Origin: Polytrichum commune
Lineage: Eukaryota; Streptophyta; Polytrichopsida; Polytrichales; Polytrichaceae
Direction: 5' to 3'
NCBI GenBank assembly: GCA_950295325.1
Contig: OX485809.1
Location: 19,344,001-19,408,000, forward strand
DNA: 64,000 nucleotides
In this document: one piece after another, positions 1 through 64,000 of the stretch
Numbering within the stretch: position 1 is the first letter of the stretch
How the letters are laid out: the number at the start of each line of letters is the position of its first letter
The notes under the pieces: generated by a model
What the model saw: only the letters and a program-made list of their open reading frames with translations
Database searches by the model: none
What the model was told of the DNA's origin: nothing
Made by a program: the position numbers and the translations under genes

Positions 1-98
1 TTCAACCCTCGGTAACTTTGAGATTTTGCTAGGCTATGCATGTGACTTGAATTAGTACCACCCTCACTAATTGATATATTTAGTGTCATTAGATATGT

Positions 99-151
99 GA
101 ACCGGTTGAGTTTGAGAAAGAACCGGTCTTCCAAGACTCCGGGAAAAATAC
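99..151 (+). repeat. Dispersed repeat family A, fragment 1
   Basis: It begins GAACCGGTTGAGTTTGAGAA and continues with AAGACT and GGGAAAAAT, matching the start of the fuller copies at 10047, 13093 and 16009. Confidence 0.65.
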
Positions 152-307
152 CCATCATGTTTGAAAAGTTTATAGCATATGCCTTAAAATAACAAAGAAA
201 TTCCGAAGGATGTTGACATGAAAGCGGTCGCACTTGGCAACACTTGGATTGTGCCAAAAATCCTCCCGGAACATTGGATGTGGGCTCTGCATGGATTGGA
301 GGTGAAC

Positions 308-895
308 CCGGGTACGCAACTCCCGTATTATATGGTCCTGATTATAATCACTTATAATGTGTTTTAGTCCAATATTGAGTGATACAATTTGTTTTAATGT
401 AGGAAACCCTTGTAGCCCTTCTAACAAGGAATCCAAAAATCTAATTATATAAAGGAAATGAATATATTTTGAAGCATATAATTGCATTAAAAACCTAATT
501 ATATGATTTTTTTAATACAGGTACCATATGTCAAACTACCCAACTTTTTGGACTTTTTAATAAAATTTTAACATTGTGAATGCATTATAATTTTAATGGG
601 ATGCAACTATTCGTGGCTTATAATTTTAATGGGAGGCTTAATAAATATGCAACCCAACTTTTTTTTAATCTCATTTATTTAATTTTGTCTTCACCCAACT
701 TTTTTTTCATCTCATTTTATTTAATTTGGTCTTTACCCAACTTTTTTTTCATCTCATTTTATTTAATTTGGTCTTCACCCAACTTTTTGATCATTTTAAT
801 TTGATATAATTTGATATAATTTTTACAAAAGTTGTCCTCTAAGCCGTTTTAAGTATGATGCCCCTTGCGTATAATATGGGAGTTGCATACCCGGT
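308..895. mobile_element. Mutator-like MITE, 588 bp, with 9-bp target duplication
   Basis: The ends are inverted repeats: the left end reads CCGGGTACGCAACTCCCG and continues TATTATA, and the right end, read on the other strand, gives the same sequence with two changes and one extra leading A. The sequence GAGGTGAAC flanks both ends (299-307 and 896-904), a perfect 9-bp duplication as left by Mutator-like elements. The interior is AT-rich, has no convincing gene and contains a short tandem repeat. The termini and duplication are seen directly; the Mutator assignment rests only on the 9-bp length. Confidence 0.72.
651..795. repeat. Tandem repeat, about 48-bp unit, 3 copies
   Basis: A unit beginning ACCCAACTTTTTTTTCATC and ending in a TTTAATTTGGTCTT-like segment occurs three times with small changes, inside the MITE at 308-895. 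The open frame over it is a by-product of the repeat and is not taken as a gene. Confidence 0.7.
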
Positions 896-1368
896 GAGGT
901 GAACACATGTTTGTTCCGGGAAAGTGGAGATGGCTAAAAATTGAGCTTCTAGATGCTTGAATTTTGTCCATGTAAGTAGTGGAGTGGAGTGGCCATTTTT
1001 CTCTCACTCAAACCTTAGTGCCCAAGCAATTCTATTTTTCTTTGACTATTTTATTGACTATAGTTATTTTGTTGTATAGGTTTCATAAAAGGTTATGGTT
1101 TTGCATCTTTCTAGGTTTAAGTTGTGGATGGTTATTATCAAATGAGATCCACATATTTATCATAATTGAAAAGAAAAAAAAATTCACTCAGCTCATTAGA
1201 GTTATCCTTTTAACTCAACCGGAGTTTTAGTAGGGAGTTGGTTGTTTCGCATGCATAACTTTCCATGTTCGGTAAGTTGTGGGTGCATGCTTGGAGTCAA
1301 TGTGGAGGTTTGAACGAAGAACCTTCCATATTAGTTCATTGGGTACCAAACTCATTTTGGCGTCTCTT

Positions 1369-1488
1369 GGCATGCCATGCCCATGCCCATGGGTATGGGT
1401 TTTGGGTGGGCATGGGTGCGATATTATTGTTCATGGGTGGGCATGGGTTCGATATTATAATGGGTGAGCATGGGTGGGCATGGGCCCC
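1369..1488. repeat. GGGCATGGGT-rich subterminal repeat, left of hAT remnant
   Basis: Repeated CATGGGTGGGCATGGGT-type words, first in inverted form (CATGCCCATGCCCATGG) and then direct. The same words recur at 1984-2080 on the other side of the hAT coding remnant, so both blocks are probably subterminal repeats of that element. hAT elements often carry short subterminal motifs that bind the transposase. I could not fix exact termini or a target duplication. Confidence 0.55.
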
Positions 1489-1499
1489 ACCACAAAAGA

Positions 1500-1939
1500 A
1501 GCACCGTAATGATGACACGACGTCTATGTACGATGAGTTTGAGGATGAGTTAGAAGAGATTCATGACAATGGGGCTGAGATCGTAGTTGTTAGCAACTTC
1601 GACGCACGTATTGAGATTGAGTTCAGTATGCATGAGACATACAAGGTCACTAGTCTCGAAAAAAATGAGATCATTGCAGCGGTGAGCTTAGCATTGCCAA
1701 TGAATCGGGATATCACTGCTAAATTCAGTATTCTCTTGTGGTGGAAGCTGAAAGGAGCCCCCACATTCCCCATCATGTCGCGCATGGCACGTTCGGTTTT
1801 GTGCATCCCTGCATCCAACTCCAAATCGGAGTCAAACTTCTCGGATGCAAGGAATATGCTAACCAAGAAGCGCTCCGAGCTGAAGCCAGCGATAGTGAAC
1901 GACCTTTTATTTGTCCGATCCAACCAAGACTTGGTGTAG
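1500..1939 (+). pseudogene. hAT transposase, C-terminal dimerisation region (fragment)
   Basis: This encodes the C-terminal end of a hAT-family (Ac/Tam3) transposase. Features seen are LLWWKLKG followed by FPIMSRMARSVLCIPASN, a serine-rich NFSDARNM and KKRSELKP, ending in NDLLFVRSNQ. This is the order of the hAT dimerisation domain (W-K, P-A-S-N/S, E/N-x-F-S, K-R-x-x-L). Only about 145 residues remain of the 600-800 usual for the family, and the BED finger and catalytic RNase H-like core are absent. The frame stays open into the upstream GGGCATGGGT repeats, but that part looks non-coding. It is a truncated, non-functional copy, although the remaining stretch has no stop. Confidence 0.82.
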
Positions 1940-1983
1940 GCGGGTAATACACATTACACAATTTTTTAATACATGGGCGCAAT

Positions 1984-2080
1984 TTGAATAGCATGGGTGG
2001 GCATGGGTGTGCACATGTCATGCTATGGGTGGGCATGGGTGGGCATAGGTCGTTGCTGATGGGCATGGTCTAGGTATGGG
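1984..2080. repeat. GGGCATGGGT-rich subterminal repeat, right of hAT remnant
   Basis: At least five direct words of the form GGGTGGGCATGGGT follow the hAT coding remnant. They match the block at 1369-1488 and support reading 1.37-2.08 kb as one damaged hAT element. Confidence 0.55.
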
Positions 2081-2213
2081 TGCAATTTAAAGGAAAAATG
2101 TTGGGCTCTGCTCCAAAAGCAAAGGAGTGTGCCAGCATGTCTTGACAAGAATGTGAAATTGATAAAAGGAGGGCATTTTTGCATTGAGTTGATGGAATAA
2201 AAACAAATCACCG

Positions 2214-2252
<39 letters not shown>
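2214..2252. repeat. (TA)n microsatellite
   Basis: About 18 uninterrupted TA dinucleotides. Short TA runs also occur at 3572-3583 and 58400-58440. Confidence 0.95.
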
Positions 2253-2257
<5 letters not shown>

Positions 2258-2302
2258 CCGCAACCGTGGTGATTTTGTATATTCCAGCAACTCAATACAT
2301 CT

Positions 2303-2605
2303 ACATATACATAATCATCGATAATAATTTTTAATAATTTTTTGAAATTTTTAGTCATCCTCATTTTTGTAGTAATTGTTTTAGTTCAATTTTGTGTCAT
2401 TCTAGTTAGAAACTGTATGTTTTATTAGAATAACAAATCTTCAAATTTGGTTAATTTTTTCTACTATGCAATAGATACCGTGTAATGGACACTCATGGAA
2501 AAAAATTGATAAAATTTTGACTCATTTTGGTGATGCTTTATGTAAAAGTAGATTTTCTTTTATCGCATGTGGTGTTCAACTTGACAATGAAGTGCACCCC
2601 TTGGG
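2303..2605 (+). repeat. Dispersed repeat family B, copy 1
   Basis: About 300 bp matches 21183-21478 on the same strand. Shared landmarks are TTTTTTGAAATTTTTAGTC, GTGTCATTCTAGTTAGAAAC, GATAAAATTTTGACYCATT and GTGGTGTTCAACTTGACAAT. It has no coding potential. The element class is unknown; it may be the end of a transposon. Confidence 0.75.
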
Positions 2606-4914
2606 CACTCATTCGTTGCAAGTGATTTCACCACTTGTTGATATCATAGGAACATGGGAGGCAACATGTGAAAACAAAAAGGAAACACATGGAACACTGA
2701 CCTTTATTCCACTCCTTGTCATGTAAAGTATCTATTTGTTTATTATATTCCTACTTGATATGCTTTGTAGATCCAATGATTCCAAAATTGAAAGGATCCC
2801 AAGTTTATTAATGGCCATGTCAAGCTTTACAATCAATGGATGATAGTATCTTGCTAAATTTGGATCTCCAAGTTGGATGTTGTTTTCCTTGATTTACGCC
2901 TTGGCTTCTATTGACAATAAAAAGTTGGATGTTTTTTTATGATTTCCTCGTTAATCACACTTTCATTCCTAGTGCTCCTTGCATTAGAACCAGTGGATCA
3001 AACACTTTGTTCGAGGAAATATCAAATTTTCAGTATGTAATGCTTAAAAATAAAATTATAATATATTGGACAATTATTTATCATCACCTTGTATATATGA
3101 TACTATAACAATTCCAAAAATAATGAACAAAAAATCTTTAAATCACCCTCCAAATAGTACTCATAAGTAAAGTTGCCAAATTTGTGTTTCATGCAAGTGT
3201 TTCTTACAATATATATATATACAAATTTTTCCAACAAACATGTGCATACAAATATGTTCCGGCTAATCATACAAAAAAATTAATTTAAAAGGTTATTATG
3301 AGACTACTTGTATGTCACATTGAACCACTTGCAAATCTTGACAAGTTTGCATAGGTGTTGATAAATGGCATATAGGTATTCTAAAATACATGTTTTTTTT
3401 TTCACTTTCCTTTCACTCGTTTGATTCCTATGCCATTGTACTATAGAAACAACATTTCTATATCCATAAAAGAATCACACTTATAATTAATAATGATGAC
3501 TTCCTAATGGCACCTCCAAATTTTCATTGACTAGAGCACTTTCTTGGTCCACTTTACCATGCTTGCACTTATATATATATATATGGATATAGATAGATAG
3601 ATAAAGAGAGGAAGAGGTGGCTATCAAACATAACTTTAGATAAATCTAGAGCTCTTTTCCCTGGGTTCTAGAAAGAATGTCATTTTGGATCTCATAAAGC
3701 AATGATGTAGTATAATTAAGAGGAATAATTTTGTCAAAGTTTTGACAAACCTATGTGGTTTCAAGTATGATAGTTCCTTAAAATATAACAACACATGTGG
3801 GAGCTATATATCAAGAGTTTCCATATTAATGGGAAAAAAAAAGAAAAAAAAAGAAACCTCAACAAAGAGTTCAAACACACTCAAGATTTTATACATGACA
3901 ATAATCTGATACCACATTTTAGGTTTTAAGTTTTACTATATGTTATAAGATATATTTCATTATATCAATTTTTTTCTTATGTGTATAAGAAATTAAAGTA
4001 TGTCAAAGATGTTCTTTCCGATCGTGATCCAAGTTTGGTTCAATCCACTCTAGCTAATTCTCTCGTCCATGACCTCAAAGGGAGAAAACAAATTTGGTTA
4101 TAAATGGCCTCCTTGGGTAGTTAGGGGTTAATACACTTTGAAAATATTAAACAAAAACTTCATTTTCAATTGATTTTTTCTTTACTTGTACTTAAGGTAA
4201 ATTTGCTATTAACATACCAATATGGTCTTCAAAATGTTCAAACTTTACAAAAACAAGTGTTACAAAAATTCATGTTCTAAGATTCAAGAAGTGAAAGTTT
4301 AGAAAATGATGTAAAAAGTAAAATAGAATAAATAGAATAAGTCCTTTCTTGAAGTCCTAATCTAAGCAATGAAATTACATCTCACTAGAACCCCATTGCC
4401 TCCTCTCATTTAAATTTTTTTATCTTATTTTCACCTAGACATGTCAAGTCTTCACGTCTTTTTCTCTTTTTACTTATTATTTTAATATTTATTTAGTTCA
4501 CAAATTCCATGCAAAAGTGTCCTCCTTTCATCAAGTACTTTTCATCAAATTTTCAAGTAACTAGAACTCTATATGGATTTGTATTGTACCGTGCATGCAT
4601 GCATGATATGAGATTTTTCTTTGACAACACTCTAGATAAATATCAATGTGTGAAGATGAATGATTTTAAATCTATAGAAACTATAATATAAAAGTTGTAA
4701 TTCCATCTATAAGTTAGATCCATCGTAAGAATCTTATTAAAATTTTCTCCAAATGAGGTCTTTCAATCATACTTTATAGTACATATTTGAATTGTGTGTG
4801 TGCCCCCTTGGTTCTTAGGGGTTGAGGAAAGATTACATCTTGACCTACTTAAAATCCATAGACAAATTTGGGTTGTACCTAATAGTCATAAACAATTATA
4901 ATCAAGGTGCTACT
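2606..4914. other. Stretch without a recognisable gene
   Basis: AT-rich sequence with short open frames of 60-65 codons that match nothing I recognise. It holds a short GATA/TA microsatellite near 3570-3610 and A-rich runs near 3830-3855. I see no RNA gene or transposon end. Confidence 0.6.
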
Positions 4915-5560
4915 TAAACAATTACTGCCCCCGAAAACCCCATGGGCTCTCTTTCCAAAAAGAGAAGCCACTGTGGAGCCACTTCATGTCATCATTTCTC
5001 CCCCTCCCCAGTCAACATGGAGATTCTTTGATGTTTCAAGAATAAATAAGTGTCATTCATTTTCAATTTGAACTTAAGGAGAGCGATACTCTAAAAAAGA
5101 ATTGGAGCTTGTAGGAGGTCACCGACACTTGAATGGTGTCCCAAAGTGTAGTGATATGTCCAAGAATTTTATAAACAACGCCAATTTAAAGATAACATAT
5201 ATAATATGATCATGTCGTGTTATTATGGCTTCAAATATTAAATAATACATAGCATTGTGCACCAAATTATATCACGTACTTGACTGTACTTTACCGTACT
5301 TGACTTTAACCCATTATTGCCCCCCGTGACTCAAAGGGTCAACTTTTGTCGGGAGACTGTTCTAAATCACCACCTCACATCATCATTCATGTCTTCCACT
5401 TGACATGGTGATTTTTATATATTTCAAGAAGAAATATGTGTAGGTCCAGTAAAGATTTATATTTGATATGAAAGAGAACAATGACTCAAAGGTGAATCTG
5501 ATCCTCCCAGAAGGTCACTAAGACTTGAGCAAGGAGGCAAGTTTTCTTGTCCATGGGTGT
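4915..5560 (+). repeat. Old tandem duplication, two diverged units about 390 bp apart
   Basis: Unit 1 (about 4915-5145) and unit 2 (about 5308-5560) share the same order of words: a TTAYTGCCCCCC-like start, a CATGTC(A)TC segment, ACATGG(A/T)GATT(C/T)TT, a TTTCAAGAA(G)AAATA segment, GAGAGCGATA/GAGAACAATG and GGTCACYRASACTTGA. Divergence is high, so the duplication is old. There is no coding potential. Confidence 0.55.
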
Positions 5561-8500
5561 TGCCCCTTGTAAGAATCAGCTAACATTAGCAGTTTGGGCA
5601 ACAACCAAACGAAAACATGCTCCAAAGATGGCATTCAAGTTCAATATGTGAGATACTCATCATCCAGTCAATGAAACTTTGATAGCCTCTAGAGGAGGCA
5701 TATGAAGACAATTTTTTTGTTGAAATTCTCACATGTACGTGTTCCATTTTTGCACATGTGTGTATATTTTAATCAAGGATCTACATCTATATATCATCTA
5801 AATTTAGAACATGTACTCATTACATTGATTATGCCAATTAATAAGGGAGGGCTAGTAATGAGTGTGGGATATTTGTGGATGTGATACTAATTTTTTTTCG
5901 TTGTGGAATTAGTGCCACCAAAAGCTCTAGGAAGTATTGTTCATCCCAACTCTATCCTTTAAAAATACTATTCATAGTGGCATCATTTACTAAAGGTGCC
6001 TAAATTTATGGGAAGTTCATTTTGTTGAGTGTCTAAAATAAGAAATAACATTCAAAGAGAGCCCAAAATCACAATAATGCAAGTGACATTCACTAGATTG
6101 TGTCAAAGTAGCATCAAATCAAAGCAAAATTTGTTGCCAAGCAAAACCCTAACATACAAGTAAAAGACCCAAAAAAAAAGGGTTTAAGGGTTTTGAGTGG
6201 CAAGAAAAAGGGTTTTGGGGTTTGGCTTTAAGGTAAGGAATGTTGATTAAGGGAAGTGTTTAGGTTAATTATAGCCACCATAGATGAAATTAGGAAAACC
6301 CTTCATGAATTATAGAAATGACTTGGATGAATGTTGACGTATTTTAAATTCCTTTTTAATTTTCCCAATTTTAGAATATTATATTCTATACTGCCTAACT
6401 TGCTTTCACACTTTAATTAATTATTAGGCAAAAAGGTGCCCAAGCTGCTAGAGAGCTATGGTACCCTTCCTCGTGCTGACCATATATAGACTTATAATCC
6501 ACCAAAAATTCGTATGTGATTGTTCATGGATGCTACTAAAGGTAATCTTAACTTGTGTGTAAGAATACACATATAGAAGCTCGAGATCATTTTTAATTAT
6601 GTATGCATGCTAATGACCATAATCTGCTTATTGAATGCCTACAAATAATAATTTGATAGGCATTTCCCATGAATTAAGACACTATAAAGCATTTTAGATA
6701 AATCTTGTTCAATCTTGTGTTAAATAGTCTACTTGCATGAATGTATGTTGAAAAATGCCTCTCCATATTTTGTTCTTGAGAAGAGCTGTCATTTGAACGT
6801 TGAAACCCTTGTTTTTTTAAAATTTTGCATCCAACTAGTGAAAAATGCGCCCTAGTCGAACATTGTTTTTTTTAAAAATAAAAAATAAAATTGTGATGGA
6901 ACAAAGTTGCATAGAACATCTTTCGCAAGACAAAAAAAATTGAAGCATAAACATATAAATGTTTAATAGACATCAATCAAGTTTGGGGGAGTTTGTAAGG
7001 AAGTGTTGTTGTTGATTTTTGTGAAGAACCTTCACAGTAGGTACGTTGTAGATTTTATTTAGAATGGAACTAGAATCAATGTGCTTGCTTTATTAAAGTG
7101 GCTTTTGTGACTTTTGATGTAGTAGGAAGTCTCCATGCCACCTTCTTTGATTGCAAGATCTTTTACTTGTTATTGATGAATAGGTAATGTGTATCACACT
7201 AAATGAGATGTATAGTGTGGTAAGTTTATACACTATCACCTAGGGTATCAACCCAACAAGTGACCTCCCTCAAGAACACATATACTCTTGAACTTAGATC
7301 GTATATGCATGGATGTAAATTTATTTGCTTTGTAACAACCTTTGGTTTTGTGTGAATGACATTTGAGCATGGAAAGTTGTCCATCTTAAGCTATCTTACC
7401 TTCACAAAACAATCAATGACCTTTAAGAGTTATGCTCCCTCCCAATCCTCCCTCAAAGCAAAGTTTGGTACCGACTTGGGATTATTCATGCCATCTAAAG
7501 TTAACTCATCCCTCGTGGATGAAGAAGCTCCAATAGAAAAATAAAATAAAAAAGAAAACAACAACAACAACAACAAAGACAATAACGACAAATCCCCCAC
7601 AAGTACATCAAGGCCCGAGGACCGACTCATTCCAATTTCACACCACTGGAATAATGTGGAAGTCCAAAAAAACCTAAAAAAACAACCACTTATGATATAT
7701 ATTCAATGTGTTCTCACCTTTGCAGTGGAGGAGTTTGGGCAAACACCACGAATCCCTAGCCCCCCCCCCATTGTCTAGACTCTTACGTACATCCTCTCTT
7801 TTTCTTTTTCTTTTGGCACAAATTGAAAATTCAATTGCAAGAAAGGACCCAAAATACAACCAACCCATGCGAAGCAACTTACGGACATCCTCTCAAGTGT
7901 AGATTCCTTACATAGTTCGGACACAGCCGGAACCATCAAGTGAGAGAGGTACCTTATGACTTGATGTACACATATCCGACAAAAGTGAGACCATGGTAAG
8001 GTCTCACTTTAAGGATCTTTTGTTATTTCAAGATGGTTACGTAGCTTGGGATTTTTTTTTTTAAATCCATAGATTAGCAAAACTATACAAGGTTTACTAC
8101 ACACAACAAAAACAACAACAACTAAAAAATAAAAGCACACACTGCACGCGCACACACACACATCAAACAATAATAAATTCACATGTAACCTAAAGAAATT
8201 TGCAAAGTTGTCTAAAGGAAATATCCTTTTACTCTCCAATATGAGGGTTTATTTATTGATGTTGGATTGCTAAGTGGGAATCACCACAAAATCAACTATA
8301 ATGTGTGTGAGGATCTTTTATTAATTGAAGGTGTTGTCGCCCTTTTGTGGATCACTTCTTGCACCACCTTGTTGAGGGGATAGGTCCCCGAATAGCCATT
8401 GTGATTGGCCAAAGTTGTTGCTCTCGTAAAAGAGTTCTTGCATCCTTCTTATAACACTATTATGAATGACCGAAGTGGTGCTATTTTATGCTTAATGCCT

Positions 8501-9152
8501 CATATGATTAATCGCTTTTAACAATGACTTACTCGATATTACTGTTGCACTCACGTGTTGACGGCTTAAGAATTAAATATAAGTGTCACCAAAAGGCCTC
8601 AATACCTTACTCAGTTAAGATAGGTGAGTAGACAAAACCCCATTCCCATAACTTAGGGCAACAATATCGACATTGAAGGCCACTCCACACACGAGCCAAG
8701 AGTCATGTCCATGAAATTGTGAGAGCCCAAAGAAGTGTCCAAAAGCCGTCTCAAGACACTTCCAAAATCATGACTTGTGGTCACGGGCCCTCAAGTGTAT
8801 GGTGAAGCCATATGTGACCAAGCCTCAACCAAATGCTATTTCAATCAATTTTATATTCATGCAGCGTCCTCACACATGATAAAATCTAATAAATCAATGG
8901 TTGCGAGATTCAGTGTGGCATGCTCTCCCGGTTTTGTGTCAGACCTACCTCCAAGAGGTGGCTTTTGAAAATAGTCCAAGTGAGCATGAAACATGATCCA
9001 TTCAATGGCATGTAGGAATCCATGTAGACTTTACATCAATCTTGCATTCACTTACTCTGTTGGTCCCTCAAGCGTAGTGTCAAGCGAATTTGGACCAGCT
9101 CCGCCTTTTCCACCAATGAGAGTTCCTCAAGTGCAATGGTCACAACCCTTAG
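5561..9152. other. Stretch without a recognisable gene
   Basis: AT-rich repeat debris. It includes an AAC-type microsatellite (7555-7580), a CA-type microsatellite (8145-8162), a C-run with length-variable appearance (7761-7770) and a strong small hairpin at 7982-8013 whose stems read AAAGTGAGACC. The segment 7690-7790 matches 12120-12220. No open frame resembles a known protein. Confidence 0.6.
7690..7790 (+). repeat. Dispersed repeat family C, copy 1
   Basis: About 100 bp aligns with 12120-12220. Both have TTTTCACTTTGGCAATGGA-like sequence followed by GAGTTT, CAAACAC, a GAATCCCTA/AAATCCCTA word and a C-rich run. The family is unknown. Confidence 0.5.
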
Positions 9153-9163
9153 TCTCATATGTG

Positions 9164-9540
9164 GGCACCACGGGCTTTGGCTTGGTGGTTAGGGCTCATG
9201 GCCCCCAATGGGGAGGTTGTGGGTTCTATTCCCCATGCCGGCGTGGTGCTCACCACCTTAGTCCACCCAACTATGGTGGGGGGTCCTTGGACCTTGTTGT
9301 ATGGGTACCTCAAAGCCCTTTGGGGGGATACCATGTCCGGTATCTTCAAGGCAATAGTGGCCAGCTAGGAACTTGTATAGTGTGTCACTATAGTGTCCAT
9401 CCTCGAAAGGGGAGAGTAGTATTTGTCCCAATGTCCCCTTGTCCGGTGGGCATCGGGTCATTGGCATTACGAACGGACACTTTATTCACGCTGGCCCCTT
9501 GCTAAAAAGGGACCGGAGTTTCTATCTATCTATCTATCTA
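9164..9540 (+). mobile_element. tRNA-derived SINE, 377 bp, with 11-bp target duplication
   Basis: The 5' part looks like a tRNA gene promoter: an A-box-like TGGCTTGGTGG at 9178-9188 and a B box GGTTCTATTCC at 9222-9232, a spacing normal for RNA polymerase III internal promoters. The body is more GC-rich than its surroundings and ends in a TCTA microsatellite (about 9521-9540), the simple-repeat tail common in SINEs. The flanks carry the perfect duplication TCTCATATGTG (9153-9163 and 9541-9551), which fixes both ends. A SINE has no protein and depends on a LINE for mobility. The intact duplication suggests a fairly recent insertion. Open frames across it are incidental. Confidence 0.85.
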
Positions 9541-9767
9541 TCTCATATGTGAAGTGGCCCTTATGTTGCCCCATGCTAATATATCTAGATCTCACAAAAT
9601 ATGCAACATTCACAAACATAGTAATAAACTTCAGTAATTATTATTTTATTGTGGTTGCTATACGAATGAATAAAAAAACTTATAAAGTTTAATATGGGTT
9701 AATTTCATGGGTAAAGAGGCAACATATTCGTGAAGGCAACATGATTTGCACGCATCAATGTACTTTT

Positions 9768-9980
9768 AAAAAGGAAAGAAATATCCCTTTGAAACAAATA
9801 GAACAGATGCGCCGAATATTGACTTTGATGCAAGTAATGTTAAGCTAAGATTTCTGAAGCCTGACTTGGAGGGATATTGTGTGGAAGGAAAAATGAGTAT
9901 GAATGTCAAAGGTAGACTTGCAATTCCACATGACAATGAACTTGAACACATCCTTTTTCATTGCATTGACAAGCTAGCAT
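9768..9980 (+). pseudogene. Coding-like fragment of unknown protein, no ATG
   Basis: One plus-strand frame is open for 70 codons and reads like real protein, containing YPFETNRTDAPNIDFD, VKLRFLKPDLEGYC and IPHDNELEHILFHC before TAA. I do not recognise the family. There is no start codon or clear splice site, and what follows is dispersed repeat. It could be a captured exon or part of a transposon. Little more can be said. Confidence 0.3.
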
Positions 9981-10046
9981 AAGAGATGGCTTGTGAGGTC
10001 CTTTGTGATGGACTCCAAAGTGCTCAACCATTAAAGTTTCAACCAA

Positions 10047-10275
10047 TGAACGGGGAGAACCGATGCTAGTTACAGAGGAACCAATTGATTTTGAGGAATA
10101 ACCAATTGAAATTCAAGACTTCAAAAAAATTACCGATCATTTTAGAGGAATCTATAAATATATTTCAAATTAATAAAGGAAAACTAGAAGATGACAACAT
10201 GTAACTAGTTGGACTTGAAAACACTCGTATTATGATCGATTATGCCTGAAAATTTCCTCGGACATTGGTTTCGAT
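10047..10275 (+). repeat. Dispersed repeat family A, copy 2
   Basis: Landmarks in order are GAGGAATAACC, TTCAAGACTTCA, TTACCGATCATTTTAGAGGA, CAACATGTAACTAGTTGGAC and TTGAAAACAC, then ATTATGCC and TCGGACATTGG. The same series occurs in copies 3, 4 and 6. Confidence 0.75.
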
Positions 10276-10687
10276 CACAATTTTTGGGCATGTTCCATAT
10301 ATGTACATTTAATTTTTATAATGATCAAGATACATTCTATAATACAACCTTGATTAGACTTGGAACCCCAATGCATTTAAGCCATCGTTTCACCCCCTAA
10401 TTTTTTTTCATTGGAGTTCATATAGGGTAATATCATGAAACATAAATTTTGAATATAAAGTTGATTCTTCTAAGTGAAAATCTAGGGGATAAAGTTTCAT
10501 TCCCCCCCCCCTCATCGGTACATCTTAATAATCTAATGAATAATTTATGAATGGTGTCCATGTCCAAATTTAGATTGATGCATATTTGGCAATAAAAAAA
10601 CACAATTTCTAGATACATATACCAATATTATTTACTTTTTGTTTTTTGCTAACTAAATTGTATATCGTCATCAATGTTGGGTGAAGC

Positions 10688-11531
10688 CCCGGGGGGTGGA
10701 CTCTTCATTTGAATCCTAAATGATGTATGTGGGTTGCATGAAATCAAACGTCCTTTATACAAGAAGTTTATAGAGGAAAACAAATGTATACATATTAACA
10801 ATAGGCTAGAAAATGGACTCATGTATTTATATGAAGCTTTTCAATGAATTGCAATATATGCCTCCACTACATATACAAAATGAAAATTTTTGAACTAAAC
10901 TTTTATCTATTACATATCAAATTCATGGTCACTTTCCAATGAGAAAGGCATTGAGCATTTTTTCACCCATAGCATGTAGCTCAACGATTGCATCAAGCGA
11001 ATAAAGACACTAGCACGATAACTTAGTCACAATCTAGAGAGCTAAACTCAAGGGAGCCCATGAGCGCTCCAAGAACCTTCAGTTTGGAAAAACCTAGAAC
11101 CCAAATGCCTGAGGGGGTATACTCTTCATTGGAAATCTAAATGATGTGCGTGGGTCACTATGAAAACATACCTGCTATATATGAGAATTTTATAGAGATA
11201 AACAAGCATATATGTACTAATGGTAGGCTAGAAAGTGGACTCATGTATTTATATTATTTTTCAATTTTATGATAAATGACTCCACTACATATACAAAATA
11301 CAAATCATGAAGAAATAGACCTTATTACATATACAATCCACTTTCACCTTCCAATGAGAAAGTCATTGAACATTTTTTTCATAGTACATAGGATGTAACT
11401 CAACAATTGCATTAAACCAAAAGAAGAAGAAGAAGAAGACTTAGCCACAATCCAAACATCAAAATTCAAGGGAGCCGACGAGCATTCCAAAAGCCACTAG
11501 TTTGTAAAATCTTAGAACCCGAATGCAAACC
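10688..11531 (+). repeat. Tandem duplication of a unit of about 420 bp
   Basis: Units 10688-11107 and 11108-11531 share landmarks in order: ACTCTTCATT, CTAAATGATGTRYGTGGGT, TTTATAGAGRWAAACAA, TAGGCTAGAAARTGGACTC, CTCCACTACATATACAAAAT, CCAATGAGAAAG, TAGCTCAACGATTGC-like, AATTCAAGGGAGCC-like and a final TAGAACCC. A third, truncated copy lies at 20757-20826, so the unit is itself a dispersed repeat. It has no coding potential. Confidence 0.8.
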
Positions 11532-13092
11532 CTAACATGAATAAACATGGTAGTCATTGGGGACAATTATCATACGACAATAATGAATGAAAATGTTTGT
11601 TATAACACATAATAATCTGACCTTAAAACACATGCCAGGAATTTGATAGGAATAAGGTAAATTGGATGAAACTAGCACACCTATTGTCAATTTTCATGCA
11701 AACCTTAGGGGCCTCTTTTAATTGTACATATACGTTTAGTTCAAAACTATTAATAGCCTTTTCAAGTGTGTAGAGTAGAGAAAAACAATGCATCTCCCTT
11801 ACGTATATTGTGTACACTTATGCCTCAATTAATACCCCCCACGGGTGGAGCATTGTGGAGCCTTTAATGCATATAGTGGATCTAAACACCTTTAGTTGGC
11901 AACCAAACATAATCATACCAATTTAATACGTACACGAGGCTCCACCACATATTGGGATTCATGGTGTCTATGTAAATACTTCCATTGTGGATGAAGGGGG
12001 TTTGGTAAGGACAAGTCCTCTACAAGGTTGAGGGCTTATTCATTCTAATTGAACTCTACTATAATCATTTGGAAATTTTGATGCTATTTCAAGAGTCAAA
12101 TAAACTTAAAGTAATCATTTACATGCTACAATATAATTCACTACGTTTTCACTTTGGCAATGGATGAGTTTACACAAACACTAGAAATCCCTAACCCTCA
12201 TCCATTGGTGGAGTGTTATGACATTATTTGTCAGTTGTCACAAATAGAATAATCCTCAAGGTACGTGCTAGGGTCTTTCATATTATTTTCGCGTCAACCA
12301 CGACCCCCACAACATGCATATTTTCACTAGCCACTTGTTAATATCAAGTGGATCCATCTGGACTAATTTGGGCTCTCTAATACTAATTTCCCGATAAAAT
12401 CTTCCAAATTTCTGTTTTCTATACATTATGATAAAATTACATGCATTTTCACCTCGTGTAATAGTAGGAGGACCCCAACTCAAAGCAGTGGACGTCTAAC
12501 CCTCCCTCACTACACCGTTTATGGTATTCACTTTGGGCTTACTATTCGGACTTACAGAGTCCTATAACTTTTTGCTAAAAAATTGTAAGTTTTTACCAAG
12601 TAAAGCTAGTCATCCATGTTGTGTACTTTACTGTCCATACAACCTAGTTAATCTTTGTCGGAAAGAATGAAATCTATAGTAGCATGTTGTGTAACTGTAC
12701 CTCCAAATAATACACGTGACCCAAGATTCCATAATCAGTGTAGTGGATCATTGATCCGTGGGGTGTCTGTACCTCGATATTTTGATTTAAAAAGATCGTG
12801 TCTGCACAAGAGTGAATCGAGTCATGTGCATGTGTAACTTACTCCTTACATTTGATACTTCTCCGACACTCGAATGACATTTTGGGGGAGCTCCTTGTCA
12901 TAACTAATCATTACTCAGCACAAAGTGTTTGTTTTGGGTTCTCCGCATATAACAGTCGAATTGTCGAAAAGTGGAGCATCATAATTTTCATGCATGTGAC
13001 TGTTATATTACGAGGGCCCACTGTACAAGCATCGGGTTCTGTACTCGATTTGTGAGACCCAAATATTCAAGTGTGCGTTGCTATGTCCGGGG
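11532..13092. other. Stretch without a recognisable gene
   Basis: AT-rich. It contains copy 2 of repeat family C near 12120-12220. A segment around 12990-13025 (TGTTATATTACGAGGGCCC) resembles one near 16350 downstream of a family A copy. No protein-like frame or RNA gene is seen. Confidence 0.55.
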
Positions 13093-13255
13093 AGAACCAG
13101 TTGAGTTTGAGAAATAACTGGTTGAAGTTCCAGACTTCAAGAGAATTACCGATCACTTTAGAAGAGTCTATAGAAAGATATCAACATGTAACCAACTGGA
13201 TTTAGAATCACTAGGATCTTGACCGACAATGCCCAAAAACTTCCGGGGCACTGGT
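13093..13255 (+). repeat. Dispersed repeat family A, copy 3
   Basis: It has the word series AGTTGAGTTTGAGAAATAAC, GGTTGAAGTTCCAGACTTCA, TTACCGATCACTTTAGA, CAACATGTAACCAACTGGA, CACTAGGATCTTGACCG and CTTCCGGGGCACTGG. Confidence 0.75.
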
Positions 13256-13399
13256 CCGTTGTCAGACATGCAAAATTTATATCTGCCGTAGTCTGCAATG
13301 CTACTGAGCATCTTGGTGGTAACGCTAGGTGGTCTGTCGAAATGAAGATCCTCACAGTGGTCCCGACGAATGTTGTGACGGCGAACTCAAGTATATTTT

Positions 13400-16005
13400 A
13401 ACTCCACTGTTAGTAGGCAGACAGACAAACAGACAGACAGCTCAAAGGTGGTGATGAATTCGATGGGTGTGGGTCACTCTCTAACCTTCATAACGCACTG
13501 GGGACTGGGGGCCTTTGATCCAAGACAGTGGGGGATTGTGTCTGTGTGTGAATAAGGCGATGCTGTGCGATTTGCGGATCATAGAATAGCGGGGTAGAGT
13601 CCGCAGCGCAAAATCATTGTCGCTTGCCGCATTTCAAATCATAAATTTGCCATCGAGACTGGACCCATCTCTCTCTGCCCTTAGTCTCTTGAGGAAGTCT
13701 GCTTGCGGTCGTAGTGCGTAGCGAGTAGAGTTCACAAGGTTGAGTCCCGGTTGAGTTGAATCTCCCTAGGTTGTGCAGGAATCTTCAGGATTGACCTCAC
13801 CCGATTTGGGTCAATGTCCAGGGAGAATTCGGGCACAATTAGTCCAGATCCAAGTTTTTCTAAGTCCAACCGTTGCACGTTGATATCTTTAGATTTTTCT
13901 TTTATCGGTTTAAGGTATCTTCTGTAGAGTCTTCTTAAAGCATCGGTGGTTTGCTTAAGAGTCTTGAACTTGCACTGGTCATTTCTCAAACTCCGAAGCC
14001 GGCCCATCTGTAACTAGCGGTCGGATCTTCCCATTAATAGATTGTGGTCAATATTTTTTAGAGGAGTAGGTAGAAAGTGATTCGCAGTAGGAAGAAGTTG
14101 TGATCAGATACTTAGAACGTTGGCACGAGTGATCCAAGGAAATGGTAGGCAGAGAGGATGAGTTTCCCTCTGCAGTAATGTGGATCTTGGGTTCTATAGA
14201 TTGTGTGCTAAGGTTCTTGCATCATGAACTCTTAAGTTTTGACCGCACTCGCTCGTTGAGTTGTTTGTTCTTTTCTTTTTGAAAAAGAAGAAGCAGGTAG
14301 AAGGTGAGCAATAGGAAGGCTGAAAAAAGGGCTTAGGAATGCGGGGGCGACAATGAGGGACGGGTCGCTTTGCGGCATTGTGAATCTTGAGTGTAAACAA
14401 TTGTGTGGTTGCAAAAATTGTCATGTTTTAAGGTTCTTGCAAGATCCCTTACGAGTTGATTAGTCTACCTGTCTTGGATTTTAAAAGGAAAGGGTAGAAT
14501 TAGACGAACATAGGGAGGTCGTGAGATTTGAAGGTTGCAGGATGCAACAACTCAAAGGAACGGGGTGGATTTTGCCCTATGTTGGACTCTCTCGAGGTGG
14601 CATCCTTGTCACTTATGTTCTTCGACAGAGAGTACACGGGGAGTTCACTCCCTCCCAAAGCCCTGCTCAGAAATCCACTTCGGGTTCACAGCTGAACTTC
14701 CGGCCACGATCAAGGTGTAGAATCCCTCTTTCACGCCAACACAACTGATTGGCGTCGTGTCTCTCTCTACACGCCCCTTTTATAAAATACTAGATCGGCT
14801 CCTTGCATTGACGTTTCGTTCTGTGAGCCATTGCACAAGGTCCCCAGTTCCAAGAGTCGTGTAGAATTTTTCTGTGTAGAGGAATTCCAGAAAACCCTCA
14901 AGAATGTTGCTCTTGAATCCTTGGCCTTCTTTCTAGAACTTCCCCTGCCACTGACCAAGTTGAATCCCCTGTTTTTGTAGTAACAGAGGATATAAACATT
15001 CTTTATTCTTCATCAGTGAACAACTTACAGAATTTGAACTCGCAAGATACACTGAGGTGGGAAACCCCCTCTGTTGAGTCTAAAAAAGGCATCTAGAACT
15101 CTGCAAAGTACTCAGAAGAAGTCGCATCAAACATTTAGCAGGGTTTTTACAAAAGGTGAGCTAGGAATTCTCATTTGAATATGGAGGAGAGTAGTTGCGC
15201 CAGTTGATCCTCTTTACTTGGCTAGTAAATACTTGTCCAACACATTCCGATTCCCAAAAAGCCCTTGAGAATCAGTTCTACAATGACAAATTGCAAAACT
15301 GAATACATTGGGACCAGATTCTACCATGCCTTAGAATTTCACCGAAAACATTCTTCAAGTTTCAGCCTCTTGGAACGCTCCCTCCCTCAATTCCAAATCT
15401 CTCAACTGAAACAAGGTTAAATCAGTGGACCAGTTGAAACAAAATCTCAAGAATCAGCACAATCAGCACAGTCCCAAAAACAATTCTTCGAAGTAAATCA
15501 GAATTAACCAATTTTTGACATTGGGAAGTCCCAAAAACGTGCTTGTGATGTGAGATTTGTTGTTTGCAAACTTTGGAAAGTGAACCCCAAAAAGCTCACC
15601 TACAGACGTGAATCCTGAGTAACGAATTCTATGCGACGCGATCCCCAATGCACAAAGTACTACACAAGTTCGGTAATAGGAATAAGTTTAGCACTTGACT
15701 GGGTGTGCTCTGAGCTGATCTCTTCCGAATCCAAACACAGTCCTCATCACCCTCAGTAATATATACTTATATTTATATTCAGATTTCCAAGAATGTCACT
15801 TGGCTGCCCTGTATTGGGCTGAAGAAGCCAAGTACAAACTATGCGTATGAATGTATGTTTTGGATAAAAATGCTTACTTATGAGTTCCCATTTGTTGCTG
15901 CTCCTAAGAGATTGACCAATCAACTCTTAGCATCTCTGAGTTGCACATTCTTATTTGTACCAACCCCCCCAATGAACCGACCGAGAACCGACTGCTAAGT
16001 TACAT
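13400..16005. other. Stretch without a confident gene
   Basis: The base composition is slightly more GC-rich than the flanks, with a CAGA-type microsatellite at 13421-13440. The minus-strand frame at 13732-14007 contains a weak resemblance to the end of a Ty3/gypsy reverse transcriptase (DPNRVRSILKIPAQP followed by a Q-L, compare the D-P-x-K-V-x-A-I-x-x-x-P segment of that family). This may mean that 13.7-15.7 kb is an old minus-strand retroelement. No second domain supports it. Confidence 0.3.
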
Positions 16006-16008
16006 ATG

Positions 16009-16205
16009 AACCTGTTGAGTTTGAGAAGTAACCGGTTGAAGTTCAAGACTTCAGGAAAATCACTGGTCGTTTAAGAGGAATCTATGGAATGTACCTCAAA
16101 TTGATAAAGAAAAATCGAAAGATCACAACATGCAAGTGGTTCGACTTGGAAACACTAGGATCTTGGCCAATTATGCTCAAAAGCCTCTCCGGACATCGAG
16201 CCCAC
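16009..16205 (+). repeat. Dispersed repeat family A, copy 4
   Basis: Best preserved copy: GTTGAGTTTGAGAAGTAACC, GGTTGAAGTTCAAGACTTCA, TTTAAGAGGAATCTATGGAA, CAACATGCAAGTGGTTCGAC, ACACTAGGATCTTGGCC, CTCTCCGGACATCGAG. It is followed at about 16268-16365 by an imperfect inverted repeat (GGGCCCTTGGAATATAACAA and TTGTTATATTTTGAGGGTCC) that could fold into a hairpin. Confidence 0.75.
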
Positions 16206-16785
16206 TGGATTCTCACTCATACAAAATGTCATATTTGGATGCAGGTTCAAAAAATGCCTTGACGATGTGGGCCCTTGGAATATAACAATGGGATCCTGAG
16301 AGTATAGTATGAATTTGAGTCTCCATGCGCAGCTTTTCAAGCATCGCGTTGTTATATTTTGAGGGTCCATAGAATGAGAGTTGACCATTGAGTAGTGTTA
16401 TGGAATCACATGCATGGTAGGAATATGTGTTTGGTCAAAGCCTTTATAGAACATGTGGTACACATGATTGATTGCCCTCATAGAACATGTGTAAGTTATG
16501 TAACATGTGATGTTGTCATGACTTCAAATGTTATGCCAAAGAGCTTGTCCTCTTTAGCTGGGAATCTCAAAATAAGGTTATCACTTGAGGCCCGTACCCC
16601 ATTAGGGGCAGGCAAGGCGAACTCGGCCCGCTGATTGGTGGAGGAGACCCGGTGCTAACCACACTAGGGGCACAGGGACGTGGCGGGAAGCTGAGGTGGC
16701 CGGCAGGAGCACTGCAGAGGAGTGCCGGGGGGAAGTGGCCGGAAGTGGCCGGATTCTCGGGCAATGTGGGCCCTGTCGCCCTGAC

Positions 16786-16870
16786 GCTCCGCTCCTCCTC
16801 CCTCCTCCTCCCTCCTCCTCGCTCCGCTCCCTCCTCCCTCCCTCCTCGCTCCGCTCCGACGCTCCCTCCT
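16786..16870. repeat. CTCCTCC / GCTCCGCTCC low-complexity tract
   Basis: A pyrimidine-rich GC-rich tract just inside the left end of the Harbinger element. It creates long overlapping open frames on both strands (about 16560-17080) that are low in complexity and not taken as genes. It may be 5' untranslated or promoter sequence of the MYB-like gene. Confidence 0.6.
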
Positions 16871-17204
16871 GGGCTCCCTACACCGACTGCCTCCCCAACC
16901 TGCATCGCAGCGACCCCCACCTGCCTGCTCCCATCCCAGCGACCCCACCTGCCTGCATCCCGTGTGCATACTGCGGCCACGCTGCTCCCTCGCAAGAAGG
17001 TAAGGTACCCCCTCCGATTTTAATTTTTTTGTTTGGTTTTTTCCTCTACAGTTTTGGTTTTGGTGTGTTCAGGTGGGTTTAGGTAGGTTGGGTTTTTTTT
17101 TCCCTTTTTTTTTAATTTTCTCCTTTCTCTCTTTTTCTTGGTCCTACATGCGAGGCATTCTTCCAATTGTCACAAATTGTCTTTGTTTTGGGGTGTAGTT
17201 TTCC

Positions 17205-18885
17205 ATGGAACCTCAAGGGCCTCCGCGTCCCGCACATGCTGTGAATCCGACTGCCGCACCGGAAGGGAATCCTTTCCTTGCGGGCAATGAATTCCTTGCA
17301 CACCATCCTTCCATTCCTCCCGCACCAATTTATCAAGGTTATGGGAGACCAGGCAATCAAATGCCATTTTTTTATCCGCATTCATTCGTGCCTCCGATTC
17401 CAGGGTTGGGGTTCACTGCACCTGCCCACGCCGCTCCTACTGCCACAATCGATCTCACAGAGGGATCCCAAAAGCGCGGTGCTCAAGAACCCGTCACGGA
17501 CCACACCACGCCAAAGAAGAAACGGAGAGCTCCTCGCAAAAAATCGGAAGTTATCGAATTGGACGACGCCAAAGACGATGTTGATGTCTCCAAGAATGCC
17601 AACCTTTGGAAGGACCATTGGGTGATTCAACTAATTTCATTACGAGGAGAAATGCAAAACCATTTCAGCGCCCCTCCAAAGCAAGGTAAAACTCTCTCGG
17701 ATTCCCTATCTTTTTTTGCTTATTGTTGGTTTAGTTTTTCCTTCTTTTTTTGCTCTTTTCTCCTCTACATTTTTTTTCCTTCTTTGGTTATTTGTGTATG
17801 GCCAGGTTCATGTTTGCATTTCTTCCCTAGTTTTTTTGGCCATCCTCTAGCAACATGCTTCAAGTGGCCGGCAACTGCAACTTCGGCCTACAGCACCAAA
17901 ATTTGAGTTCAGACTCGAATTCATTTCACCTGTCAGCAGTCTGCATTGCACGCTGGTCTGGGAAACCAGCAGCTTCTCGGAATTTTTTCCTGCTGCAGTC
18001 TGCAGTCAACAGCTGCGACCATTTTGTGACCATTTTGCAGTCAGCAGCTGATACCATTACTGCTGCAGTTGGCCCCTGCTGCACTCTGCAGTCACCAGCC
18101 CAGCCCTGAAACCCATCTGTTTTTGATTTTTTTGCTGCACTCGGACACTGCTCCAAGTTGCAGTCTGCAGCCAGCAGATTACTGGAACTCTTTTCTGCAG
18201 ACTGTGTTTTTTTTTTTGAAAAAAATTTCAGGTTGCTATCGACATCACGATGATTGGCATGAATGTTTTAATGTCTTTGCAATAATAATAATTTGTGCAT
18301 TACTCTTTCAATGTGTTTGGTTCATTTCTTTTTGGTCAAATCGCGTGTGACATGTATTCTCCTAATTTGAGTTTGATGTGCGCGTTGTAACGATGTGCAG
18401 GTGTAGACAACTGGTCACGATTGCACACAAAGCTCGTCTCTCTTTGTCCGGACTTCACGAAGGATAGCGAGGCTTGTAGGAAGAAATGGAGTACAATCTA
18501 CAACGACTACAAGGAAGACAAGTCGTTGAATATGAGGTCGGGATCGGACCGGTCGGAGAAGTGCCGTTGGTACACCCTAGTGGACGAGTTCATGTCGGAT
18601 AGGGCACATGTTGTTTCGCATGCGCATGCGAGTGCAACGAACCCGGATGGCCCGAAGAGCACAAATACTTCGAACACCCCCCCCACGGACCGCAAGAGCG
18701 GTGAGAGCACCTCAAAATCTCCGGAGGTGAAACGCAAGGACGAATATTTTTTAGAACGTTGCATTGGTGAGATTAGAGAGAGTAGCAAGATGCTCATGGA
18801 AACTTTGAAGGAGAGTGATGACAAGAAGATGTCTTTACTCATTAGTATGCAACAAACAATGCAAGCATTGGTAGAAAAGCTATAA
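17205..18885 (+). CDS. Harbinger MYB/SANT-like DNA-binding protein (two exons)
   Basis: This is the accessory protein of PIF/Harbinger transposons. In studied members it enters the nucleus with the transposase and brings it to the element ends. I join exon 17205-17685 to exon 18401-18885 across a GT-AG intron of 715 bp (phase 1), giving 321 residues. The N-terminal 95 residues are proline-rich. A basic stretch PKKKRRAPRKK (nuclear localisation) follows, then a trihelix/SANT-like domain running over the splice junction: NLWKDHWVIQLISLRGEM, VDNWSRLHTKL, ACRKKWSTIYNDYKEDKS. The C-terminal 50 residues are charged and helical. The junction restores the domain exactly. The intron is rich in CTGCAG-type words. 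The stop lies 12 bp from the stop of the convergent transposase gene. Start: first ATG before the proline-rich region. Confidence 0.85.
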
Positions 18886-18897
18886 GTAAATTTGATT

Positions 18898-20544
18898 TCA
18901 ATCAATGTCGGACACGAATGTTTCGGCAATACACGCTTTTGTCTTGGCCATCCAAAGACTTTTTGCAACGGCATTTCTTCTTGCGGATAGCTCTTTGAAT
19001 GTCTTGCCGCATGTGTCCATTGTGATCTCGAATTCTTTTGCCGCATCTTGCTTCATGCTTTCCAATGTTTCTCGGGAGTTGTCGTCTATGCCTGCTAAGC
19101 TGTGTAAAGCCAAGCTTGCAACAGCTTGTCGTTCATGCATGGATGCACCATGAACTCTAGCGGTTGCTAGTCCATTGTGCACTTCATCGGTTGCTTCCCT
19201 CGTCCACTCGTCCTTCCAAAAATGGTCTCCGAAAATTAAGCACATGTTATGCAGGACCAAGCATGTTGAAACCATGTCCGGCACATTCTTCAAGTGCACA
19301 TCCAATCTCTTCAAGAGGATCCGCCATCTTCCTTTAAGCATTCCAAATGCTCTCTCAACGCACATGCGTGTAGAGCTTTGGACATAGTTCCAATGGTACT
19401 CCTCCCGCGACAACCCATCTTTGTTGCCTTTGAACGGGGCAAGCATCCAAGGTCGGCATGGGTATGCGGCATCACCCACAAGTGAGTACGGGGATAGCTT
19501 CCCTGCCTCACAATATTGTCCGATATCCGTCCGCCCCCAAAGGTTGGCATCGTGCATCGAGCCGGCCCAACCTATATCGAAATCCCAAAACAGACATTTA
19601 CTACACACTACGCCCTGCAGGAGGACTGAATGGAAACCCTTGCGGTTATAGTAATCGGCAGCGTGCAGCCTTGGAGCCACGATGGGTATGTGGGAGCCAT
19701 CGACGGCCCCAACGACGTAGGGAATTCCGTGCAGCTCCTGAAACTCATGTGTATATCTCTTCATAATGACAGGTGTAGGCCACTTGATGAATTTCCTTAA
19801 CAAGTGGGTTTTTACGGCAGAACAAAATTGAGAGACAGCCAATTGACTAGATGAGAGCCCAATCCGGTACAAATCCGCAATGCATTGCATGGAATTACCT
19901 GAGGCAAATCTTGAAATCGAAACCGCAACCTTCACTTGGACGGGAATGGCTAGCCGCAAGCGCGTATCTTCTCTATGCAAATCGGATGCGAGAGTGTTGC
20001 ACAAATATTCAAATGTCGATACGTTCATACGCATTCGACCTTTGAATTCCCTTTCATTAAATGAACCCAAGAGATTCTGATCGAAGAATCCAGGTGTATG
20101 CAAACCTCTGTCGTGTGCCCACAACCTCCGTGGCCGTCTCCCGCGAACGACATTCATTGCGGCTTGTGTTAATGTCATGCAACACATTTGTTGCCACTGC
20201 CACGTGAGAATGACCTCCTCCTCTCTAGACATACACTCCAAGGTAATGAACAATGAAAATTGAAAGAGGAGTAAAATTATCAGCTCGTGCACGTCGGGAT
20301 CCATCCTCAAAAACTCTGCTCTCTGGTGCTGGATGCAGCTGATAGCGAGCAGCTGGGAGGGATCAGCTGAGAGCAGCAGCACAATGTGAGTGAAAAGAGC
20401 TCTGCTGGAACCCGGGCTCTGTTTTGAGCTCCCTGGCCTCTGTGGCCTGCAGGCTCTGCACCCTGCGTTCCGGGAAGTTTCCCGGCCATCCACCCTCACT
20501 GCCGCCAGTCTGTCAGCGGCAGCGACCGGCAGCCCTGCTGGCAT
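18898..20544 (-). CDS. PIF/Harbinger transposase (DDE superfamily endonuclease)
   Basis: This nuclease cuts and joins the element ends, with the MYB-like partner encoded opposite. The longest frame is 548 codons. The more likely start is the internal ATG at 20304 (MDPDVHELI), giving 468 residues, close to the usual 400-450. An N-terminal helix-turn-helix-like region precedes the DDE_Tnp_4 catalytic core. Visible motifs are AVDGSHI (first Asp), GWAGSMHDANLW, VGDAAY (second Asp) and VERAFGMLKGRWRILLK (Glu), then a helical C-terminal segment with CLVLHNMC. All three acidic residues are present and there is no frameshift or stop, so the protein looks functional. The frame upstream of 20304 is GC-rich and may be 5' leader. 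Numerous overlapping frames on the plus strand are shadows. Confidence 0.93.
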   Translation of the reverse strand: MPAGLPVAAADRLAAVRVDGRETSRNAGCRACRPQRPGSSKQSPGSSRALFTHIVLLLSADPSQLLAISCIQHQRAEFLRMDPDVHELIILLLFQFSLFITLECMSREEEVILTWQWQQMCCMTLTQAAMNVVRGRRPRRLWAHDRGLHTPGFFDQNLLGSFNEREFKGRMRMNVSTFEYLCNTLASDLHREDTRLRLAIPVQVKVAVSISRFASGNSMQCIADLYRIGLSSSQLAVSQFCSAVKTHLLRKFIKWPTPVIMKRYTHEFQELHGIPYVVGAVDGSHIPIVAPRLHAADYYNRKGFHSVLLQGVVCSKCLFWDFDIGWAGSMHDANLWGRTDIGQYCEAGKLSPYSLVGDAAYPCRPWMLAPFKGNKDGLSREEYHWNYVQSSTRMCVERAFGMLKGRWRILLKRLDVHLKNVPDMVSTCLVLHNMCLIFGDHFWKDEWTREATDEVHNGLATARVHGASMHERQAVASLALHSLAGIDDNSRETLESMKQDAAKEFEITMDTCGKTFKELSARRNAVAKSLWMAKTKACIAETFVSDID

Positions 20545-20612
20545 ACCAAGGCTAGGCCATAAACCTAGCCTGTGACCCCAAAAGCCCTGCCCTCAATGTG
20601 GCAAGGGCCTGA

Positions 20613-20970
20613 GTACTTGGTTCCCATAAGATCTCCGAGTTATGGTGCCTACATGTGCTTAATTCCAACACAACAATAATTTGAACACCTATATTTGAGT
20701 TATATGTGAAGAACGGATATCAAAAAGACATGCATTTAAAACAAATTGGATTTTTGTGCCTTGGGGGTGGACTCTTCATTAGAAACCTAAATGACGTGCG
20801 TGGGTCACTATGAATAAACTTCCTAATGTTGTCTGAAGCTAGAATAAGTTGGTTGCTTGGATTGGTGAGTCATGACCTTCCTAGCAATTGATTCCTGGTG
20901 CACCTAGGGTCCACCCAATCATAGTGGGAGTATCCAAATGAAACGAATATTTCAACCAACCATGTGGGAA
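20613..20970. other. Repeat debris, includes third copy of the 420-bp unit
   Basis: At 20757-20826 the sequence GGGGGTGGACTCTTCATT followed by CTAAATGACGTGCGTGGGTC repeats the start of the tandem unit at 10688 and 11108. Nothing else is recognised. Confidence 0.65.
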
Positions 20971-21010
20971 CCTAGGGACTCACTATAAGGAAAACACAAA
21001 AATGACAAGG
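20971..21010 (+). mobile_element. Terminus of a second CACTA-type element (one end only)
   Basis: CACTATAAGGAAAACAC resembles the terminus of the large CACTA element at 27976 (CACTACAAGAAAACC); it is followed by ATGACAAG and TATGACTAAAAT, TGAC/GACT words like those subterminal in CACTA elements. No matching opposite end was found in the window, so the element is probably truncated or interrupted by repeat family B at 21183. Confidence 0.5.
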
Positions 21011-21182
21011 ATTTATGACTAAAATAAGTAAGAAAGTACATTGATGATTAGCACCACTTTTAGTCCTCAACCCATGGGGAGGTCACTTCATTGTCCAGTT
21101 GACACCACGTGTGGACAAAGTTTGCTACCCCTATATTACATGCCATATATAATTTTAAAATTTATGATATTTTTTCTACATA

Positions 21183-21478
21183 TACATAACCATTGATAGT
21201 ATCTTTTGTATATTTTTTTGAAATTTTTAGTCATCCTTAATTTTTTAATAATTGTTTTAGTTCAATTCTGTGTCATTCTAGTTAGAAACGGTATGTTTTA
21301 TGAAAAAAACAAATCATCAAATTTAATTACCACTTTTAACTATGTCATAGGTACTGTGTATATCTACTCATGAAAAAAATTTGATAAAATTTTGACCCAT
21401 TTTGGTGGTGCAACTTACCAAAAGAAGATTTTTTTGGTCGCACGTGGTGTTCAACTTGACAATGGAGTGATCCCCCCG
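21183..21478 (+). repeat. Dispersed repeat family B, copy 2
   Basis: This matches 2303-2605 in order and orientation, including TTTTTTTGAAATTTTTAGTC, GTGTCATTCTAGTTAGAAAC, GATAAAATTTTGACCCATTT and GTGGTGTTCAACTTGACAAT. Confidence 0.75.
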
Positions 21479-21529
21479 TGCCTCAACCTGGTCATGTTGG
21501 ACTAGTTGCTCCAAACAAAATGATTATAG

Positions 21530-24160
21530 TTATATCGGACAATTTTCGTTCCCCATGGGGTTTTGGGACCTCGTTTTGGGTTGTCCCTCGACGCTTCGTC
21601 ATTTCTTATTATATTTAGTCATGTGTAGTTTTTTCTTTTGACGAGAATTAGTCATGATTATGTGATTAGAATTAGTCATGTTTTGTATTTACATGACAAT
21701 ATGATCTTCACTACGTGTAGTCATATGATAAGTTCATTCGTCCATATATGACTACTATTAGTCATGTTGTGACTAAAAATAATTATATGATACAAGATTG
21801 TTTACTAAAATGAGTCATTTTTGGCGCTTTGCATTATGAAAAGTTAGTTATTATTTTTGGTCTAATAGTAAGCGTTTTAATTTTGATGATTAAATGTAGT
21901 CATTTCATATAACTATAAATAGTATCGTAAAAAATATTGAAGATTACATTCATGACAATTATACTATTTGTATGAACAATATGACAAAGCATAATCATCA
22001 TCTTCAAATATTTTACTTCATGATATGAATAAATCTAGTCATCATATTTAAATAACTTACAACAAAATATGACTGAATATAGTTATCATATTCAAATAAT
22101 GGACTACAAAATATGAATCCGTATATTCAATATATTGAAATATTTTATTACAATAGATTTCAAAGCATAGTCAATATCTAAAAATATATTATTATAAAAC
22201 ATCTCACATACATATGTCATCCACTAAGTAAATTCAAATTATTGATTGTAGATGATCTACACTACTACCCATTATCTATCCAAAATATATTTCCTACATT
22301 CACCTACGACTCTACACATCTATGGCGTAAAAACTCGGTGGGCTACATTATAAAGTTCCTTACAATTTCTCCAATCTTATTGATGGGAGGGTTATCCAAT
22401 TCTACATTTTTGAAGACTTTATATTCATCGTCATGATTTATATGCACTTCTACACACACACAACCTTCATATATTATAACTTCATGCAATGTACTCCCTT
22501 ATATGTTTGTTATTTTTTAATGTGCAACCATCTTTTCTTCCTCTCCATTTTCATAACCCATCACTTCCATAACATCCCCTATTGAAAATGTGAAGGACGG
22601 GGGGACTTCTTCATCCGTTGCGAATACATGCATTTCCAATGATTATGTATATCAAAACCTCATGGAAAAACCATAAATATAAACATGCGGATTGCCGACA
22701 TCATCTAGGATTATTTTCTTACCTTCCAAATTTGAGGCTCTATATTTGGTGTTTTCCTATACATATGGGTGATTCATAAGTAAGTACACAACCACTAGTG
22801 ATGACCAACTGTATAACTAGTCTTGGTCATATTCTCTAAGGATTTTGGATTTAGGGTTACGCACCTTTGCTACAGGTCGTTGACTCGACAACAATGTGCA
22901 ATTTTTGTCTCATTTTGTCATCTCGTTGTTGTCGTCGTGCCCACTGACTCTGGTGCAAAGGTCCTCCTTCCTTGGTCTAGCACTAGATCAAACATGGAAT
23001 ATCAAGTAGAAGTAGGTCCACAACCTCGTTTGCAACGGCCACTATGAGGAATTCACCTTCTTTTACCTAGAATAGGGATGCCTTTGGAATTCTCAAACAT
23101 GTAAAACAACAACCTTGATATTCAATAAAAAAAACAACACTTGATATTTGTGGCATTCTAGCAATTTTTTGGAATACCTCTTCCACATGTTCACCTAGTA
23201 AATTGGCTATGGACCTCGGTATCATGTGTACAAAGGAAGATAGCGATAGTGGAGGTATTTGAACCATTTTCCTTACAATAGAAGACCAATATTAATACGA
23301 CAATTGATTCAAAGGTTATAAACACCTAGAAGCAAGTTTCACACCTCAATGTAGCAATAAAATTTCAACTAAAAAGATGAAGGAGAGGACTAAGCATGCT
23401 AGACCAAAATGAAGAACGCCGAGGAACAAAGGAAGGTCGAAGAACAACACACTGGAGCAAAGAGGGAAGCAGACACATAAACATGTACTCAGGCACGGAA
23501 ATACAAGGAAATCGTGCGGTAATAGGGTCGGTAACCCACAGGAATAGGGTAGGCAGTGATTTTAATGAAAAAGATCTCCAATGTGCAAGGGAGATTATGA
23601 ATAGTATTTTCAACAATTAAATGAACAACTTATGAGGACATTATAGAATAATAAAGGATTAATAATTAGCATCTAATGTAAATTTTTCTTTGCTAACTCA
23701 AATCATTTTGATTATGTCATTTGCGCCCAATTTCACAATATTAGGTTACTAGACACAAAGCCTCCAACTATTGGCAATTAAGGTAGGAAATTGTGAACAT
23801 GCCGATGTCGTAGTGAATGACAATGGCAACTTAAGTGGCGGTTTTGGATTTACAGTTCAGGTGTTTAATATGTGGTAGATGTATTAAGGTTTAGGGTTTT
23901 TTTTGCATGTCATCCACGTTGCACGCAGGTTTTAGGTTGTTTATTCTTAATGACTACATGTAGTCATCGGTTCATAAAGAAAATAACTACATTTAGTCAT
24001 GGTTGTCCTACATGTATGACTAGTCTTAGTCACAGATCCTCGGTTAGGTTTAGGTGTGCTTCTCCATTGCTTACTACATTGATTATTATTGGTAGTCATT
24101 TAGTTGCTTTATTGCTTTACTACAATTAGTCATAAGTTGACTAGGCATAGACGTGATCGA
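21530..24160. repeat. AGTCAT/ATGACT motif-rich region, possible CACTA remnant
   Basis: Two blocks (about 21600-22140 and 23940-24140) are dense in the short word TAGTCAT and its complement ATGACTA, often paired head to head as in ATGACTACTATTAGTCAT. This is the kind of subterminal motif array found in CACTA elements and also seen in the complete CACTA left end at 28.0-28.9 kb. The region between the blocks is AT-rich and has no recognisable gene. I infer a non-autonomous or deleted CACTA element related to the terminus at 20971. Confidence 0.45.
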
Positions 24161-24686
24161 CTTCATTCATAGTAGAATTATCAATAATTCCACCATCATC
24201 CCTGAATTTGTACATGTCTTGCGCAAGATTGTCGTGTACAAGAAAGAGATTGGACCCCTTTTAATTGCATAGAAACATTTGGAAATGGATCCGAGATCAC
24301 GAGAGAAACTTCTGCACTTATAATTGTAGGACATAGAGGAAAATGAAGCAGATAGATAACAACTCATAAGTTATGCATGTCCATATAAAAGATACATTGG
24401 TGCAAAAATGTTGTCAAAGAAATCCATCCGCAAACATCTTCGAGAGTACAAACGAGAGACCAAATAGGTCTTGGTCTAAGCTCAACCACTTGATCATAGG
24501 AGAGAGACAAGAAAAGATCCTCTCTCCTCACCCGAGCTTCCTCTTATGCCAAAGACACTACTTTTATTTTCTATTTTCACATATAGTAAAAATATTATAT
24601 TCATAGCTTTATCTCTTAGTTCTCCTATGAATCTTCTATCTTTGATTCTTCTAGAATCTTCTTCCATCTTTTAACTCAATCTCATT

Positions 24687-25105
24687 CTTCTAGTTGGAAT
24701 TATTTAATTCCAACTGAATTCATCCATCTCTCCTTCTAGTTGAAACTGTCTAATTCCAACTTGGTTCATCCATCCATTCTTCTAGTTGGAACTGTCTAAT
24801 TCCAACTTGGTTCATCTGTCCATTTTTATAGTTGAAATTGTTTGAATCCTACTAGATAAATCTATTCATTGAAAGTTGTATAACCCTAATAAATAGCATT
24901 CATCTTTCCAAATTTGAAGTGGTCTACCTCTAGTACACCTCATCGAGAGATGTCTAACTCACGTGCACATGTTCTCAACATGGAATGGTATAATTCCAAT
25001 GCACTGAATGCGGAGTTGTCTAACTCCATTGCACATGTTGTCAATATGGAGTTGTCTAACTCTAGTCCATCGATCTTCAACTGGGAGTTGTCTAGCTTCC
25101 ATTAT
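24687..25105. repeat. Minisatellite of hairpin-forming units
   Basis: Three to four direct units of about 46 bp (24687-24850) each contain GTTGGAACTGTCTAATTCCA or a close relative, which is itself an inverted repeat. From 24930 to 25100 shorter units GGAGTTGTCTAACTCC recur about four times. Its position downstream of the gypsy polypurine tract suggests it lies in that element's long terminal repeat. Confidence 0.65.
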
Positions 25106-25141
25106 CCTCTGCTTATACACTGTCACATGCAGTTAGAATAT

Positions 25142-27975
25142 TCAATCATTCATCAATATTTCTAACCGTACAATCTCCCCCTTCCATAAAAAATCATTGT
25201 CTTCAATGACAAAATTCAAATAGTCCCTTCTAAAATCAACTTGTTTTTCCCAATAAGCTTCATCCTCAGGTTCAACAAGAAATTTTTCCTCTAGAGCAAC
25301 TTTTGAAAAATCAGGCAAAATATGGTTAGGATCATACACATAAATTTCTCAACAATCCCACATGAAATACATTATGGATCTTCCAATCCTTAGGTAGCTT
25401 CAATTCATAAGCTATGTTTCCTATCCTCTTCAAAATTTCAAATGAACCACAAAATCTAGGTGACGATTTCCTTGACTTACTAAGTTTCAGTCCATATCGA
25501 TTTGGCGTTATCTTTAAAAACATCTTATCCCTTACATCAATATCACGAAAAAATATTTTGTTATCATTTAATAATACTTAGCTCTATTATGTGTACTCTT
25601 CATAGCCAACTTTATTGATAATCTAATTTCATTCATCTCTCTAATCATGTCATTAATGCTTTCAAATCTTGTATTAAGAGTAGAAAATATAATGAGAGTT
25701 CTATAGTTTTTACCATATAGATTACATATGAACTTACCCCAATATTATTATGAATGTGATCATTGTAAGCAAATTCAATCATATACAATCACTTATCCCA
25801 TGAGTATTGTTTCTTGCCAACATACATCCTCAACATGTCGTCAAGAATTATGTTTGTCAGTTTTGTTTGTCAATCAATCTCAGGATGATATACAATACTT
25901 GATATAATCTTAGTCTCACACAATTCGAACAATGTAGTCCAAAATCCACTCACAAACTTGCAATCTCTATCATTAAAAATCTCTCGTGGAAGTCCGTGGT
26001 GTCTAAAAATTTATCTTATAAATAACTCAACTACTTCATAAGTAATTATAGTAGCAACTGTGAGAATAAGATGAGCTATTTTAGTCAATCTATCCACAAC
26101 CACCATGATGTTGTCAAAGTTACTTTGAGTCTTAGGTAACCCAACAATAAAATTCATACTAATTGATTTAAATTTTCAGTGAGACACATCAAGTGGTTAT
26201 AACAACCCATGGCTTTTCATTTGCTCTGATTTAGAGACTTGGTATTTGAGACGTCTTTCAACATATTTTTTAATATCATTTTTCATTCATGGCAAAAAAA
26301 TAATGGCGTTTGATTGCCATATAAGTCTTTTGAAAAACTGAATGGCCTACTATTGGAATGTCATAAAGATTATTTATGATGTTGAGTTTGTGTTCTACAA
26401 ACTTGGGAACACAAACTCTATCATTATAATAAAAAATCTCATTTTTCACTTTAGAATATTTGAATTTACCAATTTCATATGCAATCCTAGTTTCCTTAGA
26501 CAAACTCTCAAATGGAGGTTTAAAAATAGAGGCATAATGTACTTTAATTTCATCTATCAAAAAAGTTTTAATGCATGAGATAGCATTTGCTAGCGGTCTT
26601 CTAGACAAGGCATCAGTAACGACGTTTTTTTTACCTTTAACATATTTTGTATCAAAATCTAATTTTTGTAACAATTTCACCCACATACACTGTCTCTTAC
26701 TTAAGTGAAGTTGGGTTGGTAAATATGTTTTAAATTCGTGGTCTATTTGAATCTTGAACTTTACTACTAATAGGTAATGTCTCCAAACCTTTAGTGAATG
26801 GATCACGTAAGTACTTCCTTCTCATGTACTGGATAATTCAACTTAGCAATGTTCAACTTACGAGATTTGTAAGCAATTTTTTTTATCTTGCATTAAAATT
26901 GCACCAATAACTAAATTGCTAGCGTCGGTACATAATATTATGTTTCATGTCAAGGGATCCATAATGGTTAAGACTAAAGTTTGAATTAACACTAATTTCA
27001 AAGTTTGAAAGCTCAAACACACTCAGGGTCCAATTTATCACGTTATTTTTGCATTTCAACAAGTTGCTCATAGGAGCAGCTATTTAAGAAAATTCTTTTA
27101 TAATAGCTCGCAAGACCTAAAAAATTTCTCACCTCAATCTTATCTTCTGGTATTGGCCACTAAACAACTACTTTGACATTTCTAAGATCTATTCATATTC
27201 CTGCATCTGAAAGGACATGACCAAGAAATTCAACACACGAAGTTTTAAAAAAATAAAAAACTTAGCTTAGCATATAATTTATCTTCTCTCAAAATTTTAA
27301 AAATTTGCTTAAGATGTTGTTTGTGTCCCTTCATATTCTTGGAGTATATAAGGATATCATCTATAAATATAAGTACAACATACCCAAATAATCATGAAAT
27401 AATAAATTCATCAAAGTCGTAAATGTAGCAGACGCATTTGTAAGTCGAAAAGTGATTACGACATACTCGTAATGACCTAAATATGATCTAAATCAAATTT
27501 TTTAAATATCAGATTATTTATTCGAATTCAATAAGATCCACTTTTCAAATTTATTTTAGAAAATATTTTTGATTCACATACGTGATAGGAAATATCATCA
27601 ATACGAGGCAAATGAAACTTATTCTTTATAGTGAATTTATTTAGACCTTGGTAATCTACACATAATTTCAACGATCCATCTTTCTTCTTTACAAAGAGGA
27701 CATGAGCTTCCCAAGGTGATTTGTTAGGCCTAATGTATCATTTGCTAAAAAAATCATTTAATTGATTCTCAAGCTCAAGATTTTGAGCTAGATAATGACA
27801 ATATGGTGGCTTAGCTATAGGAGCGGTATCGCCAACTAAATCGATATTGTGGTCCACCCCTCTTATAGGTAGCAACTCATTTAACGATTCAAAAAATATG
27901 TCTTTAAAGTCATCCAAAACTACTTTCACTCCCTTAGTATTAGATTTATTGTCTTTAGTTTCATTCTCAACTTCA
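25142..27975 (-). pseudogene. Ty3/gypsy chromovirus pol remnant (RT, RNase H, integrase, chromodomain)
   Basis: This was the polyprotein of an LTR retrotransposon. Reading from 27975 downwards, the reverse transcriptase N-terminus (LPIRGVDHNIDL, AKPPYCH) appears at 27929-27738 and the RT active-site motif FIDDILIYS near 27385-27345. RNase H and the integrase zinc-finger region follow (WVKLLQKLDFDTKYVKGK, VVTDALSRRP, GHSVFQKTYMAIKRHYF) at 26806-26276, then broken integrase core sequence at 26.1-25.6 kb. The integrase C-terminus (KLPKDWKIHNVFHVGLLR) is at 25523-25332 and a chromodomain-like end with VDFRRDYLNFVIEDNDF at 25339-25142. Many stops and frameshifts separate the pieces, so it is dead. 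The gag side is missing because the CACTA element at 27976 inserted here. Confidence 0.88.
25173..25184 (-). other. Possible polypurine tract / start of 3' LTR of gypsy element
   Basis: On the minus strand the sequence GGAAGGGGGAGATTG lies directly after the end of the integrase/chromodomain coding region and is followed by TGTACGG. Ty3/gypsy elements have such a purine tract immediately before the 3' LTR. The LTR end was not located. Confidence 0.45.
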
Positions 27976-28919
27976 CACTACAAGAAAACCAGCCCAATGT
28001 GACCGGATGTGACTAAGGGCATATGACTATGTAGTCACCTCAGTCATTGGTTTAGTCTAAAATCAGTCCTAAGAGGGTCCAATCATGGTCTAGTCATATA
28101 CGTAGTCATATTTTTGAGGACCTGGGTGGGAACGTCTACGGGAACGGGACATATGTTCTCCTGGCCGGTTCCCAGAGTCATGCTATGAGTGCTCACTATG
28201 TGTAGTCATGCTAATGTGCTCACTATGTGTAGTCATGCTAATGCTAATGCGTTATGTATGTCTTACTGTAGTAAGAGAGTTGGTTTGGGTGACTACATGA
28301 CTTCCTGTAGTAAATGAACTGACTAATAGTTGTCATATATTTCAATCAGATGATTTTGAAGTCCTCTAGTCGTTGGCTCCATGGGTGAGTGTTGTGATAT
28401 AGAAGTAGGTCTATAATCTTCACTTACATAATAGCTCGTCTATTCAACACTACCATGTCTGCGCGCAAACATGATCACGTGTCATTTTAGAGGCACCCCA
28501 TCATAGAAACAAGAACTAAACACACCTTCAAAAATTAGTAAGTAATTGGCTTGGGCGTCCAGAAATCATGATTCCACTTGGAATATCTTCCCACTTTCTT
28601 TTCAGATGCACGACATTGCCGTGTATGCTTAACCAGGCTACAAAATTCCCATGCTCACAACAAAGCCGTTATTGATCACCTTCCCATAGTTTTTTGAGAT
28701 GCCAAAGTGTTTGCAAAATAACGTAGTCATGTGGACAGTTTTCTTTACTGGATTCAGTCATGACTGCGATATAACATAGTCACAGGCACAATTTCCTTTA
28801 CTTATATTGGTAATGAACCCCCTTTGTCCATACAACTTTAATTTGTTAACTGTGCAATCTCTGTGACTACTCTTTTGCTATACCAAAATTCTACAGATAG
28901 TAGTTGGGCTCCTACAGTC
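27976..28919. promoter_or_regulatory. CACTA left terminus with subterminal TGACT/AGTCA motif array
   Basis: Starting at CACTACAAG, the first 900 bp hold repeated GTGACTA, TAGTCAT and ATGTGTAGTCATG words in both orientations (for example two copies of CTCACTATGTGTAGTCATGC about 20 bp apart near 28190-28230). In studied CACTA elements such arrays bind the TNPA-like protein. No gene is present. The stretch also serves as the 3' flank of the transposase gene. Confidence 0.7.
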
Positions 28920-31900
28920 CTACTGTGGTGATTCATCATTGTAGTTTGCCTCTGTATCCTCCATTTGCATAGCAAGCTGCACCTCGTTGCTAGAAAGCTC
29001 CCTGGAACTTGATAAAACAGGTGGCATTGCTACGGTATCATTAGCGACATGATGTGCCATCAATCCCTGAGTTACAACATCGTCGCATAAGCTTAGGCAG
29101 TGTAGATCTGGTCTTCCTTCAGCCATGGAAGTCACTCTCACACTTCGTGCCTCTTTGCGTAGAACTACCTTCCATCCAGGATGTGCCACATCGTCAACAA
29201 AGAAGACTTGTTGAGCATGAAGAGGAAACGCAAACGAATCTGATGAGTACGGAATGGTACGGTCAATGTTCACGAGAGTGAAACCGTACTCATCTCTTTT
29301 CATAGTTGCCCGTGGCCCAATCCACGTGGCGCGGACCCACTTACAATACAGTAGGAGTATTTCGAACTTCCCATAGTCAGCCCCAATAATCTCTTCGACC
29401 CACCCCACGTACTCCACGTTCGCAAGCCTGTGATTCTTGTCCTTTCTGCTGGAACGGCAAGATTGTGAGAATGTTGCAGCTACTCCGCTGTCGCACGTTG
29501 ACAAGTGGCCCTCTGCTCCTCGCACACGTATATGGTTCCCGTATGCATACATGCTGCGATACGATTTTCCCTCGCATGAAGGTGGTAGGACAAGGCCAAG
29601 AATATCTTCATGGACCTCTGTGCCTGCTGCCACATCCCGTTGCACCGCGATAGGAAACCACTCAGAAAACTGCTCATTCTTTGCGATTGCTGGATACTCT
29701 GCTCTTCTGCCCCGTGATCGACGACGTATCTCTGCACGCATTCTGTGCCGCGCTTCCATCTCCAAGTAGTGACGTCTGATTGGAAGCCACAGTGGATGGA
29801 AATTTTTTACATAACAAAAACAGCCGGCAGATAAATGTAAACGTCATCAACATCTAATTCCCTAGTCATGTGTTGCAATATGATGATTGAAATTAGTACG
29901 CAATAGACCTTTGTTGACTATAGAGTCACATTGTCCCTTCTAGACAGAGTGCATGACTAAAACATGTGATGCTTACTCTCTGTATGACTGTAGAGGCTCA
30001 GCATTCGTGAGAACAAACTCGTGAATCCGTGCCCTCAGCTCTGATGTCAAGAGTCGATATCGACCTGTACCCTCCGCGACCTCACTCTTGGCCCCTACTT
30101 CCTCCTCATCGTCCCAAGTCCTCCTGCGTGTTAGCTCACAATCTTGCATGTACTCTGTGCAAAATCCTAACGCCTCCTCTATTGTGTACCCCCTCGCCAT
30201 GGATCCCTCAGGTTTTGCTCGTTGCCTAACATAGCCCTTCAGTCTCTTCAGGTACCGCTCAATAGGATACATCCATCGGGTGTGTACGGGACCACATATA
30301 TCCAACTGCTGCACCAGGTGAATGGGGAGGTGCGACATGACATCAAAGAATGAAGGTGGAAAAACCATCTCTAGCATGCATAGAGTCTCAGCTGTGTACT
30401 CCAATAATTGTTCCATGGACAAGGGATCTACGGATTTTGCGCACAATCGTACAAACACCCGGCTAAGCCGCATTATTGCCACCCGCGTATCCCTGTCTAA
30501 GAGAGTGCGCAAACACAAGGGAAGTAATTGTTGCATCAAGACATGGTAGTCATGAGATTTCAGCCCCTTCAAGTCCCCATCCGACGCAATGCATTTTGCA
30601 AGTTGGCCAGCGTAGTTCGTAGGAGTCTTCAAATTGCGGATAATGTCTATGAATTTTGCCTTCTCTTCTTTCGATAGTACATATGGAGCTGTTGGAAGTA
30701 CGACAGACCCAGGTTTCCTTCCTGGAAGAGGGTGCAGATATGGTCGAATGTTGGCCTCTTTTAAGTCTAGCCGGGCCTTCAAAGTGTCACGGACTCCCCA
30801 AATTGTTTTCATCACGTTCTCGCAGATGTTTTTTTCGCAGTGCATGGGATCCAAAAGATGTCTAATGAGGAGGTCCTGCCAGAAATCCCAGCAAAGCATT
30901 CCAGCGTCAGATTTACTCACTTTCGACAAAGACTCTTAAGCATTCATTGAAAAGATATAGGTCCATATTTTGTTTCATCCATACTGGCAGTCATGGATTT
31001 CAGAAATTGCACTATTCACAGTCACTCTTCTTACCAACCAGGTTGCTAGAGTCAGTTAACAATTATAACTGAACATACTGGAACCAGTGATTGATTTCAG
31101 AAATTGCACTATTCACATTCAACCTGCTAACCGTGTTTGTTACTAGAGTCAGTCAACAATTCTAACTATCAGTTACTGGAACCAGTGATTGATTTCAGAA
31201 ATTGCACTATTCACATTCAACCAGATAAGCGTGTTTGTTACTAGATTCAGTCAACAATTCTAAATGTCAGTTACTGGAACCAGATATTGATTTCAAAAAT
31301 TGCACTATTCACATTCAACCAGATAAGCGTGTTTGTTACTAGATTCAGTCAACAATTCTAAATGTCAGTTACTGGAACCTGTGAATGCGCTAAGCACCTG
31401 CCAATACGGAAGCTTGTACAGAGCGGAGAGCCGCTTCACTCCGGTGCGCTGAATGGGGTCGCCTTCTCCTCCACCTCTTCTTCCCTGTGACTCTTGCAGG
31501 AAGGACAATCTTTCTTGTGCATAGCCCTTGATGTCGCATCCTGTTAGAATTGGAGGGGGAGGTCGGTATTCCTGTTGACCATCAAATGAATGCCTGAGCC
31601 TACGATATGGATGCCATCTACTGAGATACCGGCGGTGACCTAAATATACATTCTTTCCGAGAGCCTTTGACCGCCGAGTTGTAACATCTGGCCCACACTC
31701 GGTACACGCTCTATACCCTTTTGTGACTTGGCCAGATGTGAGTCCGTACGCAGGGAAGTCGTGAATGCACCAAAGAAGTAGAGCCCGTAGTTTAAAATGC
31801 TGTCTTGGGGGCTCTTCAGACACATCTATGGCTGGTACCCCTTTCCAAAGTTCCAAGAGCTCTTCAATCAATGGAGTAAGGTACACATCGATGTTCTCAG

Positions 31901-33620
31901 AGGTCACGCTCTCGCGACCTGGAATAAGCAATGCAAGCATGATGAAAAATGGCTTTGTCACTAGTCATGCAGACAAATTATAGTAAACCTTCTTACCATG
32001 CTCGTTACTAGATGCAGTCAACAATTGTGAGTGTAGATACTGGAACCAGTGACTGGTTTCAGAAATTGCACTATTCACAGTCAACCTTCTTACCATGCTG
32101 GTTACTAGATGCAGTCAACAATTGTGAGTGTAGATACTGGAACCAGTGACTGGTTTCAGAAATTGCACTATTCACAGTCAACCTTCTTACCATGCTGGTT
32201 ACTAGATGCAATCATCAGTTCTGAGTGTAAGCAATACCTGGAATAAGCAATGCAAGCATGATGAAAAATGGCTTTGTCACTAGCCATGCAGGTAAATTAT
32301 AGTTCACCAGAAGGACCGGCCATGTCGAGTGACTGAGCGACTGGTTTCCGAACGGATTCACACCGTCCAATGCCATCCCCAAGCGTATGTTCCTATGCTC
32401 ATCTGTAAAGTTGGCATCCAACGAATCAATATGCTTCCAGGCCTTCGAGTCGGGGACGCATTCCACGTTAATACCCTCCTTCTTCTGATTGGCGTGCCAT
32501 TTGTTAAGTTCCGCCAATCTTTTGCACCGGTACATGCGCTTCAGACGGGGAATCAACGGAAAGTGGCGTAGGATTTTGGATGGGATTGGGTTGGACTCCG
32601 ACTTGTATCTCGGGGCATTGCACTTTGGACAGGACTTCGCATCCTGCAACTCCTTCCTGAATAGGCAACATCCATTGCGGCATGCATGAATGTTGTTATA
32701 GGATAGTCCGAGCTTCACCACATACTTCCGGGCTTCATAGTGGGAACGGGGTAGGTAATTGTCGCTTGGAAGGAGAATATGCAGCAGTTGAAGTAGTTCA
32801 TCAGCAAATGCATTCGATACTCCAAACACCGCAAAGCAATTGAGGAGCAGCAGAGTTGCGACCAAGTGACTTGTTGTGGCACCTGCAAAGAGGGGAGTTC
32901 GGGCATGCGCAAGTAATTCCTCCATTAAATCTGCCGTGCAATCCCCTTCCTCCCCGGGGATTGCGTCGTCCTCCTCCACATCGTCTGTTCTTCTACAATC
33001 CTCACGGTCTTCGTCCTCGAGGTTATCGTATCTAGAGAGGCACTCCATGATCATTCTTATTGTGTCCATGCCCCCATTGTTGTTGTCCAGCTGATGAGGG
33101 CTTTCCCTAACTTCCTCTTCAACAAGGTCCTGTTCCGCATCCACGAGTCCAACCTGAACATAGCACACCCCCGGAATTAATAGTTGAAAGTATTTTAGCA
33201 CTGGAACATTACCTGATTGCATGTTCGATATGACTGGATTTAGTGAGAATGCATGACTAGTTTTGGTGGGATGTTACTTATGATAGTCAACCTTGATTAG
33301 AATCAGTCATATGTGACTAGACCTAGTCACAAATTCTAATAAAAACCAGTAATGTTGGCCATGCCATATTGAACTGTTCTAGTCATATTTCAGCTGTTCT
33401 CCTAGTAGTTATGTAGACATACCAAAATAGGCACAGTGAATTGAGGGTCTCTTCCGATGGTTCTGAGATGCTTGCGAATGGTTGCCCTTCTGATGCAACG
33501 ACCTCCCATACAGTTCCTGCATGGGCAACGGTAATGCGTTAGCCCCAGTCTATCTGCTTCTCTCTCCTCCAGTTCCCAGAGGTGGAGGTCGCTTGCCCCC
33601 GTCGCTCCACGCCTAGCCAT
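28920..33620 (-). CDS. CACTA TNP2-type transposase, five exons, intact frame
   Basis: This is the main transposase of the element. I join 33620-33423, 33153-32238, 31918-31398, 30875-29977 and 29775-28920. All four introns are GT-AG and the phases match, giving 1130 codons without a stop. Domains in order: a transposase-associated zinc-binding segment (YRCPCRNCMGGRC); TNP2/Transposase_21 with LGLSYNNIHACRNGCCLF, CPKCNAPRY, LDGVNPFG, LLIPG, DFPAYGL and LDPMHCEKN; DUF4218 (GLKSHDYHVLMQQLLP, FFDVMSHLPIHLV, RWMYPIERYLKRLK); and DUF4216 (EIIGADYGKFEILLLYCKWV, DEYGFTLVNIDRT, QQVFFVDDVAHPGWKVVLRK). Splice sites are deduced from frame and family order, not from transcripts. The intact frame suggests recent activity. 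Introns 2 and 3 contain related tandem repeats. Confidence 0.9.
31000..31385 (-). repeat. Tandem repeat in transposase intron 3, related to intron 2 repeat
   Basis: Three to four units of about 100-110 bp contain GATTTCAGAAATTGCACTAT and AGTCAACAATTCTAA. The same words occur in the intron 2 array (32020-32215), so one repeat family occupies two neighbouring introns of the same gene. Confidence 0.8.
31919..32300 (-). repeat. Exon-end duplication forming the borders of transposase intron 2
   Basis: A segment of about 65 bp ending in ATTGCTTATTCCAGGT on the minus strand occurs twice, at 32300-32236 (end of exon 2) and 31983-31917 (3' end of intron 2 and start of exon 3), with only a few differences. 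Between them are about two copies of a repeat of roughly 103 bp containing GAACCAGTGACTGGTTTCAG. Splicing appears to use AG|GT of the upstream copy as donor and AG|GT of the downstream copy as acceptor, so the intron is bounded by the two copies. Confidence 0.8.
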
Positions 33621-36600
33621 TTGTCAATGTAAAGCGGTCAATGCCACTTGCTCCTGTTCAGAAAACCACGCGAAATTGAGCATATGAACTAGGTACCCTA
33701 ATCACACTACAATTTCACAACTTGGAACATGTTGGACTTGGAAATACTAGGATCTTGACTGGTTATGCCAAGAAGTCTCAATTTAACCATCAAGTTCATT
33801 GAGGACGTAACTTGTTTACATTAAACTTGCAGTCACTGCAGTCAGTTACATGAACCAACGTGCTGACTACTGAAGTCGTGCTATGATGAAGTTCTGTGAC
33901 TAGTCCTAGCACCGTCACAGAAACCAAAAGTATGACTGACCCTGGTTAGATCGTCCTCGAGCAACAAGGAATGAAGAAGAAATAGTCAGAAAGGCTTGCG
34001 ACCACAGGTTTACAGAATTCAATGCTTGGTTGATTGCTTGCAGTGATACGATGCAGGTATGTAATCTCTTGAATCTCTACATGCATGAAAAAAGCCCTGC
34101 TGCATCAGGTGCCAAGAAAACATCATGGTGCAGTGAAACTTTTGCTGTCTGTACAAGTGCAGTCATCCAAACACTTCCAAAGTGAATCCCTACGTCAGAC
34201 TAATATTGGAGGTAACAACAAACCTAGCCTGACATGCACTTTCTCCTACACTTTATATCATGTTGGGGTGAAGAAATCCATGGCAAATCACTCTTATTAA
34301 CAATGTGCCCAGCTTGAAAAACTGAATAACAAACTTAACATGATAAGAGTGGGAAAAACACCATTCCAATGCCAATCACCCCAGCCTCATTGCACAGATC
34401 CTTGACCTACAAAGCATGCACATCAGTCAAAAGAAGATGGTAATAATATAGAAGCTCACGAGAATACAATGCAATGTCTAATTTGAAAGTACAAGTAACC
34501 TGGTGTTTCAAGTACACATTTCTCTGTGCAAACAAATGACCACAACTGTTCCATCCCCTGTCCCTAGCTTCAGTAACCTTTGTCTAACAGGTCTCATAGT
34601 TAGTCCCCTTGTATAAATTATTTTGCAGCAGGGCTTAAAGGTCTGATGCCACTAAAAATCTTCACTTGCAAGTGGTAATATGCCCAACACTACATCTGAT
34701 CCCCAATATTCGCTCTTTTGTTGGTCTGTAGGCAAGTTAATTCCAGTGCAATCAATTCAAGCTAAAGCCTGAATCTCATCCAGTATTTCTCCATATCTGC
34801 AATCATATAGAACTTATCAAACATCACAATGCCAATCTTGGCTTTCCTATAGCAACAGCCATTACACATTTCACGCGAAAATCGAGTCTCTAGGTCAAAG
34901 TTGAAAAAACCAAGGCTAGGAATGGTGCACTGAAGACTCATGATGGATACACAAACTATCCAAGCTAAAGGATATGTAAAGAAGAAAGGAAATCTTGTGT
35001 GTATGATCCCAACCATACATCCATGTGAACTGTGATACATGACATAACTTTGACAACACATCTTCAAGAAAAATTGCGACGGAAGCCAACCTCGGAGCAA
35101 ATTTAGCAGCTCTAACAGGTGCATCTTCCACTGTAGGGTCAATCTCTGCCTGCTTCCTGTAAACACATGAAGTAGAAGCATGCATCTCAGACACAAGAGA
35201 AGAGAAAACCAGCAACATTGGCTTTTAGATCCCATGTGTGATATTGTTTAGGTGTAAATTGAAAATTATTTTGCCAAAAGTGCCACATAGTAAAAGTTCA
35301 GCTTAACGCAAAAAGAGAAGAAAAACATCAACAGGTGCTCAGTCCCATATCAGAATATTGGTGCAAGTGCTTAAAAAAACACGAAACATCTCTAAAAGAA
35401 GAGAAGCAACTGCTGCACAATATTGCCAGCTTTCTCAATGACATCTAGCTGTTCAGATGCACAGTGCCCACTGTATCACCAGGACCATTACCATCACTTC
35501 TATTGTTTTCAGCAACAATGTTTCTCACCTTGCCAGAAGGTGCTTCAGATCTGGACTCAAAGCTTGTTGTAGACATGCCCAAAGTAGATTGTTGTTCTGC
35601 CTCTAGATAATTGAGGTGTAGGGCATGTTCTTGAATTGTTTCCCAGGGAAGAGGAGCAGGACCTGTCAGTCGTTTCATGTCAGAGGCTTCTGAATCAGCC
35701 CCAACCTTTCGAGTTACCAAGGGAAGAAGCTGTGTTGAATCAGGGGTGAAAACTTTGACAACCTCTGCATCAGTCTCAACACAGGACTCCCCACTTGGAT
35801 GCTCCGAATCAAGGTGTTCGTCTTTCTTTGAGGTTTTAGCAGCCTTTAAACTATGCACAGAACCTCTATCATTTCTTTCTCTAGGTCTCACAAGTTCTGG
35901 AACACCCTTACTTATCTTCTGTGAATTTCTAGCACCAGCATCAGGTTTCTGTTTGAAGAAAACAATGCCCTTCTCATCATCTTTCTTCGTCACTGTCTCC
36001 TCATTCCTGTACTTCTCCTAGTATAATTCCTAGTATCAAAAAACGTACCTGGACTTTAAGAGGTAGGAGAAGGGCCTTTCTACTTGAACACAGCTCCAAA
36101 AATACATGCTGAAGCAAATACAAAGACCTCAATTAGTCATCTCCTTTCAATCAAGCTGAAACCAAAACAAAAGTTGCCCACCCAATTCATAATACACATG
36201 TACAAAAAGGAAACGACCATGAGAAAACTGAGAGCATACTTGTGGCTTGACATGTTGTATGAGAGCTTGGTGGCTGTCACAAGTCCAAAAAAATTTGAGA
36301 TCAAACACTTCGCGTCCACTCAGAATCTTAGGCATTATAACTTTATGGCCCATCATCACCATCACCAATCAAGTTGCAAATTTCACTGCATTCGACGAGG
36401 CTGACAACCCCCAAACCCCATCATTCCAACAATGTCAGAAGTGAAGTGCACAATTACATCAACCAGAAGCTGAAATACGCAATGCCTAACAATGTTTGTG
36501 GAACTCTGATGAGTGTTGGAGCCTCGACATAATCACAAAGATAGATATATATTCATGCAACAATGAAAGTAAGTGTAATAAATTCATGAACCAGTACTGT

Positions 36601-37071
36601 CTGCTTCGAAATCCTTCTTTGAAAACAACAAGGGGTTTGCATCACAAACACAGAGTGGCAAGCCATCTCGTGATCATCATCTTACATTTTATTGGGGATT
36701 GCTTCCATATGCTTCTCACTCAAATTGCAGAAGAATTAATGAAAGTGCCAAAAACCCAGAAAAGAAGTTGACCTGCAGTCATTAAGAGGTCCTTCCCCAG
36801 GGGCTCCGGATCCCCCTCTGATGCAAGTGGACACACATTTCCTAGTACAACCTTCTGCCTTCGCAGACTTTGGGGTCTGTATTCTTTGTGCCTTATCCCC
36901 ACCTGAATATCACCAAATTTGCACAACCGACTTTCTAAGTTAGTCACACAAAGACCGTCTCTTATGCAGAGATATCCCTGAACTTCCAAACGGTCTATAG
37001 ACATGAAGGCACGACAATATAATCTCGAAAATGCATTCATCTTACACAGATCTATGCAACAAGTAGTTAAC
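33621..37071. other. CACTA internal region between the divergent genes; gene-like debris on minus strand
   Basis: The first 350 bp upstream of the transposase start contains TAGTCA/TGACT words and probably its promoter. At 33712-33785 lies a fragment of repeat family A. From about 37.07 down to 34.76 kb the minus strand has several protein-like frames, notably 35993-35445 (182 codons, acidic and basic mixed, with GPAPLPWETIQEHALHLN) and a segment at 35165-35030 reading AEIDPTVEDAPVRAAKFAP. They look like exons separated by introns but I do not recognise them. I infer captured host gene pieces. Confidence in any single one is low. Confidence 0.4.
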
Positions 37072-37073
37072 AT

Positions 37074-37128
37074 ACCTGATTGGAGGGATCATTTGGTAAG
37101 AGGTTATTAAGAAGCTCCAAACAGTCCT
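37074..37128 (-). pseudogene. Captured exon resembling p115/Golgin candidate 6 vesicle tether
   Basis: On the minus strand a pyrimidine-rich acceptor (TTTCTTTCCTGCAG) precedes an exon of about 51 bp encoding DCLELLNNLLPNDPSNQ, closed by a GTATGT donor. This matches the armadillo-repeat region of the Golgi tethering factor p115/USO1, called GC6 in plants, where a DCLELLNNLL...SNQ segment is conserved. Just downstream another acceptor opens an exon-like segment (about 36905-36775) with KEYRPQSLRRQKVVLGNV that I cannot place with confidence. The setting inside a CACTA element points to transduplication, the known habit of CACTA elements of carrying host gene pieces with their introns. Confidence 0.5.
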
Positions 37129-37630
37129 GCAGGAAAGAAAATGTGTTGTTTAAAAGCAAGAGCAAACACATCATTGAGCAAGAGGAAAACCTAAACACAA
37201 TTGACCTCGAGGAGATAGAGTATCACAATAAACTACAGGACCCACTGAACAAAGTGCCGAGAGCCTACCGACTAAGCCACAGGCGTTTCCAGTTTGCAGA
37301 CAACCATAGCTGGCATCTAAATGAGATTATCCCGAAAGAAACCCAAGTTGGCCAGCAACTTTGCTGTTGTCACAAGGATTAGGTTTTAAACTTCAATGTT
37401 TAAACTTCACTGCCGCCAGTCACACGAACCAAACTAACCAAACTAACCCTAAACCCTAAAAGCAGCCACATGACTGGCGGCGTTGAGAGAACCGCCATGC
37501 TACTCTCTGATCTCTGTTGCATTAACTTCACGAATTGATGCAGGCAACGGCTCCTACCTGGGCTTGAAAATGGGTCTGGCAAGGAACCTTGAATGCCTCC
37601 CACGCCTCATTGCTCCTGCACGTGCGTCCG

Positions 37631-40600
37631 ATGGAGACGCCCACGAACGCCCCTGAAGTGCTGGCGCGGAATGAAGAGGACGAGGACGAGGAGCAATCTG
37701 GGGAGGAAGGGTCTGGGAGTGACGAGGAGTGCGAAGTGCCTGAGTACGAGCTCCAGCGTCAGGAGCACCTGCGCAAAAACGCCCTCAAGCTACAGGAGCT
37801 TGGAGTCCCCCTTCTGGCAGCGGCATTGTGCGAATCTCTTCCGACATCCACAGAGGAAGCGGGGGGAGGAGAGGGGAATGTGGCGGGAGTGAAGACCAGT
37901 TGCCGCGCTGGCGCCAGCAGCAAGGGACACCGCCAACACTGTTTCGGATTAGGGTAAGAAACCCTAAACCCTAGCTCCTTCGGTGACCTCCTAGCCTCCT
38001 CTATATATTGCTCGAAGATTCCCTCACTGAGTTTGCTCATTGTACTCATATCAAGCTCTCTGTTGGTACTCATATCTATCTCGCCCTCACTAACTTCCGT
38101 CCGGGCTTGAAGTGCAGAGACAATCCCAGCAAGGGTTGGGAGGTCGTGCGCCGGAGCCAGCGTCTAAACCCAAGTTGGCGTTCAAAAGTTGCAACTCCCT
38201 CGCGACCTGCAAGGAAAACTCACAGGGACTCGCTCTCGAAGGAGTCGGAGGAGGGCGATCGGAGCGCGAAGAGCACCTCCGAGGAGTGGCACAGCGAAGA
38301 GTCCTCAAGTGACACCGAAAATGACCTCGAGAACGAGGTCTCGGTAGGAGTGGTCAAGCCCCATCGAGGCAAGGAACGTCCTCAGGTGAGTGCTGTCACT
38401 ATTGGGATTTTTTAACATGATTATTGCCATCATCAGTGCATGCTAATTATTAGTTTCCCATGCACTTCATTTGTGGTAAACGAATACTACTACTCCTTAG
38501 GCTCGATGAGTGCTTGGAATCTCCGTAGGCTACGTTGAGTGATCGTCATCAATTTCATGACTGCTGATTGTTGACTGCCGTCAGTCTCCTGCACTAAATA
38601 ATTGACTATCAAACCTCTGTATGTTCAGTTTGTGTGACAGTTCCTAGTCATTCATAGCAAGACTTCCATTATAGTAGAGGTCCTTTGCCCTGTTAATGAA
38701 TTCGTTGTCCCAATGATCTCAGAGCCAATTAAATTTACTGTAGAAAGATACGATGACAATATATCACTGTGTTGAGCGAAGATTACCATGAATAAGAGTT
38801 TTGAAGGTATGTATGTGAGATTGCTTCACTGACTTATACATGTCTGCCACCATACACGACTACTGGCATACGAGTCCTTTAACACACATCTTGCACAACT
38901 CTAAAAATCCCAAATCATGCTAGATTTTGGGACTTATCCTGGTAGTGATATTAACAAACAACACCTCCAAGGTTCAATTGAATTGGTTCTTAGGAGTCTT
39001 CAACAAGTGCTTTCCATCATCTGAGCAAAATGATCATGCGGACTCCTAGACCTAAAATCAAGCTTCTAGAGTCTGATCTTGTAAAGCATTTCCAAGAAAA
39101 TTTGAATGGCCAGATTGTAAAAGATAAGATTTACTAATTGAAGCACGGAGACTCAAGATTGAAAACCTATTCCTTTGTGGTCTTGTGGTTGTTGGGAAAA
39201 CCTATGGATGATCAAATAAATCTGCAGTTGGGAAAAAGCTCAGTTGACAATTGAATGAATGCTTCTAATCAAATGAAGTGCAGTAGACTCTTCAGACTGT
39301 GAATGCTTCACTTCAAAGACTTATCTAGAAAATCAGATTTACGAAACCCCTTCCCCTTCTCTTGAATCACCAGACATAGGTCTAAGAAAATCCAATTCCA
39401 ACATACCTCAAAAATAATAGTCGATCAATAATCAAGCACCAATAATGGTATACTTCATTGTTTCACTAGATCGGACTCCAGTTTATTGAATCTGTTTTGA
39501 CCCCCAAAAAAGCCTTCTAAATCTCTTCAAAAAACTGTTTGCCTTGTCGGCCAGGTCATCTTCATGTATGTAATCATCCCCCTCAATTAAAGTCACCATG
39601 ACTTCGTGGTCCCATTTACTGGTTTAACCCCCAAAAAATTACTTATACTTAATGGTTTACTTATACATGTCTGTTAGTACTTACATGTTTACTGGTTTAC
39701 TTATACATGTCTGTTAGTACTTAAAAAGTGGTGAGACCTGTTGACGCCCGTCTCATGACCAGTTGGCATTCATCAAATGCATTGTCCTGGGAGATTTTTG
39801 GGCACGCAACATCAAGGTACTGGAGTTATGCAAGTCCAACTGGTTACATGTTCACATATTTCAGTTTCTATATGTTAATGTATGTAAATCATTATGCATA
39901 GGTTCCTCTAAAGCGATAAGTACTTTTCCCTGAAGTACTGAACTTCAACCACTATTTTTTTGAACAGTGACTGGTCTATATGTAACTAATGGTCAGTTCT
40001 CGCTCTTCATTGGTCAAATGCAAGACTTTATAATTTTCTCCAAGTAAGTCTTCCAAGAGGCTCTTGATAAGTTAAGCTAGAAAGAGGAGGGCCTCTGTCA
40101 AGTTATCTGTTGAATGTTAAAAGTCGAGCTTTTGTTGCAGCATAGACTTCTCAAGTTCTAATAAATATTCAACTACAACCAAGGCACCCTGAGAATTCCC
40201 AACTATCAGATGTCAACTTCGAAGAATTTTTAGGCAGAGACAAACAATTATCTTGAATTCAGCCTTTGCAGACAGAGACAGGCCCCAAACTTGAAAAATT
40301 TGAATGCCATCAAGAAAGGACTGGCTTTCTGTTGCATAGCACTGAATTTTTATTTGACGACATCCTCGAGAGTGTTTGTTTTTGTTTCAGATTTGAAGAG
40401 TAAGTTTGATTGAGTTTTACAATTCACATGTGAAGATTTGATCACTTCAGAAATGTGTATCACTCTAAGAGCTTTGGCCAAAAATCATCTTAAGTGTCCA
40501 AAAGTCAGTTTCTAGTTCTACTTCAGATTTTAAAAAATAAAAAATTAACTTTGTTTGTGTGAAAAAAATTCGGAAGCAGGGTCACCAATTAGACCCCTTG

Positions 40601-43600
40601 GGACTGATTTCTCTTATTCGAAACCAACAAAACTCCTCAGAGATTTGTATTTTGAAGATAAGAAAGCATATAGATATAAAGTGGTGCTTCTGAGGCACAT
40701 TTTAATTAGCAGCTCCAAATCATGTGTTAATGACACTGACTCCTGTTTTATCACAAACTCAACAGTGAACACCTTATGACGATCACAATTTTTGTCACGT
40801 ATTGAAGCCTGAAATTGAGGTGTTGAAGTGTTGAGGACGTTGTTTTACGTTTATGTTATCTTGCTCCCTTTCAACGTTGAACAAAGTGACCTGAGGGAAG
40901 ATCATGTCTAGAGTTGCCGGTTTCGAAGTACAGGTGCCCAATGCGATCATACTTGATCAAACGTGTGTCTTTTCCAGTGTTGCTGCTTTGGAGGGCTGCA
41001 AATTGGTTTCAAAGAGCCTCTCAATAGAGAATGTAGGGTTTAATGGTTTAAGCCTGTTTCAATAGACAATGTAGGGTTTAAGGGATTAAGGATTTGTGAC
41101 TGGTCCTAGTCACATGAACTAAAACGTTGACTATCAACCCTCGCATATGTTTCCGATTTGTGACTGGTCCTAGTCATCCGAAATGGGATAATGACTAAAC
41201 CTTGACTATGACTTTGATTAGCTATGTATGTATTGTGCAGGCCAGAGCACACACAACCGAGCCATTTGTGTGGGAGGTGCGCAAGCGAGGTTTTGGAGGT
41301 TGTGGAATTCCTAAACCCAGGTCAATGAGCCTCCGACCGCAGGAAACGGACCAACCACAACACGACAAACCAATCAAGATGTCAGAGGATTCACTAACAG
41401 GGGAGCCCTTCGATTACTGCAACGACATTGTACCCGAGGTTCCTCGTGTTCAGGGAGGCATCACACCTCATGCTCGTGGCCGAGCCCTTCCCCGGCATGG
41501 GGCCATTAGTACCTTGGACCTTGAAATTGCAGAAAAACAGCTCCAACTACTGCAATGGAGGCGTGCGATTGAGATGCAGGAGCCTGGGGTGAACTCCTCC
41601 ACATATTTTGCATCGGAGATGACCGAGAGCTTTGGTCAACCCTCATATTCCCGAGACCAGAAATCTAGACGACGTGTTGCTTTGAAGCAACAACAGGCTC
41701 ATGAGGTCACATTTCGAGACGCAGGGGGGCCCCAAAAACACCTTGTGGAGGTCGATTTGAGAGGACATCCACAAGGACCGAATCGACCGCTGTGGCTAAC
41801 ATGTCTTCGAGGTCATGCGCAGGATATAGATTTCAGCGAAGACAACTACAAGAATCTCAATACTTCGATGTTGCTCGCTGTCAAGGAACGAGTGGACAAC
41901 ACTTTTGAGTACCATGGGGGCCTTGGCAAGGTGACAGAGGAGGCTTTCCATAGCATTTTGAAGGGCCAATTGAAGGTGAAGAGATATCAGTTGAAGAAAA
42001 GAATGCAAGAAGGGAAGGACAAGCCAAAGCACATTCGTCAGGACCATTGGGTAAAGTTGTCAAAACTCATCTTGGAGGAGAAAAAACAGCATGAAGCAGA
42101 GAAGCTGTGATACAGCCGAGCGCAAGTGAGGAGGCCGTCTTCAGCCGGGCGCAACGAAGAATATGTTCGAGCTCAATTGGTAAGTCGGAAGTCCAATACA
42201 CCCCCTGATCCAAAAGTCTAAAAGGTCTTGATGTGACTAGGTGCAGCCATCAAATTAGAGTATGTGATTGTTCTTAGTCAACACGTTCGAATTTGTGACT
42301 TTTTTTAGTCATAGAGAAGCCTACCCTGTTTTTCACTAATCATGCAGTCCTAACTAGGGGGTCTAAGATCTTTGTGCAGGCCATTGAGCTGGAGAGAAGC
42401 CCAACTAGGGTTGAAATAGAAAGAGAGCTTGCACGGGACAAAAATGCCCCTCGAAGACTCATTCCTAGAAGTGAAACCTCGCCGAGTAGTCGAGTGTCTG
42501 ATGCACAGGCAGCGCACGACAGTGATTGGCGGAGAGCCATGGAGAAGAACATTGAACGCATAATGCAGCACTTGCAGATTCCCGTTGTCACCCCCATGAA
42601 GGCAGCAAGTGTCAAAAACAGCTCAAGCTCAGAGTCCACCGGCACCGACACTTCACAAAAGCCAGAACAGATCGAAGAAAGTACCGAGCCACTGCAGGTA
42701 CAAGTATGATATGAATGTGTGTTGTCCACCTCCTGATATTACAGCTCATGCTTGGGCACTTCTTAAAATCTTGTGCCTTAATTAGCTCTAGAAAAATTCA
42801 CTATAACAAGTTCGTGACTGTTCGTTGTCATTGATATGGAAAGAGTGACCAGGCTTGACTAGATGCAGTCATGGAGTTCGATTTCGTGATGGGTAGTAGT
42901 AATGGAGTTAGCATATGTGACTAATATCAGTCATCAGTTCAATATGTATTACTATCCGAGGTCATAGAAGTTGAATAAGTGACTGGACTGGCCAAGAAGA
43001 TGTGGCATTGTTGAACAAGTTTACAAACATTGGTCATGATTAAAAGCAATCACTGAGAGGATACTTATACTCTGTAATCAGCAGGGATTGCACCAAGTAG
43101 GGGAGGGCGAATCGCTGGCAGCAGATCCGGAGAAGGCAGCGGACATTCCTGCAGTAGGAGATGTGAAGGACTCACGTCCATCGGGAACATCGATAAACCC
43201 TGAAGGAGGCACTCCGGATTGTGTTATAGTGACCGGGGCAGAGTCAGCCGGATGTGCCCCAGTTGTGTACTCAACTCGGAATTCGAGGGCTTCGAAGCTT
43301 GCAAAAGAGGACACTCAAGCCCCTAAGAAAATGCGTTTGACAGAGGTTGAGAAGCTGAAGAAAGACCACGACGACACGAAAAAGCAAAAAGCTCTCAGGG
43401 GGTGCAAAGCTCAACCTGAAAAGAACAAGGAAGCCAACATTGACAGTCAGCAGAACGCGAAAGGAAAGAGGAAGAGAAACATGAACGCACCGGTAAGTGA
43501 AGATGTAAGTGTCGGCAGCCATGTATTTTCACTAGTTTTCGTTCTGAAAGCACCAATTCACTGATTCAGTCCCAACTGACCCTTGTTTTGTGTGTTTTTT

Positions 43601-43685
43601 ATTTTTAAAGGTTGTACAAGAAACTGAGGACATGGATTTAAAGAAGGGTGACCCTGTTAGACTCAAGCAAAACTTGAACACACCG
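37631..43685 (+). pseudogene. CACTA second gene (TNPA-like), exons 1-6, one internal TGA
   Basis: In plant CACTA elements the second gene encodes a DNA-binding protein that recognises the subterminal motifs. I join 37631-37953, 38118-38385, 41241-42179, 42380-42697, 43085-43492 and 43611-43685; every junction is GT-AG and keeps frame. Exon 1 has an acidic stretch and YELQRQEHLRKNALKLQELG. Exon 3 carries the TNPA/Transposase_24-like core (PNRPLWLTCLRGHAQDIDF, VKERVDNTFEY). Exon 5 is lysine-rich. Exon 6 has KKGDPVRLK. A TGA at 42108-42110 (about codon 487) interrupts exon 3 while the frame stays open on both sides, so this looks like a recent nonsense change. The 19.9-kb insertion lies in the intron after exon 6. 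Intron 2 (2.85 kb) contains an inverted copy of repeat family A. Confidence 0.72.
39755..39985 (-). repeat. Dispersed repeat family A, copy 6 (inverted), inside CACTA intron
   Basis: On the minus strand the series GGTTGAAGTTCAGTACTTCA, GCTTTAGAGGAACCTATGCA, GAACATGTAACCAGTTGGAC, TTGATGTTGC and CAGGACAATG follows the order of copies 2-4. Since it sits in the CACTA element, this family was active after, or was carried by, that element. Confidence 0.7.
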
Positions 43686-43988
43686 GTAAGTGAACATGTA
43701 AGTGCCATGAGCCACTTCCTGGAATGTTGTGCCTTAGTTCTTTGCAAGTTCTCTATGGCAAGAAATTGACTGTTTGTAAAGTAATGATATGTAACGAGCG
43801 ACCACTATTGATTGGATTCATTCATGAAGTTAGAACATGTGACTGATATTAGTAATGACATTAGCATATGTGTCTTCTCACAGTCATAGAACTTGAATAA
43901 GTGCCATGAGCCTTCAGAAAGTAAATCCTTGTATAAAAGCAACAATTTAGTCCCAACTGATCCGTGTTTTGTGGTTTTATTATGATTA

Positions 43989-44031
43989 ACACTATATTCG
44001 GTATTTGGAGACTTTTTGTTGATTATGAGAC
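43989..44031 (+). repeat. Left terminal inverted repeat of the 19.9-kb element
   Basis: ACACTATATTCG, then GGAGACTTTTTG, directly after the target duplication TGATTA at 43983-43988. Confidence 0.85.
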
Positions 44032-47000
44032 TATATAAGGATGCACATTTCAAAATTGGACCGGTAATGACGACTAAAAATCCCATATGTATAATGGTAT
44101 GCTACTATTATTATACATAAAGGCATGGAAGTGAACAAAAATGTGAGGCATACATGAAAATAGTTGCGTATGAAAGACAACTCGTTATGAATGGAAGGGA
44201 AGATGCGAAGAATGAATGGAAGTTGAATGAATTAATTGGAATTGAAATACAATTATAATGGAAATACCATCAATGTCTTGAGTAACTTGCAATAGCATAG
44301 AAAGTAAGCACTTAAATATGTTCTACACCTAAGCCCATTTAGGGAGTCCGTCCCACTAGTACGCTTCTAGTCACACTAGTCCGACCCACTATTTTTTTTT
44401 TGCGGCTAAGTCCTTTTTTTTGGCGGCCTCTGTGAACCCTTTGAGTGGTCCACCACTCTGCGGGATCACTTTTAGTTAGAATGTTAGCATTAAAAGTTAG
44501 AATTGATAGGGAATTTAGGAAAAATTAGTTCATTTAGCATTTAGCCTAGAAGAAGGAAGGTCAAAATGAAACTAAGTAGTGCTAGAAGATAGCAAAGTAG
44601 AAAAAATGTGCTAGCTAGTAAAAACAACTAGCTAAGCAAATATTAGTAGATGCTAGCTATTAAGCAAATGTTAGTAGATGCTAGCTGTAGTAAGTTTTTG
44701 CTATGTCTTTTAAAACCAAAAACCCAGGGAACTAAGGTCTCTAGGAAGACTGAGCTAGTGTCTATACGGGTTATTGTCACATTGGATTAAGGATTAAGTT
44801 AACAACTTAGGACCATTCTTACTTTACTTCTTTATTATTCCACTTGATCATTCATTCTTAAGGTTCATTTGTGCCTTTTCCGTAGTGAGTGAGTCCGTCC
44901 TATAATAAGGTAGTTTTTCTACGTCGCTATGGTTTTGACCTATGTTAGTCGTGAAGCTCAAAAGCTTGGCAAGTTGGCATGGCAATTAGTCAGGACGTCG
45001 TCCGGGGTAGCGTCTTTGAGTAACCACATCGTCTTGAGTATGCGGAAGATAAAACTTGCAAATTCCTTAATTAATTCCTTATTACCAACTTACCCGCCTC
45101 GTACATGTCTTCATGTGCCCAAGTCACCATCTTAGTCTTCAACCATCTGGTGACTCATCTCAACAGCCATTCACTTGTTAATACAAACATAATGCATTCA
45201 CAGCTAGGCGATGTTCTTCCTTAAGGCTTTAGTCCTCTATAAACTAATCAATCAACATACAAAGGGTAAGGTCTTACTCCAGTAAGATATTCTTTCCTTC
45301 AGGGGAAGGTACCGCCTTGACAGCCTATAGCCTGCCTCTAGCCCTTCCATCTTTCATGCTGGCCCTTGCCTAGCTTTCCTCTTCTTTCCTTCTCTGACAC
45401 ACTGACCAAAGACTGGAATTTTGGGCCACTCGCCCAGGCGATGGCCTCACTCTAGCCTCCCTGGCTTTCTCTCTTCCTAAGACTATTGCCCTTCTCGGCT
45501 GGCTACTAAACAGCCTCTTTAACTTCCCAGTCCTCTCTGTAGACCATGGCCATCATCTCTCTCTCGACTTGGCCTTTTGCCTGGTCCCACTGGTCTCGGC
45601 TACTAGCCTTTGGCTAGGACGATTGCCCTTCTTGCTTCTCGTCAAGCTTTGCCTAACTTGCCTTCTTCACGACAGGCTGTCTGTGTCCGTCAAATTCTCT
45701 CTCTCTCCCTCTCTCTCTGACCAGTTGCCTTGCCACTCTCTGGCCTTCTACTAGGCTATTGCCACATTTTGATTTGGCTCTCAGTCGCTTCTTGATTCTT
45801 CAGACCATTGCCTCTCACTCTATAACTTCTCAACCTTTTCCACTTTTCTTTAATCACCCACACCGAATCAGTCTTGCCTTGCTCAATTACAAACCTCTTC
45901 TCAGCCTATTTGCCTGATTTTGACATTACAATGCTAAGTCAGATTACTTGCTCAAACTCACTTTCCAAATATCACTCACGACATTACACATCACTTACTT
46001 CAACAATCCTCTTCACTCATAAGACAAACAATTACACATAATACTTCACTCATGATCATCTCATAATCATCCCATTAACACAAAAGAGATAAGTCCACTT
46101 CAGGGTCCAATTGTCTCAGCCCTATAACTTCCTAACATTGTCATTCCAAGCTTCCTGCTTGTCCAAGACTATTGCCTGGCTCAATCACTGAGCTACAGAC
46201 TTCTACGCCTATTGCTAAACTACGGTGAGACTACGTCAGATTTTGCTGTTTGCAAATAGCCTACCTTCTTTCCTGTCAGCCTCCTCCTTAGTGCCGAGAG
46301 AGACGACTAGGTGGTTAGCCGTCGTAACTAATTCTTGACGGAAATTGCCTGCATTCATCCCTCTGGATGGCTACTGACTGCCTATTGCCGGATGAAAGAC
46401 GTTAAAATTCAAGATTTGTCCTTTATAGACGGGTAATGGCCAAAAAATCGGTACTACACTAGCTAAGCAAGTGTTAGTTTATTAGTTAGTGTGAGGCACA
46501 CAAGACTATTGGAGGTGTTTTACGTAAGAAGATAAAATCGGCGTGAAGAATTTTGAAGACAAAAAAGAAAGAGAGCAAGGGGGATACTTGCCCACTTGCC
46601 CCCTTGCCAACTCGATGGCGGAAAAATTAGAAAGATTTCTAAAGGTTTTTTGTCGGAGCCACCTCGGCGAGAGGGTGGCAACCTCAACCGGGAAAACCCC
46701 CGAGCCAAAATTTCGGGAAAGGGTTTGAAAAATGGATCCGGTGGAGGAGGGGTCCAACCCTTTTGTGAGAGGGTTTAAAAACCCCTCCTTCCACCTTGTA
46801 GCTCTCTTTCTTTCTCTAGTTTTTGGGCGAAGCCCTGCTTCAATGTAGTTAGGAAAAAATCCTTTAGCATGTATTCTCAATGGTCTAAAAGAAAGACTTG
46901 AGAACCCCCTCTACTCTCTCTCTCCTAGTTAGGTTGTGTGTTTATTAACACACCAACAAAATTATTCCTTCTTTTGTAGAGGTAGGTTGGATGGTAGAGT

Positions 47001-49008
47001 TTTGAGTAGAGGCATTATAGACCTCATCTGCCAATGCCCTGAAGGCTTAGTTCAAAAGCTAGAACAAGATACTTATCATTTTTCTCTTAGAGAGATTTCA
47101 TATAGCTATCCATAGCCGTTTCCCATTTGTGATTTGGTTGAGATGACAATTAGTTATGGATTTTCAAAGATGGAGTAGAAAAACTGGGTGGTCTTGTGGG
47201 TAGCGGCTGCTGGATCAGACCTGCGAGCCCAATAGGAATTTTAATTCCAAGAAATTATATTTTTCCCAAGTAGAACTTTTGTGTAGCTTTCCAAAATGGC
47301 TTAGAACATTTGATTTGAGCATGATTTGAATTAGATTTGAATTGTGCAAGATGGGACACATAGTTTGAGAACTTTTGGTTGACTGCTGCATTACAGAGGA
47401 CCTGCTGGGTTCACTTCGGCTTACCTTTCTAATCACATATTTTTATCAAATACATATTTTTAATATCTCTCCAGGGTCATATAGAACGTTTGATTTGACT
47501 AAGATTTGAATTAGATATGAATTGTTGAAGGCGAGATACATAGTTCAAGCCTTCTTGATTGACTGCTGTGTTACAAGGAGTCCGCTGAATTTCTATTAGC
47601 TTAACCTGCTGATGTCATAATTTTTCTAGTTAGAGCTTGTTCATAGCTTTCCAATGGTATAAGGAAAGCCTAGATCCAAGTAGTAAGGAATGTGCTATGA
47701 ATTCTTGAAGTTAGAAGGTAGATAGGTGGGTTGGAAGGGTCGGTTGAATCGACCTCACACTTCCAACCCTCATAACTTTTGCATTTCTTATCCGATTAGA
47801 GTGATTTTTAGATCATTGGAAAGATAATTTGGTGCACTAAGTATAAATATTATGCTTAGGATTAAATTACAGGGCAGAATAACACTTTATATTTTAATTG
47901 TTAACTAAGGTACGCTTACTACCAAACTAGTTACAAAGAAGGAGGCAAGGTCGACGCTCGGAAAGTGGAGCAAGGAAGGAGGTAGCGGCTCGGCCTACAT
48001 CAAGCCCAAATCAACCGAGGAAAATTGAGGTAAATTAACTAACCTTAAGCCTTCCATTTAGGATTGGAGGGAGCACGGCTAAGGTACGCATCTCTAAACC
48101 CACTCACCTATCTCGTAAGGTCAAGTGGCTTGACCACTTGACCGCCAAGGGAGTACCCAATTCCATTGTTTTCGGGGCCCTTGGTATGTTTTGTGGTAGT
48201 AGCTTCATTTATTAGCAAGTTTCGTGTGTGGTAAGTCGGATTAATCACCGACACGACCACTCTGAATGTTGTTGGTGGAAAGGTGGGGTTAATGACCCGC
48301 GAATCCACTATTATGTTGTTGGCCCCATAGATTGGGAGTAATGGCCCCAATTTATGAAGATTGCGCAACAGGTTGAACCTACAGGTCGCCCGTCACCCTG
48401 GTCCCATTGAGTTGCATTTCGTGGTCTATCCAGTGTAAACACATTTAACAATCAAAACATACCAAATAAATCGTAAACCCTTGTTGGCAAGAGACCCGAG
48501 GTAAGGGGTGATGCCTAATATGTTAATGTAGTAAGTTAGGACGTGCAAACAAAAGTAAGTAATTAAGAAGGAATTTGTGTGAAGGGTGGGACTTAGGCCA
48601 AGTTCCCCCGCTTAGAAAACTAAATAGAACTAAATAAAGAAATAGGAAGAATTGAATGGTCCATCAAATTGTCGTTATTCCGTTCGTTGAGTTAGGGTGG
48701 TATGAGTCACACCCGGTTGGGTGTATCAGAACCATCCCAATTCACAAATTAGGATTGCCTTGGTTTCAAGGCTGGTGCGTCTGCGCGTAGAATAGGTTGT
48801 AGGTTAAGGTTAGAACTAGATATGAAATTCGTTAGTGGAGTTTAAAGCCACACTAGTAAAAAACTAAGGCCTAACCTCCGGAGGTACTACGACGCATATT
48901 TAATCTCCCTTAAAAATCTAACTACTCACGTTATACACCTATCATCCGGGTTTGGCTTGGGCGCCTGCAAATGCAGGCCACCTTCACCGAAGGGCTTGTG
49001 TGATACTT
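44032..49008. other. Left arm of the 19.9-kb element, no recognisable gene
   Basis: Contents: a short direct repeat at 44625-44695 (AAATRTTAGTAGATGCTAGCT), a pyrimidine-rich block at 45.3-45.95 kb, a small palindrome AAGTGGCTTGACCACTT at 48122, and the tandem duplication at 47270-47640. Words at 44636 and 46459 (ACTAGCTAAGCAA) recur about 1.8 kb apart. Open frames of up to 124 codons do not resemble known proteins. Part of this arm could be a nested, decayed retroelement. None of the TACGAACG palindromes occurs here. Confidence 0.5.
47270..47640 (+). repeat. Tandem duplication of about 200 bp
   Basis: Two units share TAGAACRTTTGATTTGA, GATTTGAATTAGAT, ATACATAGTT/ACACATAGTT, TTGACTGCTG, TTACA and CTTA(A)CC in the same order. 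Divergence is roughly a fifth. The function is unknown. Confidence 0.65.
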
Positions 49009-49709
49009 TTAGGCTCCCTCGAAAGGGGGTGGCCCAAAAGTACCACAACCGGCGTGGACAACAAGCCTTCTAAGGTAAGGCGCTAGCGTATCGACCAAAA
49101 ACGTGTCGTTCCTATCGCCGGTCCAAGTGGCGGGGAAGATGACGTTCCCCGGGGGGTTCAAGACGCTTTTGGTGGGGCTGTCGTCGACGAGGACGGTGTT
49201 CTCGGGGGTCGGCCACCACCCGTGGGGTACCCCCTGCAACCGGGGGATGCCCCGCCACAGTCTTGACCTCAGGACCTTGAGGAATTGTTGTCCTCCGCCA
49301 CGACCGCCGAACTTTGGAACCGGCAGACCCTTTTCGTCGAGCAATTCATCGCAATCCTCTTGGCCGAGGATGAGGCAAGGGCTCGGAAGATCGCGGAAGA
49401 GGAAGTCGACGATTGGCTCGGTGTTCTCCATGACCATGGAGCTCCACACAATGACGTGAGCTACATCGAGCACCTCTCGAAGGAAGTCACGCAGGCCGGA
49501 ACGGGCGCGGACAACCTTGCGGTTAATGAGAGTGTCGAGCTCTCCGTCGTAGTCCCTTTCGTCGGGGTGACGGAAGGGACGCGTGAGGACCCGGGGGATG
49601 TGTTCGGTGTGACACAACACCCCGTTCAGGTCGAACACGACGAACGGTTTGTTTCGGGTAAGACGTCCACTGGTCGAGGGTTTCCGACCTATCTCCGGGG
49701 GATCCTGTG
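49009..49709 (-). CDS. FCP1/SCP-like (NLI-interacting factor) phosphatase-domain protein
   Basis: HAD-type phosphatases of this family dephosphorylate the RNA polymerase II C-terminal tail in host cells. The frame from 49709 to 49009 encodes about 233 residues. Visible motifs are KPFVVFDLNGVLCH (motif I, with Asn in place of the second Asp of DxDG), a hydrophobic VIVWSSM segment (motif II) and ENTVLVDDSPTKSVLNPPGN (the DD motif), ending with DTLAPYLRRL. The change DLNGV for DLDGT may reduce activity, although from memory some plant members have it. A GT-AG-type acceptor (TTAATCACAG) marks 49709 as the probable exon start and an upstream exon with the ATG was not found. Three TACGAACG palindromes begin 110 bp upstream. 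Its role in a transposon is unknown; it could be cargo. Confidence 0.75.
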
Positions 49710-50141
49710 ATTAACAACTCGACTAGTTTAATTCTATGATCTAATAAACAACATTGCATTGAGGAAAAGACGATTATGCGAGGAAAATAGTGCAAGGAGA
49801 ATGTGGTCAAGTGCAGACTTGCGAACGAGCGTTCGTGAATGAAGGCTGGGGTGGCGCATCATTTACGAACGCTCGTTCGTGAACGCGGATAGAAGCACAT
49901 GTACGAACGCTCGTTCGTGAAGGAGGGTGAAAGTGGGCGTGAAAGTGTAATGATGCGCATGAACATACATAATACAAGATGCGATACGATATAATAAGTT
50001 TGGGAGATGCGACGCAGAGATCATCTGCTCATATATTAATTCGGTGAATATTTACAATTGTCTCACGTGATAATTTTTCACAGTTTCCTATGGCAAATAC
50101 ATGCCGTGTTCTACAAAATTTCTCGGGCTAAGGGTCAAAAT

Positions 50142-53100
50142 TTATCGGACTAAGGGTCCACGTAGAGAAGGGTCCTCGCACGCCTCGTGATGCTGATGGA
50201 CAGGAACCGCCAAGAACACAACGCGCATGGGTTAGTGGTTACGAACGCGCGTTCGTCAAATGAGTGGTATTCTCAGAGGAGAGTTACCTCGTCATCGGGG
50301 GGAGGGGCAGCGGCGCTGGACCGAGCAGTTCCCTCCTCTTCGATTAACGAACGCGCGTTCGTAATCCCCATTGGGCCAGCCGCCTCTGTCTCCATGGCGT
50401 CTGTGGCACGCTCCGACTGTGACGCCTGGGTCTGCACAATGTGATCCGCGTCGTCGTCGTCGTCGTCGTCATCTCCGCCCAGGTCGAGAGTGTCCATGCG
50501 GACATCCTCCATCTCCGCGGATGGATGCCGTTCCAGGTCAGGGCTCTCAACGTCCATTCCTTGGACAGCTGCCGCGTCATTGGGGCTCCCCTGCGTTTCC
50601 TCCACAATGATCATGTCAGTGTGTTGCGCAGATTCATCGCCCTGCCTATGCACTACCCTCGGGACGACTGTCAAAGAGGCGGTGGCAGTGACTGAGGCCA
50701 GTCCTACCCTTGGAGGGGGAGGGGTTAGGACTGCTGGACCTGAAGATTCACGAACGCGCGTTCGTAAATCTTCGTCCTCGCGTATGGCAGCCCTTATCGC
50801 ATCGTCCGAGTTGAAGGGGGTGGCAGTCAATTGAAGGGGCGGAGGACTCCCAGCTGGCGTTGGATGTGGTGTTGGTGGGTGCGAAGGTCCTCCGGGGAAC
50901 AGGCCTGGAAGGGGGGTATGGGAGGGGTATCCTCCAGGGAAGGGGTAAGGCTGTTGTGCTGGCGCCGAGAAGCTCTGCATATTTCTGAGCATCTCAAATA
51001 TGGCGTCCGTCTTTGCTGCGGACTCCCGCAGCGCCTCCTGCATGTGGGCCATATTTCTTGCACTCTCCTCTGCCGCAGCCGCCATTTCCTCCTTCATTTT
51101 TTGCTCTAGCTTGGCATTCAGCTCGGCAACCGTCAACGCCTCCTCCTTCACACGCTTGTTCTTGTCGTAATCCACCCCCAGCTCCGCCATGATATCCATG
51201 TCCCCTTCGTCCTCGTCGGACACCTCGATGATTGCTCCCTCCGGCAACTCCACGTATGGCGTCTTCTTCATCCTCCTCCTCGTGTTCCGGAAGTGGTCCA
51301 AGGATGGACGCGAGCGTTGGTCGAGGAGGTCGAGGGTCTCCATCCTCGGAACCACGACGGGCCTGGGAGACACTGACGTCGAACAGCCGCCAGGTGTGCC
51401 GAAGGGTTCCGCACCCGACACTCTAGCGGGGAGGACATCCTGGGTTGTCCCAGCCGAGGATCATGTATAGCCCCCCGGTGTCCCTTGGGGGTCAGACGGG
51501 TGACCCGCTGGCGCCAACATCCGTAAAGGAGTGATGTTGAACGACTGCAAGATGGCGTCCACGTCCACGTCCACGGAGGGGGCGGGCTCGTCCTCGTCTG
51601 TCTCCAAGCCCGGCATGCCTTCGTCGACAGGCATGCTGAAGTCCTCCCTGGGGACACACATGTCATCGAGGTCCATTGTGGACGCTTTCACCCTGTGGAC
51701 CTGGTATTCATCCTCGTCTTGGGCATCAACGTAGTTATTGACGACCAACCCCAGCATCTGTACCAACGTTCCAAACATGTCAGCATATACGAACGTGCGT
51801 TCGTAAACATCAACATTGAGACAAGGCCAGATCAACGCAAAGGGAAAAAATGCCACAACTATTATAACATTTGAATCAATGACAATTACGAACGAGCGTT
51901 CGTAAATCTAAGAATGACAGCTTACCATGGCCGCGTATATGAACTTGCTGCCTCCAAAGATGTTGTAGACGGTCTCTCCACTGATTGCCAAACTCTGCAA
52001 CACTGACACGTAGAACTCCAACCTAAGCTCCAACGCGGGGAAAACCGTGTACAGTGTCTCCTGCAACAGTTCCTTGGGAGGGGGGTGAGGGATGTTGTAT
52101 ATCTTCTTGAAAGTACTGTTTGCCTTCACAGGCGCTCTCCCATTTCTGAGAGCATTGTACGTTAAGAAGATCAAGCTGACAGCTCCCACCTGCTTGTTGC
52201 CCCTGGCCTCGTTGATGGCCATGATCCTTTCCGTTTTTGCAGGCACGTAGGTGCAGTGGTAGATGCTGTATTCAAATTTGATGGTATTTTCGTACAGCTC
52301 AGTGACAATGGATAGCTTCTCCTGTTCCACTATCCAAAGCCATACGTGAGGCTCCCTCATTTCAGGCGATCTGTAGTCTTGAAACTTTGCCATGAAAGGG
52401 TTGTAGAAGGGAAAATCCTTTGCCCCTTGCCTCGCACCTCCTGGGATCCCCCTGAAATCAATCAGGGCAAATGGGCAACCCCTGCGGTCCTCCCTCACCT
52501 CGGCCCTGCTGATGGTGCCGTCCCACTTAGAAAAAGTGGTCCTCTCCAGCCCGGTGGTTACCAAACAAAACCTGGCCACTCCCTCGAATGTGGCCCTCCG
52601 CTTCCTCTCCAAAAACTTTATATACAACTCCACCTCCTGGGGATCTGTCTCTGCTTTCTTGGTCCGCTTGTTCCCCTTCAGCTTCAAGACGGAGGCGTGT
52701 TCCTTAACTAGCCTACGCATGGAAGAGCCGTTGATGTTATACCCGACCTTGAACTCCTTCCATCCAGCCCAGTTGATGTCCCCGTCGGCCTGGAAGAGTT
52801 TGTACTCCGGGACTAGTGCGCCCAACTCCCTCATTGCGTTGGTCTTCAACTTGCGATGTTTGCACCACTCCTTGATGGAGTACGTTCCGGGCCTGTGCTT
52901 TGGCCTCTTCAAAAAAATCTTCGGGTAGGGGATTGTTCTCCCGACGGTGTTCCCAAGAGCATGAACTGCACATCTCTGCAATTCCGACTCCGTCAACCCC
53001 TGAAGCGGCCTAAAAAATTCCCTCAGCAGCGGAGGCGCTTCCCCAGTCTTCTCCTGATTATATTTTTCTTCAGTGTCGGGGTTGACGAGATCCCCCGCAC

Positions 53101-54663
53101 TGTGAGCATCAAAAAATTGGGTCCACAAATCCCAGGTGTCTCTGTTGCAACAAATAAGCCGGAGCTCACCCTTTAGCTCGAGCACTGACTTCGTTGAAGT
53201 GGACTTCATGTCGATGGAAGAGAATTTGTCCACCATCGCATCGCAAAACGCCTGCATTAGAAAGGAATGTCATCGGTCAATCAAATACGAACGCACATTC
53301 GTAAATAAAATGATCAGGAATGTTCTAAAGGAACCTGAGAATTACGAACGCTCGTTCGTAAACTTACCTTCCATTGTGGAGACTGGTTTTTCGCATTCTC
53401 CCTCTCCTTTGGTGGGCACCCGTGTGCCACCCACACATCTCTCGCAGCCACTATGTTTGCTGCCCATGATGCCTCAAACGCTTTGATCTTATTCCCAGAA
53501 TTTAAAAATGTCGAAATTTTCCGGAGTTTGTCCCAGTCGTCTGACCACACCAGGAACACCTTCCAGTAGCGCAGGTCCCCCTTCAGCTCATGCTGGAAAT
53601 TATCATCCTTGAGGATGATCTGCGATGCCTCCAGGCTGTGCTGTCCATCAATAATCCAGAACTCCCCATTCTGGATTCTTGCCCAATCTTTCTCCGTGGG
53701 ACGGGAAGTGAAACCCTTTGGCATAACGCACACAGTTTGCCTATCCCACTTCACGTTATTCATCAAGTTGTTGATTTGCCACTTCACACCTCCGCTTTCA
53801 CGTGACCTCACCACCCACTTGTTGGGGGATTTCTCGCATTTGAAGCAGTCCACGTTGAAGGTGAAGTGCCATCCCATGGGCCAGCAATCCTTCGAGTAAT
53901 TGTTGAAGTCGCGAAGGATACGAGTCGCCTTTGCCGCATCAGGGTTTTCCCCCTTCTTCAAAGGGGTCGGCATGACAGGCGGCGAGTTGACCTCAGCTGT
54001 CTCCGTGACACTAGACTTCTCCATATCGTCCCGAGTTCTTTTAGATGGCGTGGAGTGTCTGCTTGGCCCCTCTGACAATCTACTAGTTGAAGGCACTGGC
54101 CGCGGCGCACTTCTAGAACCTCCTGCTCCGGATGCAGTAGGTTTTTTGGGACTCTTCTTCTTCTTGTTGGCCTCCACGACGGCATTGTTATACTTGGACA
54201 TATTTAGGGCCAGTGCAGTCAACTTCCTAGCTGTCCAATGCTGGCTGAGGCTGTACTTCGTGAAAAGGTTCACGAGGTCGAAATGCTTGGCATCCTCTAC
54301 AACATTATTCTGTGCGTATGTATGGGAGAAAGGGTGCCTCCTGAAGTCCAGCAGGAGGTTGATGTGGTCTTTTTTGTTTTTCAAATCCAAGATAACAAAA
54401 TCACCCTGTGCCTCTATGGATTCTATCTCCCATGTCTTCATCTGCACCCACTGCTCCGGCTGGTCTGGCCTTGTCTCCAACTCGTATGTGAATCTCAGGG
54501 CGAACAATCCACCCTCGATTTTCTCCGGGAGCGCCGTCCACTCCCCCATGAAGTCATCTTTGGGGACGTAATTATCGTTCCCATTGTCATCTGTCACTGA
54601 CTCCGGAAGCCGATCCAACTGAACCGCGAACATTTCGATTGCGCTCCTTACTGGTCTAGCCAT
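50142..54663 (-). pseudogene. ParB/DGQHR-like protein gene, four exons, one internal TGA
   Basis: I join 54663-53368, 53251-51926, 51757-50288 and 50192-50142. All introns are GT-AG and phase 0, totalling 1381 codons. Residues about 160-240 are a basic, proline/serine-rich linker. Near residue 335 is FWIIDGQHSLEASQIIL followed by WKVFLVWSDDWDKLRKIS and FLNSGN. This pattern (DGQH, hydrophobic strand, then F-x-N) is that of the ParB/sulfiredoxin and DGQHR group; the usual Arg after DGQH is Ser. Exon 2 is rich in basic and aromatic residues and unassigned. Exon 3 has an acidic start, a coiled-coil-like AELNAKLEQKMKEEM segment, a proline-rich stretch and an Asp run. A TGA at 51463-51461 (about codon 973) breaks an otherwise open frame. 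The start follows a possible acceptor, so an upstream exon may exist. Confidence 0.6.
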
Positions 54664-55077
54664 CTGCAATGTAACAGACACATTCAGAATTGCATTTACG
54701 AACGCGCGTTCGTTACTGGCATTTGCAGGTCGTCAATAAATTATTTATTATTGGCAAGACATCTGTTGGTTCTTGTTTACGAACGTTCGTTCGCAAATTT
54801 GGTTTGATTTCCAAGGTGTTATTCATTTTCAATAAATACGAACGCGCGGTCGTATTTGAGTGCTGTGATGTTCATATGGCGTAATCAAAAGGTGTAGGGT
54901 TCGTTTTTATTTTCATTTTTTGGGCTCATTTTTATTAGTTTTTGGGTACACATATTTGTGTCCATGCCTTTGTGTAGATTTACGAACGCGCGTTCGCAAA
55001 TCTTGGGTGTGTTTGGATCCCTGGTTACGAACGATCGTTCGTAAATCTAGGATATTGATGTGATTCAGTGTTTGTTC

Positions 55078-55350
55078 ACGAACGGACGTTCGCAAATACA
55101 AGATGTTCCTTATTTAATCAATTACGAACGCACGTTCGTAAAAGTAGAAGGTGAGCGCGTATTTTACGAACGCACGTTCGGAAAATTAGAAGGTGAGTGG
55201 GTATTTTACGAACGCACGTTCGTAAAGGTGGAAAGTGAGTGGGTATTTTACGAACGCACGTTCGTAAAGGTAGAAGGTGAGTGGGTATTTTACGAACGCA
55301 CGTTCGTAAAAGTAGAAGGTGAGTGCGTATTTTACGAACGTGCGTTTGTA
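55078..55350. repeat. 42-bp tandem array, each unit holding one palindrome
   Basis: Palindromes start at 55124, 55166, 55208, 55250, 55292 and 55334, exactly 42 bp apart, joined by a spacer close to GTAGAAGGTGAGTGGGTAT. Because 42 is a multiple of three, both strands show repetitive open frames (YERTFVKVEGEWVF-type units) that I regard as by-products. Five of the six central pairs are CA. Confidence 0.95.
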
Positions 55351-55914
55351 AAAGTAAAGGGCTTGGTGTATTAGATGTATAAACGCCACATTTACGAACG
55401 ATCGTTCATAAATGTGGTCGTCTGTGTATGATAATAAATGTTTTCCGTACATATACGGATATGTATACATACGTATGTATGTATGGGTTTATGAATGTTG
55501 CTATCGACATTGCTTGGATTTCTGCCTGCAACTCTTGATCAGAATGATGAAACACAAAGTGAAATATGTAATGACAACAACATTGAGATTCAGTGATTAA
55601 GAATTCATAATGAAGGGGAAAGTCCTAATTCATACAAAACATGACAAAGCTCATAATGCATAAAACATGACACATGGAATTCAACAAAGAACAATTTCAG
55701 ATTGCAAAGAAGTGTTTTGAAAAGGAAACCTGTACTCACATTGAATTGTTGCAAACCCAAAACCTGCTGCCTGCTACTCAGAAATCCAGAAACCTCACAA
55801 ATGCACTGATTTCGCTTTCAAATGCAATTTCTACCCTCGCTCCTTTCTCACACTCTCAAGCCTTCAGAATTTATTTACAAATCCTACAAATATTCTGATG
55901 TAAACACAACTCAC

Positions 55915-56130
55915 AAGCTTTCTAAAACTCTCAAGCTCTCAAGCTTTTTGCAACACTCAACCTCTCAAGCTTTCTAAAACTCTCAAGCTTTCTAAAACAC
56001 TCAACCTCTCAAGCTTTCTAAAACACTCAACCTCTCAAGCTTTCTAAAACACTCAACCTCTCAAGCTTTCTAAAACTCTAAACCTCTCAAGCTTTCCAAA
56101 ACTCTCAACCTTCTCAAGATTTCTACAAAT
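55915..56130. repeat. Minisatellite, about 25-bp unit (CTCAAGCTTTCTAAAACACT)
   Basis: About eight to nine units of CTCAAGCTTTCTAAAACACT plus CAACC, with small variations. Confidence 0.9.
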
Positions 56131-56589
56131 ATCAACCTCTCAAGCGATCCTACTCTCAAGCTTCTGACAATGCGCGCCAAGAATAAACATAAAATGCGGC
56201 TATACAAATGGCCAGGGCTTCGCCGCACCTAAGCTCTCCCCTCCTCCTCTGCTCCAAATGACAAATGAGGAGGAGAGGAAGAGGCGCGGGGAGGTAGCCG
56301 GCACCGCTAGGGTTTCCTGGCGGCTGCCACGTGGCTGACAGCCACTGGCCAGGGCTGGGATGGGGATGCGGATGGGGATGGGGATGGGGGAGGGGAGGGG
56401 ATGGATGGGAGGGGAATGGGGATAGGGAGGGATGAGGGTTTACGAATTAAGAAATACGAAATGGTGGGAGCTTAGTTCGGGGACATGAATTTTACATTCC
56501 GTATCCCCTGAATACCTCTACAGTTGGATTCCTTGTAAACATATTTTAGAAAAGTATGTTCAGTTAATTTGTACAACACAATGCATGTC

Positions 56590-56815
56590 ATTTAGTAGGT
56601 TTTCGATGAAGAATCCATCCCAATGTGTGTATGGTGTTTTGCAAAATAGAGTTTTCATGAACCACACATCCTTAAAGTTGTTCAATGGTTCCTCAAACAA
56701 ATTTTACATACATAAAGGACGCATTTTGAATTGTGGAGAGGGGCTATCAGATTCTCCTCAAGAGGTGGGGGAAAATTCATTTTTCAATACGATGTCATTA
56801 ATTTCATGAGGTGTT
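56590..56815 (+). repeat. Dispersed repeat family D, copy 1 (copy 2 at 57685-57910)
   Basis: Both copies share GTGTRTATGGTGTTTT, TTTTCATGRACMA, GTTCAATGGTTCCT, a TAAAGGAC word, TTGTGGMGAG and GGTGG(R)GGAAATTC in the same order, about 1.1 kb apart. The family is unknown. Confidence 0.65.
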
Positions 56816-57489
56816 AGCTTGACCCACCCTTAATATGATATTTAGTATTAGATACTCTAAATACGAACGCATAGTACACTAAGGGCATGTTTAGACTTGG
56901 GGCCAAGGCCATTGTGAACAAAGGCCAATATGTCCCATGTGGCATGCAAATGGGCCCCAAAGGCCATTAATAAGAAAGTAACCTAACTCCATTCATTGCT
57001 TTCATGTGTAAACCTATTTAGGTGGGGTTGGGGCCATTTGGAGGTTGCAATTATGAGAGGGTTATGAGAGGTTCCAACGTACTCATGAACTATTCTATGG
57101 ATAATAATTAAAGTATAATAAATTTAGAATTTCTCCCCTCCTACTCAATGCTCAAAGAATAAACTACTATAAGCGAATAAAAGCTCTAACAATGGCCTCA
57201 ACAAGAGGGAAAGAGTCCACAATGTTGGGAGCTCTCTTTTCCAAGGCTTGAGGCCATTGTCATGATGAATAAAATAATTTATTTGTGATTGGCCCCAACT
57301 CATGGTGTAAACTTGAAGAGGAAAATCCTAGCCTTTCTACCAATGAGAGGCGTGGATTTCTTTCACCCCAACCCATTTTTGAGCCTTGACTCCAACTCTA
57401 AACCCGTCCTAAGTATCACTAACGATCTAAACCCTAAGCCCGCAAACCACATATTAGACAACTTTCACAAACCATATACACTAACCCCA

Positions 57490-57520
57490 AACCCCAAACC
57501 CTAAACCCTAACCCTACATC
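57490..57520. repeat. Interstitial telomere-like CCCTAAA run
   Basis: AAACCCTAAACCCTAACCCT, about three plant telomere units; shorter ones occur at 37442-37455 and 37960-37972. Too short to suggest a chromosome end. Confidence 0.7.
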
Positions 57521-58924
57521 TTTTTATTTTACCAACCCTTCTTAGGAGGTCAAGTCATTTAATTAGTTGTCGACTTGAACTAACAAACGAATACTAGTGC
57601 CATCAACTTTAAATTTCACCAATGATCAATTGCATTTAAACTTGTAGTTCATAATATGGTCCGATGTTTGGCGAGCCTCAAGTGTAGGGGGTGGATTCAA
57701 ATGAAAAATCCACCCGCAAGCATGTGTATATGGTGTTTTAAAATATAATTTTTTCATGGACAATATGTCTTTCAAGGTGTTCAATGGTTCCTTAAAAAAA
57801 AATTATTGGATAAAGGACTCAATTTCATATTGTGGCGAGCCTGCGCTATCCTAAACCTTTACAAAAGGTGGAGGAAATTCTATTTCTCATAGGACGTCAA
57901 ACACATGATATTAATAATTGTAAGTGTGACTTCACGTAGGCATAGTTTCAATTCTTATCATTATCGTATGCACCGTTCCAAAGTGATTGATCATTTCCAA
58001 TCATGCCATTTTAATTCATTATTTTCAAACCTAGTGTTACATTTGAATGAAGACCTTACCTACATATATTGGGTATGATTACTTCAAAATGTCCTCAATT
58101 TACCTAGTACAAACCATTATGGATTAAGCGACTTTTTATTGGTATTCATGCAGTTGGTGACCATATTACGGGCATTTTTTTTATGTAAATCATATGATAC
58201 CTACAATTTTAGGGGCTTCCACAACATGTTTTTAGCTACTCTTACCTCATTGTGTGTGTGAATATGTATTACCCTAAACCCTTCATCACTTTATTAGGTA
58301 TAATCAATCATCAATTAACTTGGACTTCACACCTTAGTTGCAAATCATTTAAATTCAATGTTAACCATAAACCTATATAGACATTATAAATCTAATATTA
58401 TATATATGTGTATATATAATCTAATATTATATTATATACAATATGAAATTCATATATACATATAAATATAGACATATATCCACGTGAGACCTTGGTGGCA
58501 ACTAAGGTGTGCGACCGATTGACATATTTACAATATGTTGCGTGCATGCAAGACATGTTCCATACATAATGCTATTTATTTATTCCGCATGGATGGAATG
58601 ACATATTGTTAGGTCAAAGTAGGCGGCGGGAATCCGCTTTTTAAATAGCATCCAAGGGATTTTGAACCATCAGGGGGGAGGTACTTAAAGCTCTTCCCCC
58701 CACATCAGAGCTCTTTTCTGCGGCACAACCAAGTGTGCGCTCCACAGACCTGACTGGAACGAGCACAAACCATTTTCTTGTGCGCCCACCCTATACCTCC
58801 CAGGTACACAATAGGTTGCACATACCCGCATATACCGCCGCAAATACCGGACTTTTACGAACGCACGTTCGTAAAGATGACTTGGTAGCGACATGTGATG
58901 CGAGTGGTTTAGACATGTAGTTTA

Positions 58925-59420
58925 GACGAGTGGTATAGACGAGTGGTTCAGACATGTGATGCGAGTGGTTTACGAACGTGCGTTCGTAAGTAGAGCATTA
59001 GACATACTCAGCGTAGATTTACTTACAGCTAGTCATAGGCACAAAATGTTCAATTATATACGAACGTGCGTTCGTATATATTTCCTTCCAGATACAGGCG
59101 CACGTAAGTTGTTGTGATGCGAGTGGTTTACGAACATGCGTTCGTAAGTAGAGCATTGGACATACTCAGCGTAGATTTACTTACAGGTAGTCATAGGCAT
59201 GAAAATATTCAATTATATACGAACGTGCGTTCGTATATATTTCCTTCCAGATACAGGCGCACGTAAGTTGTTGTGATGCGAGTGGTTTACGAACGTGCGT
59301 TCGTAAGTAGAGCATTGGACATACTCAGCGTAGATTTACTTACAGGTAGTCATAGGCACGAAAATGTTCAATTATATACGAACGTGCATTCGTATATATA
59401 ACGTGCGTTCGTAAGTAGAG
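58925..59420 (+). repeat. About 159-bp tandem repeat, each unit holding two palindromes
   Basis: Three units carry GATGCGAGTGG, palindrome, AAGTAGAGCATT, GACATACTCAGCGTAGATTT, ACTTACAGGTAGTCATAGGC, TGTTCAATTATAT, palindrome, ATATTTCCTTCCAGATACAG. Palindromes fall at 58972/59060, 59130/59219 and 59289/59378, so the spacing alternates between about 70 and 89 bp. All central pairs in the block are TG. A decayed fourth unit reaches 59500. Confidence 0.92.
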
Positions 59421-60323
59421 CATTCGATAATACTCCACGTTGACCTACTTATAGGTAGTCGTGGGCGCTAAAATGTTCAATGATATACGAACGTGCGTTC
59501 GTTTATTTTCCTCCTAACCCTCAAAGACACCTACGCTCCCATGACTCTGTTATGTCCAACTGAACATATGATGGTCTGGTATTCACGAACGTGCGTTCAT
59601 AAATATCAATTGATATTATTTTGCCATTATACAGAAACATCCGTTCATTTATGCACATGCCTCCTACTACTACGCTATAGATGTTTCTTCTGATGGGTCA
59701 ACATTTTTACAAACACGGTTAGGGCTAGAACACATGATTGATCGTTCGTATGCATACGCCCATATGTTTCGGCTAGGACTTACGAACGATCGTTCGTATA
59801 CATACACCCTTGAGTTTAGGCTCTACCTTGGGTTCGGTCGTTCCTAGATACACACCCGTCAAAGACATGCCCTTCAATTACGATGCTTGTTGCATGTGGA
59901 TAATGATGCAGGTGCATTTTAGGTGCTCCTGAGCAATGCACGTTGCTTATCCCTTTTACAATTCATTGTTTGTTGGGTTGATGTTCTCGTCCGCGCGTTC
60001 GTGAATATATGTGCGTATGCTCTCCTTTGTTGGTTGGCAACACTTCCCATGTTTTATTAGCAAATCGACCCAAAACCCTTCACGGTTAATATGTACCACA
60101 ATTGCATGCCGTTGTCCATTGGTGTGTGACTCCCACGTAGTATTTGCTTGTCATGGCGTTGTTTTCGAACGCACGTTCGTCTTCATATGTGAGGTCCCCC
60201 AACGGTGCCGCGAGAGTTGTTTGTGTTTTTTTAGCCATATATCTACACAGCTCTCGTTTTCGCTTTTGTGTGCATTGCGGTGCTTCTTGTTTTGGTCATT
60301 GATTAGTGGTTTGCTTAGGTTGG

Positions 60324-63300
60324 ATGGCGCTGCCCGTGGCATATAGTTCATTGGAGTTGTCCACAATTTCTTCCTCCTTCGATGGTGAGTGTGAACTTTC
60401 TTCCCCTTCGGCGGGTTGTAATGGTCTGCCAAACGTGATGGGGGAGTTTGTGGATACATCCTCCCATGAATCTTTAGAAGTGCACGAACAATCTCTACAT
60501 TCCAGGGATGACCACGATGACATTCCGTTGTGTGCCGGTTTCGGGAGGGAGCAATGGGTTGGCCTTGATGTCGTCCTACTCAACGACATTGGTGTCCCTG
60601 TGGCAGATGGCATATGTAGAAACTCTGATCCCCGTGATTGTGTGGATGCCAACCCCCTTGGTCCGAACGATGTTGGTGTGTGCATCTTGAATTCATTGCT
60701 TCCGCTTGAGGTCCCGGTGACATGGAGATTTTCCTTGCGTCGATGGCCTTTTTGTCGGGTTCTCCATGACGGAGTGAGCTTGTTGGACCATGAGCGGCGC
60801 CATAAGCAAACACAATTAGCTTTGTTGGCCAAAATACGTCCTCGCAAAGGCCTACGCAAATATGATTCGAACCGTGTGCCTCGAGGAGATAAGGAGCGTC
60901 GACGGGATCACATATTGGGAGACGAATTTATCCGTCTTGTGTCCGCCAAAGACTGTTGCTATCGGAAATGTTGCCAGTTTTTCCCACGGGAGAAAATTAA
61001 ATCCCTACGTCAAGAGATGTGGCTGGCCGATTTCCGTATGAGATCGGCAAAGAAACTCGAGGTCCATAGAAATGTGCACATTGACACCCATGGGCATAAG
61101 GTGGTCACACTTGAGAATGTGGATGTGTGTTGTACCGCGTGGTATACCATCCATGCCATGTCAAAGGCTGATTTTTATAGGTTTCAAAATTATTCATCGT
61201 TGGGTCGCCGCTCACGATTTCATGGAAATTCGGGCACAAAGAAACCTCGGGAGGCTACACTCCAAGCCTCCGCGACACTCTCCACCATCATAGTCCCATT
61301 GGCCGATGCAATGCCCCACAAGACGAGGACATTGTCGTCAGGGGAGAAAGTTGTACAAATGGTGTTGCCCACAGGTACAAAATGGAAGAACATATTAACG
61401 GACATTAACGAAGTGGGTCGCATAGCGGGATGTGGTCCCATTTCTTTGTCCAAGTTGAGTGTAATTAAAAACCAACAGTTTGCTGAATACATTTTGAAGA
61501 GACCTGGGGATAAGTTCGCTAGGTGTACGACGTGTGAAAAATACAAAGGTCTTCGAGACGCCCACCCCATAGGCACCGAATCCCACTCCAGACACCAAGC
61601 AAAATATATTGAACATGTCAACAACCAAGAGGCTCACCGTCAAGATTACTACAAGAACCGTGCTCTATCCATAATGAGGCCTACAGAGGTTCTAACAATC
61701 ATCCATGACAAAATGGACCACGCCAAGACCGCATGCCCTTGTTATGCACGGAAAATAAAGGCCACGGATGGACTCTTCAAGTTGCCCGTAGCTGTCACAG
61801 GTTTGTAGGAAATCACAAATATGTGTTCAAATTCTATCCAATTTTACTAGATGTGTTTGCGTTAGGTTTCAACTTCACACATCCGTTTAGGGTTGTTGTT
61901 GTTATTGTTGTCATTCATGGATCGTTTGTTTTTTCCCAGGGATGATTGCCCACGGACATGGAGACGTTAAGTATGCCCATTATGGTCTGGATTTTTACCC
62001 TGGCGATGCTAACCACACGGTGGGATCATTTGCAAAACTCTTGCGCGATCTTGAGAAGCCACCGGTACATTCATCACGTGCATTGTTTGATGGTTGTGGA
62101 ACGACACCCCTTTACGAAGCACTGCTTGCGGGGAAGGAGGTTTGTATGTCGTCATTGCCGGAGCCACCCGGAGAACCTCTTTGTGCGAAACCTTTGCCTC
62201 CAACTCTCCATGTTCAACTTGATAATTGTGCGAAGGACAACAAATGTCGATATGTATTTTGTTTTTGGTCCTTGCTTGTGGCGAAAGGAATCTTCAAGGA
62301 GGTGTTTGTGTCTTTCTTGATGGTGGGATACACACACGATGACATTGATGCGTCTTTCGGACGGTGGAGCATGAAGTTGCATGAAGAAGATTTTCCAACC
62401 ATACCACTTCTTATGAAATCGTATATGGATTTGGACCATATGCCGGTAATTCCGCACATGATTGAGGAAGTACCAGATTTCAAGGCCTTCATCAAGCCAT
62501 ACATGTTGAAGGGAGGGGACCGTTTGGTGGGACATACCAAAGCACAACAATTCTGATTCTTTATAAGGGATGATGGTCTCCCGGCCATGCAATTTAAGCT
62601 TTTGTGCACATCTCCTAATTGGGGCCCGGATGATGGTATACTCATATGGCGTCAAGACAATGATGGGAAATGTTTGCTCCCGGATGGGGATCCAAAGCCT
62701 TGCAAACCCGACCCCATGAGGAATGGGCCGGAAATCATCAAAGGCATATCCGGATTCATTGAATATTGGAAAGAGTTGTGTGAGGAGGACATCACTAGAC
62801 GTGTTAGAGATACTCATGAACCTTTTATTGCGTATTGGGATCGCATTCGCTCGGCCCTAATGACACTTGGTGGCGACACCCGTACAACTTTAACACAAGG
62901 ATTTTGGCCACAAAGCCGTTTAACGGTTGTCGAGTCCGACACCATGTTTTTTAGCAATGGAGACGTTCGTGAAGAGTTCGCAATGGACGAGCATTACGTT
63001 GGCCCTGCCCGAGATCGACCGGCACCGTCGTTTCGTGTAGGTGTTGATTGCCATGAAGGTTATTTGGTCCTCGTACGAGCAGGGGATGAGGAGCATCCCA
63101 AGCCAATTTGGTTGGTGAAAGCATTGTCTTCACCCAATTTTGTTCGAACTAGCCCCAACTTTCGTCAAATTGAGGTGGAATATTGTCGTCCAAGCACTAA
63201 AGACCAAAACGTGCTACGCACTTATTTAGGTTGGGACACCAAAAAGAATTTTAAGTGGACAGTGGACTCAGCGTACACACCGGTTTGGATAAACACGGAT

Positions 63301-63459
63301 ACTATACTTTGTGCTTGGAAGCCGCGCAAAGGTTCCAAAACAGAAACAATGACCATCCCCCAAAAACATATAGATTTTGCCAAAGACAACTTGGCACGTA
63401 TTGCAGCTGCGGTGAATGACGCCGTGAATGGATATGAAGCGGAAGATGGAGATGTGTAA
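60324..63459 (+). pseudogene. DUF7869-type protein (likely transposase), two exons, one internal TGA
   Basis: I join 60324-61800 to 61940-63459 across a GT-AG intron (phase 1), giving 999 codons. After a variable N-terminus comes a cysteine-containing region (DCCYRKCCQFF, VDVCCTAWYTIHAMSKADFY), then ARCTTCEKYKGLRDAH and the family signature HDKMDHAKTACP. After the splice junction are GHGDVKYAHYGL, HVQLDNCAKDNKCRYVFCF and VGYTHDDIDASFGRW, the acidic-residue motifs expected of an RNase H-like core. The last 290 residues are unassigned. A TGA at 62554-62556 (about codon 698) interrupts the frame, with open sequence on both sides. I know the family from memory as DUF7869, multicopy in plants and animals; its transposase role is inference. 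A palindrome lies 145 bp upstream of the ATG, and many more lie further upstream. Confidence 0.72.
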
Positions 63460-63821
63460 ACATAACATATTAGGTGGGAGTTAATGGCGAAAAATATGGG
63501 CGCTTAGTAGACTTGGTTTTTATTAGACTTAGTGGACTTGTCACACTCCATTGTTGTATACGTTTGGGATGTGCCATCCAAATTCATAAGAGCCTTACTT
63601 ATGGGATGCGCACCCCAAATTCTATAATGACATAAACCAATTGTTTTCTCAGAGTTGATTGTTATTTTCCACAAAGAGCTCACGTTTTCATTTTAATTGA
63701 AATTCTCTATTTTTAGTAATAAGAATATGCTTTACGTGCGAAATTTCAAATCGTCATGTTCTTGATGTTCCCAATATTCCGTATGCCCACAATATTGGCA
63801 TCCCAAACCATGGGCATATTT
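63460..63821. other. Right subterminal region of the 19.9-kb element
   Basis: AT-rich 3' flank of the DUF7869-type gene up to the inverted terminus. GGGATGYGC(A/C)(C/T)CC words recur near 63568 and 63604, and CCATGGGCAT/GCCCACAAT words near 63785-63820. There is no gene. Confidence 0.5.
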
Positions 63822-63864
63822 TATTTTGAGACTTTCAAAAGTCTCCGATTAACGAATATAGTGT
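63822..63864 (-). repeat. Right terminal inverted repeat of the 19.9-kb element
   Basis: Read on the minus strand it starts ACACTATATTCG and continues to GGAGACTTTTGAAAGTCTC. The second half is itself a small palindrome (GAGACTTT...AAAGTCTC). TGATTA follows at 63865-63870. Confidence 0.85.
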
Positions 63865-63873
63865 TGATTATAG

Positions 63874-64000
63874 GTTGTACAAGAAGGTGAGGACCTGGAG
63901 TTCAAGAAGGGTGATCCTGTGAGACTCAAGGGACTTTTAGAAGGGGAGGAGGATAAAGTTGTGGCACTCGGGAAAGTGCAGAATGTAGCTGGTGCTTCTC
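63874..64000 (+). CDS. CACTA second gene, exon 7 (continues past window)
   Basis: The exon opens after TTGATTATAG and encodes VVQEGEDLEFKKGDPVRL, then a GLLEGEEDKVVALGKV segment, open to the window edge. The first part is a near copy of exon 6 (43611-43685), showing a tandem exon duplication. The rest has the G-x-P-V-x-L ... V-V-A-x-G pattern of the DUF8039-like C-terminal domain found in plant CACTA second genes. It is separated from exon 6 only by intron sequence plus the 19.9-kb insertion, so it belongs to the same gene. Confidence 0.75.

Follow-up and report, generated by a model that had tools for sequence, protein, structure and literature searches.

The question raised by this locus is what role is played by a palindrome that recurs many times within a short stretch of DNA. 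In the window (the whole 64-kb stretch of DNA analysed here), the sequence TACGAACGNNCGTTCGTA was matched 34 times at up to two mismatches, always between nt 49,820 and 60,181, and the remainder of the window gave no match at this threshold. The mean number of matches in 100 dinucleotide shuffles was 0.01 (maximum 1), which confirms the first-pass annotation in its description of 34 near-complete copies confined to about 10.4 kb. The motif consists of two 8-bp arms and a 2-bp centre, TACGAACG-NN-CGTTCGTA, of which ACGAACG-NN-CGTTCGT is the best-conserved and nearly fixed part, and weaker conservation reaches out to about TTTACGAACG-NN-CGTTCGTAAA. Half-sites (ACGAACG/CGTTCGT) number 65 across the window, and 60 of these lie inside 49.8–60.2 kb. 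The central dinucleotide had been thought to vary freely, but a pyrimidine-purine step is preferred and occupies 24 of the 34 centres (TG, 10; CA, 8; CG, 6; CT, 3; AT, 3; AG, 2; TT, 1; GA, 1).

The 10-bp flanks of 25 copies are no more than 70% alike, so that the sites do not represent one tandem array. The nine copies that fail this filter are part of repeated stretches; palindromes are held by a 42-bp tandem repeat (nt 55,123–55,350) and by a 159-bp repeat (nt 58,885–59,360). Twenty copies carry a total of 24 arm substitutions, six of them of the CpG-decay type, and in no case is a substitution compensated in the opposite arm, indicating that it is the sequence that is kept and not hairpin pairing.

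The sites are distributed around and within three genes. At the left, three palindromes (starting at nt 49,820, 49,864 and 49,902; nt 49,820–49,919) stand 5' of an FCP1-like ORF on the minus strand (nt 49,009–49,638) that specifies a NIF/NLI-interacting phosphatase domain (Pfam PF03031, E = 1.3e-13). The next gene, also on the minus strand, is large and has three exons (nt 53,368–54,663, 51,926–53,251 and 50,273–51,757), the third of which is low-complexity and coiled, with limits inferred from splice signals and frame. It is preceded by an array of 13 palindromes 5' of its start codon (nt 54,697–55,410), six of them in the 42-bp tandem, and is followed downstream by a single palindrome (nt 50,240–50,257). 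Both introns, placed by splice signals, carry two sites each: intron 1 (nt 53,252–53,367) at nt 53,286 and 53,343, the latter immediately behind the GTAAGT donor, and intron 2 (nt 51,758–51,925) at nt 51,788 and 51,887. Two further copies lie in the coding sequence of exon 3, where they are read in different frames (nt 50,346, ITNARSL; nt 50,749, DLRTRVRES). To the right, an array of 11 palindromes (nt 58,856–60,181), several of them in the 159-bp repeat, stands 5' of a plus-strand gene of at least two exons (nt 60,306–63,459), identified by frames and by its DUF7869 domain (Pfam PF25273, E = 3.6e-35); no paper mentioning DUF7869 by name was found in the open-access literature. The two larger arrays are separated by 3.4 kb free of palindromes (nt 55,441–58,840; CpG observed/expected (o/e) ratio 0.49), which is possibly a later insertion. 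The earlier statement that copies lie upstream of all three genes thus holds for the arrays of 3, 13 and 11 sites, and leaves out the four in introns, the two in exon 3 and the one downstream. Overall, 32 of the 34 sites are non-coding (6,689 bp, the site-free 3.4 kb included) and two are coding (7,762 bp; Fisher p = 1e-8). In-frame TGA codons occur in exon 3 of the large gene (nt 51,461–51,463) and in the DUF7869 gene (nt 62,554–62,556), and the copy in the window may therefore be inactive.

A search for terminal repeats and target-site duplications between nt 44,001–49,800 and nt 63,461–63,985 returned no convincing candidates: the 15 pairs of 16 bp each contained three mismatches and were accompanied by duplications of at most 3 bp, compared with six pairs in the one control region used. 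The right end of the element may lie outside the window. A 59-bp direct repeat (88%; nt 43,609–43,667 and 63,872–63,930) and, near to it, a 29-bp inverted repeat were also seen, and were not taken as ends. The palindromes as mapped lie inside genes and introns, and may or may not also gather towards the ends of the element in the manner of the subterminal repeats of CACTA and hAT elements. The flank (nt 1–48,000) has a CpG o/e ratio of 0.56, with TpG and CpA at about 1.2, and this loss of CpG, together with the introns, leads us to read the sequence as eukaryotic. Once the palindromes are masked, two of the spacers that hold sites have CpG o/e ratios of 1.17 and 0.97; the ratio is 0.60 for the array preceding the large gene, 0.44–0.48 for the introns of that gene and 0.62–0.80 for its exons. 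This pattern is mixed and does not amount to evidence of hypomethylation.

The large gene specifies a protein predicted to combine PH-like, ParB-type and beta-class amino-methyltransferase-like domains. The reading frame of exon 1 continues into exon 2 across the splice, and both exons are read through in the homologues P0002 and P0012. In the structural models, exon 1 contributes the PH-like and the ParB-type domain (model residues 267–395) and exon 2 a helical region followed by the methyltransferase-like domain (model residues 223–442); fold matches of the former include the ParB N-terminal fold and those of the latter the methyltransferase fold, at modest Foldseek E-values (5.7e-4 and 6.6e-3, respectively). 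Among the BFVD fold matches of the exon-1 model is a 'DNA methylase' of Mycobacterium phage Vincenzo. Searches of Pfam, PHROGs and PDB sequences gave no credible sequence-profile match for either half of the protein. The alignments used for folding (39 and 59 rows) represent a subset of the homologues; they show a conserved D339-G340-Q341-H342-S343 region in the ParB-type part, of possible relevance to CTP binding, and all 59 rows of the exon-2 alignment have D265, R267, P270 and K436. The catalytic motif IV of beta-class amino-methyltransferases is [DNS]PP[YFW]. This motif is absent from all 59 rows, which have D-[FLWY]-R-x-x-P in its place (as positioned by fold and order), so that methyltransferase activity is doubtful.

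Three protein searches returned 126 homologues of the large protein (P0001, the window itself, left out). Many are ORFs of public genomes and metagenomes in which the reading frame extends beyond the exon into intronic or upstream sequence (run-ons), and it is by back-translation of these run-ons only that the palindromes of relatives are known, protein-guided searches for the DNA of relatives having given no confirmed case. Run-ons in the clade of the window (clade A) read YER[STPA]FV, RTxVR or TNxRS, which are three frames of the window palindrome, and several stop where the palindrome would yield TAA (the stop being appended in the analysis). In P0012, which is 36% identical to window exon 1 in the alignment, the run-ons VWVGRPK, LGRSTQ and VWVDRPK are frames of a different palindrome, TTTGGGTCG-NN-CGACCCAAA. 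The first-pass annotation had named as refuting the finding that other copies of the element lack the motif. This refutation did not occur: an exact translated copy is present in 12 of 18 clade-A relatives. Among the other six, P0007 and P0126 have near-matches, the run-ons of P0069, P0072 and P0074 are no longer than nine residues, and P0071 has 15 residues without the motif.

All 65,536 possible 8-bp arms were then scored, with greedy choice, against 3,213 run-on residues from 122 homologues (of the 126, P0114, P0122, P0124 and P0127 were dropped). The arm TTGGGTCG gave 42 matches in 29 proteins and TACGAACG, carried by the clade of the window, 24 matches in 16 proteins, although four of the proteins counted under TACGAACG (P0055, P0056, P0057 and P0078) also fit TACGGACG and resemble clade C, the peptide RTxVR being compatible with both arms. 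Minor arms were TTCGGGCG and TTCGGTCG (five matches each) and TACGGACG and TTGGGCCG (four each). None of the six had a single match in 50,692 residues of exon core, and no arm in three non-palindromic control designs reached three matches. All six end in CG at the centre and vary in the bases further out. No claim is made for the last two arms of the scan, which had two matches each, with 66 and 2 ties. Peptide patterns used earlier gave 51 matches in 2,019 flank residues, and none among the 32,344 residues of core; one further pattern, the loose RPx[VG]R, was dropped as non-specific (four flank versus seven core matches).

The palindrome changes with the protein. On a tree of exon-2 proteins, the 30 labelled tips (18 B-type, 8 A including the window, and 4 C, some rows being close relatives) require two changes of motif, the minimum for three states, versus at least six (mean 10.9) in 10,000 label shuffles. 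The other 49 of the 79 tips have no usable label (43 with none, three fitting A or C, and three with a loose pattern), and exon-2 cores shorter than 250 residues were left out. Among rows with flanks of at least 10 residues, a palindrome just behind the intron-1 donor, as in the window, is seen in all five from clade A and in 15 of the 23 from clade B, each with the sequence of its own clade; the count is based on a hand-made list of patterns and includes close relatives (P0089–P0091). Within clade B, many alignment columns differ along with the sub-motif, and these are confounded by descent. Every gene of an element would be expected to change in step with its motif, so that the tree by itself does not point to the large protein over the others.

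Exact scans of viral contigs gave no stretches with TTTACGAACGNNCGTTCGTAAA or TTTGGGTCGNNCGACCCAAA and seven with TACGAACGNNCGTTCGTA, each with a single site. The exact motif was found in 57 stretches of prokaryotic genomes, of which 56 had a single site and one (L019) had two; at the 64 loci examined there were no more than three near-matches per locus, no tBLASTn match to the window genes and no BLASTn match to the window DNA.

Taken together, sites that are palindromic, conserved in sequence, clade-specific and internal suggest an element-encoded homodimer that reads its own DNA. We consider that the palindromes are probably cis-acting self-recognition sites bound by such a dimer, most likely the ParB-methyltransferase-like protein. 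The initial proposal of a selected binding site for a dimeric protein is in this way strengthened by the same design in relatives, by a sequence that follows the protein clade and by the lack of compensated substitutions (0 of 24), while the identity of the binder stays that of a candidate. We favour the large protein because relatives of its ParB-type fold start from operators or parS sites and are able to slide along DNA, and a methyltransferase-like domain could leave a mark; we infer that it, rather than the DUF7869 product, is the binder, and that the outcome is anti-silencing or self-regulation. As a possible mechanism, the protein would load at the palindromes as a dimer, with the methyltransferase-like part then marking or shielding the element, such that promoters and introns stay accessible or the genes of the element are regulated, an outcome of either anti-silencing (VANC-like) or gene control. 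With its own palindrome in each family, each protein would act on its own relatives. More tentatively, the palindromes may be an address comparable to parS or an operator, where a clamp of ParB type, equipped with a methyltransferase-like domain, loads, spreads, marks the element as self and escapes silencing, leaving other families untouched, with palindrome and protein changing together. Were this so, a single lineage would have had its motif rewritten at many sites.

The DUF7869 product, a candidate transposase, could instead bind the palindromes for transposition, the sites being internal versions of subterminal repeats. The 11 sites 5' of its gene agree with this, and joint evolution of a transposase and its sites would look no different, but the sites are spread over introns, spacers and a coding exon and do not seem to keep to ends (none of which were found in the stretches searched), and the identity of DUF7869 as a transposase is itself putative, so that we regard this as unlikely. 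Less probable again is a short palindromic repeat that is purely selfish, inserting copies of itself wherever the element tolerates them and having no function for it. Most sites are indeed non-coding or in the low-complexity part of an exon; against this reading stand the palindrome sequence, which follows the protein clade, and the occupation of the same donor in two clades by different palindromes.

Operators of a host transcription factor, exploited for expression of the element, would account for the clusters 5' of genes, but are highly improbable, as about six different palindromes in related elements are a better fit to a co-evolving element protein, and sites are also present in introns and coding sequence. 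We give equally little credence to RNA hairpins acting in splicing or transcript stability: in many relatives the donor of intron 1 is indeed followed at once by a palindrome, but many sites are in spacers, one sequence is kept in all copies, and uncompensated arm substitutions (24 of 24) are not what pairing would maintain. Chance or simple tandem duplication, to which the nine copies in repeated stretches might be ascribed, can be rejected given an expectation of 0.01 matches, the 25 copies with unlike flanks and the same design in relatives.

The preferred reading, self-recognition by a protein of the element, has several partial precedents, compared here from the accessible parts of the papers cited. 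The VANC proteins of Arabidopsis VANDAL transposons are anti-silencing proteins with their own motifs, which differ by family (YAGTATTAY for VANC21, AGTTGTCC/AGTTGTAC for VANC6; PMC5735166, PMC10398659). Shared with the present case, as far as those sections describe, are a short, partly tandem motif repeated in the non-coding parts of the element (here 32 of 34 sites), a motif that differs between related families (here changing with the protein in back-translated relatives) and an element-encoded protein (here the candidate binder). In contrast, the motif described here is an 18–22 bp palindrome with a 2-bp centre and the candidate protein is ParB-methyltransferase-like, and any demethylation of the present element would be conjectural.

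Operators or parS sites are the starting points from which ParB-fold proteins act, with an ability to slide along DNA, and KorB of plasmid RK2 acts from its operators OB both near to and far from promoters, as a CTP clamp (PMC11790492, in its accessible part). The resemblance is in a ParB-fold protein and short operators on its own replicon, for which the palindromes are candidates here. KorB, however, belongs to a bacterial plasmid, has no methyltransferase domain in the account available and is the only one of the two for which a CTP clamp is shown, whereas the sites of the present element are far more numerous and vary between families. Bacterial and phage ParB-methylases, such as Bce_0392, in which a ParB domain is fused to a DNA methylase (PMC5512222, from the part available), and the protein of phage Vincenzo, agree with the large protein in folds only, with no credible sequence-profile match. 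The TET/JBP dioxygenases of fungal transposons (PMC12730594) are likewise accessory DNA-modification genes, but the enzyme is a different one and the accessible text names no cognate sites.

Closest in domain content are ParB-methyltransferase accessory proteins of algal transposons, including Ectocarpus Sola1-1_Ec32 and green and red algal cases, which have been suggested to bind and modify their own element, the available sections naming no target sites (PMC12477816). These also combine a ParB-type with an amino-methyltransferase domain in a single protein, a likeness at the level of domains; they differ in that the protein studied here is accompanied by family-specific palindromes and has DUF7869, not Sola1, as its neighbour. 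The open-access literature yielded no report of cognate palindromes or of their change with protein clade. A transposon ParB-methyltransferase is therefore a kind of protein already known, and the clade-specific palindromes, as its candidate cognate sites, are the part for which that literature gave no precedent. We know of no ParB or methyltransferase domains in VANC. If the preferred reading is correct, the element would join VANC as a second case in which self-recognition is specific to the family and co-evolves with its sites, here built on another protein scaffold. A candidate target for each protein clade makes the bind-and-modify suggestion for the algal proteins, as given in the accessible part of that study (PMC12477816), directly testable, and proteins paired with their palindromes clade by clade form a natural data set on how DNA-binding specificity changes.

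The start codon of the large gene (minus strand; predicted PH-like, ParB-type and beta-class amino-methyltransferase-like protein) is immediately preceded by TTGCAG (window 54,655–54,670). Several relatives carry a glutamine codon at the matching place, their run-ons (the parts of the ORF that continue into intron or upstream sequence) ending in LQ, TQ or PQ before the methionine. The gene reads as if a 5'UTR intron ended right at its start codon, and the array of 13 palindromes lying 5' of that codon may in that case be intronic. For more distant homologues (P0073 and P0076–P0083; 24–32% identity), a scan of the run-ons found no palindromes, most of these run-ons being too short to judge.

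The two arrays are separated by 3.4 kb without palindromes (nt 55,441–58,840). This stretch has a CpG observed/expected ratio of 0.49, contains a CTCTCAAGCTTTCTAAAA-type tandem at about 55.9–56.1 kb and is possibly a later insertion. Exon 3 of the large gene contains an in-frame TGA (nt 51,461–51,463, minus strand) and the DUF7869 gene another (nt 62,554–62,556, plus strand), with the reading frame resuming beyond the stop in each case. Given these codons, the window copy of the element looks partly decayed.

Among prokaryotes, TACGAACGNNCGTTCGTA is present on five contigs (L008, L019, L023, L030 and L037) of one Verrucomicrobiales MAG, JAEUHD01; the GC content, available for L019, L023 and L030, is 0.65–0.68. 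None of the window's genes matched these five contigs, and the motif there is probably an unrelated bacterial repeat.

A 59 bp direct repeat (88% identity; nt 43,609–43,667 and 63,872–63,930) flanks the region on both sides and reads like a fragment of coding sequence. Elsewhere in the window (nt 1,265–33,222) are ORFs that, judged by eye, resemble those of hAT-, Harbinger-, Ty3- and CACTA-type mobile elements.
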